NCBI RefSeq assembly: GCF_000143985.1
Contig: NC_014364.1
Coordinates: forward strand, 2,232,001-2,296,000
DNA length: 64,000 bases
Reading direction: 5' to 3'
Source: Sediminispirochaeta smaragdinae DSM 11293
Lineage (GTDB): Bacteria > Spirochaetota > Spirochaetia > DSM-16054 > Sediminispirochaetaceae
In this document: one piece after another, positions 1 to 64,000 of the stretch
Numbering within the stretch: position 1 is the stretch's first letter
Layout of the letters: every line of letters starts with the position of its first letter
Program-made: the position numbers and the translations under genes
Notes under the pieces: generated by a model
Databases searched by the model: none
Told to the model about the DNA's origin: nothing
The model's input: only the letters and a program-made list of their open reading frames with translations

Positions 1-2040
1 GACCATCAGATATTCCGCATTCGATTCAACACCGAGCATCAGCGGATTCGCAAAACTCAGTTTCGGTTTCGGATTAAAACCTTGAGAAAAAGCAAGTCTG
101 ATCTGCGCACGCTGAAATGATCGCTCAAAGATCGTCATTGTATTAATGTGGCTTAAAAAAGAAGCCTTTCCCGTTTTACTAAAACGACAGAGAAGCGTCA
201 GCTGGGATTCGTTCTCAATGGACCTTTCTTTTATCGACGAATTCTGAGGCTCAGGCCCTGTTACAGAGGCTTCCGTTTCAACGATTGAAACATCTGAGAC
301 GCAGATTCCACAGTTATGATCACAGGGAACAGAACAGATGGAGGTTAACACAGCCTCCTTCGCTTGCTTCTTTTCACGCTTAAGAAAACCCTTTCCGACA
401 CCAAGATCAATGCTATCCCACGGCAGGCTCTCGTCAAGGCTCTTTTCTTCCAGAATCTCTTTCGTAATGTTCCAGCCGGAATTTGCAAAGAGATCCCGCC
501 AGAGATCCCGTTTGACATGCTCTTCCCATGCGTCGAGACCCGCTCCACGCTTAAAAGCTTGCTCGATCAAGGCTCCAACCCTAGCGTCCCCCCTGGACAG
601 AACCCCTTCAAGGGTCGAAATAAAGGGATCATGATAGTTTAACTTTACCGGCCCTCTCCGGAAACGCCCCTTAAGTCGCTGCAGTTTTTCGGAAGCTTCT
701 TCTTCGTGAAGCTGACGCGACCACTGGAATGGCGTATGGGGTTTGGGAATAAATGTTCCGACATTCACATTGATAGGCATCCGCACACTTTGCTGAATCT
801 CTTCAATATAGTCACCAATGAGATCGACTTCATTCTCGGCATTACCTATAGGCAGACCTATCATAAAATAAAACTTTGCCAAGCGCCATCCGGACTGTTT
901 GGCTGTCCTGAGGATATCGATCACTTGTTCGATGGGAACACTTTTATTGATCGTTTTCTGCGCATTATCTCCCGGTACCTCGATGGCAAAGGTCAAACCG
1001 CTTTTCCTAACCCTTGAGATTTCCTGGAGAAGCGGCAGGGTGAAACTGTTGACTTTCAGGGAGGGTAAGGAAAACGATACGCCATCGGAGGCGTATCGTT
1101 GATTGAGTAGCGTGATAAGCTGATGGATATGGCTATAATCCCCTGAAGAAAGAGAAGAGAGTGTGATCTCGCGATAACCGGCACACCGGACCAAGAATTC
1201 CACCTCTTCAAGAATATGCTCAAGGGGTTTTTCACGTTTCTGGCGATAAAAATATCCGGCATGGCAAAAACGGCACCCATTAGGGCAGCCGCGCATAATC
1301 TCAACGACACCATGGTCTTGTACCACCTTGATATTCGGGACAGGTACAGGGCCAAGGGAAGCAGTGCCGAATCCCTGCCAGGAAGCACGAATTGTCATCT
1401 CACTCTTTTCTGGGTACCATATATGCTTGCTTGCACGCAGCAGGCTGATGAGGGAATCCCTATCAGCGCCCTGCTTCTTAGCATCCGCAAGTTGTGAAAC
1501 AAGGTTGGAGAATACGCTCTCTGCCTCTCCGATAAAAACCCCGTCGAAGAAAGCCCCGAAAGGCGTAGGATTTGTTACAGCCGGACCGCCTGCAATAACG
1601 ATGGGATCCCCTTCCCTTCTCTCTTTGCTGTGAAGGGCTACCCCGCCTGCATGGAGGACATGTAAAATAGTCGTGGCGGATAATTCATATCCGATGGAAA
1701 TACCGAGAAGATCGAGGCGGTTGAGGGGAATCCCATTTTCGAGGGTAAAAAGAGGTATACTGTGGACCAAAAGTTCTTCCTCGAAATCAAAGGCAGGAGC
1801 AAAAACACGCTCGCAGGCAACATGTTCTAAAGCGTTTAAACTGCCGTACAATATCTTTACGGCATTATTTGACATCCCGATTTCATAAAGATCCGGGAAA
1901 CAGATTCCGACGCGATATAACCCAGCGAGTTCTTTACGGATCATGCCGTATTCACCACCGACATATCGACCGGGCTGCAGAACTTGATGGAGGATACCGC
2001 GAAGATCTTTTTCCGGAATAATCAAATTGCTATGTTTCAC
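1..2040 (-). CDS. B12-binding radical SAM protein fused to DUF2344 (3' end outside window)
   Basis: The frame is open from a GTG at 2040 to the left edge, so the protein is incomplete. The GTG follows an in-frame TAG directly and lies 11 nt after the rodA stop, with a weak AGGGG upstream. The first ~200 residues resemble a cobalamin-binding domain. A CPNGCRFC motif (CxxxCxxC, 4Fe-4S radical SAM) falls at about residue 252 (bases 1264-1287). Near the edge the frame reads FSQGFNPKPKLSFANP, typical of DUF2344. This domain order matches the TIGR03960-type radical SAM family, whose reaction is not known to me; some members lie beside ribosomal or RNase genes. It is the last gene of the rod-shape run. 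Confidence 0.85.
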   Translation of the reverse strand, partial: MKHSNLIIPEKDLRGILHQVLQPGRYVGGEYGMIRKELAGLYRVGICFPDLYEIGMSNNAVKILYGSLNALEHVACERVFAPAFDFEEELLVHSIPLFTLENGIPLNRLDLLGISIGYELSATTILHVLHAGGVALHSKERREGDPIVIAGGPAVTNPTPFGAFFDGVFIGEAESVFSNLVSQLADAKKQGADRDSLISLLRASKHIWYPEKSEMTIRASWQGFGTASLGPVPVPNIKVVQDHGVVEIMRGCPNGCRFCHAGYFYRQKREKPLEHILEEVEFLVRCAGYREITLSSLSSGDYSHIHQLITLLNQRYASDGVSFSLPSLKVNSFTLPLLQEISRVRKSGLTFAIEVPGDNAQKTINKSVPIEQVIDILRTAKQSGWRLAKFYFMIGLPIGNAENEVDLIGDYIEEIQQSVRMPINVNVGTFIPKPHTPFQWSRQLHEEEASEKLQRLKGRFRRGPVKLNYHDPFISTLEGVLSRGDARVGALIEQAFKRGAGLDAWEEHVKRDLWRDLFANSGWNITKEILEEKSLDESLPWDSIDLGVGKGFLKREKKQAKEAVLTSICSVPCDHNCGICVSDVSIVETEASVTGPEPQNSSIKERSIENESQLTLLCRFSKTGKASFLSHINTMTIFERSFQRAQIRLAFSQGFNPKPKLSFANPLMLGVESNAEYLMV

Positions 2041-2051
2041 CTACACGGCCC

Positions 2052-3389
2052 CTAATAGTGATATCGTCTGACATAAATATTCTGAATAAGAGAAAGTCCA
2101 ATTAAAGCCGTCCAGAGAGAGGATCCACCGTATGAAAGGAAGAAGAGCGGTATACCGGTAATCGGCATAATGCCAATTGCCATACCTATATTAACCACGA
2201 GGTGGAAAAAGAACATTCCGACGACTCCAGCGATTACCAATGAACCAAAGGTATCTTTGCTGGAAAAAATCATGGTAAGCCCGCGAAAAATAATCAGGGC
2301 GAACAGGGCTATAACAAGTACAGACCCGAAGAATCCCAGTTCTTCCGCAAGAATCGAGAAAATAAAATCGGTGCTCTGCTGAGGAAGAAAGCGGTAATGG
2401 CTTTGAGTTCCCTGCAAATAGCCCTTTCCCCATACTCCTCCGGACCCGACTGCTGTTACCGATTGTATAATGTTCCATCCGTTTCCTTGAGGATCGACCG
2501 ATGGATCAATAAAAACGATTAGACGCATGATCTGATAATCTTTCAGAACCTTTCCAACCATTCGGGAAGCAAACAGGGCTGAGGTTATTATCACCAAGCC
2601 ATATCCGATCCAGTAGAAATAGCGCTGCTTTGTAATAAGAAAGCCGACCCAGGCAGAAACAGTAGCCAGGAGTAAGGCTCCTCCTAGGACGCGAAAAAGA
2701 AATGGATTCGTAAGTACCTGGACGAAGGCAATCTGTCGTTGAATGAAATAGAGCTGCCACACCGGTAAGACCCCAATCAGAATGGTCAACGAGCCAACGG
2801 CAATGAGAAAAAATATATAACGCTTTTGCACTCCGGCGATAAAGGCAATAGTAAGGAAAATGGGCACATAGACCGAAGCGGTACCGAGATCAGGCTGTAC
2901 AAGGATAAACGCCATCGGTACGACAGCCAAAAACATTCCCTTAAGGAAAACAGACAGCTTTTTCACACCCTTCTTATTGTTTTCAAAATAGCGAGCGAGC
3001 AAGATAATTGTCGATATCTTGGCAAACTCGGAAGGCTGAATACCAAAACCAAAAAAACCGAGCCAGGAGCGGGCTCCGTTGACCGACTTTCCCAAAACAA
3101 GAGTAGAAATCAGCAAAAAAATTGAAAAAAAGTATATGACGACGGCCCACATGCGAATTATTGAATAGTCAACCATGAGCAGTACAAAGAAAAGTACAAT
3201 ACCAAGAACAGCCCATATAATCTGATAAAGATACTCATTTGAAACAAGTTCGCCACTCGAATTTATGCCGCTGGAATAGATGAAGAGAACCCCCAAAACC
3301 ATCAAAATCAGCATGGAGATGAAGAGTATCAGATCAAAATTAAAGATATTTCCCGACCTTGCCACTCTAATTCTCCTTCCTGCGATCAT
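2052..3389 (-). CDS. rodA: Rod-shape SEDS peptidoglycan glycosyltransferase RodA
   Basis: A 445-residue polytopic membrane protein of the FtsW/RodA/SpoVE family. SEDS proteins polymerise lipid II into glycan strands and act with a class B PBP in the elongasome. About ten hydrophobic segments are visible, and the C-terminal PITGIPLFFLSYGGSS is the family signature. The start overlaps the end of the PBP2 gene by 23 nt, so the two are probably translationally coupled, and the pair follows mreBCD. Assignment to RodA rather than FtsW rests on this neighbourhood. Confidence 0.95.
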   Translation of the reverse strand: MIAGRRIRVARSGNIFNFDLILFISMLILMVLGVLFIYSSGINSSGELVSNEYLYQIIWAVLGIVLFFVLLMVDYSIIRMWAVVIYFFSIFLLISTLVLGKSVNGARSWLGFFGFGIQPSEFAKISTIILLARYFENNKKGVKKLSVFLKGMFLAVVPMAFILVQPDLGTASVYVPIFLTIAFIAGVQKRYIFFLIAVGSLTILIGVLPVWQLYFIQRQIAFVQVLTNPFLFRVLGGALLLATVSAWVGFLITKQRYFYWIGYGLVIITSALFASRMVGKVLKDYQIMRLIVFIDPSVDPQGNGWNIIQSVTAVGSGGVWGKGYLQGTQSHYRFLPQQSTDFIFSILAEELGFFGSVLVIALFALIIFRGLTMIFSSKDTFGSLVIAGVVGMFFFHLVVNIGMAIGIMPITGIPLFFLSYGGSSLWTALIGLSLIQNIYVRRYHY

Positions 3390-5235
3390 TATGAAGCCAT
3401 CCCCAGTGAAGGGCCTTCAGAGCCTCATCATAGGTTTGATGTGCGAAGATTCCCTGGAAGATGATGTTGGCTGCCCTGACAGCCCACCATTCCCAATCAT
3501 TGGATGCTTCGACCATGGTCACTACTACCAGCTGGTCTTCAGGCGGAGCACCGTAGGGACCGTTTGCTGCAAACCAAGCATGCCATCGGTCGTCATAGCC
3601 TACCTCGGCCGTTCCTGTCTTACCAGCTACATCGACAGCCTTTGTTGTGATTACAACGGCTGCCGTCCCGTCCGTGATAACCCCCCGCATATTTTCCTGA
3701 ACCGTTTTGAAGGTCTCCTTGCTGATCGGAGCCGTTTTGTATGCCACAGGGTCGACAACCCTAACGGTCTCGCCGCTGGTGGGGTCTCTTACCTCTTTGA
3801 GGAAATGGGGACGATAAATAACGCCTTGATTGACGGTCATCGCTACAGCATTTGCCAACTGAATCGGTGTAACCAAGAGGTAACCCTGTCCAATCGAAAG
3901 GTTAACCGTGTCACCACCGACCCAGGGACTGTTAAAACGTTGCTGTTTCCACTGGGGAGTGGGAACGAGACCTGCTATCTCTCCCGGAATATCAATTCCG
4001 GAAACTGAACCAAAACCGAACAGTTTGGCATATTCGGAAATGATATCGATCCCCAAATGTCGTAGGCCTAAAGTATAAAAATAGACATCACAACTTTCCT
4101 CCAGGGCCTCTTTCAGATTAAGGGGCCCATGGCCATGGAGCAGGTGACAGTTGAAGTAGCGATCGCCAAGGCGAAAACGTCCTTCGCAGGTTATCGTTTT
4201 CTGAGGATCGATGGCATGCTCCTCCAGTGCAGCGGTAGTCATAATAATCTTAAAGGTTGAGCCCGGAGGATTTGCAGATTGTATTGCTCGATTGAGAAAT
4301 GGGTTATGGGGGTCAAGGCTCAAGGTCCGAAAGGCTTCGTCAGATGTGTCGGTGTAAAAAAGATTTGGGTCAAACCAAGGATAGGAAACCATGGCGATAA
4401 TTTCGCCGGTGGCAGGCTTGAGAACAATGGCCGATCCCATCCTGTCACCGAGGGCTTCTTCACACAGTTTCTGAATGCGCTTATCAACGGTAAGTACGAG
4501 GTTTTTGCCATTTTCAGGGGCTTCGAAGCGATCTTCGATGCCGCCGATTTGGCGGCCCCTGACATCAACCGTAGAAAAGGAACGTCCATCCTTTCCTCGA
4601 AGCAAGGTATCGTAGCCTTTTTCTATCCCGCTTTTGCCGATGACAGAATTGATATTGTATCCCTGATTGTAGAGGACCTGTAGTTCCTCAACGGTGATGT
4701 TGCCCACATAACCGAGGATGTGTGAAAGAGAGCCGATGTCATTGTAGTTTCGAATGGACTTGCTGTTCCAGGTGACGCCGGGAAAGTCTTCAACACGTTC
4801 GGCAATTCTGGTGACCGTTGCGAGATCAACTCCACTTTTCACCTCAATAGGCTGAAAGTACTGAGATGCTCGAGCCGGAATCTTCTTTTCAATAGCAGAT
4901 TCCGGCATATTCAGTACCCTTCCAAGCCGTTCGAACACAGCATTTCGGTTATCCGCCGGAAGCTGAGCAGGGATGATATATACGGCAAAGGAGTCTATGT
5001 TTGTCGCAAGCGGATAATCGGCATTACGATCAAAAATCTCACCACGTTGGGCCGGTACCGTAAATGAACGCATGGCAACGGCCTTTGCGCGATCTTGATA
5101 AAAAATCGTATGAACTACCTGCATGTTGAAAAGATACAGAAGATAGATTAACACGAGCAGGCCGAAGATGAATCCCAGAACAAGAACTCTCGACTTGCGG
5201 ACTGTTGAGTCTTGGGGCCCGGAAAAACCCGTCAT
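3367..5235 (-). CDS. mrdA: Penicillin-binding protein 2 (elongation transpeptidase)
   Basis: A 622-residue class B PBP that cross-links peptidoglycan during rod elongation. One N-terminal membrane anchor (residues ~15-35) is followed by a PBP dimerisation domain and then the transpeptidase domain. The catalytic motifs are present: STFK at about residue 325, SCD at about 379 and KTG (AGKTGTAEV) at about 535. Length and motif order are normal for MrdA. The ATG overlaps the mreD stop and the gene runs into rodA, fitting a PBP2-RodA synthase pair. Confidence 0.95.
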   Translation of the reverse strand: MTGFSGPQDSTVRKSRVLVLGFIFGLLVLIYLLYLFNMQVVHTIFYQDRAKAVAMRSFTVPAQRGEIFDRNADYPLATNIDSFAVYIIPAQLPADNRNAVFERLGRVLNMPESAIEKKIPARASQYFQPIEVKSGVDLATVTRIAERVEDFPGVTWNSKSIRNYNDIGSLSHILGYVGNITVEELQVLYNQGYNINSVIGKSGIEKGYDTLLRGKDGRSFSTVDVRGRQIGGIEDRFEAPENGKNLVLTVDKRIQKLCEEALGDRMGSAIVLKPATGEIIAMVSYPWFDPNLFYTDTSDEAFRTLSLDPHNPFLNRAIQSANPPGSTFKIIMTTAALEEHAIDPQKTITCEGRFRLGDRYFNCHLLHGHGPLNLKEALEESCDVYFYTLGLRHLGIDIISEYAKLFGFGSVSGIDIPGEIAGLVPTPQWKQQRFNSPWVGGDTVNLSIGQGYLLVTPIQLANAVAMTVNQGVIYRPHFLKEVRDPTSGETVRVVDPVAYKTAPISKETFKTVQENMRGVITDGTAAVVITTKAVDVAGKTGTAEVGYDDRWHAWFAANGPYGAPPEDQLVVVTMVEASNDWEWWAVRAANIIFQGIFAHQTYDEALKALHWGWLHNDRRKEN

Positions 5236-5741
5236 CAGAACCCTTCCCGCTGCTTACCGTTCATCAAACCGGTCACTTTCAGAATTCCAAAAACGAAGGG
5301 AGACAGGATCATGTTCATAACAAGCTCAAGCCAGGATACTGCAGAAAAAGAAGACACCTCACTCGACGCAAGAAAGACGACGTCGAGGAGTGCCGATAGT
5401 ACCATTTTAAAAAGAGATGCAAAAAATAGTAGTAATAACGGGAAAAACAATGGGTCAAGAAATACCTTTCCCTTACTCTTACCAAAAAGATAGCCGGTAA
5501 CAGAATATATCAATCCAAAATATCCAAAGGGAGCAAGGGTAAGAGCATCGAGAAAAAGCCCGGCGATAAACCCTAAAAGGATAGCCTTAAAAGAACCTGT
5601 CGAATGGGCCATAAAGACCAACAGGACGAGAACAAAATCGGGACGGACACCAGCCCAGCCCACATTTTTAAAGAAAGTAGTGTCGATAAAGATGACAACA
5701 AGAAGGATAATTGCATATAAAAAAGATTTTCTCGTTCTCAC
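5235..5741 (-). CDS. mreD: Rod-shape-determining membrane protein MreD
   Basis: A 168-residue, very hydrophobic protein with about five transmembrane segments. MreD is a poorly conserved integral-membrane part of the elongasome that works with MreC. The call rests on size, hydrophobicity and position: it overlaps mreC by 4 nt (ATGA) upstream and touches mrdA downstream. Confidence 0.88.
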   Translation of the reverse strand: MRTRKSFLYAIILLVVIFIDTTFFKNVGWAGVRPDFVLVLLVFMAHSTGSFKAILLGFIAGLFLDALTLAPFGYFGLIYSVTGYLFGKSKGKVFLDPLFFPLLLLFFASLFKMVLSALLDVVFLASSEVSSFSAVSWLELVMNMILSPFVFGILKVTGLMNGKQREGF

Positions 5742-6592
5742 TGATTGGGCTCCTGCTTCAGAATAAAAACATATTCAAGTCGTGAGAAATCGATAGCCGG
5801 CTCAATCTCAATAATCAAGGAGGGCTGCCATTCGGGAGATTCAATCCCCACTACTCTTCCGATGGGTATTGAGGCAGGATAGATAGAACGCAAACCGCTG
5901 GTCACCACCAGATCGCCATAACGAATTTCCTCTTTTGCGCGTTTCTTAACATAGCGCATAAAAATAGCTCCACCCTTTTTACCATCACCACCGACCAAAC
6001 CTTCATAACGTCCGGCTGAAAAACGGGCGGCGACAAAGCATTCGTGATCGAAAATGGGAAGGATCATCGCTGTCCTTGACGTGGCCGAAATAACCTTTCC
6101 GACCAGCCCTTGGCGGCCATCCTGATAGGCAATCACTGGCATATCAACGGCGACACCGCTGCTCATGCCCTTATCGACGGTCATTCCGTGAAAAAGGGTT
6201 CCGGGATCCATTGCAATAACCCGAGCCGGTACGTGCCGATAGGATAGTTCTCCCGAAAAGCTTAATTGATCGCGTAAGCGATCATTTTCCGCTCGAAGAG
6301 AGTCGAGGTCCCGTTGGATAATCTGATAGTGTTCAACCTGATTTTGCAAGGCACGGTAATCTTTTCGCAAATCACGTAGTTCACCGATGGAGTTGACGGT
6401 GCCGGAAAAAAAGTTGCCTACGGAGGCAAATAGATATTGGACCGCGGCTGCCGAGCCCCTGACAAGACCCACCGGATTTGTAAAACGATTCTTCGTTTCA
6501 AATCCCATTCCGACGAGGCAGATAAAAATAGAAACAGCCAGCAGACACCCTGCCGCATGCGATGAGATAAACTCTTTTGGCTTTTTCATCAT
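5738..6592 (-). CDS. mreC: Rod-shape-determining protein MreC
   Basis: A 284-residue protein with one N-terminal transmembrane segment (residues ~10-30), a coiled coil at about 70-110 (LRDLRKDYRALQNQVEHY) and a beta-rich periplasmic part containing GLVGKV and GDLVVTSGL, as in MreC. MreC forms filaments that link MreB in the cytoplasm to PBP2 outside. It lies 17 nt after mreB and overlaps mreD by 4 nt. Confidence 0.94.
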   Translation of the reverse strand: MMKKPKEFISSHAAGCLLAVSIFICLVGMGFETKNRFTNPVGLVRGSAAAVQYLFASVGNFFSGTVNSIGELRDLRKDYRALQNQVEHYQIIQRDLDSLRAENDRLRDQLSFSGELSYRHVPARVIAMDPGTLFHGMTVDKGMSSGVAVDMPVIAYQDGRQGLVGKVISATSRTAMILPIFDHECFVAARFSAGRYEGLVGGDGKKGGAIFMRYVKKRAKEEIRYGDLVVTSGLRSIYPASIPIGRVVGIESPEWQPSLIIEIEPAIDFSRLEYVFILKQEPNQ

Positions 6593-6609
6593 GAAAGCCT
6601 TTTACCACA

Positions 6610-7653
6610 TCAACTGTTGAGTGTGTTGTAGATCGTTTTGCTTCCGAAGGCATCACGCGTATGCTCAAAATACATGCCTGCACCCTGAGCAACGCAAAGA
6701 AGTGGCTCCTCGGCAAGGATAACGGGAACCCCTGTTTCCTTTGCAATCAGTCTGGGAAAGCCCTTTAGAAGAGAACCTCCTCCTGTCATAACAATACCAC
6801 GTTCGACGATATCTGCCGCAAGTTCCGGAGGGGTCTGTCCCAGTGTACGTTTAATCTCTTCAACAACGGCATTGATCGGCTCCTGAAGCGCTTCTCGGAC
6901 TTCCACGCTATCGATTTCCAGTCTTCTGGGAAGACCGGTGATGGCATCGGTTCCCTTAATCTCCATTTTTTCAATCTTCTTATCGGCGGTAGCATTGCCA
7001 ATCGATATCTTGAGATTCTCAGCAGTCTGTTCTCCGATAATCAGATTATGAACATTTCTAACATGCTTGATGATCGACTCGTCAAACTCGTCTCCACCGA
7101 GACGAATGGCATTGGTAACAACCATACCACCAAGGCTGATTACAGAAATTTCGGTTGTCCCCCCTCCAATGTCACAAACCATATGACCGGCAGGTTCAAA
7201 GATGGGAATATCGGCACCGATAGCTGCAGCAAGAGACTCCTCGATGACTTTCACTTCACGTGCGCCAGCCTTATAGGCACTCTCTTCCACGGCCCGTCGT
7301 TCAACCTCTGTTATGCAGGTAGGGACACCAATTACCATACGGGGTTTTACAAACCAGCGACGCGGTAGGATTTTCGAAATGAAATAACGTATCATCTTTT
7401 CGGTTGTTTCTAGATCGGCGATAACACCGTCCCTCAAGGGACGAATTGCGATGATATCGCCGGGGGTCTTCCAAAGCATTCTCTTTGCCTCTGCTCCCAC
7501 TGCAACGACCTTTTTTGTCCCCCGTTCAACCGCAACGACGGAGGGCTCACTGATCACAATACCCTTCCCACGTACATATACCAAGGTGTTACATGTTCCA
7601 AGATCAATGCCTATATCCGTAGAAAAAGCTCCGGCTAGTTTTTTCATGGCCAT
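6610..7653 (-). CDS. mreB: Actin-like cell-shape protein MreB
   Basis: A 347-residue actin fold. The first phosphate loop reads [11 protein letters not shown], the second [17 protein letters not shown], and the adenosine motif [11 protein letters not shown]. MreB filaments under the membrane steer lateral wall synthesis by the PBP2/RodA pair encoded downstream. A GGAGG sits upstream of the ATG at 7653; a second ATG two codons in is also possible. It is the first gene of the mre run and lies 23 nt after the TPR gene. Confidence 0.97.
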
Positions 7654-7676
7654 CTGAAGTAGTCCTCCATGTTGTT

Positions 7677-8654
7677 TTAGTAAAGCTTTGTCAGGGCTCC
7701 GTAATGTGAAGGGTCGATTTCAAGAGCCCTTCGCCATTCAGCCCGAGCCTTTACCCTATTGTTCTGCTTCTCAAATACTTCACCAAGATAATAATATGCA
7801 TCGGCAGATCGCTTATTTGTCTCAAGAATTTTCTCATATTGGCTTTTTGCTTTCTCCAATTCGCCGCGATCCATATATAACGAACCGAGCAAAAATCTAC
7901 TTTTTTGTTCGATTCCCTCATCTTCGGTGGCTCCTATTGCCTTCAGAAGAAACGCTTCTGCTTCTTTATATAACTCCATCTTATCATAAGTTTGTCCAAT
8001 CGTCAGGTAAAGTATATCACTTGGTTCTTTTTCCACCGCCTTGAGAAAATAATCAAGACTCTTTTGGTACTGCCCAAGCTCGCCATAGGCTAACCCGATA
8101 TACTCCAGAGTATCATCACCCTCATAGCCCTCTTCCTCGGATGCCAATAAATTCCGAAGCGCGAGATCTGCATAATAGCGCCCTTTGTGATAATAGGTTT
8201 TACCCAAAACATATTGGATCTGGGCCTTCATGGGAACATCATCAAAAAGCAAGGCCCTTCGCAAATCAGCAATGGCATCGTCAAATACCGGAAGTTGCTC
8301 TTCCGGAGTATATTGACCGATTCCATAGTAAAAGGAGGCAAAGCCATGATAGATCAAGGCCTCCAAAGAGAGCGGATCTTGATCCAGGACTCGATTGGAC
8401 CAGGAGAGAACCCCTGAATAGTCACCCTGCTTCCATAATGCTTCGGGAGAAACATCCCCCTCTTCATTAGTATCTCCAGGCGAAAGAGTTGTCTCATCAA
8501 CCGAAATATCAACCGGAAGCTTTTTTGGGGTCAAAAAAAAGATAAGAACGGCGCCAACAAGCAAAACCGAGACAATTGTGATGATAATTATTGGTCCCCG
8601 TCGCCTTTTTTCCGGCCGATATCCGGTTTGATATCTGCTTTGGGGCAGGATCAT
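7677..8654 (-). CDS. Membrane-anchored TPR-repeat protein
   Basis: A 325-residue protein with a basic N-terminus, one transmembrane segment (residues ~20-42, [20 protein letters not shown]) and about six tetratricopeptide repeats exposed outside the cytoplasm. The ATG at 8654 is chosen because GGAG lies 7 nt before it. Longer starts at 8666 or 8711 would begin in the T-run or the 3' stem of RNase P RNA and have no ribosome-binding site. It precedes mreB, so a scaffolding role in wall synthesis is plausible but is inference. Confidence 0.82.
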
Positions 8655-8671
8655 GTTTCGCTCCATAAAAA

Positions 8672-9021
8672 AAAGCAGGCCTGTAAGCCGGGTTCTGTTA
8701 TAGACGGCCATCTATCTGGGAAGACCGTTACCGATCCTCTCATGCAGCCTACCCGCGGAATCGAGCGGACCACCCTACCGCTGCTTGGCTTTGCTCCGAG
8801 TGAGGTTTTCAGTGCCCTTACCGTTGCCGGAAAGGCGGTGGGCTCTTACCCCGCCGTTTCACCCTTACCCATCCGAACCAAATCGGATAGGCGGTATACT
8901 TTCTGTTGCACTATCTGTGACGACGCAAAATCGTCCCCGGGAATTACCCGGCACTCTGTCCTGCGGAGCCCGGACTTTCCTCCATTTCCACAAAGAAACG
9001 GCGGCCGCCCGGCCTGCTTTC
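8672..9021 (-). ncRNA. rnpB: RNase P RNA (class A)
   Basis: The minus strand shows the class A hallmarks: a 5' P1 strand AAGCAGGCC; the conserved GGAGGAAAGTCCGGGCTCC near the 5' end; and a 3' CAGAACCCGGCTTACAGG followed by GGCCTGCTT, which closes P1 on the 5' strand. A run of eight T follows, so P1 plus the T-run may also end transcription. The ends are set by P1 and are good to a few bases. It sits between the zinc-ribbon gene and the TPR gene and has no open frame of its own. It is the catalytic RNA that trims tRNA 5' leaders. Confidence 0.96.
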
Positions 9022-9047
9022 ATATAAATGCTGTTTTTATCTTCGAG

Positions 9048-9845
9048 TTACTCGTCTAACCCGAAATCCTCCAAATTAACAAGATCCGTAAGGCTACCAC
9101 TATCCTCTTCCGTTACAAAATCACCGGTAGCAACCTCTTCTTCTTCATAAAAAAGAATTCTACTACAATAGGGGCAAAAAAGAATATTTTCTCCCGAGCG
9201 TACATCATTCTCGAATTGAGCGGGAAGCATCATATGGCAACCGGTACACACCGAATCTTTTACCGGCACAATACCAAGACCGGCTTTGCTTCGGATGATT
9301 CGTTCAAACTTAAAAAGGATCTCCTCGTCAAGTCCTGGAGAAATTTCCTGTTCCTCTTTCTCCAGTTCACGAAGCAGAATTCGCTTATCTTCACTCTCCA
9401 GTTCTATCCGCTCCTGTTCGGCATGAAGCTCCTCTTCCTGCTGACGAATCATCGACTCTTCCTGCTCTAAAGAATAGGAAAGCTCTTCAAGCTCCTTTTC
9501 CTGCCTCAGGATTTCCTTTCTCAGATGCTGTTCCTTTTCGGTGGCATCCTTGATCTCTTTGTCCAAAGCCTCATATTCACGCTGAGTAGAGATCTGATCC
9601 ATCTGTTTCTCGTATCCTTCCCGTTGATGTTCAGCATCGTCGAGACGAATCCTCAGGCGTCGTATCTGTTCTTTTGTTTCTTCAACCTGACCGTTTTTCT
9701 CTACATAACTCTTTTTCAGCCGGTTGAGTAGTTCAGTCTTGGTATTGAGGACCTTCGGTATATCACGAATTTCCTGTTCGATCTCAAATTTCTTCGAGAG
9801 CACCTCTTGAAGGGATTTGAGCTTCGAAAAAACATCCTGCATCAT
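9048..9845 (-). CDS. Coiled-coil protein with C-terminal C4 zinc ribbon
   Basis: A 265-residue protein. Residues ~1-180 form a long charged coiled coil (many E, K, Q and R in heptads), followed by a zinc ribbon with VCTGCH at about 195 and FCPYC at about 222, then an acidic tail. This is the architecture of the C4-type zinc-ribbon (zf-RING_7, formerly DUF164) family, present in many bacteria and of uncertain function. It lies 12 nt after rpoD and is probably co-transcribed with it. Confidence 0.85.
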   Translation of the reverse strand: MMQDVFSKLKSLQEVLSKKFEIEQEIRDIPKVLNTKTELLNRLKKSYVEKNGQVEETKEQIRRLRIRLDDAEHQREGYEKQMDQISTQREYEALDKEIKDATEKEQHLRKEILRQEKELEELSYSLEQEESMIRQQEEELHAEQERIELESEDKRILLRELEKEEQEISPGLDEEILFKFERIIRSKAGLGIVPVKDSVCTGCHMMLPAQFENDVRSGENILFCPYCSRILFYEEEEVATGDFVTEEDSGSLTDLVNLEDFGLDE

Positions 9846-9857
9846 CGGATAAACTCC

Positions 9858-11696
9858 TTAGTTATCAATATAATCTTTCAAACGTCGGCTTCGTTTCGGA
9901 TGACGCAGCCGTCTCAGTGCTTTTGCCTCAATTTGCCGTATACGTTCTCTGGTTACGTTGAAGTAAAGGCCGACCTCTTCCAGGGTAAGAGAGTAGCCGT
10001 CGTCAAGTCCAAATCGCATTTTCAAAACTTCCTGCTCTCTGGGGGGCAATGTTTTCATTACCTCCTGCAACTGTTCCTGAAGCAGGGTGAATGCGGTTTG
10101 ATTTGCCGGATTTTCAATATCCTTATCCTCGATAAAATCACCGAGGAGGGAATCCTCTTCTTCCCCAATCGGGGTTTCCAAAGAGATCGGTTCTCGAGCA
10201 ACGTTCTTGACGGACTTTACCCGGAGGACCGTCCAGCCCAGACGCTCGGCAACCTCCTCGTCTGTAGGATCACGTCCCAGAATCTGCATAAGCTGTCTCG
10301 ATTCCCGAACCACCTTATTAATTTGTTCAATCATGTGAACGGGAACTCGAATAGTCCGTGCTTGGTCGGAAATAGATCGGGTAATTGCTTGTCTGATCCA
10401 CCAGGTTGCATAGGTTGAAAACTTAAAACCCTTACTATATTCAAATTTTTCAACGGCCTTTATCAGGCCGATATTTCCTTCCTGAACAAGGTCAAAGAAA
10501 TGAAGTCCACGATTGGTATATTTCTTCGCGATACTTACAACAAGGCGCAGATTCGCTTGAATCAAGCGGTCCTTGGCATTTTTCATCATAACCTGGCCGT
10601 GACTGATTTCCTTAGATCGCTCAAGAATGGAATCGATGGCATCCTCGAACTCTAGTTCAATGGATTGAAGATGTTTTTCATTCACCTGGATCTGACGAAT
10701 TTTTTCTTTGATCTGATCAGAGGAAAGTTGAAGCTCCTCTTCAATCTTCCTGCGCCGCTCAGGGATAGCAAGGCCACGTCCCATGTTTCTTAGCTCTTTC
10801 GAAGAGGTGACACCAAGACGCCGCTCTATCCGCTCCTGTTCCCGTTGATAGTGCAGGATTCTTTTTGCCGTATCACTGAACTTTTCGGAGAAACCGACAA
10901 TTTCTTCCTGATGGATGTCAAGCTCCTCTATAAGGGAAAAGAGTTCATGCCGTTTTTTATCGAGCCGTTGGTCGGTGAGAACATCGCCTCCGGTGGCAAT
11001 AACCTTTCGCTTCAATTCCATATAGTTCCTCAGCTGAGATCCAATCTTCTTGAAGCCATCCCGATAAAACTGATTGAGACGTCGACGTTCGGTAAGAATT
11101 TCCGAAATTTCTTTCTTCGAGAGATCAAGCTCCCGAGGATCGGTCTTCGAAAAGGTCTTCTCCATTAAGTCAAAGAGCTGAGGAATAATCATACCGGATT
11201 CTTTTACGACCCGTTTGATGATCGCTTCCCCATGCTCCATCTGTTTGGAAAGTTCGACCTCCTGTTCGGCAGTAAGCAGACTCTCCTTCCCAATTTCCCG
11301 AAGATAGAGCCTAATGGGATCGTCGACAGCAGAAGCATCCTTGTCGTTATAGACCACCCGTCTGGTACGATCTGGTGACCGTTTCAAAGGGATATCTTCG
11401 AGGGACGTATCACCCTTTTCATCCATATCTCCGTCACTGTCATCATCATCGTCATCCAGATCGACAAAATCATCATCAAGCTCTCCATCGTCATCAGGCA
11501 TATCATCATTTTTATCCTGCTCATCATCAAGACTAATGTTATGCTCCTCCAGCAACGCAATGACCTCTTCGATTTTTTCGGAATTCACAATCGAATCCGG
11601 AAGAAAATCATTTACTTCATCATATGTAATTCGCTTTTTTTCTTTGGCATATTCCAACAACTTTGCTACTGATTTGTCAGCTTGCAATTCTGTCAT
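9858..11696 (-). CDS. rpoD: Primary sigma factor RpoD (sigma 70)
   Basis: A 612-residue housekeeping sigma factor. Region 1.1 is at the N-terminus (about 1-60), then a very acidic stretch rich in Asp (about 62-95), regions 1.2 and 2 with the promoter-melting [15 protein letters not shown], region 3, and region 4 with the helix-turn-helix [18 protein letters not shown]. The ATG overlaps the dnaG stop by 4 nt. A dnaG-rpoD pair is the classic macromolecular-synthesis operon, here without rpsU in front. Full length, no damage seen. Confidence 0.97.
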
Positions 11697-13474
11697 TCCT
11701 TCTCACCCTTGCCTTTTTTCAGTTCCTGATCAAGATAGATTTTTTCTCCAACCAGTTCCCGAATTTCTCCGATCGGTATACCTTTTCGTTCCGATTCGCG
11801 GATTTCCGCTTCCACCCTTCGTCTTCGCTCCTCAAGCCTTTGTAACCGTATAGCCTTAACCCCGTCATGGATGATGGATTCTCCATTGACAGTAAACTCA
11901 TTACCGGAAATCTTTTCGTAGACGAGGTTCTTCAGCTCCTGCCGATCGAGTCGTTGAATCAACGACTCCAAACTTTCCTCGCCGTTTCTGTACGCTTCTT
12001 CAAGCGCAATATAGATTTCCCGTGCAAAGGAATCTTCCAGGTCATCAACTCCAATTGTACTTCTTACGTAAGCAAAGGAAGCCCTGTTTACAACAACTGC
12101 CAGCATTAAAAAGAGCTCGGAGCCAATCCTTATGATGCCGCTATCAGAAGCGACACGCTCCTCTCTCTTATCATCCCCTCGCTCCATCTCCTTCCGTCTA
12201 CCGATCTTTTCCAAATCGGCAAGGATGGAAGAGGCATCAATTCGAAGAGTATCCGACAGATATCGTACACAGCCTTCCCGTTTGACCGTAGAATCAATTG
12301 TAGTAATATACGGCGCTACCGCAGCAACGACCTCCCTTTCCCCGCCGGGTTGGCGGGCCGATTTTTCCTTGAGCGCACTTTTCACTAAATACTCAAAGCT
12401 ATTTATAGAATATTTTATTGATTTTATCAATGAGTCCTGCCCCTCTTTTTTCAGCATATCGGCAGGATCAAGCCCTCCCGGCAACTCGACAACCGAACCT
12501 TCGAGTCCCGCAGTTTCAATGACCGGTATACTTTTTCGTGCTGCCGCTATCCCCGCCGAATCACCGTCAAAAAGTAATACCACCTCATTTACATAACGCT
12601 TTAAAAGCCTCCCTTGTTCGGCGGTAAAAGCTGTTCCCAGGGGGGCAACAGCTCCTCCTGCACCGGATTGATACATAGCAAGCACGTCAAAATAACCCTC
12701 GACAACATAGGCGCGCTTTTTCTGCCGTATTACCGGCAGAACCTTTGAAAGACCGAAGAGAATCTCCCGCTTTTTATACAATGCCGTCTCAGGGCTATTG
12801 ATGTATTTAGGTTCTCCGGAGCCCAGTTTCCGTCCTCCAAATGCAACGGCCTTCCCCCTATGGTTGTATATCGGAAACATGAGGCGATCGCTAAAGAGGG
12901 ATACATCGGGGTATTTAGAAGAAAAAAGTCCCGATTCGGCAAGAAAATCCTTTGAATAGTTTTTTGCCGATAAAAAACGATAAAGCCAGCGTCTGTCCGC
13001 AGGGACATATCCAAGCTCAAAGGCCTCAATCGTTTGACGCTCAATGCCTCGCTCTTGGAGATACGTTTGTGCGTTCCGTCCTTTCTCTGATTCCATAAGA
13101 AAATAGTGAAAGGTCTTCACCAGCCTTGCATAGAGTTGCTCAAGAGCATCTGATTTTTTATCGGGAACAAATCCCTGATCAGTATCCGGCAGGGAAACCC
13201 CCGCTTTCTCAGCAAGTCGCCGTACGGCCTCGACAAAGCTGATTCCTTCCATCTCCATAACAAAAGTAAATATGGAACCACCCTTATGGCAACCAAAACA
13301 ATAGAAAAGATTCTCATCTTCAGTTACAGAAAACGAGGGGGTCTTCTCACCATGGAAAGGGCAAAGCCCCCAATAACGCGAGCCCTTTTTCTCAAGGGTT
13401 AGGTAATCGGAGACAACTTCAACGATACTGAGATTCCGATTGATTTCTTGGAGGATCGTTTCAGGAATCCGCAC
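11693..13474 (-). CDS. dnaG: DNA primase
   Basis: A 593-residue primase that makes RNA primers at the replication fork. The N-terminal CHC2 zinc finger is seen as [12 protein letters not shown] and YCFGCHKGG (residues ~35-65). The Toprim core follows with [14 protein letters not shown] (about 250) and LLFDGDSAG (about 300). The C-terminal third is a helicase-binding domain typical of bacterial DnaG. It lies 3 nt after mltG and overlaps rpoD by 4 nt. Confidence 0.96.
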
Positions 13475-13477
13475 TGT

Positions 13478-14521
13478 TTACCGTCCCTTTATATACAATT
13501 GATAGGCCCGGTCATGCTCACCATAGTTTTTGGAAAATACGTGCTCACCGGTCTGGGGGTTCTTTAAAACAAAAAAGAGATAATCGCTCTTTTCCGGCTG
13601 AAAAGCAGCTTTTAAGGCCGTTGATCCTGGATTGCAAATAGGTCCGGGAGGAAGTCCTTTATGAAGATACGTATTGTAGGGAGATGATACCTCAAGATCC
13701 CTGAAGGTGATTCGTTCGGGATGAGGCCTACCCTGCTCTTCGGTCAATACAAACACGACCGTTGCACAACTTTGAAGCGGCATATTGGTTGCAAGCCGAT
13801 TCCAGAAAACAGAAGCGATAAGGGGAGCCTCTTCGGCCCGGCGATATTCCCGTTCTACGATCGATGCAAGAATAACCCGTTGATAGAGCTCTTCGGGCTT
13901 GAGGCTTTTGTAATCCGGCTCAAACCGTTCCAATTCGGCAAAAAACGAATCAACCAGATGCTCGACAACCTGTTCAGCTGGATAATCTTTCTGAAAAAGG
14001 TAGGTGTCGGGAAATAAAAAGCCCTCGGCACCTCTATTCCCCCATTCGACAGGAAATCCATCCTCGGCAGGCTTGTAGTGCGAAACGGCAGCAAGAAAGG
14101 CCACTTTATCGACAACGCCAGCCTCTGCAAGAATATCACCGATCTCCCGGGCCCCAAACCCCTCGGGAATCGTTACTCGAAAAAGCCGCTGTTTTCCCTC
14201 CACCAAAAGGTCGTGTACCTCAAGAGCCGTAAGCCCCGGGGAAATGGTATAGAGTCCACGCTTGATCTTCGATTCTGTTCCCTGCCATTTTGCCAAAGCA
14301 AGGAAGAAATAACGGCTACGTATTGCTCCCATCTCCTTTAAGCGACCGGCAACCGACGAAAGGGTATCTCCTGCCTCGATGGCAAGCAAGCGATCCGAAG
14401 AGGAGGAGTTTTCGCTATATGAAGGAGCGCTGTTCAACCACGAGAGAGCGGCCGCCGCCACAAGGACGGCGGCCGCAAGACAGACAAAGATGATAAGAAT
14501 GATTTTCGCAGCACGCTTCAT
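13478..14521 (-). CDS. mltG: Endolytic murein transglycosylase MltG
   Basis: A 347-residue YceG/MltG protein. One N-terminal transmembrane segment (residues ~5-28) is followed by a LysM-like part and the catalytic domain, with the active-site glutamate in ILASIVEREYRRAEE (about 215-230) and the FWNRL and CNPGSTAL motifs. MltG cuts nascent glycan strands at the membrane and is thought to set their length. It lies 2 nt after the large OmpA gene and 3 nt before dnaG. Confidence 0.94.
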   Translation of the reverse strand: MKRAAKIILIIFVCLAAAVLVAAAALSWLNSAPSYSENSSSSDRLLAIEAGDTLSSVAGRLKEMGAIRSRYFFLALAKWQGTESKIKRGLYTISPGLTALEVHDLLVEGKQRLFRVTIPEGFGAREIGDILAEAGVVDKVAFLAAVSHYKPAEDGFPVEWGNRGAEGFLFPDTYLFQKDYPAEQVVEHLVDSFFAELERFEPDYKSLKPEELYQRVILASIVEREYRRAEEAPLIASVFWNRLATNMPLQSCATVVFVLTEEQGRPHPERITFRDLEVSSPYNTYLHKGLPPGPICNPGSTALKAAFQPEKSDYLFFVLKNPQTGEHVFSKNYGEHDRAYQLYIKGR

Positions 14522-14523
14522 CG

Positions 14524-17500
14524 TTATCGCTTTTTCTCCAGAATAAACTCGACCCGCCTATTCTTCCAACGATTCTCGATATCGCTATGCGGGACAAGCG
14601 GCTTTGTTCCGCCTACTCCCACGGCATCCAGCCTGTTACGATCGATGCCACGCTCAACAAGGGCCTCGACAACCTTTTCGGCGCGGGCCTGGGAAAGGGG
14701 CATAAGTTCCGTCTGCTCTTCCCTCTCAGCCTTCACCGGGTCGGCCCAGTTGATGAGAGCGGCATGCCCTTCAACCATAATCTGGTAGCTGCGATACTTC
14801 TGTAAGATTTCCGCAAGGCGGTCGAGAACGTATCGGTTACGTTCCGCGACTTCCGGATCATCTTCGACAAATTCTGCCTTGTTCGGCTGAAAGATGATAC
14901 TTGCGATTTTAATCTTCAGTAAGTTTCCCTCTCGCACCACCAGAACATCTACGGGAATCCTACCGTCGGTGCTGTTTCTGTTTCCGAGCACGTCGGTAGC
15001 CGAAAAACGATAGGGATAATCCATTGCAGCATACACCAATTCGCCAGCATCCGACTTACCGTCCCAAATGATCTGATCCGCAGGGCTGCCGCTTCCACCG
15101 TACTGTTTGAACACCTTGCCCTCAGGATCATAGATGGTCAGGGTCCAAGAATCTATCTCGCTTCTATCCTTTACATCGAGATGCATGGTCAATTCGTCAT
15201 CCACCCCGTCGTTATCCGGCGAAAAGGGAACGGGATTCATGTCGATCGCAATCTCAGGAGCACTTCTGTCAAGAAAGAAGGGAGAACTCTCGGCAATGGG
15301 CCGATTTCCCTTTTCATAGCTAACGGTAAATCTCGCCCGGTAACTTCCCTCGACGTAGTTTCCGTTTTCGTTTTTTCCATCCCAGACAATCTTTGTCGGA
15401 ATCTGTTTTTCGCCCGAGAAGCGGCGTTCAACAGTTCCGTCCTCACGAACAAGTTCTACGCTCCATCCGGATATTCCATTCTTATTGTTTACGATGGTAG
15501 TCAAACCGATATCTTCGAACTTTCCGTCACCGTTAGGGCTCAGGGCCCCGGCATCGGCGGTGACGAAAACGGACGTGGGTGTGGTATCGGCAATGAGCCC
15601 AGCAATCGTCGTCTCAAAATGGTTACCGGCCTTATCCGTACTGGTTAGGCGATAGCTGTAGCTCCCATCGGGAACCTTATTTCCTGCTTCTCCTGTTCCG
15701 TCCCAGCTAAAATCGCTGAGATTACCCTTCCAGAAGGCTCGCTTTATCGATTCGCCGGCAGCGTTGAGGATTTCTCCGCTCCATAACGTTTCCTTGTTTC
15801 CTTCCTGGCGTATCACTATGGTATCTTTTCTTCCATCGCCGTCGGGACTGAAAAGTTTCCAATCGGTACTAATCGTTGCCGCAGGATAGATGGTGTCAAG
15901 CTCGAAAGATCGGGTTGTAGTCTGGGGACTGTAGCCGCTGTCATAGACAACCAGGAGTTCGGCACGGTACATGCCGTCTTTCGCAACACGTCGATCATTA
16001 TCACGTCCGTCCCAGAATAAACTTTCAGGAAGAGAACCTGATCCTTCTATGGTTCGGATAGCCTTATCACCCGCATCCTTTATCGTGACTACATAATGAT
16101 CGATTCCTTCACTGCGCTGTAGTTTGGGGATAAGCCCCATACGCTCCTTTACCCCGTCGCCATTCGGGCTAAAGGCTTCTGCTTCGGCAGTGAAAATGAC
16201 CTCGGTTTTGCTGGTGTCAATGGAAAATGTGCGCTCGCGGGAATGTCCGGTATTACCGGCACGATCCGTTGCCGAAAGAATATAGCGATAAAGACCGTCG
16301 GGAACGAGCCTACCATCGTTATCCGTTCCGTCCCAGACAAGTTCGGCCGGAGCACTTTCAATCCAGGTGAAATCTCTAACGGTTTGGTCCCCGTCTCCAT
16401 CCACTCGAGAAATAACGCCTTCCCACCGCTGTTCAAGGGATGTCTCCTGATACAGGGTAATCGTATCCTTGTTCCCATCGCCGTCAGGGCTCAAGACAGA
16501 ATCGGAAGTACGGACCATGGCACTGGGGGGCGCCACATCAATAGTAAAGACGGGAGAGATGGCGGATGGAAAATTCCCATTTCTATAGAGTACTTGAAGT
16601 TCCGCTTTATAGGATCCTTCGTCGAGAATAAAGCCGGTATCGTCTTTTCCGTCGAAGGCGATTACTCCGGGAGCAGTCTCCATCCCCTTGTATGTGCGAA
16701 CGTCGCCCCCACTTTGCTCCTCTACGGTCAAACTCCAATGCTCGATGCCCCGTACCACGGGGATCTCCGGAGTAAGGAGAAGAGTGTCGTAGACACCATC
16801 GCCATTCGGAGAAAAATGGGAACGCTCAATCGAAAGGGATATGGGGGTCGGCTCCGTATTTATAATAATATTGGATATTCTGGCCTCACTACTGTTACCG
16901 GCACGATCCGTTGCGGATATCCGATAGCTGTAGACTCCGTCGGGAAGGAGGATTCCCTCGTCGTCGGTACCGTCCCAGATAAAGCTTTCGGGGCTGCTCC
17001 AGGGCCAGCGTACATGGCGTCCTACCGTTGAGGAGGCATCCAGGATCTCTGCGTTCCACACCTCTTCATAGGAGCCTTTCTGTTCAAACGTGATGGTATC
17101 TTTGTTACCGTCATCATTTGGGCTGAAGATGAGATTATCTCCGTTCGGCTGGTCAAGATGTATCTCAGGCGGGGTATTATCGACTACGATCCGATAGGCG
17201 TCGGTCCTGCTCATGTTTCCATTATCATCGTAGGCCTGTATATAAAAGGAGTACAGTCCGTCGGGAACGACGGCCCCGTTTTTGTCGGTTCCGTCCCAGC
17301 GAATCCTGTCCGGAATATTGATTCCGGATTTTACGGAAAGAAGCCGATCAAAAAAACCGCGAAATCCCTGGTTCTCAATACGCTTTTCTTTGTTTTCGAT
17401 CACTCGTACCACAGAACCGGCTTCGTTTTCGATCAGAAATTGATAGCGCATAACATAACGACTGTCCGTAATCTTCACAGGAACCGAAATATCATCTTTT

Positions 17501-18774
17501 ACACCATCATTATTGGGACTGAGATAGGCAACAACATCTTCTATCGCATCAAGATGTTTCTCATTCTCTTTGGGAGACTGCTTAGAAGCATTATCTTGTT
17601 GAACCGACCGAGGAACGGACTGATATTTTCCGCCGGCTTTTACCTTACCCTTAACAAGGAATGTAGCAACATCACTGCTTTCCTTCGGGGATTTACCACC
17701 ATCCTTCGGAACAATTTTATCTTCATCCGGATTGGTACTTCCGTCCTGGACAATACCGTCGATATCGATATCAATCTCGGGAGGTTTTTTATCGATCACT
17801 CCAAGGGGGATATTGACGCCGCCGCCGATGGCCCAGACATCTTCGATGACCGGAGCGACGGTAAAGGATGGCCGAACCTCACTTTGATCCCAACCACGTT
17901 CGGACAAACCAAGAAAATCATTTTTGTCGGAAAAGTCGGTAGTAAAATTGAACACAATGCCGACAGAGGGGATCATCTGGGCGGTATCACCGTCGTCCAG
18001 CTGATTGAAATCCATCCGGGTCCCTGCATGTATGGTAAGCACCTGGCCAATGTTGAATTCACCGCCGAGAGCCAACCTCGTATTGGAAAAGCCGGGAAAG
18101 CCCAGCTCCGTATTAAGTGCGAATCCGAAGGAATCGCCCTGATATAACAGCGCCCTTGCTCCGACGAGAGGAGTAAAGGGATCGGGGTAACTATCATCGT
18201 CGATACTGGTGTATCCAATATTTTTTAGGGCCCCTCCCCAGCGGAGGTCCTTGATAAAACCTCGGCTGCCCAGTTCCTGGATCAATCCGAGATCCATAAC
18301 CGTGGAAAAGCCTCCCGATCCGCTCAAGCCGAATCCAAGCCCGATTCCGGTAGAGATCCCGGGATACAACTCCTTGGCGAAGGAGCCCTTCAACGTAAGA
18401 TCGGTGTCGGCACTATAGCCAGGGAAGTCACTATCAAGGAAGTGTGATGAAAATGAAAAGACACCTAACTTCGTCGGCAGGGTGGCCCCGAGATTGACAG
18501 CATTTCCCTGAAGGCCGGAAACTCCATCGTCGGAGCCGGCAATTGCGAAGTAACTAAGGTCAAGGGTTACTCGTTGTGTCAAAGCCGAAGCCGCGGGATT
18601 GACCGCATCGGCTTGAGGAGAAGTATATGAGGTTACAAAACTCCCCAAGGCCGCATATTCTGGTGAATACAATTCTTCACTTTTGTCCGGGCTCTCTGCC
18701 CAGAGACAGACGGAAACTGCGACAAATAAGAAGAGTAATATTATCTTTTTTTTCACGATACCTATCCTTTTCAT
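14524..18774 (-). CDS. Giant OmpA-family protein with eight FlgD-like repeats
   Basis: A 1416-residue envelope protein. A signal peptide (~1-26) is followed by a beta-rich, outer-membrane-protein-like region to about 320 and a short linker. Eight repeats of about 100 residues follow, each opening with a motif such as FSPNGDGVYD or LSPDGDGNKD and containing WDGT/WDGK, DGxYxY and AxDxxGN, as in FlgD Ig-like (gliding-type) repeats. The Asp-rich opening is likely to bind calcium. The C-terminus is an OmpA/MotB peptidoglycan-binding domain (IIFQPNKAEF, then VEGHA and RRVEFILEK). It probably ties the outer membrane to the wall. It heads the mltG-dnaG-rpoD run. Confidence 0.85.
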   Translation of the reverse strand: MKRIGIVKKKIILLFLFVAVSVCLWAESPDKSEELYSPEYAALGSFVTSYTSPQADAVNPAASALTQRVTLDLSYFAIAGSDDGVSGLQGNAVNLGATLPTKLGVFSFSSHFLDSDFPGYSADTDLTLKGSFAKELYPGISTGIGLGFGLSGSGGFSTVMDLGLIQELGSRGFIKDLRWGGALKNIGYTSIDDDSYPDPFTPLVGARALLYQGDSFGFALNTELGFPGFSNTRLALGGEFNIGQVLTIHAGTRMDFNQLDDGDTAQMIPSVGIVFNFTTDFSDKNDFLGLSERGWDQSEVRPSFTVAPVIEDVWAIGGGVNIPLGVIDKKPPEIDIDIDGIVQDGSTNPDEDKIVPKDGGKSPKESSDVATFLVKGKVKAGGKYQSVPRSVQQDNASKQSPKENEKHLDAIEDVVAYLSPNNDGVKDDISVPVKITDSRYVMRYQFLIENEAGSVVRVIENKEKRIENQGFRGFFDRLLSVKSGINIPDRIRWDGTDKNGAVVPDGLYSFYIQAYDDNGNMSRTDAYRIVVDNTPPEIHLDQPNGDNLIFSPNDDGNKDTITFEQKGSYEEVWNAEILDASSTVGRHVRWPWSSPESFIWDGTDDEGILLPDGVYSYRISATDRAGNSSEARISNIIINTEPTPISLSIERSHFSPNGDGVYDTLLLTPEIPVVRGIEHWSLTVEEQSGGDVRTYKGMETAPGVIAFDGKDDTGFILDEGSYKAELQVLYRNGNFPSAISPVFTIDVAPPSAMVRTSDSVLSPDGDGNKDTITLYQETSLEQRWEGVISRVDGDGDQTVRDFTWIESAPAELVWDGTDNDGRLVPDGLYRYILSATDRAGNTGHSRERTFSIDTSKTEVIFTAEAEAFSPNGDGVKERMGLIPKLQRSEGIDHYVVTIKDAGDKAIRTIEGSGSLPESLFWDGRDNDRRVAKDGMYRAELLVVYDSGYSPQTTTRSFELDTIYPAATISTDWKLFSPDGDGRKDTIVIRQEGNKETLWSGEILNAAGESIKRAFWKGNLSDFSWDGTGEAGNKVPDGSYSYRLTSTDKAGNHFETTIAGLIADTTPTSVFVTADAGALSPNGDGKFEDIGLTTIVNNKNGISGWSVELVREDGTVERRFSGEKQIPTKIVWDGKNENGNYVEGSYRARFTVSYEKGNRPIAESSPFFLDRSAPEIAIDMNPVPFSPDNDGVDDELTMHLDVKDRSEIDSWTLTIYDPEGKVFKQYGGSGSPADQIIWDGKSDAGELVYAAMDYPYRFSATDVLGNRNSTDGRIPVDVLVVREGNLLKIKIASIIFQPNKAEFVEDDPEVAERNRYVLDRLAEILQKYRSYQIMVEGHAALINWADPVKAEREEQTELMPLSQARAEKVVEALVERGIDRNRLDAVGVGGTKPLVPHSDIENRWKNRRVEFILEKKR

Positions 18775-18783
18775 ACGGAAAAA

Positions 18784-18981
18784 TTACCCCTTTGACGAAA
18801 GAACATCAATATTTTTCTCATAAAGATACTCTATCTGCTCCATTTCTTCGATCGATAAGCGCTGATACAGGTATGTTTCGATCCGCTGCATCAAATCCAC
18901 CAGAGGCTCGTCTCCCTCCGGTTCGTGATGTTTTAGAAGCAAATAGACCCCAATAAGCTCATTTCCATGCAAGGCAATCAT
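18784..18981 (-). CDS. Small acidic hypothetical protein
   Basis: A 65-residue frame, helical and acidic (MIALHGNELIGVYLLLKHHE at the start). I recognise no family. Its ATG overlaps the stop of the metallo-hydrolase gene by 4 nt and it ends 9 nt before the OmpA gene, so it sits in a tight minus-strand run. That packing is the main support that it is translated. Confidence 0.6.
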   Translation of the reverse strand: MIALHGNELIGVYLLLKHHEPEGDEPLVDLMQRIETYLYQRLSIEEMEQIEYLYEKNIDVLSSKG

Positions 18982-19919
18982 ACCTCAACCACCAAATCTT
19001 CCGTTGCAAGATCAATTTTGATCTTTTTGTTCTTCAGATGGGAGCGATACCAATCCGCCGACTGCTGCATAGCATAGAGCTTTCGGTCGTCATATTCAGG
19101 TTCGTGATGAAATAACACCAAATGTCGGATCTTCCAGGCCGAAGCGAAGTCGACGGCAATGCTATAAGAGGAGTGTCCCCAATTGTATTTTTCGATAGCC
19201 TCACCCAATGTGTATTGGCTATCCATAATCACAAGATCGGCTTTCTCAAAATAGGCACGATTTGCATCGGTTTTCTGGAAATCGGCCTCGGAGAGCTCGG
19301 TATCGGTCGAAAAAATTGCCTTCTTCCCCCTCTCTTCGACGCGATAACTGACAGATTCACCGGGATGACGCATCTTTTTCCAGCGTACAGACGCATCACC
19401 GATACGCAAAGGGGTATTATCGATCGTATGGAAATGGAGCTCTGCTGCAGCCGCATCCAGGCCTATGGGAAAATAGGGATCGCGCATCTGTCCTTCAATA
19501 ATCTCGCGAAGGTCCTCCCGAGGGCTGTAAAAATGGAGAACAGCACGCCTATCATAGAGCTTGGAAAAAAAAGGAAGCCCTTGAAGGTGATCCCAATGAA
19601 AATGGGAGAAAAAGATATGAAATGTATCGATATGCTCCTGTTCTTTCATCAGCATGGAAGAAAACTGTTGCATACCGGAGCCTGCATCGAAGAGTATGAC
19701 ATCATTCCCGGAGGTTCTGACTTCGACGCAGGTCGTATTCCCGCCGACGGTTCCAAAAAGCGATGCAGGAAGCCTTCCGAGAAAGCGTTCTCTACTTAGC
19801 TGAGAGTCGAGATCTTCTGGCCGCGCCATTTGAAGCACCGCAGCAATTTTGGTTCGTACCTGTTCGGACGTCAGCGGCCGCGGAAGCGAACCTCGAACCC
19901 CCCAGAAGCGAATTTTCAT
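18978..19919 (-). CDS. Metallo-beta-lactamase-fold hydrolase
   Basis: A 313-residue MBL-fold protein. The zinc motif is SHFHWDHLQG (HxHxDH, about residue 107), with a later ligand His in RHPGE and a DSQYT segment. It begins with FWGVRGSLPRPL, typical of phosphodiesterase/RNase Z-like members often linked to cyclic-nucleotide or response-regulator outputs. The substrate cannot be named. It starts 2 nt after the YkgJ-type gene and overlaps the next small gene. Confidence 0.85.
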   Translation of the reverse strand: MKIRFWGVRGSLPRPLTSEQVRTKIAAVLQMARPEDLDSQLSRERFLGRLPASLFGTVGGNTTCVEVRTSGNDVILFDAGSGMQQFSSMLMKEQEHIDTFHIFFSHFHWDHLQGLPFFSKLYDRRAVLHFYSPREDLREIIEGQMRDPYFPIGLDAAAAELHFHTIDNTPLRIGDASVRWKKMRHPGESVSYRVEERGKKAIFSTDTELSEADFQKTDANRAYFEKADLVIMDSQYTLGEAIEKYNWGHSSYSIAVDFASAWKIRHLVLFHHEPEYDDRKLYAMQQSADWYRSHLKNKKIKIDLATEDLVVEV

Positions 19920-19921
19920 AA

Positions 19922-20416
19922 TCAGCGTCCCTCTTCGTCATCACTGCCAGCCCCACGGAGCCAGGAAAGATCGTCCTTATCCATATCGATAAAACGTTCC
20001 TTACGCCGCTGGAAAAGCCATTGTTCGATTGTTTCTCGTGAGTGAAGTTCTCCCCTATCAATCCCAGGGCAATCGGCAGTCAAAGCTCTCCACGTGTCGA
20101 TTGACTCAAGATGGGGAGCCCAAAAGGGATAACTGCGGCATTGCAAGGGCCTTGCCTCGTAGGCGATACAGCCGCCCTCTCCCCAGAGGATACAGTCGTA
20201 ATTATCTTTTTCCTGCAAACTAAGCCGCTTGACAAGTCCGAGATCAACAGTTCTGCAAAACTGATCAAGAAACGATGAGACCGGCATACGAAAATGTAGA
20301 ATCAAGCGATCAAGGTCTTCGTATGACAGAAAAACAAAGCCGGGTTCATGCCTGCAACAACGAGAACAACGAGTGCAGGTAAATCGTAATCCCTTTTCAT
20401 AAAAGGTGGTATTCAT
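19922..20416 (-). CDS. YkgJ-type CxxCxxCC cysteine-cluster protein
   Basis: A 164-residue protein of the zinc/iron-chelating YkgJ family (UPF0153). FTCTRCSRCCRHEPG at residues ~13-27 gives the CxxCxxCC cluster, with further cysteines in CILWGEGGCIAYEARPLQC. The family probably binds an Fe-S cluster or zinc; its function is not known to me. First gene of the run, preceded by a possible promoter. Confidence 0.85.
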   Translation of the reverse strand: MNTTFYEKGLRFTCTRCSRCCRHEPGFVFLSYEDLDRLILHFRMPVSSFLDQFCRTVDLGLVKRLSLQEKDNYDCILWGEGGCIAYEARPLQCRSYPFWAPHLESIDTWRALTADCPGIDRGELHSRETIEQWLFQRRKERFIDMDKDDLSWLRGAGSDDEEGR

Positions 20417-20427
20417 ACTTCCCTATA

Positions 20428-20456
20428 AAATTACGCCGGATTGATACGAAAAACAA
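20428..20456 (-). promoter_or_regulatory. Possible sigma-70 promoter for the YkgJ-MBL-OmpA run
   Basis: On the minus strand a TTGTTT (20451-20456) and a TAATTT (20428-20433) are 17 bp apart. The -10 ends 11 bp before the ATG at 20416, which has AGGGAAGT as its ribosome site. The boxes are only fair matches. Confidence 0.4.
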
Positions 20457-20484
20457 GCATTTATAACTCGACTTTGTATATCCG

Positions 20485-20518
20485 AAAAAAAAGGCCTTCC
20501 GAAAAACGGAAGGCCTTT
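20485..20518 (-). terminator. Intrinsic terminator after the tRNA pair
   Basis: On the minus strand a 12-bp stem (AAAGGCCTTCCG with CGGAAGGCCTTT) and a 5-nt loop are followed by a run of T. It begins at the last base of tRNA-Tyr, so it closes the tRNA-Thr/tRNA-Tyr transcript and isolates it from the YkgJ gene. Confidence 0.9.
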
Positions 20519-20599
20519 GGGGAGAGAAGGATTCGAACCTTCGAAGGCGTAGCCAACAGATTTACAGTCTGCCCCCTTTGACCGCTCGGGAACCTCCCC
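20518..20599 (-). tRNA. tRNA-Tyr (GTA)
   Basis: A class II tRNA with the long variable arm expected of bacterial tRNA-Tyr. Acceptor GGGGAGG pairs with TCTCCCC (one G-T), the anticodon loop reads CTGTAAA with anticodon GTA, and the T arm is GAAGG-TTCGAAT-CCTTC. The discriminator is A. CCA is not encoded. It lies about 48 bp after tRNA-Thr on the same strand. Confidence 0.96.
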
Positions 20600-20646
20600 A
20601 TTGCTATAACGCAGCAGAATCTAACATAAGGTTAGATCTTTTGTCA

Positions 20647-20720
20647 AGCCACCTGTCAGATTCGAACTGACGACCCCGAGATTACAAGTCACGTGCTCTG
20701 GCCAGCTGAGCTAAGGTGGC
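20647..20720 (-). tRNA. tRNA-Thr (TGT)
   Basis: Acceptor GCCACCT pairs fully with AGGTGGC, the D arm is GCTC/GAGC, the anticodon loop CTTGTAA gives TGT (reads ACA), and the T arm is GTCAG-TTCGAAT-CTGAC. The anticodon stem (CGTGA/TCTCG) has a T-T mismatch at its middle pair. CCA is not encoded. It is the boundary between the housekeeping block and the accessory patch. Confidence 0.94.
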
Positions 20721-21075
20721 ATCAAATATATCAAAATACTCCATTTGTACCTAATATTACCATCTAAAACCAAGGTTTTTACGGCAATTTCGGCTTGTTT
20801 GGGAGCATTTCACCCACAATAAGATACACAAAATCTTAACGGTAGTTAATCTTTACGTCGATTTCCTACACATAAAATCGCCGCCATTTAGCAGCGAAAC
20901 CATTGAAGCGGAATATAGCGAAAACTAAGGAAATGGTCAAGGGAGCTAAAGGTAATTCAAAACACAGCCTGAAGCACATTCACAATGATGGGAGGACCAG
21001 AACAGAGCCTATTTTTCTGATTCCTTACGAGCATCAAGACGGAACCCCATATTCTCTGTTAGTGAGATCCAGAAA
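20721..21075. other. Gene-free stretch beside tRNA-Thr, containing repeat copy A
   Basis: No credible gene on either strand. A 66-codon plus-strand frame at 20903-21103 has no ribosome site, runs through the repeat and overlaps the end of the next gene. The part near the tRNA (20721-20780) should hold the tRNA promoter; no strong -35/-10 pair was found. Bases ~20957-21009 match the dispersed repeat also seen at 23002 and 24434. Confidence 0.6.
20957..21009 (-). repeat. Dispersed repeat, copy A (decayed coding end)
   Basis: Shares TCAAAACACAGC and CATTCACAATGAT with copies B and C. Read on the minus strand it gives GSVL, then after a small shift IIVNVLQAVF and a stop, the same peptide end as the other copies. 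It lies just after the AhpD-like gene. Confidence 0.6.
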
Positions 21076-21438
21076 TCAGCGGTTGTGTTTATCTTTAAAA
21101 TAGTCTAAACAATTCAATGCAAATCTTGCATAAGCACCAGCAGGGCCACCACCCATTTCAATTGCCACATCAATTGTTTCGAAGAATTCTGAATCAGTCG
21201 AACTCGCTAAAAGTGCTTGCTCCGTATGCCACTCAATACATGGTTCACATTTAGTAATAATCGACATGGAAAGAGCCATTAATTCTTTATGTTTTACAGA
21301 GATTTCTCCTTCTGAGAAAGCGGATTTTTCAAGTTTAAGAAAATGTCTATATGTTTCTGAATTATCATAAAATCGTTGATGTAACTTTTTCCTATTAAGA
21401 ATACTTTGCTCAATCTTATTTTTTGAAAATGAATTCAT
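21076..21438 (-). CDS. AhpD-like carboxymuconolactone decarboxylase-family protein
   Basis: A 120-residue protein of the CMD/AhpD fold. The redox motif CEPCIEWH (CxxC then His, about residues 63-70) and the tail AIEMGGGPAGAYARFAL are typical. Such proteins act as small thiol peroxidase partners or decarboxylases; the partner here is unknown, since no ahpC is near. The region is more A+T-rich than the block to its left. A run of CCTCC just upstream on the plus strand gives a good minus-strand ribosome site (GGAGG). Confidence 0.85.
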   Translation of the reverse strand: MNSFSKNKIEQSILNRKKLHQRFYDNSETYRHFLKLEKSAFSEGEISVKHKELMALSMSIITKCEPCIEWHTEQALLASSTDSEFFETIDVAIEMGGGPAGAYARFALNCLDYFKDKHNR

Positions 21439-21604
21439 GTTATTCCTCCTGAAAATCTTAATTTCGGATATTTCACCTCCAGAGAATATCTCTATTATTA
21501 GAGATTATACTTCGAAAATCAGATTTTCCCAAGAAATTTACCTAACGGTCCGCCAGGAGAGTAGCAACAGCTGTATGGGAAATGCCGCTACAAGAATTCA
21601 AAAA

Positions 21605-21958
21605 CTAAACTGTTTGGTTTTCATAAAGACGCCTCGCAGGAATAAAGGCTTCCATCGATTCCGTTTCCAAACTCAATCGTTTGTATCCTCGACGGCGAGC
21701 CTCTGAAATGATGAATTCCAAAATCTGTTTGAAAACTCCTTGTCAGAGAAACTCTGGAACTGTTTTCATTGACTTCACCTCACCGTGTAACGATGTCAAT
21801 TTTTTCAAGGCACCATATCCCGCGAGCTTCTCATCCCAGCGAAGTGACCACAGGGTAATCTTTGGATTTTCATATTCTTCAAGGTTGAGTGCATGAATGC
21901 TTTGGGGAGGGGATTCGACGAAAAAGTCTTTGCATTGTCGATAACGTCTCTCAAATAT
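21605..21958 (-). pseudogene. Decayed GNAT N-acetyltransferase
   Basis: No intact frame, but one minus-strand frame reads as a GNAT protein: FVESPPQSIHALNLEEYENP, ITLWSLRWDEKLAGYGALKK, GEVKSMKTVPEFL, then a TGA stop, then ILEFIISEARRRGYKRLSLE and FIPARRLYE before the match ends at a TAG. The stop could come from one CGA-to-TGA change in the usual R-K/Q-G acetyl-CoA loop. The N-terminus is missing and the C-terminus is frameshifted. It probably arrived with the neighbouring resistance-like gene. Confidence 0.75.
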
Positions 21959-21979
21959 GATGGTGGGGTGGTGTACAGA

Positions 21980-22861
21980 TTAATAAATGCTTTCGGCATC
22001 ATCAGATAAAATCCTAACATGATTAAGAAATGAAAGCACCTTGGCCGCATTATCTTCTGGAAATCTATAATTACATTCTTTTGCAACGAAGATAGCAGAT
22101 TGTATGAAAATATCATAAAATACATACAGAGAATCCCAAATCCTATAAAAATTAGAGTCAACATAAGTTCTTAAATACTGTCCCCATTTTTCCGGTTCAA
22201 GAAATTTCTGAAGATACTTTCCTTTTGCTCCAATAGATTTATCGAATCCGGTTTTTAAACCGATTTCCCAGGATAACATTAATTGAACTGGTTCTCTTAA
22301 CCAACCTTCAATATAGAATTTCACTAAAGGAAGTTCTTTTCTCCATATCGTTTTTGGAATATGAGAACCTATTGCAAAAAGGAATGCATCACAACAACCA
22401 GCAAATTGATCTTTGGAAGGCTTTCTAATGAAATAGCTTTTTTCACTTACAGGAGGAAGATCCGTGCAAAGATTGTCTTTATCAATAAGTACTATCGATA
22501 GACTATCTGTACATTTCTCATCCAGTTTTTCAATGTTAAAAAAAGACAAATCAATGCGATTACCGTCAAGAAATTGCATATTATAGTTGTGATAACTGCC
22601 ATCAGCATCATAAGGCGGCCACGGACCAAAATTGGGTTGTTCAACAATAATGGTTTCACCAAAATAGGGAACAACATCTTTTTCTATTTTATACGGTTCA
22701 ACATCAGTAACATAACAAACAATATCATAATCCTGAAAAATATCTTTTTGTATGTTGGGATTCACTCTCGACCCATTCATAATAACGACACGTATTCGAT
22801 TATCTGCTTCCACAAAGTTATATATAAGATCCAATATTTCTTTTTCTGTTCTTGTTGTCAT
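21980..22861 (-). CDS. ANT(6)-type aminoglycoside 6-adenylyltransferase
   Basis: A 293-residue nucleotidyltransferase. MNGSRVNPN (about 30-38) and FQDYDIVCYV (about 43-52) form the metal and ATP-binding site, and FIRKPSKDQFAGCCDAF and LSWEIGLKTGF match the rest of the AadE/ANT(6) family, as does the length. Members adenylylate streptomycin at the 6 position, but chromosomal homologues can differ in substrate. The A+T-rich composition and the scarred surroundings suggest acquisition. Its ATG overlaps the stop of a short upstream frame. Confidence 0.85.
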   Translation of the reverse strand: MTTRTEKEILDLIYNFVEADNRIRVVIMNGSRVNPNIQKDIFQDYDIVCYVTDVEPYKIEKDVVPYFGETIIVEQPNFGPWPPYDADGSYHNYNMQFLDGNRIDLSFFNIEKLDEKCTDSLSIVLIDKDNLCTDLPPVSEKSYFIRKPSKDQFAGCCDAFLFAIGSHIPKTIWRKELPLVKFYIEGWLREPVQLMLSWEIGLKTGFDKSIGAKGKYLQKFLEPEKWGQYLRTYVDSNFYRIWDSLYVFYDIFIQSAIFVAKECNYRFPEDNAAKVLSFLNHVRILSDDAESIY

Positions 22862-22980
22862 TTCTTATCCTGAAGTGATTTCACCACAATATCATATAAC
22901 TCTTTATCAACACGAGATTCATGCAGATATCCAACGAAATGGCCTGAGCGTATTATAATCCGGCCAGGAGAAGGGCACAA
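22858..22980 (-). pseudogene. Short frame, probable 3' remnant of an unknown gene
   Basis: A 40-codon frame (TTG start at 22980) reading GHFVGYLHESRVDKELYDIV and SLQDKK before a TGA that overlaps the ATG of the ANT(6) gene. An AGGAGG lies upstream at a long spacing. The even amino-acid make-up suggests real former coding sequence. I do not recognise the family. It could be a leader peptide coupled to the resistance gene, but a cut-off gene end is more likely. Confidence 0.35.
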
Positions 22981-23001
22981 CTCTTATAATCCTCCTGAAC
23001 C

Positions 23002-23070
23002 GATCAAAACACAGCTTGCAGTACATTCACGATAATTGAGACGGCCAGGAGAGATCCCCCGGCTTTAAGG
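23002..23070 (-). repeat. Dispersed repeat, copy B (decayed coding end)
   Basis: On the minus strand this copy is open and reads LKAGGSLLAVSIIVNVLQAV, then F and a stop. It shares GATCAAAACACA and GGCTTTAAGG with copy C. It ends about 8 bp from the left end of the IS element. Confidence 0.65.
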
Positions 23071-23120
23071 GCCATTTATGCTGAGCCCAGATTTGCGAAC
23101 AGTTTTTAACAAGGAGTAAG

Positions 23121-23468
23121 GTGGAATCTCCGATGTATGATACCATATACAAGGAGAAGTACGTGAGACGAAAGTTTGATGAAGAGTTCAAGGCCGAGGT
23201 AGCTCTTGAAGCGCTGAAGGAAGAAAAAACACTGCAGGAGCTGGCAGAGGAGTATGAAGTCCATCCCAACCAGATCAGTGCCTGGAAGAAACAACTTCTA
23301 CAGAATGCGAGTTCCCTTTTTGAGCGTAAGAACAAAAAGAACCAGGAACTTGACGAGGTGAAAAAGCGTGAACAGGAACTCTATAAACAGCTTGGCCAAG
23401 CAAAATACGAGAATGAATGGTTAAAAAAAAGTACAAGCAACTGTACGGAAAGGATTACGAATGATTGA
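23121..23468 (+). CDS. IS3-family transposase OrfA (helix-turn-helix)
   Basis: A 115-residue protein (GTG at 23121, or ATG at 23133, which is more usual). The N-terminal HTH of the transposase_8 type is seen as [18 protein letters not shown] and [15 protein letters not shown], then a leucine-zipper coiled coil. Near the end a run of eight A falls at ...WLKKS. In the -1 frame the same DNA reads [13 protein letters not shown] and stops at a TGA that overlaps the orfB ATG, so either slippage or a one-base change in the A-run alters only the tail. Confidence 0.88.
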
Positions 23469-24297
23469 TCCTTCTGACCGTCATCTCTCTATTGCTCGGC
23501 AAAGCGAACTGGTTGGTGTAAGTCGTTCTCACCACTACTACAAAAAACGTGCCCCACAACGGGCTGATATAGAAGAAATGATCAAGCTGAAAGAGTTGTT
23601 TATAAAGTATCCGTTTTATGGTTACCGTAAACAGATGCTTGAACTGGGCAATGAATCTATTGTCTCTACGGTAAAACGGGTCCGCCGTTTCATGAAAGAA
23701 TTGGGCCTTAAAGCGCTGTCACCGAAGAAATTGACATCCATCCCGAAGAAGGAGCATCCGGTTTATCCATATCTGCTGAAAGGAAAGAGGATCAGATATC
23801 CCAATCAGGTCTGGGCGACCGATATTACCTATCTGAAGCTTGAAACAGGATATGTTTATCTGGTTGCCATTATGGATCTCTATAGCCGTAAAGTTTTAAG
23901 CTGGAGGATTTCACTCACTATGGATGCAGAGTTCTGCTGTGAAGCGTTAAAGGACGCCCTGAGAAACTATGGCACGCCTGCGATCTTCAATACAGACCAG
24001 GGAAGTCAGTTTACCTCCTATGGCTTTCTTCAAATCCTGAAAGATGAAGGTATAGAAATCAGTATGGATGGTCAGGGCCGTTGGCGGGATAATATCTATG
24101 TTGAACGGTTCTGGCGAACTCTCAAGTATGAAGATATTTACTTGAAGTCCTATGAATCAGTGCGAGAACTGAAAACCGGACTTACCCGGTACTTCAGGTT
24201 CTACAACAGCCGAAGATTTCATCAGGGCCTGGATTATAGGACTCCGGAAGAGATGTATATATCATTCCAGGAAAAGGAGCTTAAAGCTGCTGCATAG
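23461..24297 (+). CDS. IS3-family transposase OrfB (DDE integrase)
   Basis: A 278-residue rve-type integrase. The catalytic triad is intact: D in WATDITY, D in [10 protein letters not shown] and E in [15 protein letters not shown]. The N-terminal HTH_21 part ([21 protein letters not shown]) and the C-terminal [13 protein letters not shown] are normal. Its ATG overlaps the end of orfA in both frames, pointing to coupled translation. Likely functional. Confidence 0.92.
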
Positions 24298-24433
24298 TCA
24301 GATTATACCGGTAGGTTCCACCTTAAATAGTTTGCAAAACTGTTTGACAAACGGGCTCAACATACTTTCCTTTCCGTTTAGTTTACCATGATTCAGCATT
24401 AATTATGAAAATTTTTAAAAATACTTTTACATG

Positions 24434-24503
24434 GATCAAAACACACCCTGCAGCATATTCACAATGATTGAGGCAGCCAGAACAGAGCCCCTTGGCTTTA
24501 AGG
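24434..24503 (-). repeat. Dispersed repeat, copy C (decayed coding end)
   Basis: Closest to copy B. With one base removed it reads KGSVLAASIIVNMLQGVF and stop on the minus strand. Differences from copies A and B fall largely at third codon positions. It lies just beyond the end of the sugar permease gene. Confidence 0.65.
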
Positions 24504-24558
24504 ATTCTCTTCTGCCGCCGATTTTACCGCTCGGAGCCTTCGTAGTTGATATACGTCA

Positions 24559-25392
24559 TTAACCTTTTACCGCACCCAAAGTCATGCCGGAACCAAGATT
24601 CTTGTTTGCAAATATTGAAAGGATTACAGCAGGAAGAAGAATGATTACACCGGCGGTAGCCATCATATTCCATTCAATACCAGCCTCGCCCATGTATGTC
24701 ATCATTGCCAGCGGTAGGGTTTTAGCATTGGATGAAGAAAGATTCATTGCAAACATGTACTCATTCCAGGTAAATACGAAGATAAGCACTCCGGTAGCAC
24801 CTAAACCAGATTTTAGCATCGGCAAGACTATCCTGAAGAAGGCCTGCAACCTTCCGCAGCCATCTATCCAAGCGGACTCTTCGAGGGATTCCGGAATGTC
24901 TGCTATGAAACCACGCATCATCCACACGACGTATGGTATATTCATTGCACAATTGAGAAGGATTAAACCTGTGAGGGTATCATAAAGACCAAACTTCCTG
25001 AACAGAATGTATGTTGGGATCAGTGTGCTGATTGGCGGAATGAATCTGGAGGCAAGAAGGAACATCCCTAACGCCTCTTTTCCCTTAAGCGTTGATCTAT
25101 CCAGGGCATACGCGGCAAATAATCCAAGAACGAGTGGAATCAATACGGAGCATAGTGCGACAATTACCGAATTCAGCAAAAGCTGTACCAGATCATTCTG
25201 AGAGAAAAACTTGATATAATTCGTAAGGTCGATTCCGGTAATAAGCTTTGGGGGTTGAGTAAACGCTTCCCTATAGGTCTTAAAGGATGTTACAACTGCC
25301 CAGTATATTGGAAACAGGAATATTGCAGCGAACAGAGCAAGCAGGATATATACTACAATCTTGGATACAGTTTTCCTTTTAATCATTATCAC
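24559..25392 (-). CDS. Carbohydrate ABC permease (MalG type)
   Basis: A 277-residue inner-membrane protein with six transmembrane segments and the EAA loop (ESLEESAWIDGCGRLQAFFRI) that docks the ATPase. The start at FPIYWAVVTSFK and the tail GSGMTLGAVKG are typical of the second sugar permease. It overlaps the first permease by 4 nt. No ATPase gene lies in the cluster, so a shared MsmK/MalK-like subunit is presumably used. Confidence 0.93.
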   Translation of the reverse strand: MIMIKRKTVSKIVVYILLALFAAIFLFPIYWAVVTSFKTYREAFTQPPKLITGIDLTNYIKFFSQNDLVQLLLNSVIVALCSVLIPLVLGLFAAYALDRSTLKGKEALGMFLLASRFIPPISTLIPTYILFRKFGLYDTLTGLILLNCAMNIPYVVWMMRGFIADIPESLEESAWIDGCGRLQAFFRIVLPMLKSGLGATGVLIFVFTWNEYMFAMNLSSSNAKTLPLAMMTYMGEAGIEWNMMATAGVIILLPAVILSIFANKNLGSGMTLGAVKG

Positions 25393-26285
25393 CCCTCCTT
25401 CTTTACAAGATTTCTTCTGAGAATAACCACGCTGAGTCCCATGAGCAGAAGGAACATGACAACAGATAAAGCTGAGGAGACGCCAATATCATATCTGCTG
25501 AAAGCCTGTCTCCATATAACCAGGGACATAGTCTCTGTGGAAGTCCCCGGGCCGCCTTTTGTCAGGGAGTAAATAAGGTCAAAGCCTCTGAATGCCCATA
25601 CCAGGCGGAAAACCAATGCAACTTCCAGTACGGGAAGGATGGATGGAAGTGTAACCAGAAAAAAGGTTTGAACAGCACTCGCTCCATCGATTTTTGCGGC
25701 TTCGATTGGTTCAGGATTCAATGCCTCAAGAGCTGCCAGGCAAAGAATAAACGTATAGGATGTCCATTGCCAGATATCTGCGATTATAACGCTGGTGAGA
25801 GATAAATTGCTGCTTCCCAACCAGTTGATTCTATCAATGCCTATACAGCTAAGGATATAATTGAGAATTCCAAGATCGTAGTTATAGAGAAATTTCCACA
25901 AAACACCAACTACTACAGGAGCCAGCATCATCGGTATGAAAAGAACAATCCTGAAAAATGTCCTGCCTGTTGTGATAGAGGCTGCCAGAAGTGCCAGGAT
26001 TAGTCCCAGAATCATTGAAACAACAACAGCAATTATGGTGTATTTGAAGGTAATCAGAATTGATTTACTGATCAGGGAATCGGAAAAAACCTTTATATAG
26101 TTCTTAAGACCTGTGAATTCTGCATCCTGCGGACTAAGAAGATTATAGTTCTGGAAACTCAAAATAGACGTATAGATCAAAGGGAATATTGTAATCAGCA
26201 ATACGAATATCACTGAAGGCAATAGCATGCAAAGCATCAACCTATTATCGGCGGCCCTTTGCCTTTTTTGTATTGAATTTACCAT
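25389..26285 (-). CDS. Carbohydrate ABC permease (MalF/UgpA type)
   Basis: A 298-residue permease with six transmembrane segments and an EAA loop (PIEAAKIDGASAVQTFFLV). The segment YSLTKGGPGTSTETMSLVIW is a signature of CUT1 sugar permeases. It lies after the substrate-binding protein gene, separated by a hairpin, and overlaps the next permease. Confidence 0.93.
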   Translation of the reverse strand: MVNSIQKRQRAADNRLMLCMLLPSVIFVLLITIFPLIYTSILSFQNYNLLSPQDAEFTGLKNYIKVFSDSLISKSILITFKYTIIAVVVSMILGLILALLAASITTGRTFFRIVLFIPMMLAPVVVGVLWKFLYNYDLGILNYILSCIGIDRINWLGSSNLSLTSVIIADIWQWTSYTFILCLAALEALNPEPIEAAKIDGASAVQTFFLVTLPSILPVLEVALVFRLVWAFRGFDLIYSLTKGGPGTSTETMSLVIWRQAFSRYDIGVSSALSVVMFLLLMGLSVVILRRNLVKKEG

Positions 26286-26305
26286 TATAATCTCCTTTCA
26301 TTCTT

Positions 26306-26333
26306 CCCCGGGGCACCCGGAAGTGTCCCGGGG
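26306..26333 (-). promoter_or_regulatory. GC-rich hairpin between binding-protein and permease genes
   Basis: CCCCGGG and its complement plus CAC/GTG form a strong stem in the 58-bp gap, with no T-run. In sugar ABC operons such a hairpin usually protects the upstream message from decay and lowers downstream expression, so more binding protein than permease is made. Confidence 0.75.
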
Positions 26334-26343
26334 ATTAGTATGA

Positions 26344-27642
26344 TCACAGCATCTTATCGATTTCAGCTTTTGCCTTTGCCAATGCTTCAGATGGTTCAAG
26401 GGTTCCAATTACTGCTTCTTGGACATAACTGGCTAATACATCCATGATAGCTGTGGTCTGATGAGTCTTCGGATAGACATAAGTGTGACCTGGCTGGTTG
26501 GAAATAGCATTCATGGTCTTGAAGTGAGGATACTTCTCATTCAGACTTGTGGAAGTAAGCAGGGATTCCCTTACCGGAACTGCGGCACCCATAGTTCCTT
26601 CTACGAGACTCTCTGTCCTTTTTGCATTCAGCATATACTGAATAAAGAGATATGCAGCTTCCGGATGCTTACAGTTTCTGGTTATTGCAACACCCCATGT
26701 GCTGGAAACGGCAGCAGCATGTACATTACCCGGCCATTCTGCAAAACCCACAGAATCGGAGATAGCGGACTTCTCAGGATTGATTACGTTATTAAGCTGG
26801 GAGTTTACCGCTGGCATCATTGCGGCATTGCCCTGGGCGAAATTAGCAGCAGCTTCATCCCAGTGGTTGTTGATGGACCCTGCCGATGAATACTGGGAAA
26901 GCTGGATAAGATACTCAAGAGCACCTAAGGCTTCCTTGCTGTCCAGAAGACAGGTTTTTCCATCTGCGGAAAGGAAGGCACCGCCATTTTGATATAGGCA
27001 GTTGAGATATACGTCCATGACACAGGTCTTCCCGAGGGCGAGAGACAGACCATATCTGCCGTCTTCGGTATTGGCTCTTGCAAGCTCAAGCATTTCGGAC
27101 CAATTCTTTGGCGCTGTCTTGATGAGGTCGGTTCTATAATAGAGGAACTGTGAATTGAACTTCCACGGCATTGCCAGTAGCTTTCCGTCGATGGAGTTTG
27201 CCTCAAGCAGCGATGCAGACACATCTTCAATCTCGAAAGCCGGGTCATATAAAGCCGGGTCGTTCAGGTACGTGTTGATATCTGCAAGCCATCCGCCTTC
27301 ATTGAATTCAGGCAGCCAGTACTCAGTGGTGGCAATAATATCGTAACTTCCGTTTTCAGAAGAAATGTCAATAACGATTTTATTCTTCATTTCGGAATAG
27401 GCAACCTGTTCAATATTGACCTTGATCCCAGATTCCTCATAGAAGGCCTTTGCCATCTCAGCCATCCAGTCTGCCTCATAACCGGAATGTCTGATGAATG
27501 TAAGAGTAACGCCCTGGTATGGAGCATACTTTGGATCAACAGTCGCAGATGCAGGAGCTGCGGCATTTTCTTTAGCGCCTCCAGCAAATACCGGAGAGAG
27601 TGCGATAAGAACCGATAACGCGATGAATACTACCCTTTTCAT
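26344..27642 (-). CDS. Extracellular sugar-binding protein (ABC, family 1)
   Basis: A 432-residue family 1 binding protein. The signal peptide (residues 1-21, ending PVFAGGAKEN) is not a clear lipobox. The mature part shows YEADWMAEMAKAFYEESGIK, DIIATTEYWLPEF and GNAAMMPAVNS, and ends EALAKAKAEIDKML. It delivers a sugar to the two permeases downstream; the ligand cannot be read from sequence. It follows the two amidohydrolase genes. Confidence 0.92.
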   Translation of the reverse strand: MKRVVFIALSVLIALSPVFAGGAKENAAAPASATVDPKYAPYQGVTLTFIRHSGYEADWMAEMAKAFYEESGIKVNIEQVAYSEMKNKIVIDISSENGSYDIIATTEYWLPEFNEGGWLADINTYLNDPALYDPAFEIEDVSASLLEANSIDGKLLAMPWKFNSQFLYYRTDLIKTAPKNWSEMLELARANTEDGRYGLSLALGKTCVMDVYLNCLYQNGGAFLSADGKTCLLDSKEALGALEYLIQLSQYSSAGSINNHWDEAAANFAQGNAAMMPAVNSQLNNVINPEKSAISDSVGFAEWPGNVHAAAVSSTWGVAITRNCKHPEAAYLFIQYMLNAKRTESLVEGTMGAAVPVRESLLTSTSLNEKYPHFKTMNAISNQPGHTYVYPKTHQTTAIMDVLASYVQEAVIGTLEPSEALAKAKAEIDKML

Positions 27643-27668
27643 ATTTTCCTCCTAAATGAGATTTCCTA

Positions 27669-28442
27669 TTAGATCGATAGCTGGAGCGCCCGTACGGCAT
27701 TTCCGAAATAGATGGCGTCACGCTCTTCTTCCGTAAGTCCGGACCTATCTACCATCTCAATTTCAATACATCTGTTTTTGTAGAATGGAACATTCGAACC
27801 AAACAGAATCTTATCAATACCTGAATCACGGATTGCCCAGTTAACCGGATACATAAGCTGATGGATATTAGCAATGTCCATATAGACGTTATCAAGGGAA
27901 GCTGAAAGATATCTGGAACAATTTGAATGCGTTGTATCCTTCATGGATGAACCATTGATAAAGGTAATCTCAGGATACTTCTCAGCAACCTTCCTCAGCA
28001 TATATGGAGCCTCAAGGACGGAATACTGTGAGGTATAGCAGAGAACTATTGGATGGTCATATTGTGAAAGAGCATCCATGAACTGCAGCATAGTCGGGTT
28101 ATCAAAGGTAAGACCTGTCTTATCATTACTGAATACCAGACCTCTCATTCCCGGCATAGACATTATTCTGTCTACCTCGGGAACAGCAGCATCCCCATGC
28201 CGTGGATCTACCGTACCAAGTCCCGCAACGAACCTATCCGGATATTTCTTAAGGGTAGCTGCTATCTTATCATTCTGCTCCCGAGAGCTTTTTACTCCAT
28301 ACGGGACAGGGAATGCCGGAACCGGAGAAACAATGCCATACTGGATTCCATTCTTATCCATAAGAGCCAGAGCTTCTACGGCAGAATATGACCTGAGCTG
28401 ATCTTCTCCGATATGAACATGAACGTCGATAATCTTACGCAT
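27669..28442 (-). CDS. TIM-barrel amidohydrolase (amidohydrolase_2 type), copy 2
   Basis: A 257-residue metal-dependent hydrolase. It opens MRKIIDVHVHIGE, the HxH metal motif, and ends with a metal-site FGSNVPF segment. The ATG at 28442 is chosen because GGAGG lies 7 nt before it and it overlaps the end of copy 1 by 8 nt; a longer frame to 28505 would intrude on that gene. It is a clear paralogue of copy 1 (HVH opening, FGS(D/N)xP near the end). The substrate is unknown. Confidence 0.85.
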   Translation of the reverse strand: MRKIIDVHVHIGEDQLRSYSAVEALALMDKNGIQYGIVSPVPAFPVPYGVKSSREQNDKIAATLKKYPDRFVAGLGTVDPRHGDAAVPEVDRIMSMPGMRGLVFSNDKTGLTFDNPTMLQFMDALSQYDHPIVLCYTSQYSVLEAPYMLRKVAEKYPEITFINGSSMKDTTHSNCSRYLSASLDNVYMDIANIHQLMYPVNWAIRDSGIDKILFGSNVPFYKNRCIEIEMVDRSGLTEEERDAIYFGNAVRALQLSI

Positions 28443-29235
28443 TTCTGCCTCCTGCAATTTCAAAAAGTCTTTCAAAATTCCTGAAGAAGATATTATCGCG
28501 GTCATCCTCAGTCAGATCGGATTCATCTATAAGCAGCTTATCGATACAGAGATCTTCAATAAAATATGGATTATCTGATCCAAACAGGATCTTTTCAGAA
28601 CTTCCGAGTTTCTCTATCGCTGTTTCAATAAGATTATTATGATTCCACATGCAGCAGGTATCAAACCAGACATTAGGACAGTGTTTTGCGATTGCTACCA
28701 TGTTGTCCAGCTGAATCTGCGACATCATCGGGTGTCCACAAATGAATTCAATGTCCGGAAACTTTTCGGCAAGAATCCAGAGTGAAAAAGGTGGTTCAAG
28801 CATCGAATGCTGAGCAGTATGCACCTCTACGATCATATGTTTTCCATGGTGCATGACTTCAGTCAGGATGTCGTGCATAATTGGTTCATGCATAGCGACG
28901 CCTCCGAAATCATGGTGAAACATGAGGCCGGCAAGACCAAGTTCACCGAGCGCATAATCGACTTCCGCAAGTGCAGGCTTTCCGTGTCTTGCCTCAGCAA
29001 CAGCCAGCGCCATAGGGAAGATATCGCTATGAGACTTCTGGATTTCCGCAACCTGAACGTTCATCTTTCTTGAGGACACTACCCCTTCCGGATCCTGGTA
29101 ACCTGGAATAGGAGAAACGACGGAATGAGTGATACCGTTCTTCTTCATTCTGTCCAATACAACATCGATACTTCCACCAACGTATAGAGCGGCACTGCTT
29201 CCGACGTGGGCATGGACATCTACAACCTTGTCCAT
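28435..29235 (-). CDS. TIM-barrel amidohydrolase (amidohydrolase_2 type), copy 1
   Basis: A 266-residue amidohydrolase_2 protein with DVHAHVGSS at residues ~6-14, CGHPMMSQ about 160 and LFGSDNPYF about 220, which hold the metal ligands. Family members decarboxylate or hydrolyse small acids and lactones. It is the first gene of the minus-strand operon, directly behind a divergent promoter-operator region. Two such enzymes in a sugar operon may process a lactone or uronate product; this is inference. Confidence 0.87.
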   Translation of the reverse strand: MDKVVDVHAHVGSSAALYVGGSIDVVLDRMKKNGITHSVVSPIPGYQDPEGVVSSRKMNVQVAEIQKSHSDIFPMALAVAEARHGKPALAEVDYALGELGLAGLMFHHDFGGVAMHEPIMHDILTEVMHHGKHMIVEVHTAQHSMLEPPFSLWILAEKFPDIEFICGHPMMSQIQLDNMVAIAKHCPNVWFDTCCMWNHNNLIETAIEKLGSSEKILFGSDNPYFIEDLCIDKLLIDESDLTEDDRDNIFFRNFERLFEIAGGRNA

Positions 29236-29256
29236 TTTAACCTCCAGACTTGGTAA

Positions 29257-29277
29257 TTAGTTTATTCAATAAATTAT
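29257..29277. promoter_or_regulatory. Left ROK/XylR-like operator
   Basis: TTAGTTTATT, one base, then AATAAATTAT: an imperfect palindrome whose left arm matches the half-site TTAGTTTATT seen inverted at the right operator. It lies just downstream of the -10 box of the minus-strand promoter, where a bound repressor would block transcription. Confidence 0.7.
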
Positions 29278-29303
29278 TATATCCTGTTATTTCGAGAGTG
29301 CAA
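29276..29303 (-). promoter_or_regulatory. Sigma-70 promoter of the amidohydrolase-ABC operon
   Basis: On the minus strand TTGCAC (29298-29303) and a consensus TATAAT (29276-29281) are 16 bp apart. The start of transcription would fall within the left operator, about 40 bp before the ATG at 29235, which has GGAGG upstream. Confidence 0.75.
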
Positions 29304-29372
29304 CTGTTTTTTTGGGTAAAAAAGCATTAAATTATCTATATTTACGCAAATTAAGGAGATTAATTAAAAATA

Positions 29373-29397
29373 TTAGTTGATTTATTAAATAAACTAA
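29373..29397. promoter_or_regulatory. Right ROK/XylR-like operator
   Basis: A 25-bp site with arms TTAGTTGATT and AATAAACTAA around a 5-bp centre (TATTA). The 10+5+10 layout and the TTAG...CTAA ends match the known XylR operators of Bacillus. It overlaps the -35 box and spacer of the ROK gene promoter, suggesting autoregulation. Confidence 0.8.
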
Positions 29398-29405
29398 TAG
29401 ATAAT
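29377..29405 (+). promoter_or_regulatory. Sigma-70 promoter of the ROK-GH3 operon
   Basis: TTGATT (29377-29382) and GATAAT (29400-29405) are 17 bp apart, directly over the right operator. The ATG at 29433 follows with GGGAG as ribosome site. Confidence 0.7.
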
Positions 29406-29432
29406 GAGAAATAAAGTATAAGGGAGAAATGC

Positions 29433-30569
29433 ATGACACACAAGAATGCAATGAACCAGGCTGCAATGAAACAGCAAAACAGGGAAAAGACAATGCAGGA
29501 ACTCTGGATCCATTCTCCTATCTCCCGCACGCTTCTTGCACAGGAAACAGGATTGAACAAGGCGACTATAACCAATGTAATAGCCGATCTTCAAAGCAAC
29601 AATCTAATCACGACAATCGGAACCGAGCATTCAAAACCGGGACGTTCCCAGTCCCTGATTATGTTCAATAAATCATATGGATTATGCGCGGGAGTTGTCT
29701 TTCGACCTCAGGTCATTAGCCTAGCTGTTTCTGATATCTATGCAACCATCCTATGGTCTGAAGAGGTACGGTTCACAATCTCTACAGACCCAATGGAAGT
29801 GATCGGTCAGTTAGTGGAAAAGCTCAAAACTGGAATCAGTTCCTGTTCGCATGTTTCCACAAGACTGCTTGGTGTAGGTGTTGGTACCGCAAGCCTTCTC
29901 AGAGAAGGTGATGACATGCTTTACGCAATCCACAGCCTTGATTGGAAAAATATTCCTCTGAGAAATATCCTAAGCAAGGAATTCAAGGTTCCAATCATAG
30001 TAGATACAGGATCCAATAACGGTATGGTGGGAGAACAGTATTTCGGATTAGCTAAAAATATCCGTAATGCATTTTATCTGAGTATCGGCTACGGCATTGG
30101 AGGCTCTATCCTTGCAAACGGGAAAATCACAAGAGGACAGGACGGTTTCGCCGGAGATGTCGGACATATGACCATCGACTTGAACGGTCCTTATTGCCGT
30201 TGTGGAAAAAGAGGCTGCTGGGAAGTAATGGCATCTGAGATTTTCCTTGATTACAGACCGTTTGCTGAGTATATAGACAGAGCGAATCAGGGGGACAAGG
30301 AGGCCATCAAGAAACTGAACCTTATCGGAAAGAATCTCGGAAAGGGAATTTCAACCATTATTTCCGTCCTGAATCCCGAGCTCGTCATACTTGGCTGCGA
30401 CGTTACCGTATGCGGCAACTGGGTAATGAACCCGCTTCGCTCTGAACTCAAAGCAAGAGTATGGCCATTTGTACTTGAAAAAACGAGAATTGAATATTCA
30501 ACCCTTGGCAATACATCCAACATGCTAGGAACCCTGATGAGGGTTATTGAAACGATATTTAAATCATAG
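29433..30569 (+). CDS. ROK-family transcriptional repressor (NagC/XylR type)
   Basis: A 378-residue regulator. An N-terminal winged helix-turn-helix (SRTLLAQETGLNKATITNVI, about residues 32-51) is joined to a ROK sugar-kinase-like domain with GIGGSILANGKITRGQDGFA and a zinc motif CRCGKRGCWEVM (about 254). The sugar-binding residues look kept, so it probably senses a sugar. It diverges from the amidohydrolase operon, with two XylR-like operators between, and is followed by the GH3 gene at 13 nt. Confidence 0.92.
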   Translation: MTHKNAMNQAAMKQQNREKTMQELWIHSPISRTLLAQETGLNKATITNVIADLQSNNLITTIGTEHSKPGRSQSLIMFNKSYGLCAGVVFRPQVISLAVSDIYATILWSEEVRFTISTDPMEVIGQLVEKLKTGISSCSHVSTRLLGVGVGTASLLREGDDMLYAIHSLDWKNIPLRNILSKEFKVPIIVDTGSNNGMVGEQYFGLAKNIRNAFYLSIGYGIGGSILANGKITRGQDGFAGDVGHMTIDLNGPYCRCGKRGCWEVMASEIFLDYRPFAEYIDRANQGDKEAIKKLNLIGKNLGKGISTIISVLNPELVILGCDVTVCGNWVMNPLRSELKARVWPFVLEKTRIEYSTLGNTSNMLGTLMRVIETIFKS

Positions 30570-30582
30570 CAAAAGGACAAAC

Positions 30583-32865
30583 ATGAAGAACCAGGAAAAG
30601 CTAAAGAAACTGACTGTCGAACAGAAGGCCCGTCTCTGTATCGGTATGAATTTCTGGATGTCTCAGGATTATCCGGAAGCTGAAGTGGAATCACTGTTTT
30701 TCTCCGATGGTCCTCATGGACTGAGGCAACAGGATGTACAGCATGCTGACCACTTAGGACTCAATGAAAGCATTTCGAGCATTTGTTTCCCGACTGGCTC
30801 AGCTTTGGCTTGTTCCTGGAACAGAGATACTTTTGCGAAAGTCGGCGATGCACTGGGAAGAATGGCAAAGCGGGCTGGTATTCACATGGTATTAGGCCCC
30901 GCGATCAACATAAAACGCTCCCCGCTTTGCGGCAGAAATTTTGAATACCTTTCAGAGGACCCCTATCTTACAGGGGAACTTGCAACCGCTTTTGTAAAAG
31001 CCATGCAGGAGAACCATGTATCTGCGTGCCCAAAGCATTTCCTTGCCAACAATCAGGAAACCAGACGCAAGTCCATTAATACAATTGTTGATGAAAGGAC
31101 CTTACGCGAAATCTACCTTCCGGGATTTGAGAAGAGTGTAACAGAAGGAAAGACTATGGGGCTTATGACCTCCTATAACAAGGTCAATGCTGTGTATCCT
31201 GCGGAAAGCCTTGAAATCACCAGGAAGATCCTCAGAGAAGAATGGGCTTTCACAGGAACGCTGGTATCTGATTGGGGAGCCATAGATCAGATCGTACCAT
31301 CGATAAAAGCAGGACTGACGATACAGATGCCGGGAAACGATGGGAGCACAGCAACGAAAATCATTCAAGCAGTCAGTAACGGAGAACTTAGCGAAAACGA
31401 ACTTGACTCAGCTGTCATGACCCTTTTGGACACGTTGGAATTTACACATGGGAAAGCACGGGATACCATTACCGAAGACGAATGTCATGCAATTGCTTTG
31501 GAAGCTGCCTGCGACTCGATAGTACTACTTAAAAACGAAGGGAACGCCTTGCCCCTTTCCGGCTGTAGGATTGCTGTTATCGGCGAAATGGCAAAAAAGC
31601 CCAGATATCAGGGCGGCGGAAGTTCCCATGTCAACCCGTACAAACTCACCAATAGCTATGATGAAATGTTGAAATACAGTTCGGCTATCTCCTATGCAGA
31701 TGGGTATCATGGGGATACAAGCTCTGAAGAAGTGCTGAAAGAAGCTATCGGCGCTGCTTCACAAGCAGATGCGGCGGTGGTATTCGTCGGCCTTCCGGCA
31801 AGCTATGAAACAGAAGCTTTGGACAGAACTTCAATAGAGATACCGGAGGATTACAACCGGCTGGTAGAAGAAGTCTTAGCTGTAGCGAATAAAACAATAG
31901 TGGTTCTCTGCAATGGTTCTTCTATTGCCTTTCCATGGGCAGATAGGGTCGATGCAATCCTGGAAGTCTATCTATGCGGTGAATGCTCAGGAGAGGCCAT
32001 AGCAAAGACATTGTTTGGATACAACAACCCAAGCGGTAAACTAGCTGAAAGCTTTGTAAACAGACTCGAAGACACGCCTGCATTTCTGGATTTTCCTGGA
32101 GATGGCAGAGAGGTTCGCTATACTGAGGGAGTATTCGTCGGTTACAGATACTATGATGTAAAAAAGATTGAGATGCTCTATCCCTTTGGACATGGACTCA
32201 GTTATACCGATTTCACCTACTCCGGACTAAGGCTCTCTTCAGCGAAGATGAGCAGCAACGATACTCTTTCTCTATCAGTAATGATCAAGAACACTGGCAA
32301 TAAAGCAGGTGCTGAAGTTATACAGATCTACGTACAGTCTCCGCTTGGCATGGTAAAAAGACCAATAAAGGAACTTAAAGGTTTCGAAAAAGTATATCTT
32401 GAAATCGGGGAGGAAAAAGAACTGGAATTTCTGCTTCCTCCAAGAGCATTCAGCTACTATGAAAGGGATCTCCATGACTGGTACACACCATCAGGTGAAT
32501 ATACAATCCACGTTGGATCTTCCAGCAGGGATTTACGATTAAGCGGAACTGTATTCATGCACAATGAATATTCATTTATCCCTCGCATCACAAGAAATTC
32601 CCTGCTGATGGATATTCTTCCTCATCCTGATCTTTTTGAGATCTTCAAAACAACATATGCAAAGATCAAACCGTACTTGCCATTTGGACTACATAAAGCT
32701 GCTCTTGACGACAAGGTTAGTCAGGCATTACTGAAGAATATGACCTTCAATTCCCTTGCCGGATATGTAGGAAACCACCTCTCTGATGAAGATATTGAAA
32801 TCCTCGTTAAGAAGATGAATCAAAAGCTTGGTGCAACACTTTCCGTTACGAAAGAACGGAATTAG
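30583..32865 (+). CDS. GH3 glycoside hydrolase (beta-glucosidase-like)
   Basis: A 760-residue family 3 enzyme without a signal peptide, so cytoplasmic. The TIM barrel holds KHFLANNQETRR and the nucleophile Asp at about residue 230 in LVSDWGAIDQ; then an alpha/beta sandwich with GGGSSHVNPY, and an Fn3-like domain (DFTYSGLRLS...GAEVIQIYV). A C-terminal extension of about 100 residues is extra. AGGAC precedes the ATG at 30583; an upstream in-frame start overlaps the ROK gene and lacks a site. It probably splits an imported beta-glycoside; linkage uncertain. Confidence 0.92.
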   Translation: MKNQEKLKKLTVEQKARLCIGMNFWMSQDYPEAEVESLFFSDGPHGLRQQDVQHADHLGLNESISSICFPTGSALACSWNRDTFAKVGDALGRMAKRAGIHMVLGPAINIKRSPLCGRNFEYLSEDPYLTGELATAFVKAMQENHVSACPKHFLANNQETRRKSINTIVDERTLREIYLPGFEKSVTEGKTMGLMTSYNKVNAVYPAESLEITRKILREEWAFTGTLVSDWGAIDQIVPSIKAGLTIQMPGNDGSTATKIIQAVSNGELSENELDSAVMTLLDTLEFTHGKARDTITEDECHAIALEAACDSIVLLKNEGNALPLSGCRIAVIGEMAKKPRYQGGGSSHVNPYKLTNSYDEMLKYSSAISYADGYHGDTSSEEVLKEAIGAASQADAAVVFVGLPASYETEALDRTSIEIPEDYNRLVEEVLAVANKTIVVLCNGSSIAFPWADRVDAILEVYLCGECSGEAIAKTLFGYNNPSGKLAESFVNRLEDTPAFLDFPGDGREVRYTEGVFVGYRYYDVKKIEMLYPFGHGLSYTDFTYSGLRLSSAKMSSNDTLSLSVMIKNTGNKAGAEVIQIYVQSPLGMVKRPIKELKGFEKVYLEIGEEKELEFLLPPRAFSYYERDLHDWYTPSGEYTIHVGSSSRDLRLSGTVFMHNEYSFIPRITRNSLLMDILPHPDLFEIFKTTYAKIKPYLPFGLHKAALDDKVSQALLKNMTFNSLAGYVGNHLSDEDIEILVKKMNQKLGATLSVTKERN

Positions 32866-32993
32866 GATACACGAAACGCTTGAGTATATGTATTTCCCGG
32901 ATGGAGAATCTGCTTTTTTAGTTGCGAAACATATTCTATGTTATCCTTTGTTTGAGTAAATGAGAAATGTTGTTGCAACAACTCCTAACAGAT

Positions 32994-33206
32994 TCAGTCG
33001 TCAATACCTACCATTACATTTGAAGCTTTTATTATGGCATAAGCTTCCTTGCCAATTTCAAGATTCATTCTTTCTGCAGAAGTGTTCGTGATAACTGAAA
33101 CCAACTCCTCGCCTCCCGGCAATTGTATGACGATTTCAGAGTTCACTGCACCTTTGCGCAATTGAGTGATGTTACCTCGAATCTGATTCCTCGCACTTAA
33201 CTTCAT
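32994..33206 (-). CDS. Mop-domain molybdate-binding protein (TOBE)
   Basis: A 70-residue single Mop domain: MKLSARNQIRGNITQLRKGA is the family opening, and NTSAERMNLEIGKEAYAII and KASNVMVGID complete it. Such molbindins store molybdate or tungstate in the cytoplasm. A strong AGGAGG precedes the ATG at 6 nt, and a TATACT lies just upstream. No molybdenum transporter or cofactor gene is nearby. Confidence 0.88.
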   Translation of the reverse strand: MKLSARNQIRGNITQLRKGAVNSEIVIQLPGGEELVSVITNTSAERMNLEIGKEAYAIIKASNVMVGIDD

Positions 33207-33266
33207 ATATAACCTCCTATATAGTATAATGCAAAAGTAAGCACTTATGATTAAAAAAGCAATGCT

Positions 33267-33692
33267 TTGAATGAAAGTGATTTTCCGAATACGGCTACAT
33301 TTTTAAGTGCTCTTCAGGCGACTAATTACGATGTTCTGCTTATCGATTTGTTTTTTGATGGGACAGAGGAAAGTGAGCTTTCTGCTTCTGAGGTGGCTGC
33401 ATTAAGAGCGAAAGCGAATGGAGGAAGTAGAATCGTACTTGCATATATGAGCATAGGTGAGGCTGAGCACTATAGGTATTACCGGAAGGGTTCATGGAAC
33501 GATAATAAGCCGGTTTGGCTGGCCGGAGAAAACTCTGACTTGCCTGGTAACTATAAAGTCCGTTATTGGTCAGATGACTGGAAAGAAATTATCTATGAAA
33601 ATGATCAATCATACCTAAAGAAAATCATTGATGCGGGTTTTGATGGAGTCTACCTGGATATCATAGACGCCTATGAATACTTTGAAGATTGA
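33267..33692 (+). pseudogene. Fragment of a GH114-like (TM1410) glycosidase
   Basis: A 141-codon frame reading the middle of a TM1410/GH114 alpha-galactosaminidase-like barrel: YDVLLIDLFFDG, LAYMSIGEAEHYRYY, NYKVRYWSDDW and GFDGVYLDIIDAYEYFE. The full family is roughly twice as long and secreted. Here the signal peptide and first strand are missing, no ribosome site precedes the ATG, and the end is cut. Probably a relic. Confidence 0.7.
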
Positions 33693-33837
33693 TACTATAC
33701 CTCAAATTTTGATTTTTATCTTTGCTTAATGACAACATCGCATTGAAGAGCCTGTAAGTGTTTTTCCGAATTTCAAACTTGATTTTTAGTTTAGATACAC
33801 TACCATTATACTAATGTTACATGAATGGAGTTGTGTT

Positions 33838-34086
33838 ATGTATCATTTTTATGTTGATGAGATTTCAACGCATTCAGGAAAACACAGAGTCCATAAGTTG
33901 GGCTGTAGCTGCATGAAACTAGATAGGATTTACTTAGGTGAGTTTAGCAGTTGCAAGAATGCTATGGAGGAAGCAAAGAAAATCTACAAAGAGGTAAAAG
34001 GTTGCCATCATTGCTGTAGAGAATGTTATCTTAATGATTCAGTTGAGAAATCTCCTTTACAACAAGAAAAAGCAGAAACTTCTTAG
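33838..34086 (+). CDS. Small cysteine-rich protein of unknown function
   Basis: An 82-residue protein (MYHFYVDEIS start; GGAG at 7 nt). Pattern: HRVHKLGCSCMKLDRIYLGE, then FSSCKNAMEEAKKIY and GCHHCCRECYL. Short proteins with this H..GC...YLGEFSSC...A...AK pattern are widespread and unassigned. The cysteines could bind zinc. A TATACT lies upstream. Confidence 0.65.
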   Translation: MYHFYVDEISTHSGKHRVHKLGCSCMKLDRIYLGEFSSCKNAMEEAKKIYKEVKGCHHCCRECYLNDSVEKSPLQQEKAETS

Positions 34087-34270
34087 ACTTTCCCTTTTCA
34101 CCGAAGGTGGAGAATGGCAGAATCTTGCTTTAGGAATAAATGCTCTGGTATAGACAACCCTGTACCGGCGTCAAAACGGGTGATTGTATCAAGAGCACTA
34201 CATCAGCTCCTTGGTGCAGGAGAAGCGTATGAGAAACATAGAGGTAATTGAGATTTAGATATAAAAAATA

Positions 34271-34300
34271 TTGACAAATAAATATGAATCTTGATAAAAT
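34271..34300 (+). promoter_or_regulatory. Strong sigma-70 promoter of the PEGA-DUF4105 pair
   Basis: A consensus TTGACA (34271-34276) and TAAAAT (34295-34300) are 18 bp apart. AGGAGG at 34307-34312 and a GTG at 34320 follow, leaving a very short leader. Confidence 0.85.
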
Positions 34301-34319
34301 AATGACAGGAGGAAAATGA

Positions 34320-34688
34320 GTGAAAAAAACAAGTCTTATCATTTTGTGTTGTGTATTGTTAGTAGGTTTGTTATCTGGGTGTGCAAGTATTTTTCATGGA
34401 ACAAGTCAAGAAATTACTTTCGAGACATCTCCAAGTGGAGCTAAAGTTTTTCTTGATGGTGATCTTGTAGGTACTACCCCTTTCTCAATGAAAGTAAAAA
34501 AGAATAAGTATAAAAGCTTTCGTGTAGAGCTTGATGGCTATCAAACTATTCAGAGAGAAATGAGTAAAGAATACGATCTAATTGCACTTCTGAATATTTT
34601 TTGGGACCTTTCAACTACTGATTTACTCACAGGTGCTGCTTTTGAATATTCTGATAATTCATATTTTATTGAATTGCAAAAAAAGTAA
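34320..34688 (+). CDS. PEGA-domain lipoprotein
   Basis: A 122-residue lipoprotein. The signal peptide ends with the lipobox LLSGC at about residue 21. A PEGA domain follows (FETSPSGAKVFLDGDLVGTT and PFSMKVKKNKYKSFRVELDG), a surface beta domain common in spirochaetes. The GTG start has AGGAGG at 7 nt and a consensus promoter. Four bases separate it from the DUF4105 gene, so the two are co-transcribed. Very A+T-rich. Confidence 0.87.
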   Translation: MKKTSLIILCCVLLVGLLSGCASIFHGTSQEITFETSPSGAKVFLDGDLVGTTPFSMKVKKNKYKSFRVELDGYQTIQREMSKEYDLIALLNIFWDLSTTDLLTGAAFEYSDNSYFIELQKK

Positions 34689-34691
34689 AGA

Positions 34692-36146
34692 ATGGTATCT
34701 AAGAAATTATACGCCACATTTCTTGTGGCGTTTTTTATTTTTTTACAACAAGTCTACGGGGATTCAGATATAATTATCTCTCGAGACCTCACAAGGTTTA
34801 TTTTTAGATATTATTATATTTTACCGTATAATGATTTTTTAAATAGTGTTATTAATAAAATGGAAGAAGATTTCCCAGGATTTGATCCTTCTATTTTATT
34901 TTATTCAGTGAAAGATTATAGTAGTAGTGGTCCTGGAAACTTAGTCCGTCTATTAGAAAAAAACATAATTCAACAAGGTCTGCAAGTAAGGGAGTACACA
35001 GATACTTCCCCAATAGAATTTCGAAATGATACTGACCTGTATTTGCTTTTTATAAGTGATACAAGTAGTAAGGCTGAATCATCCTTTGGTCATATTTCAT
35101 TATTACTAAAATCGGCATCAAATATCTATTTTGATACAGTAATCACTTTTTTAGCTAGTGACTTTACTGATTACAATACGGGAAAGCATAGTATTTCAAA
35201 GTATCTAAAAGGGGCTTTCTCAGAAATTGATGGAGAAATTGTATATTATCCTTTTTTTGATTTGCTGTATAAAAGTATAATTGAAGAAGGTAGAATGGTA
35301 ATATGCTATCGGATAAATATTAGCAGGGAAGAAAAAAAAGCTCTTGTTAATAGCTTATGGGAGTCTATTGATAATGACTACTCGTACAATTTTTTCACAG
35401 AAAATTGTTCTACGTTTATATTTGACAAATTGCTAAATGTATCAGGAAGAGAAAATATGAGACTAGAATTTACTCCTCCTGTAATTGTTCTAAGAGAATT
35501 ATGCAACAATAAACTACTTGAATATGATGGTGCTTTTTATAATAAAGGAATAAGTAAAACGGTAGCAATTGAATATGATAATAAAGAAAAATTCGACTTA
35601 TCAAAAAGTACATACTATCGTACAAGTAATTTTTATTACCTAAAAGATGGCGCTGCCGTTGAATTTTGCTTTTTTAATTTTAGCCGACCTTTTGATGGCC
35701 TTCTCTCGCAAACTGCAAATATTTTTGTAGGGAATATAACTTTTGATAAAGTTGATTCTGACTTGTCAATATCAGAAATTGTTCCTGTGGAGTTTTATTT
35801 CCGACCATCGATCTATAAATCTCTGGGAGGATTATTTGACTTGTCAGTTAACTATAACTATACAGATGACTTATTCATTCGGCAAAAATATGGCTTATTC
35901 TTTGATATAGGTTCTTTTCGATTTGAAGGATATTATAAATATACTTCAAATCATTATTCCGATGATAATTTTAAGTTTCGTCTGTTATTTTCCAATTCTG
36001 CTGTAGATATTTTTTGTATTTGGGACTTACGTGATCATCCTTACTTCAAAGAGATAGGAGGTTCATTCCAGGTAAAAAACAACATGTATGTATTTGCGAA
36101 TCTTCAAAATGATAGTTATCAGCTTGGTATTACTATTCTGTGGTAA
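34692..36146 (+). CDS. DUF4105 (Lnb-type) periplasmic protein
   Basis: A 484-residue exported protein with a signal peptide (~1-22). It carries a DUF4105 domain: SSFGHISLLL (about 130) and FFTENCSTFIFDKLLN (about 235), holding the His and Cys of an NlpC/P60-like papain fold. The last ~180 residues alternate polar and aromatic strands and end in LGITILW, like an outer-membrane barrel. DUF4105 overlaps the N-terminal domain of lacto-N-biosidase LnbX-type proteins; the activity here is unknown. Strongly A+T-rich. Confidence 0.8.
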   Translation: MVSKKLYATFLVAFFIFLQQVYGDSDIIISRDLTRFIFRYYYILPYNDFLNSVINKMEEDFPGFDPSILFYSVKDYSSSGPGNLVRLLEKNIIQQGLQVREYTDTSPIEFRNDTDLYLLFISDTSSKAESSFGHISLLLKSASNIYFDTVITFLASDFTDYNTGKHSISKYLKGAFSEIDGEIVYYPFFDLLYKSIIEEGRMVICYRINISREEKKALVNSLWESIDNDYSYNFFTENCSTFIFDKLLNVSGRENMRLEFTPPVIVLRELCNNKLLEYDGAFYNKGISKTVAIEYDNKEKFDLSKSTYYRTSNFYYLKDGAAVEFCFFNFSRPFDGLLSQTANIFVGNITFDKVDSDLSISEIVPVEFYFRPSIYKSLGGLFDLSVNYNYTDDLFIRQKYGLFFDIGSFRFEGYYKYTSNHYSDDNFKFRLLFSNSAVDIFCIWDLRDHPYFKEIGGSFQVKNNMYVFANLQNDSYQLGITILW

Positions 36147-36202
36147 CATTTTGAGTATTGGGAGTTTTGTCGAATCGTCCATCTAATTTATTGAATTTAG
36201 GT

Positions 36203-36234
36203 CAAAAAGAGCGGACTCCAGCAAGAATCCGCTC
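36203..36234 (-). terminator. Intrinsic terminator of the lipoprotein pair
   Basis: On the minus strand GAGCGGATTC pairs with GAGTCCGCTC and is followed by TTTTT. It lies 15 nt after the stop of the FMN-binding-like lipoprotein gene and also separates it from the convergent DUF4105 gene. Confidence 0.85.
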
Positions 36235-36248
36235 ATAGTATCGCATGT

Positions 36249-36857
36249 TTATGAATTATAATATTTGGCCGTATGATACTTGAAAAGAGCACGCAGTACC
36301 GAAAGCGTATTATCAATTGAAACAGATGCTCCTGTATATGCATCGACAAAGTCAAATTTTTCCCCATTTCGTTCGACCTGCCCCGCATCAGTGATATCCT
36401 TCAACGAAGTCATCTTATCAATTTCAGCTTTACTTTTGTACTGCAAATATGGCAGGAATTCATTCTTTATTTCATTATAGGTAATTCCATTCTCAGGATT
36501 CACGGGACTATCACCCCAAAACTGAAATGCTATATTCCGAATCGTTGCCTCTTCCGGGGTATCATTATTGTTATTGATTTCTACATAGAGAAGGTGCTGA
36601 TAGTTTTCTGAAGCAGCCCGACAATTACAAGAAAGGTAGCTTATCTGATATTTTGTATAATTGTCTATCTCATATTCGTAAAGAATTACGGCTGCATAAG
36701 GCTCAGAAAGACCATGCTTAAGATGTTGATATTCGATGATTCCGTTACTATCAAAGTTTGGATACTGAGCCTCTTTAGTTGAACTACTGCAACCATTAAA
36801 GAAAAGAAAAGCGATAAGCAGTATGCTAAAAACCAGATACAATGTAATTTTTCTCAT
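36249..36857 (-). CDS. Lipoprotein with FMN-binding-like C-terminal motif
   Basis: A 202-residue lipoprotein (lipobox FFNGCS, about residue 23). The C-terminus DAYTGASVSIDNTLSVL resembles the D-x-x-[ST]GAT-x-[ST] motif by which FMN-binding (NqrC/RnfG-type) domains take covalent flavin, but with Ser for Thr. No cytochrome or Rnf gene is near. The family call is tentative. It lies 16 nt after the rhodanese-like lipoprotein gene. Confidence 0.6.
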   Translation of the reverse strand: MRKITLYLVFSILLIAFLFFNGCSSSTKEAQYPNFDSNGIIEYQHLKHGLSEPYAAVILYEYEIDNYTKYQISYLSCNCRAASENYQHLLYVEINNNNDTPEEATIRNIAFQFWGDSPVNPENGITYNEIKNEFLPYLQYKSKAEIDKMTSLKDITDAGQVERNGEKFDFVDAYTGASVSIDNTLSVLRALFKYHTAKYYNS

Positions 36858-36873
36858 TTTGTTTTACCTTGAC

Positions 36874-37572
36874 CTATTCTTCAACCTTGTGAAGTTGATT
36901 GAATTGGATCAGATGATAATTAAGCCGGTGCAGGGCATTGTAGTCATATTTATTATTTTCGCCATACGATACTTTTACGTGCTCCAGATTCTTACCTTTA
37001 TAGGTCCAAAAACCTCCTATGTTGTAAAGTTTTTCAGGGTCATATCCTAGCTTGATCAGCAACCCTCTGGTCATACCTGCATAACCCCCTCCTCCACACA
37101 TAAGAAAAATCGCCTTATCTTCAGGAAACAGATCTTTTATGATCATTTCAGATTCTTTAAAATTGGCTTTGACAGTATCGATGGCACCAGTGTCATTCCA
37201 TGTCAAGGTAAAAAGGGTCGGACCATTATATTGGGTAGCGGCAACAGCCTCGGGTAGGCCACTCAAATTTGCCAGAAAAGGATACGGAACGACCTCAAAC
37301 CCCTCAATTGTTCCCGATAATACAGGATCTCCTCCAATGGCCGAATAGTCACCCGGATCAATAAGCATTCGTACATCAACATAAGCAACATCATCTCTTC
37401 CGACCCAGTCATCAATAGTATTGATATTGATGTTTTTGTCGACACCGAACTGGCTCGTTTCGTCTACAGTAGCTTTAGGAAGTGTCTTCACCGCAGCTTC
37501 ATTATCATTACTGCAAGTCGCCAACAGAATAAACAAAGCAAGGATTGAAACTATTGGTACAAACTTCTTCAT
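36874..37572 (-). CDS. Rhodanese-like lipoprotein
   Basis: A 232-residue lipoprotein (lipobox LLATCS, about residue 20). A rhodanese-like domain is suggested by DDVAYVDVRMLIDPG and FLMCGGGGYAGMTRGLLIKL, with the Cys (about residue 165) in the active-loop position and then GYDPEKLYNIGGFWTYKG. The loop is glycine-rich and differs from the usual C-x4-R, so sulfur transfer is unproven. It heads a two-gene unit with the next lipoprotein. Confidence 0.75.
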   Translation of the reverse strand: MKKFVPIVSILALFILLATCSNDNEAAVKTLPKATVDETSQFGVDKNININTIDDWVGRDDVAYVDVRMLIDPGDYSAIGGDPVLSGTIEGFEVVPYPFLANLSGLPEAVAATQYNGPTLFTLTWNDTGAIDTVKANFKESEMIIKDLFPEDKAIFLMCGGGGYAGMTRGLLIKLGYDPEKLYNIGGFWTYKGKNLEHVKVSYGENNKYDYNALHRLNYHLIQFNQLHKVEE

Positions 37573-37727
37573 ATGGATTTACCTACTCCTTTGATATTTT
37601 TTATATACAGTCTAATTTTATTTATTATCATTCAAAATTGGTTTTTATACAACTACTTTTATGTTATTGTTATATGTATAACTATATTGTGATATAATTA
37701 TGGATATTATCAAAAAATATAATAAAA

Positions 37728-37765
37728 TAGCTGCGGCCATTCATACTTGAAAAAGCCGCAGCTAT
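37728..37765 (-). terminator. Intrinsic terminator of the acidic lipoprotein gene
   Basis: ATAGCTGCGGC and GCCGCAGCTAT form a perfect 11-bp stem. On the minus strand it is followed by TTTTATTATATTTTTT. It lies 40 nt after the stop at 37806. Confidence 0.85.
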
Positions 37766-37805
37766 ACAATCACTTAGAGCAATCAACCAAAATACAAAGC
37801 AGTGA

Positions 37806-38384
37806 TTACCAAATGTATCTATTATCTTCGAGAACAGCTCCCGTAAAGGTGTGGTTACTTGATGTTATTTCTATATAGTCATATTCTGCATCAATTAGCC
37901 ATGCCACATAACCATCATAATCGTAATATTCCATATAGCAGGTATAATCTCCGAAAATGGGACAATCTACAGTACCTCTTGCGGACCATGGATCAACACT
38001 CTCATCATAAAGATCATCATCATCGGTATCCTGCCAGAGCGCTAATACAATCTCATCCATATCTTCAGGAGATAAGGATGAGGCATCTATCGACAGGCTA
38101 AAAGGTACATCATCCTCTGCAGTTGTGGAATTCCCTAGATTAACAACATTACTCACAATTTGGTAATCTGAACTGAACCCATCACCAACAAAGAATGCAG
38201 CAAACTTTATATCAGGTTCATCCTCAGATGAACAACCGGAAAAATCAATCGTGCCACTTATTGTCCAAGTCTTTTGTACACTCTGGTCATCATCGTCGGA
38301 ACCGCCCAGGTCACAAGAAAAAAGCAAAAACACAGTCAGAATTGTTAGTACACTACCTTTAATGAACTTACTCAACTTACTCAT
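37806..38384 (-). CDS. Acidic lipoprotein of unknown function
   Basis: A 192-residue lipoprotein (lipobox LLFSCDLGG, Cys at about 25) followed by an Asp-rich linker and a beta-rich domain (WTISGTIDFSGC, IVLALWQDTDDDDLYDE). The Asp-rich DTDxDDLYD stretch suggests calcium binding. I recognise no named family. A single gene with its own terminator. Confidence 0.7.
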   Translation of the reverse strand: MSKLSKFIKGSVLTILTVFLLFSCDLGGSDDDDQSVQKTWTISGTIDFSGCSSEDEPDIKFAAFFVGDGFSSDYQIVSNVVNLGNSTTAEDDVPFSLSIDASSLSPEDMDEIVLALWQDTDDDDLYDESVDPWSARGTVDCPIFGDYTCYMEYYDYDGYVAWLIDAEYDYIEITSSNHTFTGAVLEDNRYIW

Positions 38385-38578
38385 AGCATCATCCTTTTTA
38401 TAAAATTTTTATAGATAATATCCCCAACTATAAGGTTTTGCAAGATTAAAAATTAGAAAACGAATAACAGGTTCTCAGAAATCGACAAATCGACTTACAA
38501 CAACGATGTCGATATAATGGAGTAAGAAGAGATAATGACCCTATCAGGCTTGGACTTGCCGAGGTTAACAGCTAAAAA

Positions 38579-39487
38579 CTATTCTTGATGATGACACCGT
38601 CGATTTGAAGCGATGATTCCTGTGAAAACGATTAGCATACCGATTACTTGCCGAGTGACGATACGTTCATTAAAAAAAGCTACTCCCAAAACCATCGCCG
38701 TAATGGGAATAAGGAACGTTACGAGAAGAAGATTCGTGGCGCCTACGCGAGATAGTAAAAGGAAATAGATCGTATAGGCTATTGCGGTAGAAAATAGTCC
38801 GAGGCCAATTAATGATCCAAATACTGGCAGTGAAGTCGTAGCCTGTCTTAGAAACGAGTAATTTGTTAACAGCGTGATCGGAACAAGAATCGCCGTCGAA
38901 GATATAACTTGGCCAGTTGCGGTAACAAGAGGATCCAACCCTAAGGTATGGAAGCGACGTCCAAAAACACCAGCAATTGCATATGAACACGTAGCGGTAA
39001 GTACCGCAAGTTGTGGAGTTATATCGGCTATCGACAACGCGGTAGGACCAATTACCAAGAATACACCGATGAAACCAACTATCAAACCGATGGCTTTATG
39101 AATCGTGATTTTTTCATCGGGCGTAAACAGATGGGCAATCAGAATTGTAAAAAGAGGAGTCGTTGCATTCAGGATAGAAGCAAGACCGCTGGCAATTGAA
39201 GTTTGTCCCCAGACAATAAGGCTGAAAGGGATCACGTTGTTTACAAGTCCCATAAAAATCAATTGAGACCAGATACCTATAGATCGTGGGAGTTTTTGCT
39301 TCTTTACATGTACGAAGAATAGTAAGAAAACGGAACCGATACTGACACGCGACGTGACGATCACGAACGGAGGAAGTTCTGTGACAGCGATTCGATTAAA
39401 GAAAAAAGAACCACCCCATAGGATAGAAAGGGAAATAAGAAGGAGCCAATCAATTGGGGTCATCAAAAAACTGTTTTTCGATTTCAT
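38579..39487 (-). CDS. EamA/DMT-family transporter
   Basis: A 302-residue inner-membrane protein with ten transmembrane segments in two EamA repeats (GGSFFFNRIAVTELPPFVIV in the first; LGVAFFNERIVTRQVIGMLI in the second). The family exports or imports metabolites; the substrate is unknown. The ATG at 39487 has GGAG at a fitting distance; a longer frame to 39583 has none. Confidence 0.88.
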   Translation of the reverse strand: MKSKNSFLMTPIDWLLLISLSILWGGSFFFNRIAVTELPPFVIVTSRVSIGSVFLLFFVHVKKQKLPRSIGIWSQLIFMGLVNNVIPFSLIVWGQTSIASGLASILNATTPLFTILIAHLFTPDEKITIHKAIGLIVGFIGVFLVIGPTALSIADITPQLAVLTATCSYAIAGVFGRRFHTLGLDPLVTATGQVISSTAILVPITLLTNYSFLRQATTSLPVFGSLIGLGLFSTAIAYTIYFLLLSRVGATNLLLVTFLIPITAMVLGVAFFNERIVTRQVIGMLIVFTGIIASNRRCHHQE

Positions 39488-39686
39488 ATGCTTTCTCCGA
39501 GATTTCCTTGTTATTCCCAGAGTATAGTGAGGAACTATAGCGATTAACAACCGAAAAATTAACAAGCAAGTATCAAATAGCACAACCTTTGCATGGCATT
39601 CATGCAGATAACCAAACGAAAACGAACAACCATACTTTTACGATGGCGGAGACGGCCTGGACAGCTACTCTGGCGTTAAGGCCCCC

Positions 39687-40744
39687 CTACCTTGGTTCGG
39701 CCCTTCTTTTCTTCATTTGTTCAGAGCTCCCGGCAGGCAAATATACAGTAAATGTAGCGCCATATCCCGGACTACTTTCAACCGATATCTTCCCGTTATA
39801 AAGATCCACAATCCGTTTGACAATGGAGAGCCCAAGTCCGTTTCCCTGTGAGGCGTGTGATGTATCTCCCTGATAGAATTTGTCAAAGATATGCTTTAAT
39901 TCAGTGTTATCCATACCCTTACCGTTATCAGTTATTGCAACCCTGATATCGCTCAACGTTTTTTCACACGTAATAGAAATCCGGCCGTTATCATGAGCAT
40001 ACTTTATTGCATTGTCAATCAGGTTTATCCAGAGATGTGAGAGCATTTCCTCGTTGCCGAAAATCTTTACAGTATCAAGATGTAGATCGATCTTTAGATT
40101 TCTTCTGCTCCAATCTTTTTCCAGCAGGATAACGCAGTTTCGAATCTGTTCATCAAGCTCATATTCTATTTTATCCGTGATTATCTGTTGATTATCCAGA
40201 TTATTAAGTAGCAGAATATTGGATGCCATGTTGGTTAACCGTTCCGACTCCTTGATGATAATATCCGTGTACTCTGTTCGTTTTTCCGGTGAAAGGTTCT
40301 CATTCTGCAGTTGCCTTGCAAATCCGCGTATTGAACCAATTGGTGTCTTGAATTCATGTGAAAAATCGTTGATAAAATTGTTGCGGAACATTTCAATACC
40401 GCTAAGCTCTTCCGCCATATGGTTAAATCCCCGCAGCAGATTCGCTATTTCAGAATTATCGTTTATTTCCGCAACACGTACACTGAAGTCTCCGGTGGAG
40501 ATCCTTTTCGTTGCTGTTACCAGCTGGTTAAGCGGCTTGAGTATCCTTTCGCTTGCCATAGCAGATATGGAAGTGCCTATTGCACTGCTTATGAGCAATG
40601 CAATCAGAGGAGAAAATACAGGAGTCAGCACAAAGAAAGGGAAAATTCCAAATACGTAAAAAAGAAAAAATAAGAACGATGTCAGAACTCCTGCAAATAT
40701 CATGATGACGAAGACATAGAATACGACTATCTTGTTAATCGATT

Positions 40745-40757
<13 letters not shown>
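39687..40757 (-). CDS. Sensor histidine kinase (OmpR-partner type)
   Basis: A 356-residue kinase. Two N-terminal transmembrane segments with a very short outside loop (about 10-75) are followed by HAMP, a HisKA domain with FSHEFKTPIGSIRGF (phospho-acceptor His) and an HATPase with WINLIDNAIKYA, DNGKGM and GNGLGLSIVKRIV. The short loop suggests it senses within the membrane. It overlaps its response regulator by 13 nt. The layout (MprB/BceS-like) often answers envelope stress. Confidence 0.92.
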
Positions 40758-43301
<2,544 letters not shown>

Positions 43302-43310
43302 GGTTCAAGG

Positions 43311-44132
43311 ATGTTCGGCTACGTAGTCGCAAACCTGGATAAATTAACTCAAGAAGAGACGGAACGGTACCGCTCGTGTTACTGTGGCTTATGCAATGCG
43401 CTGGGAAAGCGACACGGAACAACAAGTCGTATTACAATCAACTACGATATGACCTTCCTTGTTCTGTTCCTTTCCTCTCTGTACAAAAAAGGATACACTT
43501 TCTCTACGGAACGCTGTATTGTCCACCCTTCCAAAAAACATAATTTTCTCAGAAATGATATAACAGACTTTGCCGCAGATATGAATGTAGCGCTTACCTA
43601 TTACAATTTTCTGGATGACTGGAAGGATGACAAAAAGATTCTATCACTTATTGAAGCGAAACTGTTTGAGAAGGAATATAAAAAGGTTGCGGAAAAGCAT
43701 CCTGATCAATGTTCGGCCATATACAGGGGGCTTGAAGAACTCTCTGCCATCGAAAAATCAGGAGAACTTAATCCGGATATCCCTGCGAACTGCTTCGGTA
43801 AACTGATGGGAGAGATTACGGTTATTCAGAAAGATGAATACTCGGAGCGGTTGCGGAGATTCGGTAATGCCCTGGGCAGATTCATCTATATAATGGACGC
43901 CTGCATTGATCTAAAATCGGACATAAAAAAGAAATGCTATAATCCCATGATTGCAACGCCGTCGGAAAATTTTACCGCTATTTTAAACCTGCTTATGGCC
44001 GATTGTATCGAAAAATACCGATTACTGCCCATCTATCAGGACAAAAATATGATAGAAAACATCCTCTATTCTGGTGTCTGGACAAAATATGAGGCTAAAA
44101 AAAGAAAGAAGAGGCCTGGCAAAGCGAAATGA
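43311..44132 (+). CDS. DUF5685 family protein
   Basis: A 273-residue protein that opens [12 protein letters not shown] and has [17 protein letters not shown] (about residues 19-35), the hallmark of DUF5685, then an all-alpha region with [30 protein letters not shown] and [18 protein letters not shown]. These Asp-rich helices resemble an isoprenoid-synthase-like or metal-binding helical bundle. Function unknown. It is 9 nt after the Hsp70 gene and overlaps the J-protein gene by 4 nt. Confidence 0.8.
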
Positions 44133-44821
44133 TTTCTGATCCATACAAAATTCTCGGTGTTTCTCCCGGGGCATCAAACGAAGAAATAACAAAAGCCTAT
44201 CGAAAACTGGCCAGGAAATACCATCCTGATGTGAACCACGGCAACGAAGAAGAAGCGGCTAAAAGGATGAGCGAGATAAATGCCGCCTATGATCAGATAA
44301 AAAGCGGAACCGCATCATCGTATAGCAGTAGTAATACAGGAAGTTATCAGTCCCGGAATACTGGCAATGGCGGAAATTCATCACAGCAGACAGAGGATCC
44401 TTTCGGCTTTGGGTTTGATCCGTTTGAATGGTTTACAGGAGCATACGGACAGAACCGGCAGGGAAACAGGGCTTCTGAATATGATCAGATAAAAAGTTTT
44501 ATTAACGCCGGATATTACGAGCGGGCGCTCAAAGCACTTAACAATATTGCAGACAGAAGTGCTCAGTGGTTTTATTACAGCGCTATTGTGAACTCGCAGT
44601 GCGAAAACAGGATAACGGCGCTGAAACATGCAAAAACCGCAGTACAGATGGAGCCGGACAACCTGGAATATCAGCTCGTGCTGAACCGGATACAAAACGG
44701 CGGGCGTGTATATCAGCAGCAAAGCAAAAACTATGGCATGCCTAATGCTAGTCTCGACAGAATTTGTCTGGGAATGATCTTATCTAATTTGTGCTGCATG
44801 CTCTGCGGCCGACCCTTTTGA
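44129..44821 (+). CDS. J-domain protein, partner of the Hsp70 paralogue
   Basis: A 230-residue protein. An N-terminal J domain ([23 protein letters not shown] in KYHPDVNHG) is followed by a Ser/Gly/Asn linker and a TPR-like helical part ([37 protein letters not shown]). It ends in a short cysteine tail, [11 protein letters not shown]. There is no zinc-finger domain, so it is not a class A DnaJ. Coupled (ATGA) to DUF5685. It presumably brings a client to the Hsp70. Confidence 0.88.
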
Positions 44822-44830
44822 GGAGGAAGA

Positions 44831-45247
44831 ATGAAAAAAATTGATTTTGGAGAGAAAATCACACAGTTCATGAGCGGCAGATACGGCATGGATCAACTGA
44901 ACAAGAGCCTGATAGGCATTGCTTTTATTCTGATTATTCTGGAAACATTCATTACATCTCAAGTTCTCAACGTAACCGGAGTAATGGTAATGTTCTACAC
45001 GATATACCGAACCTATTCCAGGGATCTTTCAAAACGAGCCAGGGAAAATGAAAAGTTCATGAAGCTTGTTAAACCGGTTAGAAGGAGCTTCTCGTTGCTG
45101 AAATTGAGGATAAGAGAAGGCAGGACACACCGCTTCAGGACCTGCCCCAACTGCAAGGTAGTAATACGAACCTCGAAAAAAAGGGGCACCAGAATTTTGG
45201 TATGCCCCCGCTGTAAGACTAAATTCAAGACGCATATTTATTTGTGA
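44831..45247 (+). CDS. Membrane protein with C-terminal zinc ribbon
   Basis: A 138-residue protein: N-terminal cytoplasmic part, two transmembrane segments (about 28-70), a basic loop, and a zinc ribbon with FRTCPNCKVVI and ILVCPRCKTKF. AGGAGG lies before the ATG, 9 nt after the J-protein gene. Fourth gene of the Hsp70 operon; it could anchor the chaperone group at the membrane. Confidence 0.75.
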   Translation: MKKIDFGEKITQFMSGRYGMDQLNKSLIGIAFILIILETFITSQVLNVTGVMVMFYTIYRTYSRDLSKRARENEKFMKLVKPVRRSFSLLKLRIREGRTHRFRTCPNCKVVIRTSKKRGTRILVCPRCKTKFKTHIYL

Positions 45248-45381
45248 GGAAAATGATCATATAAAGTTATCGTTTTTATCTTTATCTCATTAGATCCCTT
45301 TTATTTTCAATAGCTATTTCTTATAATTATGATCAGTAAAGTGACTGCAATTCATGGTGAGGATCATGGAGTACACGCAAG

Positions 45382-45774
45382 ATGTCAAATGACACTGTTG
45401 ATGCTCAAATTCTATTGGTCGAGGATGAAGCTTTAATAGCCATGGCAGAAGCCCATATGCTTGAAAAGCAGGGGTTTAGTGTAAAAACCGTCTTAAATGG
45501 AACAGATGCCATTAGAGAAGGTATCAAAAACGAGATCGACCTGATTCTGATGGATATTGATCTCGGCAGAAATAGGATGGACGGGACCGAAGCATCAAAA
45601 AAGATATTAGAACAACGCGACGTCCCTATTATATTCCTTACAAGTCACTCAGAGAAGGAGTATGTTTCTCGTGTTAAGGGTATCACGCAATATGGCTATA
45701 TACTAAAAAATAGCGGTGTGTTCGTGCTTTTCCAAGCAATTGAAAAGGCATTGAAATTGTTTAACAAAACATAA
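45382..45774 (+). CDS. Receiver-only response regulator
   Basis: A 130-residue single receiver domain: ILLVEDEALIAMAEAHMLE, acceptor Asp in LILMDIDLG, Thr in IIFLTSHSEK and Lys in GYILKNSG. There is no output domain. This subtype usually pairs with HisKA_2 kinases. It is convergent with such a kinase at 45833, 58 bp away. Confidence 0.9.
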   Translation: MSNDTVDAQILLVEDEALIAMAEAHMLEKQGFSVKTVLNGTDAIREGIKNEIDLILMDIDLGRNRMDGTEASKKILEQRDVPIIFLTSHSEKEYVSRVKGITQYGYILKNSGVFVLFQAIEKALKLFNKT

Positions 45775-45832
45775 GGACAATCGGAAGAAATCATCCGTTT
45801 AGATTATCGTAAGGATAAAAGACGTTCTGCCT

Positions 45833-47542
45833 TCAAATTCTGAATTTGATCAAAAAAACGGCACCACCTGCATTCCGTATTTCAAGAGAGCCACCTAATT
45901 GTTTCACTAATAACCTTACTATTTTTAACCCAAGTTTTGCGTCAGTTTCCATGCTATATGATGATGGGATCCCAATACCGGAATCAGAAACCGATAATGC
46001 AACCTCTTGGTTTAATAGTTTTTTCAGTACGACGTGAATAGTACCGGATGCTCCATGAGGAAATGCAAATTTGATTGCATTCGTGAGAAGTTCATGAACG
46101 ATGAGGCAGCAGGCAATAGCATCCCTATTTTCCATCTTGATCTCATCTATGTCCATCAGTAATTGCTTTTCAGCAGGTTCTGAGGACATAGTATTGAACA
46201 CTTGCAGAATAAGCGCCTGCAGAGATCCATGGATATTTGTTTCCTTGATATGCTTCTTATTACTTAATTCTTCATGCACCAGTGCCAAAGTTTGAAGCCG
46301 ACCAACTACATTTTCAAGTTGCTGTTTCGTTGTTTTATTCTTAATTTCATTGATTTGCAATATAATCATACTTGATAATATGGTTAGGTTATTCTTGATT
46401 CGGTTATTCATTTCATTGTAAAGAAGCTCTTTTTCTTTGAGAGCATTTTGTAGCTCTTCAGCCTTGATGCAAAGTTGCCGGTTGATTGCGAGATTACGTC
46501 GAAACTGAATAAACATAATAATGAAACCCAATATGAATAAAATGGATACAACCGTCACCGTTTCTACGTAGTATTTCACCAAAAAAGGCTCCGGCCTATT
46601 AAGGATAATTGCGTTCTGGGGAATAGTACGGGGACTTATCTTGTAACGTTTTAGGAGCTTCCAGTTTATGTAGGTTTGCGTCGTACCATACTTAGTACCG
46701 AATTCCCCTGTCGTAAGATAGTTAAGGATAGCCTTTATCCCCTCATATGCGATAACCTGTGCATCTAACATTGTGCCCCCGGTGCTACCGCTATCCGCAA
46801 GTGTTCCCCAAAACGTATAAATGGGGATGGCACTCACTTCGGCAAGTTTATCGAGAACTTCCTGAGGAATAAATTTCTTGCCGGTACGGTCCCGAAGAAC
46901 AAGTGTATAAAAGGCCATGCTGTTCGGTTTACAGGTGGATAAATAATCTTGGATTTCAGGAAGCGTGAAGTTGCTTACTGTTTGAACGTCGACACCGTAT
47001 CCATTTAGGGTCTCGTGCAGAAGTTTGATTGTCGAACCCGTAGCCGGGTTTCCACCGTCGATTATTATTGCTTTCTTGGCCTTTGGGTTTTGTGCGATGG
47101 CAAGCTTTGCGGTTCCGATTATGGCTGCCTCAATTTGCGGAGTGACAGAGAGTTGATAGTTTGCTGTCTTGTGAGGTACCGGGGAATACATGACCTGCGG
47201 GATTGGTCCAAACAGTTCGGGATAGGAGTAAAGAATATTGGCAGCTGGTCCGGATTCACTGATAATTGCATCAATTTTAACAGAGTGATATTTTGCACGA
47301 AGGTATTCGGCCCATTGTTGATGAGACAATGAATCACCAACCCTAGAGGCATCAAGATATTCGGTATAATATTGAAGTTCCGGATATTGGGCTTGCGCAT
47401 CATGAAGCCCTTCATCGAAGCCTTTTGTCCAAGGCAGCTCACTATGGTAGGAATGAAGCACAAGGACATGAACAGGCACAGCAGCGGCTACCGAAAGCGT
47501 GGAAAAGAATATGATAGCAAGTACGCCAATGTGCCACTTCAT
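45833..47542 (-). CDS. HisKA_2-type sensor kinase lacking the phospho-acceptor His
   Basis: A 569-residue membrane protein. A signal peptide precedes a periplasmic ABC_sub_bind domain (HSYHSELPWTKGFDEG, VMYSPVPHKTANYQLSVTPQ), then one transmembrane segment (about 345-365), a short coiled coil, a HisKA_2-like helix and an HATPase_c domain (LLTNAIKFAF, SDSGIGIP). The helix reads YNEMNNRIKNNLTIL; the family norm is E-x-HHR-x-KNN. Both His are Asn, so it should not autophosphorylate in the usual way. The ATP site looks complete. It may act as a phosphatase or an allosteric partner for the receiver protein alongside. Confidence 0.88.
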   Translation of the reverse strand: MKWHIGVLAIIFFSTLSVAAAVPVHVLVLHSYHSELPWTKGFDEGLHDAQAQYPELQYYTEYLDASRVGDSLSHQQWAEYLRAKYHSVKIDAIISESGPAANILYSYPELFGPIPQVMYSPVPHKTANYQLSVTPQIEAAIIGTAKLAIAQNPKAKKAIIIDGGNPATGSTIKLLHETLNGYGVDVQTVSNFTLPEIQDYLSTCKPNSMAFYTLVLRDRTGKKFIPQEVLDKLAEVSAIPIYTFWGTLADSGSTGGTMLDAQVIAYEGIKAILNYLTTGEFGTKYGTTQTYINWKLLKRYKISPRTIPQNAIILNRPEPFLVKYYVETVTVVSILFILGFIIMFIQFRRNLAINRQLCIKAEELQNALKEKELLYNEMNNRIKNNLTILSSMIILQINEIKNKTTKQQLENVVGRLQTLALVHEELSNKKHIKETNIHGSLQALILQVFNTMSSEPAEKQLLMDIDEIKMENRDAIACCLIVHELLTNAIKFAFPHGASGTIHVVLKKLLNQEVALSVSDSGIGIPSSYSMETDAKLGLKIVRLLVKQLGGSLEIRNAGGAVFLIKFRI

Positions 47543-47587
47543 ACCATAAGTATAGGAAACTGTTTGAGGGAATTCCCCTTTTTGAGG

Positions 47588-48421
47588 CTATTTCCTGTTC
47601 AACTCCATCCATCTGACCGAATAATCTACTAATTCTTTTTGTCGAATTAATCTTGAATTAGCCGACCCTATCAAGCCGATTTTGATGGGATTCTCCTTTT
47701 CATATGACTGGCCTATCGATTCAAAATCATCGCAGTCAAATGCTATATCATGATAAGCCTTCCAGACCCGCCTGCCTTTTTCCATAACCGGAGCATATTC
47801 GAGAACCTCTTCTTTCCCGCTGTAGTCGGCTTTATACTCTGCCAGGTGAAAAGATGTATTATTCATGTAATCAACGCCGAGCAAGAGAATATATCCATCC
47901 AACTCGTATAGCCTTCCTATGGGACTTTTCTCATTCATTTGGTAATCAAGATGATTATCCTGAATCAGGTATGTATTGTTTTTTCCCCAGGCAGCAAAAG
48001 ACGCATTCGGATGAGAACTCCTTATGACCCCTTTTTGCTTTCTGAACGTTTCGGGAATGATTCCCATGCCTCGTGTGGGGGTAAGAGCCGGATCGAATGC
48101 AGGCATCTCAGCCCTGATTGTATCCCACCACGCCTCAGGGACAGCAGGGTTTCCCCAATTTTTCGGATCAGATAAGTCGCCTGAATGGGTAGGCATGAGC
48201 AGCGTTCCTGTTTTTCCTAAAACCTTTTCCAAGGCAAGAATGACACTTACGGCTCCACCGCATACCCACCCTATCGAACTCAGAGAGGAATGAACAAGAA
48301 CTGTCATGCCGCTCTGTACCCCAAGTTTTCTCAAATCAGATATCAGGCTTGTAATAGTATGGGGCCTTTCTTCTGTTGCGTTTATGGTGTCTTTTTCAGA
48401 CAAATCATCCTCCAATTGCAT
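47588..48421 (-). CDS. AAC(3)-type aminoglycoside N3-acetyltransferase
   Basis: A 277-residue antibiotic acetyltransferase. VHSSLSSIGWVCGG (about 43-56), LMPTHSGD (about 78), TRGMGIIPETFR and RSSHPNASFAAWG (about 130) are the family's conserved blocks, including the active-site His. Members use acetyl-CoA to acetylate aminoglycosides at the 3-amino group, but many chromosomal copies have other or unknown substrates. It diverges from a MarR-GNAT gene. Confidence 0.88.
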   Translation of the reverse strand: MQLEDDLSEKDTINATEERPHTITSLISDLRKLGVQSGMTVLVHSSLSSIGWVCGGAVSVILALEKVLGKTGTLLMPTHSGDLSDPKNWGNPAVPEAWWDTIRAEMPAFDPALTPTRGMGIIPETFRKQKGVIRSSHPNASFAAWGKNNTYLIQDNHLDYQMNEKSPIGRLYELDGYILLLGVDYMNNTSFHLAEYKADYSGKEEVLEYAPVMEKGRRVWKAYHDIAFDCDDFESIGQSYEKENPIKIGLIGSANSRLIRQKELVDYSVRWMELNRK

Positions 48422-48504
48422 AGTAAATGAAGCCAGTTGTTATGTTCTTTTGTGTTTTACAACTTCGTTTATGTTATCACAAAAAAAAATCAACAGAAAG
48501 TGTG

Positions 48505-48536
48505 TTGACATGTACTATATTGCTGACTATAGTCAG
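48505..48536 (+). promoter_or_regulatory. Consensus promoter with a palindromic operator over the -10
   Basis: TTGACA (48505-48510) and TATAGT (48528-48533) are 17 bp apart. A perfect 14-bp palindrome, CTGACTATAGTCAG (48523-48536), covers the -10. The ATG at 48541 lies 7 nt after the -10, so transcription probably starts at the ATG. A MarR-type protein is encoded next, so autorepression is likely. Confidence 0.85.
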
Positions 48537-48540
48537 ATAT

Positions 48541-49413
48541 ATGAATGATATTTCTATTGTTAGGAAGTTCAACAGAACTGTTACGCAAAGGATTGGTGTA
48601 CTTGATGCCCAGTTTCTGGGAAGGCACAGGTCCCTTGGTGCTTCTCGGTTACTGTATGAAATCGGCATATCAGGTGCAGAAGTTAGAGACTTGCGTAGCC
48701 GCCTCGGTCTCGATTCCGGCTATATGAGTCGCTTACTGCGTACGTTAGAGGCCGAAGGTTTGATAATGCTGCGTCCCTCTCCGAATGATTCGCGGGTACG
48801 AACTGCCTCGCTGACAAAAGATGGTGAGCGAGAATTGAAGCGGCTTGATGTGCTTTCGGATGAGGCTGCAGCTTTCATATTGGAACCCTTGTCAGAAAAA
48901 CAGCGTCGTAGGCTACTTGAAGGGATGGAGATTGTTGAAAGGATGCTGACTGCTGGATTGATTGTCATGGAAGTGGTGCCGCCTGAAAGCCGCGATGCAC
49001 GCTTATGTATTGAAAGCTATTTTACGGAACTTAACGATCGTTTTGAAAATGGATTTGATCCCGGTGATAGTATCTCGGCAAGTGATAATGAGTTAACGCC
49101 GCCAAACGGATATTTTGTTGTCGCACGGATTCACGATGAAGCCATAGGGTGTGGTGCGATCAAATGCTATCCCGACCATGGTGAAATCAAACGTATGTGG
49201 GTAGCAAAGACATGTAGAGGTCTTGGAGCGGGCCGGAAGATACTCGGCTATCTGGAACAGATAGCTCGGGAGAATCATATACCGTTGTTACGGCTGGAGA
49301 CGAACAAGGTATTGACGGAAGCACAGGCAATGTACAGAAGTAGCGGCTATGAGGAGGTGGTAGCATTTAATAATGAACGCTATGCCCATCACTGGTTTCA
49401 GAAGTATATTTGA
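48541..49413 (+). CDS. MarR-GNAT fusion regulator/acetyltransferase
   Basis: A 290-residue two-domain protein. The N-terminal MarR winged helix (GASRLLYEIG, GLDSGYMSRLLRTLEAEGLI, RPSPNDSRVRTASLTKDGE) spans about 1-145. The C-terminal GNAT domain (IGCGAIKCYPDHGEIKRMWV, RGLGAGRKILGYLE, YRSSGYEEV) follows. No ribosome site precedes the ATG, in line with a leaderless message. This is a known fusion class with few defined roles. It diverges from the AAC(3) gene. Confidence 0.9.
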   Translation: MNDISIVRKFNRTVTQRIGVLDAQFLGRHRSLGASRLLYEIGISGAEVRDLRSRLGLDSGYMSRLLRTLEAEGLIMLRPSPNDSRVRTASLTKDGERELKRLDVLSDEAAAFILEPLSEKQRRRLLEGMEIVERMLTAGLIVMEVVPPESRDARLCIESYFTELNDRFENGFDPGDSISASDNELTPPNGYFVVARIHDEAIGCGAIKCYPDHGEIKRMWVAKTCRGLGAGRKILGYLEQIARENHIPLLRLETNKVLTEAQAMYRSSGYEEVVAFNNERYAHHWFQKYI

Positions 49414-49483
49414 ATACAAACCCTATAGAGGAAAAAATTTCGGGCGGGTATAATAACATACAGTAATTTCAAAAGGAAGCGGT

Positions 49484-50323
49484 ATGCAAAAACGAAGCAC
49501 CATTTTGACCCTACTGACAATACCGGTCGGGATTATCATTCTTGTTCTTACACAGCTGGTAGCGGGCTTTGCATATACGATTCCGGTACCCGACTGGGGA
49601 ACATCATTACTGTTTACGCTCATCTACATAACACTTGCATGGCTGGCCGTACGAATATACAGTGCCAAGATTCTGAAGGTGTCATTACAGGAATGTTATA
49701 TCAGAAAACCACATCATTATCTGCGTTGGCTTATCTGTGCTTTTCTGCTTCCACTTCTTGTCTCGTTGGCTTTGCTCTGTATAAAGGGTGATCTCACAGT
49801 AAATACAATGTCGATGACTCAGAAATATACCATAATGTTGAGTTCTATCTTTACGGTTGGTTTCGGAGCCGGAATCGGTGAAGAGATGATATTCAGAGGT
49901 CTGATCATGAGTACGATCGAGCGAAAATGGGGGAAAAAAGCCGCACTTCTTATCCCGTCTGTCCTCTTCGGGATCCTGCATGTTTTTAATGGAAAACTGG
50001 GATGTATGGATTTTCTGTTCTTGATAATATCAGGCTCGTTTGTTGGAATTATGTTTTCATTAATCGTTTACGATAGCGGCTCCATTTTTGCAAGTGCAAC
50101 GGTTCACGGTATATGGAACATCATTATAATCGGGCATATTCTGGATATTGATACTGCGTATAATGCTCAAGCCATAATTTCATACAGGCTGCAGTCGCAT
50201 TCGATGCTGTTGACGGGAGGAAAATTCGGAGTCGAATCCTCCCTGTTTGCAACAGCAGGATACATCATAGTCATCGCAATAACGTTGTTGCATTCAGGAT
50301 TACTTCATCGGCGCGATACGTAA
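49484..50323 (+). CDS. CPBP-family intramembrane metalloprotease
   Basis: A 279-residue membrane protein with about eight transmembrane segments. The CPBP/CAAX motifs are GEEMIFRGLIMS (EExxxR, about residue 130), FGILHVFNG (FxxxH) and HGIWNI. The family cleaves membrane or prenylated peptides, or protects against bacteriocins. AAGGAAG lies before the ATG. Confidence 0.9.
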   Translation: MQKRSTILTLLTIPVGIIILVLTQLVAGFAYTIPVPDWGTSLLFTLIYITLAWLAVRIYSAKILKVSLQECYIRKPHHYLRWLICAFLLPLLVSLALLCIKGDLTVNTMSMTQKYTIMLSSIFTVGFGAGIGEEMIFRGLIMSTIERKWGKKAALLIPSVLFGILHVFNGKLGCMDFLFLIISGSFVGIMFSLIVYDSGSIFASATVHGIWNIIIIGHILDIDTAYNAQAIISYRLQSHSMLLTGGKFGVESSLFATAGYIIVIAITLLHSGLLHRRDT

Positions 50324-50345
50324 AGCATTTGCAACGATTTCCATA

Positions 50346-51263
50346 TTATATTTTCGCAAAGAGTATCCCTGTGACTATTAAGGCCAAAGCTGCAATTTTC
50401 GTCTTGGTTACCGATCGCTTTTGTAGATGGAATAGTCCCACCTGATCAATTATTAATGACATTGCTATCTGACCCAGTATAAAGACCATACTGGTTAAAA
50501 CGGAACCAAGGATTGGGATCAGTATGATATTGCCACCAACGATGATAATGCCAAATATTCCTGATAGATAGTAATAAACCGGTATACGCTGTTTGTTTTC
50601 ATCGAAGATGGGGAATTCCAGTCTTTTTTCCGAGAGTAAAATTAATGCAATCAAAATAAGTGTTCCGACAAAGAAAGAGATACATGTTGCACTTAAGATT
50701 GATCCCGTAGCATAGCGCAGTTTTGCATTAATCGCCGCTTGCAGTGGCGGTAAAGAACCTGAGAAAACCCCCATCACTATCCATCCTATTTGCGATGACC
50801 GTTTGAAATTTCCTTTCTCCTTCTGTATTAAATAGACAGCATACAGCATGATGAGGATTCCTATCACTCGTTGTGCGCTGATTACCTTTTCCGTGATACC
50901 AAATAGGCCAAAATGATCAATGATAATTCCGGCCGCCATTTGTCCTGTAATTGTTATAATTGCGGCAATAGAAGCCCCTATCTTTGAGAAGAGGAGTATA
51001 TTGGCTACGTTATAGCCTACCCCAGCCAATGCTCCACCTATGTATATGTATGCTGGATATGAAAAATCTATTCCTCCCAATAATGATGCAGGGTTAATTA
51101 TCAGGTTTAGAAGAAGTGATAACATTGTTCCTACTCCAAATGCAATGAAAGATGGCGTTAATGGGGTTTTTGAGTAAGAGCTTAAATGGCTACTAAAAGA
51201 AGCCGGAACGGGAAAAAGCATTCCTATCAGTATTCCAAATGATAGATAAAGAATCGTTTGCAT
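50346..51263 (-). CDS. DUF606 (YdcZ-like) DMT transporter, fused double copy
   Basis: A 305-residue protein with ten transmembrane segments, made of two tandem DUF606 halves. Each half has the GG(x)(x)G...ILLFSKIGAS / ILIPILGSVL and DHFGLFG / DQVGLFH marks. Single-half homologues usually work as pairs. Substrate unknown. It lies downstream of an Rrf2 gene, with a palindrome in the gap. Confidence 0.85.
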   Translation of the reverse strand: MQTILYLSFGILIGMLFPVPASFSSHLSSYSKTPLTPSFIAFGVGTMLSLLLNLIINPASLLGGIDFSYPAYIYIGGALAGVGYNVANILLFSKIGASIAAIITITGQMAAGIIIDHFGLFGITEKVISAQRVIGILIMLYAVYLIQKEKGNFKRSSQIGWIVMGVFSGSLPPLQAAINAKLRYATGSILSATCISFFVGTLILIALILLSEKRLEFPIFDENKQRIPVYYYLSGIFGIIIVGGNIILIPILGSVLTSMVFILGQIAMSLIIDQVGLFHLQKRSVTKTKIAALALIVTGILFAKI

Positions 51264-51299
51264 ACAGTGTCTCCTGATTTGTTATAAATAATGTTGTTT

Positions 51300-51333
51300 A
51301 TTACGGATATTAAAGAGTTATTATATCTGTAAT
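51300..51333. promoter_or_regulatory. Candidate Rrf2 operator before the DUF606 gene
   Basis: ATTACGGATAT and ATATCTGTAAT form an 11-bp inverted repeat with one mismatch and a 12-bp spacer, 37 bp before the ATG at 51263. The GATAT core is shared with the palindrome before the Rrf2 gene itself. Confidence 0.65.
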
Positions 51334-51355
51334 TTGATAAAAATATATATGATAC

Positions 51356-51736
51356 CTATCGAATAAGATCAGAAATCCTTGTTCCTTTCAAATCTGCTTC
51401 CATCTTTTCTTCGGCTAAAAGCATTACTTTTTTTATGCTGCATTCCTCTTCTTCATTCAAACAACATTCAAACAAGGAGGATTTTCCCTCCATGCAATGA
51501 ATGATATCTAAAAATGATATGTTCTCCCAATTCTGGGGAAGCGCATAACCTCCATGAGCACCTGAAAAAGAGCTGATAAACCCGCCTTTTACTAGTTTTG
51601 TCAAGATTTTTGACAAATACGTAGGTGAAAGATCCTGTTTTTCTGCCAAATGCTGTACACTTATGCGTTTATCCGCATTTTTTGCCATTATGAGCATTGT
51701 ATGAAGCGCATAGTTGGTTGCCTTTGTATATTTCAT
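51356..51736 (-). CDS. Rrf2-family transcriptional regulator
   Basis: A 126-residue regulator. It opens MKYTKATNYALHTMLIMAKN with the winged HTH VQHLAEKQDLSPTYLSKILT and KGGFISSFSGAHGGYAL. A cysteine cluster C...FECCLNEEEEC lies at about 85-102, where IscR and NsrR bind Fe-S. AAGGAAG supports the ATG at 51736. It probably controls itself and the DUF606 transporter in response to redox, NO or iron. Confidence 0.9.
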   Translation of the reverse strand: MKYTKATNYALHTMLIMAKNADKRISVQHLAEKQDLSPTYLSKILTKLVKGGFISSFSGAHGGYALPQNWENISFLDIIHCMEGKSSLFECCLNEEEECSIKKVMLLAEEKMEADLKGTRISDLIR

Positions 51737-51749
51737 GTGCTTCCTTAAA

Positions 51750-51799
51750 AAAAGTAGATATTGTGTATCTATAATATCTACTTTTAAAATATATGTCAA
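51750..51799 (-). promoter_or_regulatory. Rrf2 gene promoter with overlapping 13-bp palindrome
   Basis: On the minus strand TTGACA (51794-51799) and TATTAT (51771-51776) are 17 bp apart. AAAAGTAGATATT (51750-51762) and AATATCTACTTTT (51773-51785) are perfect inverted arms with a 10-bp spacer, covering the -10 and part of the spacer. Autoregulation by the Rrf2 protein is likely. Confidence 0.85.
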
Positions 51800-51835
51800 T
51801 GATGATAGAAGGCCGATTAGAATCTTTTTCTGCCG

Positions 51836-53716
51836 CTATACACTACTTGGTGTTTCTTCGGCGGTTTTGAACTGAGAAACCGAATCCGAAAGTACACCGA
51901 TTTCTTTGGAATTCTGCTCTCCCTCTTCCATGATCTCTTCTGCCTGTGATCGAATGGAATTCAAGAATTGTTCCATATTGGTGATGGTATTTCGCAGATT
52001 AATCGATAATTCGGCAAGATTGGAAGCAGAATGGGAGACATTCAGGATCTTTTCATGGGCCTCGGTAGAGGAGGTTTGGACCTTATCCGAACTGTCGATG
52101 AGCGCCGTGAGGGCTTGATCAACCTGTTGCCCCATGGTCTGTAGCGTGTATGTTATCGCGGTAATCGATTCCATTCCGCTGAGAACTTGTTCCGAATGTT
52201 CGATGATATCGATAAAGGTACTATTTGCGTGCTTGGTTGATTCTTTACTGGATACAATGGCGCTTGCAATATCATTAAGGCGGGAAGCCACACTTTCCGC
52301 ACTGTCGCTTGATCCTTTTGCAAGGGTTCTGATTTCATTGGCGACGACGGCAAAGCCCTTTCCAACCTCTCCTGCATGGGCCGCTTCGATTGAGGCGTTG
52401 ATGGCCAAAATATTGGTCCGTTCGGCAATGGTATCAATCATAGAAACTGCTTCATTAATAGCTACAGCCGCGGTGTCCGCAAGCTCAAGACTCTTTACTG
52501 CCTCACCGATACTTTTTTCTCCGGATTTTGCTGCCTTATCAAGGGCCTGCGCCGTTATCGTATAGCGTCCTGCGCTTTGGGCAATAACCTCTATCTCGCT
52601 ACTCATCCTCCGGACCGAGTCCGAAGCATCGCCTACATCCTTCGACTGCATCTGTGCAAGGTGATTCGTTCCCGCAATGAATTGTTCAAGATCATCACTG
52701 AGCTTTTGGTTTGCCTGAGCCTCTGCAGATAGCTGTTTTTCCGAGGCCGAGAGATTTTCCAGGGATATTTGGGCTTCCTTCAGCGAGTCATTGATCGTTG
52801 TAATGGAGCTGTTCATTCCGGTCCCTCTTCTCCTGGACCGGTCGACTGCTACCTGGACATTTCGGATTACCTTACTGAATTGGCTGAACAATTCGGAAAA
52901 ACTTCTTTCAAGTACCGTAACCTCATCTGGAAACCGTCGAGCAGTTATCTCGGGGATCTCCCGAAAGTCGGTTCCTGCCGAACGTTGAGCAATGTCGCTG
53001 AGCCTTGTTATCGGTCCCACAACGTTACGTATTCGCCTGAAAATCAGAAGAAACATTACCAGGGGAGCCGCAAGAAGGAAAATTAAAAGAATGATGGTCA
53101 TTTTTCGGGCGAAACTGGCATAATATGCGGTCAACTTTGTCACTGCAGAATCTATTTCGTCGATATAAGCCCCGGTCCCTACCCAAATAGTGGTTCCTGG
53201 GACCATAAGAGCTGTCCCCAGTTTTGGAAAAACCTCCTGAGGGTCGTGGTTAGGTTTCGACCAATAAAAATCCACAAACAGATCGCCGTCTCTCGCCGCT
53301 TTGTCCAAATCTCGGATGATATACTGCTTTTTATCAGGCGATTGGAGGTTCCAAAGCGATTTTCCTTCATTGGCAGGTGTCGAGCCGTGGATGATATTTT
53401 CCCCTGTTCCTGCCCGGTATGCATAAAAATAGCCGTCCGTACCAAAGCGTAAAGGCCTCACGGCCGTTCTGGCCGCTTCCAGCTTCTCTTCATCGGATCG
53501 CTCTTGATCGGCGTAGATGGATTGAATAAGAGAAGCAGCAATTTCCGTTGCACTTTTTAACTCTTTCTTATATCCGTCAAGTAATTCTTGCCGGGCTGTT
53601 GTCAGAGCGAAATTTTCGTATTGATGAAGGCCCATCGTCATGAGAAAAAATAATATGATGTAAAGAAAAAAGGATAAACCGATGATAGGCAGAGAAAGCT
53701 TTAAGCGTAATTTCAT
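51836..53716 (-). CDS. Methyl-accepting chemotaxis protein (sCache_2 sensor)
   Basis: A 626-residue chemoreceptor. A first transmembrane segment (about 10-32) is followed by a periplasmic Cache domain ([38 protein letters not shown]), a second segment (about 205-227), HAMP ([15 protein letters not shown]) and a signalling domain with the hairpin tip [21 protein letters not shown]. Small-molecule acids are usual ligands. GGAG before the ATG at 53716 supports this start over a longer one. Confidence 0.93.
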
Positions 53717-53787
53717 GTTCGGGCTCCATATTCTCTGTATGGTCAAGTTGACGTAGTATATACAAGAAGGGGGATTTGTTGAAGTGG

Positions 53788-53816
53788 CGGAAAATAGCAA
53801 TAGTTGCTATTTTCCG
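53788..53816 (-). terminator. Hairpin after the GH20 operon
   Basis: CGGAAAATAGCAA and TTGCTATTTTCCG form a perfect 13-bp stem with a 3-nt loop, 18 nt after the GH20 stop. No long T-run follows, so it may be a message-protecting hairpin or a weak terminator. Confidence 0.6.
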
Positions 53817-53833
53817 ATATCACTCATGGTGTG

Positions 53834-55399
53834 TTACTTTTCTCGGTTTGGAGAAACCGCTTGCCGAAGCATAGAAATAATACGTATAGCTTTTTTTAGG
53901 AAGCGTATGAGCACGAACGGATCTCTCCGATACATGTTTCCGTCAATGGAAAACTCTGTTTGGAAGAAACCTTTGAGATGATCTACCCGTTTGATGAAAT
54001 CGTGTAGGTTTTTCGCCTCTGCATCCGTCCAGCAGGATTCTGCCACTGCAAGGATTCTTGGAAAGAGCTGCTTGTCCCTACTCCTTCTATCAGATATGTG
54101 TTCGCTCCACAGGGGAGCCTCGATGCCAAGAATGGCATGCTCCTGCGCCGCCTCTTTGCCGGCATGTAAGTGGCCTGTATACGCATAGGTGGCTTTTAGC
54201 GGTACTACTGCTTGTGACAGATCAAGATAGGTGGAGAAATAGTCAGACATAATGAATTTTCTTCCCCGTTTGGATTCTGCCACTGCTTTTTCGTAGGCAT
54301 TATGATATGGGAACCAGAATTGACAAATAATATCACGGGAAAGCTTCTCATCGATGCCGTCGTTCCATGTTATGAGGTTTTTCCCTTTTGCCGCTGCATA
54401 TTCCTGGAGCCTATTGGCGAACCATGTATGGAGTTCTCTGCTATTCGACAGGTGTTCTTCCTTCATACGCTCTTGGCACTTGGGGCACTCCTTCCAGCGT
54501 CTCGTCGGAATTTCATCACCGCCAATATGAATCCATGGACCTGGAAAAATATCGCAGATATAATCGATGAGTCGCTTTGAAAAGCTTAATGCGTCATCAT
54601 TGCCGAGGCACAGGAGTTCATAAAAAATGCCAGGCTCCGATGGAATGACATAGGGACCGCCGCTACATCCCAGCTCTGGATAAGCGGCAAGTAACGAAAG
54701 ACAATGGCCGGGCAGGTCGACCTCAGGTATAACGGTAATTCCTCGTTTCTCGGCATAGGAGACGATGTAATGAAGTTCTTCGGTAGTGTAAAAACCGGGA
54801 GAAGGAGCAGAAAGTCCGCCGACCTGTGATAGTAGCGGATAGTCGTTTATCTCCATTCGCCAGCCCTGATCGTCTGTGAGGTGCCAATGGAATTTGTTCA
54901 TTTTGAGATACAACATCATGTCCAGAATCCGCTCGATTTCCCCTACTGGGCAAAAATGACGAGCGGAGTCGAGCATAAAGCCTCTCCAGCGGTATAAGGG
55001 TTCATCGTACACTTTTACTGCAGGAAGCTCCGGTACTGCGGAATGAAACAGTTGTTTTATGGTTTGAACGGCGTATAAAGCACCTGTCGCGGTTTGTGCG
55101 GTAATATCGCAGATTCCGTTTGCGATTGTGATTTGATATCCTTCTGGGTGAACCATACCACTGTCATGGCAGAAATTAATGATCCCAGCTTGTGTATGCT
55201 CAAAGATAGGCAAGGCTGTATGGCTTGATATGGTCAGCCTCAAATTGTAATGGCGTTCGAGAAAGCGAAGCAGATCTTCCGCTGCGAATTCAAATCCCGG
55301 TTCTATCTGAATAAGTGAATCTGAGGAAAGCGCAAAGCGTGTCCTTTCGTCGGCTATGTTTCCATTGACTTGTGGTATGAGTGATAGGCTGTGTTTCAT
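53834..55399 (-). CDS. GH20 beta-N-acetylhexosaminidase
   Basis: A 521-residue family 20 enzyme without a signal peptide. An N-terminal GH20b domain (about 1-120) is followed by the catalytic barrel with RHFCPVGEIERILD, NKFHWHLTDDQGWR and the catalytic Asp-Glu in IHIGGDEIPTRRW (about 290). It splits terminal GlcNAc or GalNAc by substrate-assisted catalysis. Its ribosome site (AAGGAG) lies in the last codons of the permease gene. Last gene of the second sugar operon, so it probably cuts imported chitobiose-like sugars. Confidence 0.93.
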   Translation of the reverse strand: MKHSLSLIPQVNGNIADERTRFALSSDSLIQIEPGFEFAAEDLLRFLERHYNLRLTISSHTALPIFEHTQAGIINFCHDSGMVHPEGYQITIANGICDITAQTATGALYAVQTIKQLFHSAVPELPAVKVYDEPLYRWRGFMLDSARHFCPVGEIERILDMMLYLKMNKFHWHLTDDQGWRMEINDYPLLSQVGGLSAPSPGFYTTEELHYIVSYAEKRGITVIPEVDLPGHCLSLLAAYPELGCSGGPYVIPSEPGIFYELLCLGNDDALSFSKRLIDYICDIFPGPWIHIGGDEIPTRRWKECPKCQERMKEEHLSNSRELHTWFANRLQEYAAAKGKNLITWNDGIDEKLSRDIICQFWFPYHNAYEKAVAESKRGRKFIMSDYFSTYLDLSQAVVPLKATYAYTGHLHAGKEAAQEHAILGIEAPLWSEHISDRRSRDKQLFPRILAVAESCWTDAEAKNLHDFIKRVDHLKGFFQTEFSIDGNMYRRDPFVLIRFLKKAIRIISMLRQAVSPNREK

Positions 55400-55411
55400 G
55401 ATGATAATGTA

Positions 55412-56245
55412 CTACTCCTTGGAAACACCTGCGGAAAATCCCTTCGCAAGCTGGTCATGAAAAAAGAGATAGAAGACAATCATGGGGGCGGTTCCTACTA
55501 CCAGGGCTGCAAACTGTAGACCGTAATCTCTTGACATCCCTCCTGCAAAGCTATTAATGCCGACAGGCAGAGAGCGGATGGCTACCCTGCTGGTCAAGGT
55601 CAGAACCAATATGAATTCGTTCCAATTACTCAGGAATGTAAAGATAGTCATTGTCGCTATGATCGGAGTGGCGACAGGAATAATGATTTTCATGAAAATT
55701 GCAAGATAGGATGCCCCGTCGATGAGTGCAGCCTCTTCTAAAGAATCGGGGATGCCTTTTATGTAGCTTGTTGATAGAAAGATTTGGAACGGAAGCGCAA
55801 AGGCAATATAGGGAATGATCACGCCCAGACGTGTATTATCGATTCCAATCCTGGTCTCAAGGATAAATAGCGGCACAATGACAGAGTGGACGGTTACAAG
55901 GAGTCCGGTGAGATATATGCCGTATAGAAAATGCGAAGAGTGAAAATGGAATTTCGAGAAAGCATAACCGGAGGACATGGCGAAAAAAACGGTTATGATT
56001 GTGGGAACTGTTGCATAGATTATGCTGTTTAAAAAATAAATTCCCAACTTTCCCAGTCGCCATGACCTTATATAGTTCTCAACATAGAATCCGGTGGGAA
56101 AAGCAAGAGGGCTTCGAACGATCGCGGCATGAGGCTTAAAAGAACTGTACAGAAGCCACAAAAGTGGCCCGATGGTTAGTATCGAAAAGAGAATCATCAC
56201 AAAATAGGAAAAAAATTTCCAAAGATTTTTCGATTGTAACATCAC
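55412..56245 (-). CDS. Carbohydrate ABC permease (MalG type), second operon
   Basis: A 277-residue permease with six transmembrane segments and an EAA loop (SLEEAALIDGASYLAIFMKI). FHFHSSHFLYGIYLTGLLVT and GFSAGVSKE are typical. It follows the first permease by 9 nt. No ATPase gene is present. Confidence 0.92.
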   Translation of the reverse strand: MMLQSKNLWKFFSYFVMILFSILTIGPLLWLLYSSFKPHAAIVRSPLAFPTGFYVENYIRSWRLGKLGIYFLNSIIYATVPTIITVFFAMSSGYAFSKFHFHSSHFLYGIYLTGLLVTVHSVIVPLFILETRIGIDNTRLGVIIPYIAFALPFQIFLSTSYIKGIPDSLEEAALIDGASYLAIFMKIIIPVATPIIATMTIFTFLSNWNEFILVLTLTSRVAIRSLPVGINSFAGGMSRDYGLQFAALVVGTAPMIVFYLFFHDQLAKGFSAGVSKE

Positions 56246-56254
56246 TTCATTTCC

Positions 56255-57142
56255 TCACGAATATTTTCTGTCGAGGCGTCGGGAAAGTATCTGTAAAAGC
56301 AAAATCAGCCCGACACTCAGCAATACGATGATGATCGAGACTGCACTACCGAAGCCGTACTTGTAGTATTTAAAGGTGTTTGTATACATATAAATTGCAA
56401 TCACTTCGGTAAAATGGGCAGGGCCGCCTCCCGTCATGGCATAGATGAGGTCGAAAGATTTTAGGCTGCCTGTTATTGCAAATATTGTGGTGGTCATAAT
56501 GACACCTTGCATGAAAGGAAAAATAATATGAAGAAGGATTTGGCTTTCGCTTGCACCATCAATTTCGGCTGCTTCCAAGATTGATGGGGAAATTTTTTGG
56601 AGGTTTGCAAGATACATTACCATATACATGCCGGTGTACATCCAGAGAATAACAAAGAGGATGGGAATGATTGCAAGGCTCTGGTTCTCAAAAATTGAGA
56701 CAACATAGCGGGGATTATTGCTGATTTTCCGTATAATACTCGTATAGAGACCGGACGTCGAGAAAATTTGATTCCACAAAATGGCTATAACAACAGGGGA
56801 AATGGTGATTGGTAGGAAAATCATCGTCTCAAAGAATTTTTCCCGCTTTACTATTTTTCGATAAAGAATATAGGCAAGGACAAATCCAAGAGGAATTTGT
56901 CCTAAGACAGAGATTGCAACGATTAAGAGATTGTTTCGTAAACCGTGAAAGAAAATTCTATCGTGAAGGATTTCGATATAATTTTTTAACCCGACCCACT
57001 GAAGGCTACCGGAACCACTCCAGTCACTGAGGCTGATAATAAGTGAAAAAAGGATTGGAAAAAGAATAACGGATAAAAAAAGAATGAGCGGTGGTCCGGC
57101 CAGGATCCAATAGCTTATGATTTTTGTTTTTCTCTGGTTCAT
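56255..57142 (-). CDS. Carbohydrate ABC permease (MalF/UgpA type), second operon
   Basis: A 295-residue permease. It has six transmembrane segments, an EAA loop (SILEAAEIDGASESQILLHI) and YAMTGGGPAHFTEVIAIYMY. The ATG at 57142 is preferred; a GTG at 57166 falls inside a strong hairpin and has no ribosome site. Confidence 0.92.
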   Translation of the reverse strand: MNQRKTKIISYWILAGPPLILFLSVILFPILFSLIISLSDWSGSGSLQWVGLKNYIEILHDRIFFHGLRNNLLIVAISVLGQIPLGFVLAYILYRKIVKREKFFETMIFLPITISPVVIAILWNQIFSTSGLYTSIIRKISNNPRYVVSIFENQSLAIIPILFVILWMYTGMYMVMYLANLQKISPSILEAAEIDGASESQILLHIIFPFMQGVIMTTTIFAITGSLKSFDLIYAMTGGGPAHFTEVIAIYMYTNTFKYYKYGFGSAVSIIIVLLSVGLILLLQILSRRLDRKYS

Positions 57143-57165
57143 TATAATCGTTCCTGGATAAAACA

Positions 57166-57191
57166 CAGGTCGGGGAGAATACCCCGACCTG
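57166..57191 (-). promoter_or_regulatory. Perfect hairpin between binding-protein and permease genes
   Basis: CAGGTCGGGG and CCCCGACCTG form a 10-bp perfect stem with a 6-nt loop in the 60-bp gap, without a T-run. It matches in place the hairpin at 26306 in the other sugar operon. Probable differential-expression element. Confidence 0.8.
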
Positions 57192-57202
57192 CATGTATTG
57201 CG

Positions 57203-58522
57203 TTAGTTGGATCTATCGTTTTCTTTTACCCATTCCTCAAGTTTGCTTGCGACATCCTTTGGTGTGGTCAATCCAAACATCATTTCCTGAAGATCGTTAT
57301 TAAATATCCCGATTCCCTCTGCTCCGACAACAGAATCAAGAACGTATCCCATTGGGATTGAACCAACATAATTGATAAGTTTTTTTATCATGGGATCAAC
57401 ATCGTCAGGAGCCTTCAGGGTATAGGCAGGGAGCCTTCCGAACCTTTGTCTGATGGCTGAGCCTTCTGGGCCGGAATAAAACCAAATCCATTTCCAAGCT
57501 GCTTCGGCCTTCTCGCCGCTTAAATCCGAGTTCATGCCGAATCCGGTTCCTGCAACTCCCGATGCCGAACCGCTTTCGCCTTTCTGATTCGGAATATCGG
57601 GGAAAGACTCCAGGGACATGTATTCTTTCTGCTCATCGGATAGTTCCCCGACCATATTATTAACCATCCATCCGCCGTCGATGAAGTAAACGGCTCGCTC
57701 ATTCACAAAATCGTCTAGTCCCTGCATGTAGGCAAGCTGGTTTATGCCGGGAGAAAACATCTCTTTTTCATGTAAGAGATTGATAATCTCCAAGGCATGA
57801 ACAAAGACATCATCATCAAATCCTGCTCCGTCGCCTTTTACGGCCTTATCGAACCATTCCATTCCACCTGTCCGTTCTGCAAGCATACTTGCAAGACAGG
57901 ACTGCATTGGCCAGGCGTCCTTATTTGCCATTGAAATAGGGATTAACCCTGCCTTTCTAATGGTTTCTCCCTGAGCAATCAGTTCGTCCAATGTTTTGGG
58001 AAAGGCGAGTCCCAATTCTTTCAACAGCTTATTGTTTGTATACATGATTGAAGTAACGCTGATGTCCTCGGGAATCTCCCACATTTCCCCATTGGGGCCC
58101 TGTGGTTTCAAGGCAATTGAAGCAAATTCACTTTCGTGACCGGAAAACCAGGGGCGAAGGTCCTGAACATGACCCTCTGAAGTAATGTAGGCAGTTCGTT
58201 TTCCAGGATAGACAACCATCATATCCGGTAACTGACCTGAGGCTGCAAGGGTTTGTAACTTCGTGTGATAGGCTTCACCGTATCCGAATTCAAAATTTAT
58301 TTTGATATTCGGATACTCTTTATTAAACGCCTCGACCAGTGCCTGGAAATTGGGAGCCGTGGTTTTATCGGTTTGATCAAGATAATGATAAGCCGACAAG
58401 GTAATTGTATCCGATTCTTGTGTAGTTGCCTCCTCTCCTTTTTTATTACACCCCACGAGAAGAGCTGTGGTAACACAAAAGCTACATAGTACGAATAGTC
58501 GTACTATCTCTCTCTTTTTCAT
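57203..58522 (-). CDS. Sugar-binding lipoprotein (ABC, family 1), second operon
   Basis: A 439-residue binding protein, lipid-anchored by the lipobox LLVGCNKKG (Cys about 25). The mature part shows FNKEYPNIKINFEFGYGEAY, LPDMMVVYPGK and YFIDGGWMVNNMV. Given the GH20 and ROK partners, it probably binds an N-acetylhexosamine oligomer. AGGAGG lies before the ATG. Confidence 0.92.
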   Translation of the reverse strand: MKKREIVRLFVLCSFCVTTALLVGCNKKGEEATTQESDTITLSAYHYLDQTDKTTAPNFQALVEAFNKEYPNIKINFEFGYGEAYHTKLQTLAASGQLPDMMVVYPGKRTAYITSEGHVQDLRPWFSGHESEFASIALKPQGPNGEMWEIPEDISVTSIMYTNNKLLKELGLAFPKTLDELIAQGETIRKAGLIPISMANKDAWPMQSCLASMLAERTGGMEWFDKAVKGDGAGFDDDVFVHALEIINLLHEKEMFSPGINQLAYMQGLDDFVNERAVYFIDGGWMVNNMVGELSDEQKEYMSLESFPDIPNQKGESGSASGVAGTGFGMNSDLSGEKAEAAWKWIWFYSGPEGSAIRQRFGRLPAYTLKAPDDVDPMIKKLINYVGSIPMGYVLDSVVGAEGIGIFNNDLQEMMFGLTTPKDVASKLEEWVKENDRSN

Positions 58523-58578
58523 GACCTTCCTCCTTTTTATTCTTTTATCCCGTAGCTTTGTAGCCGGGATAGAAATTG

Positions 58579-59745
58579 CTATTCCTCCATGAAGTAAAGT
58601 GGTTGTATCTTTGGCCGGCTGGAAGGTTCATCCAAAGCTTCCAGATTCATAAATACCCTATCAAGGATAAGTCCGGCTGCGCCAAAGGCTACAGCTTGAT
58701 GCCCCAAGGCCGAGAATTGAATTTCACAACGGGGAGGTGCCGTGGTAAGAGTATTGGCACGAAGCTCCTCATTCAGCATGGTGGAAATAAAAGATTTAAA
58801 CTCTTCAATATCTCCGCCAATAAAAAGGTTTCCAATATCAAGGGTGTTCACTAAGAAGGCGACGTTACGGCAAAGCTCCCGAATATACTCTTGTAACGCG
58901 GCTCTGTCTTTCGCCAGGGGAAGTACATCGGAGTCATGCTTCCAACGTATCTGAGCAGAACTGTTGGGATCATCATTCAGCAGGCTTTTGAATTCACCGG
59001 CCGAGCTATAGGTTCCATGGTATATTTTTCCGTTGAAACCAAAGCCCAATCCGATTGTGGGACGCGGCAATTCTTCCTCGGAAGAACAGTATTTCCAGAA
59101 TTCGATGAGGAGAAATAAGAAATTCTTTACTTGATGTTTTCTACGGAAGACCACTTCTCCCCAGGCCCCGCAGTTTGCATCATTTTCAATGATGATGGGT
59201 ATGTCACAGTGTGAGGCAACTTCCCTGTTGAAATCAAAAGGTGCATGGAAATCCAAAAAAACGGAGTGTTCTATGATTTGCTTGCCTGCGTCAATGATAC
59301 CGGAAAATCCAAGACCTATCCCCAACAATGTCCTATTAAGTCTTGTTTCTTCCTGTTTCAGGCTTTTTATGAGTGCCAGTATATCAGAACTAAAACTTTC
59401 TGCAGAGAATTGTTGTTTCACAGTGCGGGAAAAAAGAACCCTTCCCTCTATGTCGATAGCAAGCAGGAGCACCGAATCACAACGAATTTCCATCCCTACG
59501 ACATAAAGCCAGTCACTGTTGAGGAATAACTTTGTGGCTTTCCTTCCGCCCTTCGGCCCCGGGTCCATTTCGGGACCTTCACTGATAACCTCTTTTTTTA
59601 TAAGCTCATCGATAATGCTGCTTATGCTGGATTTTGTTAATCCAAGACGCTGAGCAAGAGCCGCCCGGCTGAGACCGCCGTGGATCCACATTTCACGAAT
59701 GACACGAGAGGAATTTATTATCCTTGTTCTTTTGGGCTGTCCCAT
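58579..59745 (-). CDS. ROK-family repressor of the GH20 operon
   Basis: A 388-residue ROK regulator. A winged HTH (SRAALAQRLGLTKSSISSII, about 28-47) is joined to a ROK domain (GIGLGFSGIIDAG, IENDANCGAWGEV, GLGFGFNGKIYHGTYSSAGE). The usual CxCGxxGC zinc motif is absent, so this lineage has lost the zinc site. It lies at the head of the operon, 56 bp before the binding-protein gene. Confidence 0.9.
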   Translation of the reverse strand: MGQPKRTRIINSSRVIREMWIHGGLSRAALAQRLGLTKSSISSIIDELIKKEVISEGPEMDPGPKGGRKATKLFLNSDWLYVVGMEIRCDSVLLLAIDIEGRVLFSRTVKQQFSAESFSSDILALIKSLKQEETRLNRTLLGIGLGFSGIIDAGKQIIEHSVFLDFHAPFDFNREVASHCDIPIIIENDANCGAWGEVVFRRKHQVKNFLFLLIEFWKYCSSEEELPRPTIGLGFGFNGKIYHGTYSSAGEFKSLLNDDPNSSAQIRWKHDSDVLPLAKDRAALQEYIRELCRNVAFLVNTLDIGNLFIGGDIEEFKSFISTMLNEELRANTLTTAPPRCEIQFSALGHQAVAFGAAGLILDRVFMNLEALDEPSSRPKIQPLYFMEE

Positions 59746-59786
59746 GGCTATATCCAGTTAGTTCGTTTTTGTACCAACCTCGTAAA

Positions 59787-59815
59787 AGTATATGACCTAT
59801 CTGCTCATCTGTCAA
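59787..59815 (-). promoter_or_regulatory. Consensus promoter of the ROK-GH20 operon
   Basis: On the minus strand TTGACA (59810-59815) and TATACT (59787-59792) are 17 bp apart. Just after the -10 come GGTTGGTAC and ACGAACTAAC (59764-59783), a loose palindrome that ends like the XylR-type half-site and may be the ROK operator. Confidence 0.8.
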
Positions 59816-59818
59816 GCA

Positions 59819-60421
59819 TTATAACTCGGAAGATGCTTCCAAACGCTCCATTGCCTCGGCTACTTCTCTGAATTTTTGCGCATTTCCGCCGCGGTCGGGA
59901 TGATGTTTCATGACTAAACGATGATATCGCTCTTTGATTTCCTGCTTACCGGCTCCGTGGTCAAGTCCGAGTACCTTTAAATCCATATCTCTGTTTTCCC
60001 AGGATGCAAAACGCCTAAAAAAGTCCTCCAACATATTCCGGACGTCGCTGCCACTGACCGCTTCCATGTTTTGTAGATTGAGATAATAGGCTTCCATCGG
60101 ATCGGCTTCCTCAAGGGACCCTTTGTTCTCTGTGGTTTGGCATAGCTGGGGGATAAGTCGAATTTCGAGGCAGAAAACGGTAAGGGAACCGCTTTTTGTA
60201 CTGCGTAATCGTTCTTTCAGTCGGTAGAGAAGATGAAAAAGCAGGAAATGCGAGCAAAAAAGAATGCGATCGGAATCTTCACTACAGAAGAGATCCGGAA
60301 CCAGCTTATTTCTCAGTTCTTCCCAACCCAGTTCCTGCATCAGATGGAATTCGTCGATACCGTCGGGAAAGCGGAATAGAACGGCACGAATCTTTTCAAG
60401 AATCACATTTTCTTCCGCCAT
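59819..60421 (-). CDS. DnaJ-related protein (C-terminal J domain)
   Basis: A 200-residue protein. The N-terminal two-thirds fits the DNAJ-related family (ILEKIRAVLFRFPDGIDEFH), and the C-terminus is a J domain with HPD in VMKHHPDRGGNAQKF. Few J-proteins have the J domain at the end. The ATG at 60421 is preferred to longer starts, which would run past the divergent promoter. Partner Hsp70 unknown. Confidence 0.85.
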   Translation of the reverse strand: MAEENVILEKIRAVLFRFPDGIDEFHLMQELGWEELRNKLVPDLFCSEDSDRILFCSHFLLFHLLYRLKERLRSTKSGSLTVFCLEIRLIPQLCQTTENKGSLEEADPMEAYYLNLQNMEAVSGSDVRNMLEDFFRRFASWENRDMDLKVLGLDHGAGKQEIKERYHRLVMKHHPDRGGNAQKFREVAEAMERLEASSEL

Positions 60422-60449
60422 GTGCCAATGGTAGTACAGCCGAGGATAA

Positions 60450-60490
60450 AGCTCAAGCGCATTGAGCTGGATTGTGATACGGGCTATGAT
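60450..60490 (+). promoter_or_regulatory. Divergent promoter region with inverted repeat
   Basis: AGCTCAA and TTGAGCT (60450-60468) form a perfect 7-bp inverted repeat with a 5-bp centre. TTGAGC (60462-60467) and TATGAT (60485-60490) are 17 bp apart and make a plus-strand promoter. The ATG at 60498 lies 7 nt after the -10, so the message is probably leaderless. Confidence 0.65.
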
Positions 60491-60497
60491 ATTTGTT

Positions 60498-61172
60498 ATG
60501 GAGTTTAGCAAAGCCTTTGCCGATGCGGTCGTTGATTACCGAGGGCTTTTGGATAAGGGATATCCTACGAAAGCTACTTTAAAGCTGGTTGGAGACCGTT
60601 ATAGACTGGCGAAAGCAGAGCGGATGATTCTCTTCCGGGGGGTATTGAGCCGTTTCGTATCGAATTTGATAGCTTCAAAACTTGTGTACTCTGTTGAGAA
60701 GCGGTCACGACTTGCCGTAGATGGCCATAATGTCTTGCTTACCCTGGTAAACTATCATCGAGGGCTTCCCCTGTTTATCGCCAGCGACGGATTGCTTCGT
60801 GATGCCGGGGCGGCGTTCGGCAGGAGTCGAAGCACTACCTACATGGAACGCTCTATTTCCCTCTTTATTCAGGGGATCGTCGAACTTGATCCGGAGTATC
60901 TGTTGATATGTCTTGACAGGCCTGTCTCTGGTAGCGGAAACTTGGCACAAGCATTACGAAATGCTCTTTCGATTTCCGGAGTGCAGGCAACGGTTGATCT
61001 TTTTCCCTCTGCGGACCCAATTGTTCGGGACTTTGAGGGGGATTGCATAACAAGTTCTGATTCGGCGCTTGTTATGAAAGCCGTGTCACCTACCTTTGAT
61101 CTTGCTATGTGGCTTTTGGGCTGCCGGTACAAATCGACGTTTCCTGATATCAGAGCGTTGCTTAATGGATAA
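60498..61172 (+). CDS. DUF434 domain protein
   Basis: A 224-residue protein with AVVDYRGLLDKGYPTKATLK and VGDRYRLAKAERMILFRGVL, the DUF434 signature, then a DUF5616-like C-terminal domain (LAVDGHNVLLTLVNYHRGLP, CLDRPVSGSG, DSALVMKA), which looks like a PIN-type nuclease fold with several Asp. Function unknown. No ribosome site before the ATG. It overlaps the oxidoreductase gene by 8 nt. Confidence 0.82.
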   Translation: MEFSKAFADAVVDYRGLLDKGYPTKATLKLVGDRYRLAKAERMILFRGVLSRFVSNLIASKLVYSVEKRSRLAVDGHNVLLTLVNYHRGLPLFIASDGLLRDAGAAFGRSRSTTYMERSISLFIQGIVELDPEYLLICLDRPVSGSGNLAQALRNALSISGVQATVDLFPSADPIVRDFEGDCITSSDSALVMKAVSPTFDLAMWLLGCRYKSTFPDIRALLNG

Positions 61173-62157
61173 AGCTATGAAAGAGACAAAACAGTGGGCG
61201 CTGGTCGGTCTTGGCCGAATCGGTAGCAGCCTTGAAATGGATGAGCGAAGGGAGAAGCCGTGTACTCATGCAGGTGCCATCGTTGTAACGAAGGGGGTCT
61301 GTTTGGCAGGTGCTTGCGATACAAGTCGTGAGGCACGAGAGCTATTTTCCCGACAGTGGAAGCATCTCGATCCTGCTCCGTTACTTTTTTCAGACGCCGA
61401 AGCCATGCTGGAGAAACTTCGGCCCGATCTTCTTACCATTGCGACTCCTCCTGATACCCATCTGGCACTTGTCCGGCTTGCTCTTTCTGCGGGTGTTCCC
61501 GTTATTGTTTGCGAAAAGCCCATCGCATGGACATTACATCAGGCCTCAACAATTCGTTCGTTGGCGCGACAATCGAAAAGTAGAATTATTGTAAATCACG
61601 AGAGGAGATTTTCCGCCGACTACCGTGCAGTAAAAGATGCAATCGATCAGAAGCGATATGGAAACTTGCTTTCCATACACGGCACGCTCTATTTCGGTCG
61701 GAGTGCGCCACACAAGGCCGTGCTTATCCATGACGGAACCCACATGATCGATGCCGTTAATTTCCTCTGTGATGCCCATTTCATATCAAAACGACGGTTG
61801 GGCAATCCTAAAAGCAACAAAGGTACGCTTCAGCTATGCGGGTATGCAGGCGCTGTCGCTGTCTCTCTCGATATCGGTGGAGAACGAGACCATCTTGTAT
61901 TTCGTCTTGACCTCAATTTTGAAAGGGGGAAGATTGAGATTGGAAACGGGCTCCTTCGCTTCCTTAAAAGCGTGGAGAGCCCGTTTTACTCCGGCTTTCA
62001 CTCTTTGATGCCCGACATCACACCCCGTTTTCGAAAGACCGGCTATTTTTCCACTATGGCAGCTACTGCCGCAGCCATGGTGGACCAAAACGGAATGCCA
62101 TCACCCTCCTCTGCCGAAGACGGATGGGCCGTTTTGCGGGCCATATACAGGGTTTGA
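61165..62157 (+). CDS. Gfo/Idh/MocA-family oxidoreductase
   Basis: A 330-residue NAD(P)-dependent dehydrogenase. The Rossmann motif is ALVGLGRIGSSLE (about 10-22), and the family CEKPIA motif is at about 115 (VPVIVCEKPIAWTL). The substrate domain holds HDGTHMIDAVNFL. The substrate is probably a sugar or cyclitol and cannot be named. An ATG at 61177 is also possible. It follows the DUF434 gene and precedes a ParB-like gene by 6 nt. Confidence 0.9.
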   Translation: MDKAMKETKQWALVGLGRIGSSLEMDERREKPCTHAGAIVVTKGVCLAGACDTSREARELFSRQWKHLDPAPLLFSDAEAMLEKLRPDLLTIATPPDTHLALVRLALSAGVPVIVCEKPIAWTLHQASTIRSLARQSKSRIIVNHERRFSADYRAVKDAIDQKRYGNLLSIHGTLYFGRSAPHKAVLIHDGTHMIDAVNFLCDAHFISKRRLGNPKSNKGTLQLCGYAGAVAVSLDIGGERDHLVFRLDLNFERGKIEIGNGLLRFLKSVESPFYSGFHSLMPDITPRFRKTGYFSTMAATAAAMVDQNGMPSPSSAEDGWAVLRAIYRV

Positions 62158-62163
62158 AAGGGC

Positions 62164-63003
62164 ATGGAACATAGACTTCTTACAAATATTATCTCTGTTC
62201 GGGAATTTGAAAAAGCGCTGCGAAAGGGCTTTTTCGGCCAACTTATCGATCTGTTTCGTTTCGGAACAAGTCACCTGATTCCCATGGATGCAGTAACATC
62301 GATGCTCGGCTTTTCCTCTCAACGAGCCATCGGGAGAATGATGGTCCCTGTTAAAAAGATTATCGGTTCGGAGGGCCGGGCCTACCAGTTTTCCCGCAGA
62401 TTTCGTCCGAAATCCACGAGCTTGAAATCGAGATGGATTCGAATTCATCAGGCAATGGAGGAGTATCGGCCCCTGCCTCCCGTTCAATTGTACGAAATCG
62501 GTGGATATTATTTTGTCAGAGACGGTAACCACCGTGTGTCGGTGGCTGTGGCCGAGGGCATCCCGTCGGTTGAAGCAGAGGTCTACTCCGTGGATTTTCC
62601 CGGTTCGCTGGAAGGTGCGAACAACCTGAAGGAAATCGAAGAGCGTATCAGAGTGGTACAGCAAAAGAGTTTTTTCAACGAAACCGGGTTTTCGACACAA
62701 AACAACGACATTTTTGAGACGACATTCCTATTGGGTTATGAAAAACTGTACAGGGCCATTAGGGAATCTGGGCTGAGCGCAGAGAGGTGGTATGGGGAAC
62801 TCTTTCTACCGGCAATTCGACTTATGCGGGAGAAAGAGATCTGTAAGGCCTTTCCTGGCCGAACTTGTGCCGATATTTTTTTGCTGTTTTACGGGTTTCT
62901 GCGGGAAGCGGATGATAAAGATTTGGCAAAACGGGTTTTTATCGAAACGGCAAGAAGACAAAGGAGAAAGCCCCGCTTCTCTCTTTTTATGCCGGGGAAA
63001 TGA
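62164..63003 (+). CDS. ParB/Srx-like DGNHR-motif protein
   Basis: A 279-residue protein with a ParB-like core around YEIGGYYFVRDGNHRVSVAV (about 115-134), preceded by FRPKSTSLKSRWIRIHQAME and followed by a helical domain. DGNHR-type domains bind or split nucleotides; here the role is unknown. AAAGG lies before the ATG. Third gene of the DUF434 run. Confidence 0.75.
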   Translation: MEHRLLTNIISVREFEKALRKGFFGQLIDLFRFGTSHLIPMDAVTSMLGFSSQRAIGRMMVPVKKIIGSEGRAYQFSRRFRPKSTSLKSRWIRIHQAMEEYRPLPPVQLYEIGGYYFVRDGNHRVSVAVAEGIPSVEAEVYSVDFPGSLEGANNLKEIEERIRVVQQKSFFNETGFSTQNNDIFETTFLLGYEKLYRAIRESGLSAERWYGELFLPAIRLMREKEICKAFPGRTCADIFLLFYGFLREADDKDLAKRVFIETARRQRRKPRFSLFMPGK

Positions 63004-63319
63004 GAAGTCTGGGCCGTGGGCTCGAGGGCAGAAGATGCAGCCTGACAGAGCCTGGCGAGCCGATACGTTCGAGAGATCTGCTACTCAACTCAACGGTACC
63101 GAGCCTGCACTCATTTTTTTGGACTACGATTCCTTCAATTGCTACTGCCGATCCATTATGGAGCATATCGATCGAATCGCCGAGAAAGAGACTAACAGGT
63201 GCTTCCGTCATCATGAGGCCAATATCAAAACCATCGTTCGGGTTGATTACAATGTGTTGTTCCGAAATATTAAAATCGGCCAAGACCTTCAAGACACCCG
63301 TCTCACGCATATTGTCCAT
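62987..63319 (-). CDS. Hypothetical protein downstream of the LOG gene
   Basis: A 110-residue frame from the ATG at 63319 (GGAGG upstream; ATG at 63310 is an alternative). It reads NISEQHIVINPNDGFDIGLM, VSLFLGDSIDMLHNG and KNECRLGTVELS, then a basic Pro-rich tail. The LGDSI...G...G.V.L pattern loosely recalls FliN-like beta domains, but I do not assign it. It lies 55 nt after the LOG gene on the same strand and overlaps the convergent ParB-like gene by 17 nt. Confidence 0.55.
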   Translation of the reverse strand: MDNMRETGVLKVLADFNISEQHIVINPNDGFDIGLMMTEAPVSLFLGDSIDMLHNGSAVAIEGIVVQKNECRLGTVELSSRSLERIGSPGSVRLHLLPSSPRPRLLISPA

Positions 63320-63374
63320 AACTCCTCCGCTGCAATTGATGGTATGAATTTTCCCTAAAAAAGCAAATTTTTCA

Positions 63375-63944
63375 TCACCATTTTTGCACCTCGGAGGGGC
63401 GGAAATCTTCAAGAAGAGAAAAAACTTCATTACAACTTTGGGAAACAAGAAGTTGCCTACGATGTGCTTCTTTCAGAAACCCTTCGCTTACCGCATGGTC
63501 GAGCATTGCCAAAAGCGGGTCATAAAAGCCGCAGATATTCAAAAGCGCTACCGGTTTTTGATGATAGCCCAGTTGCAGCCAGGTAAATACCTCAAGAATC
63601 TCCTCCCAGGTACCAATCCCCCCGGGAAGAGCGATAAAAGCATCGGCAAGGGCATACATCCTTGCCTTACGAACATGCATATCCGCCACCACTTCGAGGC
63701 GAACCCCCGGCTGAGGGGCAACATGACGGTGTATTGCTTCGGGAATTACACCGATAACCTCGGCAGAACGTGAGAGAGCGGCCCTTGCAACCTGGCCCAT
63801 CAGTCCAACACTGCTTCCCCCATAGACAAGGGCCAGTCCCCGTTCGGCGACGGCATACCCCAGCTTTTCAGCCCACTGCATATAGATAGGCCTATTTCCT
63901 CCGCTGGAGCCGGAAAAGACTGCAACACGCCGCAAGCCATTCAT
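63375..63944 (-). CDS. LOG-family protein (TIGR00730)
   Basis: A 189-residue Rossmann-type protein: VAVFSGSSGGNRPIYMQWAE at the N-terminus, VYGGSSVGLMGQVARAAL, and the LOG motif ALPGGIGTWEEILEVFTWLQ (about 108-127), with R at the expected active-site place in MHVRKARMYALADAF. LOG enzymes release free base from nucleoside 5'-monophosphates (cytokinin activation in plants); bacterial roles vary. It starts 56 bp from the window edge, so its promoter is only partly visible. Confidence 0.92.
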   Translation of the reverse strand: MNGLRRVAVFSGSSGGNRPIYMQWAEKLGYAVAERGLALVYGGSSVGLMGQVARAALSRSAEVIGVIPEAIHRHVAPQPGVRLEVVADMHVRKARMYALADAFIALPGGIGTWEEILEVFTWLQLGYHQKPVALLNICGFYDPLLAMLDHAVSEGFLKEAHRRQLLVSQSCNEVFSLLEDFRPSEVQKW

Positions 63945-64000
63945 CTGTCTGTAGGATTCAAGCGATGCCCACCAGCGCTTTTATATATTGACTCCGCTCG

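Follow-up and report, generated by a model that had tools for sequence, protein, structure and literature searches.

A membrane sensor protein of Sediminispirochaeta smaragdinae DSM 11293 lacks the phosphoacceptor histidine of its HisKA_2 domain while the rest of its catalytic core is kept, and the same condition is found, under purifying selection, in two species. The gene lies on the minus strand of the window analysed here, a 64,000-nucleotide stretch of contig NC_014364.1 (positions 2,232,001 to 2,296,000), to whose first letter the positions given below refer unless a contig handle precedes them. Judged from its sequence, the protein is a member of the HisKA_2 fold family but not a functional HisKA_2 autokinase, the acceptor His of the HRxxN motif being absent.

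Pseudo-histidine kinases are known from few model cases, and DivL, the best-studied acceptor-less kinase, is of the HisKA type and shows neither kinase nor phosphatase activity (PMC4211667). A HisKA_2 case that combines a one-residue loss, a constrained ATP-binding domain and a periplasmic small-molecule sensor would represent a clean natural separation of acceptor from kinase. Given that no phosphatase activity was found in vitro for PhyT, a HisKA_2-type protein once proposed to be a phosphatase and acting as a phosphotransferase (PMC5898713), the protein described here would make HisKA_2 phosphatase activity directly testable. It is also a warning for annotation, since the joint presence of PF07568 and HATPase_c does not imply a kinase.

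Domain architecture and gene neighbourhood

The gene, the domains that it encodes and the adjoining receiver gene are as follows.

45833..47542, minus strand: acceptor-less HisKA_2 sensor protein, 569 residues (open reading frame; Pfam; orthologue L029 at 89% identity)
47477..47542, minus strand: putative signal peptide, residues 1-22, MKWHIGVLAIIFFSTLSVAAAV (from reading of the sequence)
46568..47476, minus strand: periplasmic ABC_sub_bind-type sensor domain, residues 23-325 (profile against PDB; Pfam matches of homologues)
46496..46564, minus strand: single transmembrane segment, about residues 327-349 (hydrophobic stretch VKYYVETVTVVSILFILGFIIMFIQF, from reading of the sequence)
46187..46420, minus strand: HisKA_2 DHp domain, residues 375-452 (PF07568 over residues 377-450; omega 0.10-0.24 / 0.15)
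46388..46408, minus strand: altered H-box NNRIKNN, residues 379-385 (same protein sequence in the sister species, L029)
46403..46405, minus strand: codon AAC for N380, the phosphoacceptor position (comparison of HisKA_2 domains; EL346 alignment)
45836..46186, minus strand: CA (HATPase_c) domain, residues 453-569 (PF02518; box positions kept; omega 0.15)
46061..46093, minus strand: N box with E484 and N488 (E at +103 and N at +107 kept)
45965..45985, minus strand: G1 box D520-S-G522-I-G524-I-P (D at +138, G at +140 and G at +142 kept)
45926..45934, minus strand: G2 box LGL, residues 537-539 (G at +156 kept)
45382..45774, plus strand: single-domain receiver, 130 residues, with D58, T87 and K109 present (PF00072, 1.6e-20); candidate partner

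Three elements of a preliminary description of this locus, made from the letters alone, are borne out, namely a complete ATP-binding domain, an ABC_sub_bind sensor part and a receiver-only protein encoded convergently beside the kinase. Against Pfam, the sensor protein matches HisKA_2 (PF07568) at 9.5e-14, with 51.7 bits against a cut-off of 22.3, and HATPase_c (PF02518) at 2.6e-12 with 47.6 bits, its N, G1 and G2 boxes being complete. The periplasmic part was recognized through its relatives: the Pfam search with the single protein stayed below threshold for ABC_sub_bind, a profile made from eight related sensors matches the solved structures 3lft (9.1e-8) and 3lkv (2.2e-6) and also 6hni, and the homologues L034 and L035 lie above the Pfam cut-off for ABC_sub_bind (5e-8). 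In other spirochaetes (L031-L033) the same sensor is joined to GGDEF domains, and it can therefore be regarded as a mobile input module.

The receiver gene is separated from the sensor gene by 58 bp, and its product has an intact active site, an omega of 0.11-0.14 and 53% identity to the receivers fused to two HisKA_2 proteins of the same genome, the intact L015 and the Tyr-bearing pseudokinase L025. Since the two genes are convergent, they do not form one transcript; their synteny is common only to two close species, and no receiver was found within the flanks examined of L305, the closest full-length homologue outside the genus. This receiver is a good candidate partner of the sensor protein. 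Directly upstream of the sensor gene, and likewise in the sister species, a member of the aminoglycoside 3-N-acetyltransferase family is encoded (47588-48421, minus strand; PF02522, 1e-93), and the next stretch (48427-49413, plus strand) encodes a fusion of a MarR-type DNA-binding domain with a GNAT acetyltransferase.

Loss of the phosphoacceptor histidine

The H-box of the sensor protein reads EMNNRIKNN, the residues NNRIKNN being encoded on the minus strand by the codons AAT AAC CGA ATC AAG AAT AAC. In the alignment with EL346 (PDB 4r39/4r3a, 1.3e-15), N380 falls on the His of the sequence EVQHRVKN, the phosphoacceptor of that protein. The column before the Arg is occupied by His in 26 of the 28 HisKA_2-like domains of the S. 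smaragdinae genome, a count that takes in one protein with a doubtful H-box alignment (L026), and the two exceptions are the N380 protein itself and L025, with Tyr; His is likewise found in this column in 24 of 26 HisKA_2 domains of the sister species and in all 26 of another genus in the family.

The column preceding the acceptor is variable in kinases that bear the acceptor (H in 74, N in nine, Q in eight, Y in six and other residues in six of the 103 aligned), and an intact kinase of the same genome, L007, has the H-box EMNHRIKNNL. Thus, only N380 is abnormal, and since the first Asn is tolerated in intact kinases, a single CAC-to-AAC substitution would be enough to turn NHR into NNR. The description of the site as Asn-Asn replacing phospho-acceptor histidines consequently stands as far as the missing acceptor is concerned, but not as the loss of two acceptors, only the second position (N380) being one. 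Among the columns on which at least 80% of the relatives with the acceptor agree, the sensor protein differs only at the acceptor and at +98, where Gly is replaced by Cys; kept are E at -3, R at +1, K at +3, N at +4 and N at +5, together with E and N of the N box, D, G and G of the G1 box and G of the G2 box.

Conservation in the sister species and beyond

The orthologue in the sister species (L029, genome G003) is an 89% identical protein in which NNR recurs with unchanged codons (AAT AAC CGA); its gene has the same neighbours, and between this genome and that of S. smaragdinae (G000) the gene shows a synonymous divergence of about 0.2 and no stops. The N-terminal part has an omega of about 0.33 (0.3-0.44 in the sensor part), the DHp and CA domains have one of about 0.15 each, and for the paralogues the same pair of genomes gives values from 0.00 to 0.38 in the DHp and from 0.00 to 0.40 in the CA domain. 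Lying within the range of intact paralogues, the sensor gene therefore behaves like a working gene. Because the sister species shares NNR, and because DHp and CA are under purifying selection, NNR is, on the evidence of these two genomes, neither an error nor a sign of decay.

Outside the genus, full-length homologues with the same sensor keep the His, with YHR in L305 and HHR in L310, L311, L034, L035, L041 and L051. On this comparison NNR is therefore a genus-level trait and not a spirochaete subgroup, and the idea that spirochaetal kinases with ABC_sub_bind sensors include a conserved NNR subgroup has to be abandoned. L305 is 30% identical over its whole length, and the trees lack the resolution to join it to the Sediminispirochaeta pair as its sister. 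Retention of HHR by close homologues had been named beforehand as a mark of recent loss; on this point the answer is divided, as the closest homologue (89%) has NNR, while the next ones (about 21-30%) keep the His.

Pattern searches agree with this restricted distribution. Across 393 spirochaete genomes NR[IV]KNN occurs at 86 places and, within HisKA_2 proteins, only in the two Sediminispirochaeta genes; the longer Asn version, NR[IV]KNN[LF], is likewise confined, as far as HisKA_2 proteins are concerned, to the two Sediminispirochaeta genomes. An orthologous group in family f38 was ruled out, the matches beyond these two genes not being in HisKA_2 proteins, and the matches with Cys (L222) and with Tyr (L219) that a wider pattern gave were rejected as not HisKA_2. 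The His version of the pattern gave 50 matches in a 41-genome sample, 15 of them in the S. smaragdinae genome.

Predicted function and known systems

The retained residues (Asn at +4, Arg at +1 and the boxes) are compatible with the role proposed at the outset, that of a phosphatase or modulator of another kinase's signal. In HisKA kinases, the Asn or Thr found at +4 is required for phosphatase activity and for nothing else, and the His, though dispensable, enhances this activity (PMC3510030); the sensor protein has N384 at this position, the role of +4 being known from HisKA and not from HisKA_2. Because the protein has kept its DHp surface and the Asn at +4, we tentatively favour, with somewhat less than even confidence, a HisKA_2 pseudokinase that would be unable to autophosphorylate as a homodimer, would dock a phosphorylated receiver and would most likely dephosphorylate it under the control of a ligand. 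A homodimer devoid of the acceptor His would not autophosphorylate; the phosphorylated receiver would dock on the intact DHp surface and its phosphate would most likely be removed with the help of R381 and N384, a ligand in the periplasm and nucleotide at the CA domain acting as gates. In this role of a sensory phosphatase, the protein would act on a receiver that had obtained its phosphate from at least one of the roughly 25 intact HisKA_2 kinases; the convergent receiver (45382-45774) is a candidate substrate, and so are related receivers, for example the ones fused to L015 and L025. Against the phosphatase reading stand the absence of phosphatase activity in DivL and, in vitro, in PhyT, a receiver that is not co-transcribed and the lack of a receiver in the flanks examined of L305.

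PhyT/PhyP of Sphingomonas melonis (PMC5898713) resembles the sensor protein in being a degenerate membrane sensor of the HWE/HisKA_2 type with a periplasmic domain, which works with receivers and is not an autokinase. PhyT is nevertheless its mirror image, keeping the HRxxN His with a degenerate ATPase, whereas in the sensor protein it is the His that is lost and the ATPase that is kept, a pattern opposite to that of a PhyT-type phosphotransferase. EL346-like LOV histidine kinases without the acceptor His are described as a subgroup within the HWE/HisKA2 group (PMC10359499); they are soluble alphaproteobacterial LOV proteins, unlike the membrane sensor.

The main rival of the phosphatase reading, unlikely in our estimation although a genuine contender, is a reader of the DivL kind, which would bind a phosphorylated single-domain receiver on its DHp domain and signal allosterically, for instance to another kinase, without phosphate chemistry. 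DivL of Caulobacter crescentus, which has Tyr550 in place of the acceptor His, retains the H, N, G1, F and G2 boxes and shares this state with its orthologues, reads DivK~P (PMC4211667); the sensor protein likewise keeps its boxes, and the single-domain receiver with which DivL works has a counterpart in the adjoining receiver as candidate partner. On the other hand, exact retention of the +4 Asn and of R+1 is not obviously needed for pure reading, and an adjacent downstream kinase candidate is absent. DivL is moreover a HisKA-type protein with PAS domains, whereas the sensor protein is of the HisKA_2 type and has a periplasmic ABC_sub_bind domain and Asn at the acceptor; as it has neither a HisKA-type DHp domain nor orthology to DivL, the comparison is one of how the proteins work only.

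Rather improbable is a half-kinase acting in trans, in which the CA domain would phosphorylate the His of another HisKA_2 subunit within a heterodimer and the inputs of the two sensors would be combined. The complete and constrained CA domain and the 25 or so other HisKA_2 kinases of the genome would suit such an arrangement. Heterodimers, however, usually form between similar DHp domains, and no paralogue in the S. smaragdinae genome exceeds about 34% identity in the kinase region, so that an obvious partner is missing.

Recent inactivation on the way to a pseudogene would account for a lineage-specific change, given that the homologues outside the genus keep the His (YHR in L305, HHR in L310 and L311), and for the rather high omega of the sensor part (0.3-0.44), but it is very improbable, as the two species share the state at a synonymous divergence of about 0.2 without stops, and DHp and CA are under the tightest constraint of all parts (omega about 0.15). 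Least probable of all is an ordinary kinase that autophosphorylates on another residue, be it a nearby His or the Asn itself: the ALVHE motif of DHp helix 2 does contain a His, but this residue is found in HisKA_2 proteins generally and is not the acceptor in relatives, helix 1 holds no new His, N380 sits at the position aligned with the EL346 acceptor, and Asn is not known to serve as a phosphoacceptor.

Acceptor-less HisKA_2 proteins in other lineages

A search with the peptide pattern of the sensor protein gave no match on GTDB contigs, and there was no match on plasmids. Among GTDB species genomes, the pattern E[VILMF]xNR[VIM]KNN[LF] was found in 81 stretches, about 26 of them in HisKA_2 proteins. 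Twenty of these proteins form one mostly Bacteroidales clade with TPR-PAS-HisKA_2 architecture that reads HNR (EIHNRVKNNF, ATP boxes intact; L139, L145, L147, L151, L156, L160, L163, L164, L167, L176, L177, L178, L182, L183, L189, L201, L203, L211, L212 and L216), and the remainder are scattered. Like the sensor protein, the Bacteroidales proteins (e.g., L139, L183 and L156) have Asn for His in the same column and keep the ATP boxes and the +4 Asn; unlike it, they have TPR and PAS domains, lie at a distance in the tree and keep the first His. No receiver gene was found in the flanking DNA examined of the 20 proteins, which are orphans. Asp at the acceptor (HDRVKNN) is found in PAS-HisKA_2 proteins of two species of one spirochaete genus (L231:1117-2076 and L232:954-1970), which adjoin a NarL/LuxR-type response regulator.

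Separate origins of Asn at the acceptor in these lineages are likely from the trees. A quick tree of 135 sequences gave several such origins, but a test tree uniting the Sediminispirochaeta pair with the Bacteroidales clade outscored it, the quick trees being poorly searched; in a careful tree of 45 sequences, a single Asn clade appeared in none of 200 bootstrap trees (5-6 changes), with no strongly supported branch that forces separation. It is a possible, if somewhat doubtful, generalization that HisKA_2 proteins without the acceptor constitute a class that recurs and is maintained by selection (HNR in a Bacteroidales clade, NNR in Sediminispirochaeta, HDR in another spirochaete genus). In this class a one-residue loss would have made of a kinase a protein dedicated to dephosphorylating or reading receivers, gated by a ligand and still dependent on ATP binding.

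HNR also occurs in HisKA_2 proteins of Spirochaetales MAGs (L152:6094-7140 and L154:6923-7969), the first of which is a receiver-HisKA_2 protein; the gene next in line to it encodes a protein resembling CheA, with Hpt, H-kinase_dim, HATPase and CheW domains. S. smaragdinae has a second HisKA_2 protein without the acceptor, L025 (G000:C1:3657454-3661056, 1486-3603 on the minus strand), which is kept in the sister species and has the architecture receiver-PAS-PAS-PAS-HisKA_2; its motif, EVQYRIRYTL, has Tyr at the acceptor and has also lost the +4 Asn. Finally, L026 (G000:C1:2470854-2474339, 226-2028 on the plus strand) joins an NMT1-type periplasmic sensor to HATPase_c with a degenerate H-box, VHRRVIDN, and may be another pseudokinase, one with an ambiguous H-box alignment and without a HisKA_2 match in Pfam.

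Follow-up and report, generated by a model that had tools for sequence, protein, structure and literature searches.

The window, the whole 64,000-nucleotide stretch that we analysed from the 4,653,970-bp, single-contig genome of Sediminispirochaeta smaragdinae DSM 11293, contains a gene in which a MarR-type regulator is fused to a GNAT-type acetyltransferase. A promoter, a palindrome and the start codon lie close together at the head of this gene, and a divergent AAC(3)-like gene lies on the other strand. The features that matter here are as follows.

47588 to 48403, minus strand: divergent AAC(3)-like gene (PF02522, E 1e-93); its longest ORF reaches 48421
48505 to 48510, plus strand: -35 hexamer, TTGACA
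48523 to 48536, no strand: candidate operator palindrome CTGACTATAGTCAG, which covers the -10
48528 to 48533, plus strand: -10 hexamer, TATAGT
48540 to 48541, plus strand: predicted transcription start, at the ATG or 1 nt before it
48541 to 49413, plus strand: MarR–GNAT fusion gene, 290 aa (Pfam: MarR at residues 34–85, GNAT at residues 160–270)

Profiles recognised both halves of the fusion: PF12802 (36.1 bits, cut-off 27) and PF01047 (32.9 bits, cut-off 24.6) matched the MarR-type winged helix, and PF00583 (56.6 bits, cut-off 20.7) matched the GNAT domain. A fold search placed the GNAT half on structure 3lod (Z 20.8, 1.8 A over 140 residues); this search used the whole fusion protein, and GNAT chains filled its match list. 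In the protein model (pLDDT 86) the first helix occupies residues 3–17, meaning that the ATG at 48541 gives a complete N-terminal helix, and a putative recognition helix occupies residues 59–71. Both the same genome (G000:C1:2493976-2494434, L020) and a congeneric sister species, G001 (L021), also have a stand-alone GNAT gene with 42% identity to the GNAT half of the fusion.

The -35 and -10 hexamers match the consensus at 11 of 12 positions with a 17-nt spacer (TTGACA-17-TATAGT, 48505–48533), bearing out the near-perfect sigma-70 promoter claimed in an earlier, sequence-only reading of this DNA. That reading had also described a perfect 14-bp palindrome over the -10 and an ATG 7 nt past it without a ribosome-binding site, and both descriptions hold: CTGACTATAGTCAG is a perfect palindrome whose centre is no more than 1 bp from that of the -10, and exactly 7 nt separate the -10 from the ATG. 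No Shine–Dalgarno sequence was found upstream of this ATG, where anti-Shine–Dalgarno pairing was +0.4 kcal/mol against a mean of -1.9 for random 30-mers; pairing of -4 kcal/mol or better at a nearby start was seen for 36 of the 50 long ORFs in the window. From the position of the -10, the gap between palindrome and ATG and the missing Shine–Dalgarno sequence, we infer the transcription start listed above. Another inverted repeat, TCAACA-n7-TGTTGA (window 48490–48509), lies upstream of the -35 and overlaps it; this repeat is not conserved in G001.

Neither the palindrome nor the promoter is significant alone, since both kinds of element occur at chance level: the window holds four perfect 14-bp palindromes against 4.4 in shuffles, and the 2.4 kb scanned for promoter-like sites holds five against 4.6 expected. 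The excess over chance is the conservation among relatives, not the palindrome or the promoter singly.

Our homologue sample is one scan of genome contigs plus a plasmid collection; nine full-length relatives came from the one genome scan and the rest from plasmids, at 39–59% identity. The subfamily so defined has 24 loci, the one in the window and 23 others (39–91% identity), and spans Spirochaetota, Gemmatimonadota, Chloroflexota, Actinomycetota and Pseudomonadota; these relatives, about 20 in number, are not independent samples. The closest, from G001, has 91% protein identity, and its -35, -10, palindrome and ATG are identical to those of the window, with a 48-bp indel just upstream. The palindrome or a recognisable version of it, matching at least 9 of the 12 fixed positions of the family consensus CTGACTNNAGTCAG, is present in 24 of 24 loci, and 21 of the 24 match at least 11 positions. 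The search before homologues that had been proposed as a check therefore returned the same palindrome in the same place in all 23 other subfamily loci.

The distance from palindrome to ATG is similarly constrained. Across 23 reading frames, a count that omits the remnant L066 and takes the second of two tandem palindromes for L055, the gap is 3–5 nt in 22; the exception is L053, with a gap of 0, or of 21 nt if the annotated start is used. In 12 of the frames an in-frame stop falls inside or just after the palindrome, so a start further upstream is excluded there. Members with a 3-nt gap (L030, L035, L036, L048–L050, L052 and L058) use the TAA or TAG of the -10 inside the palindrome as the in-frame stop before the start, meaning that three signals overlap. 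L055 carries tandem palindromes, CTGATCTAAGTCAG and CAGACCAAGGTCAG (L055:1947-1988), of which the second is 4 nt from the ATG. On a Streptomyces plasmid, L066 (1452-1728) retains the operator before a broken-frame MarR–GNAT fragment over which no gene is annotated; this fragment is a decaying copy.

The palindrome contains promoter signals that face the gene. The half-sites CTGAC and GTCAG are almost invariant in 22 loci, and the centre between them is asymmetric: A7, the second base of the -10, is present in 15 of 22 loci and its palindromic partner T8 in 4, with 12 loci having only A7 and one only T8 (sign test p 0.002, uncorrected for relatedness). Inside the palindrome, TANNNT faces the gene in 14 of 22 loci and points the opposite way in 3 of 22; the -10 departs from TANNNT in 8 of the 22. 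For the 14 non-actinobacterial loci, the best TTGAC-like -35 at a spacing of 16–18 nt scored a mean of 4.14 of 6 against 2.41 for shuffled sequence (0 of 5000 as good), and none was seen in the actinobacterial members. The -10 usually precedes the ATG by 6–8 nt, which places the transcription start at the ATG, and Shine–Dalgarno pairing over the subfamily averages -1.7 kcal/mol, the random level.

We found the palindrome to be largely private to these genes. Across the 163 kb of DNA surrounding the relatives, sites with up to two mismatches lie almost all at starts of subfamily genes; matches elsewhere in that DNA (L032, L038, L050/L058 and L063) each have at least two departures from the consensus half-site pair. 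Stand-alone GNAT relatives had no copy at their gene starts and were rejected as carriers of the motif, L038 having one two-mismatch match elsewhere. Within the source genome, CTGACTATAGTCAG at 48523–48536 is the only intergenic copy; the four further CTGACnnnnGTCAG sites are all inside reading frames, so no regulon was seen and a regulon in the same genome was rejected. Control appears to be restricted to the MarR–GNAT gene itself.

The two most divergent operators, each matching 9 of 12 positions, are those of L037 (TTGACGGTAGTCAA) and L057 (CTGACACGCGGCAG), and the recognition helices of L037 and L057 are also the most divergent (IDKAQLSRGL and IDSAALARHL, compared with LDSG[YL]xSRxLR in the family). 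Operator and helix diverge together, as expected if the recognition helix reads the palindrome; this joint divergence and the conservation of the palindrome both support the prediction that a MarR dimer binds the palindrome in its own promoter. Distant MarR–GNATs (22–28% identity, L059–L065), which are carried by plasmids from Bacillota and Alphaproteobacteria, have the same domain order, and several have palindromes of the type TTGAC-n3/4-GTCAA further upstream; real Shine–Dalgarno sequences precede L060, L063, L064 and L065. L060, L063 and L064 combine two such palindromes with a strong Shine–Dalgarno sequence, the same theme in a leadered arrangement. The tree splits the leaderless subfamily from these distant proteins with 100/100 support and, as they differ in arrangement and are separate in the tree, the compact arrangement is a property of one clade.

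We propose that the MarR–GNAT gene is a one-gene, negatively autoregulated unit, a reading to which we give a probability of roughly 0.8. The MarR half would bind as a dimer to CTGACTATAGTCAG on the -10 box, blocking RNA polymerase; on sensing a ligand, perhaps the amine substrate of the GNAT half, it would release the DNA. Transcription would then begin at the ATG or within 1 nt of it, producing a leaderless mRNA that ribosomes would start from its 5′-terminal AUG. Acetylation of the inducer by the GNAT half is plausible. The core of the sequence-only reading, a putative operator on the -10 and a leaderless start within about 35–40 bp, is strongly supported by the recurrence of the palindrome at the same place in homologues.

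The same reading had raised the possibility of control of the divergent AAC(3)-like gene by this operator, but our analysis lends it no support. TTG 48403, which follows GGAGG, is the probable start of the AAC(3)-like gene, because the ATG at 48421 that opens its longest ORF is missing in G001. Both species of the genus retain the divergent arrangement, and a weak minus-strand promoter (9/12, 48572–48545) would initiate beside the operator; however, promoter-like matches of this kind are at chance level, the AAC(3) start is 120 bp away and the spacing changes by 48 bp in G001, making joint repression of the two genes unlikely. No annotated relative has an AAC(3) neighbour, and a conserved AAC(3) partnership was rejected.

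Other explanations concern the palindrome itself. Somewhat less probable again than a shared operator is that the palindrome is an operator but that transcription begins at a promoter further upstream, giving the mRNA a conventional leader that lacks a Shine–Dalgarno sequence. Such leaders occur in many bacteria, and in the window the reading frame stays open upstream of the ATG, yet it is the gene-facing -35 and -10 that are conserved at the right spacing, no conserved promoter was recognised upstream, and the 48-bp indel of the sister species lies just upstream. We consider it very improbable that the palindrome acts as RNA, with a hairpin CUGAC-UAUA-GUCAG beside the AUG controlling translation: a stem of 5 bp could form, and pairs 1–5 are nearly always complementary, but these pairs are nearly invariant in sequence too, as expected for a protein site, while the sixth base pair and the oriented TA in the ‘loop’ follow the -10 box, and the palindrome would be absent from a leaderless RNA. 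Chance placement of a palindrome on a promoter, with which the number of perfect palindromes in the window agrees, is refuted by the recurrence of this palindrome in the corresponding position at the 23 other loci, which span five phyla.

The autoregulated gene seems to have travelled. Among 393 genomes of the phylum it is present in only two congeners; the nearest relative found beyond the congener is gemmatimonadotal, with 59% identity, and several relatives are plasmid-borne. No relative was found in phage records or viral contigs. The simplest reading of this distribution is that the gene was acquired horizontally together with its control region, and the same packing into about 40 bases before related genes in five phyla suggests a compact, self-controlled unit moving between bacteria. 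More tentatively, and with the balance somewhat against it, the unit may be portable because it is independent of its host: because its promoter and operator are merged with the start codon and it can do without a ribosome-binding site, it would function on arrival in any phylum, and this self-sufficiency would have kept the operator unchanged. One gene of about 0.9 kb would, on the same account, bring sensor, switch and detoxifying enzyme with it.

Leaderless translation is usually rare outside a few phyla, and the MarR–GNAT subfamily offers a case in which it appears to have stayed with a single gene in five phyla. The idea that genes survive horizontal transfer better when their messages are leaderless could readily be tested with this gene. 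A candidate operator, CTGACTNNAGTCAG, can now be assigned, testably, to a widespread MarR–GNAT subfamily and, once the ligand is found, the region could serve in biosensors as a very short promoter switched by that ligand. Our search of the open-access literature found no description of MarR–GNAT fusions, of this subfamily or of the palindrome, and the fusion family with its operator appears to be undescribed.

The leaderless, autorepressed design is itself already known, from acuR, lambda cI and Tn1721 tetR. In the acuR-acuI-dddL operon of Rhodobacter sphaeroides, 5′ RACE placed the leaderless mRNA exactly at the ATG of the TetR-type regulator AcuR, which represses its own gene through an inverted repeat overlapping the -35/-10 promoter (TAATAGAC-n6-GTCTATTA), has acrylate as its ligand and retains this arrangement in diverse bacteria (PMC3017554). 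The MarR–GNAT gene resembles acuR in having a predicted operator that overlaps the promoter of the regulator’s own, apparently leaderless gene in a conserved arrangement, a likeness drawn here from sequence and its conservation; it differs in belonging to the MarR family and in fusing regulator and enzyme, which are separate genes in the acuR operon. CvkR, a MerR-type repressor of type V-K CAST, is likewise encoded on mobile DNA, with a leaderless mRNA and a palindromic operator at promoters (PMC9938897), but it represses cas12k and tnsB and has no enzyme domain. Lambda cI (from PRM) and Tn1721 tetR are cited in those two papers (PMC3017554, PMC9938897) as mobile-DNA genes for DNA-binding repressors with leaderless mRNAs. 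Both repressors, unlike MarR–GNAT, belong to other protein families. The operators of lambda cI and Tn1721 tetR serve divergent promoters. TA-led leaderless genes, which have TANNNT about 10–12 bp before the start codon and no Shine–Dalgarno sequence (Zheng et al. 2011; PMC3160421), share both the spacing and the absence with the MarR–GNAT gene, but form a general class without an operator on the -10. The MarR–GNAT gene stands apart from the known leaderless repressors in that its regulator belongs to the MarR family, one protein combines regulator and enzyme, and the palindrome lies on the -10.
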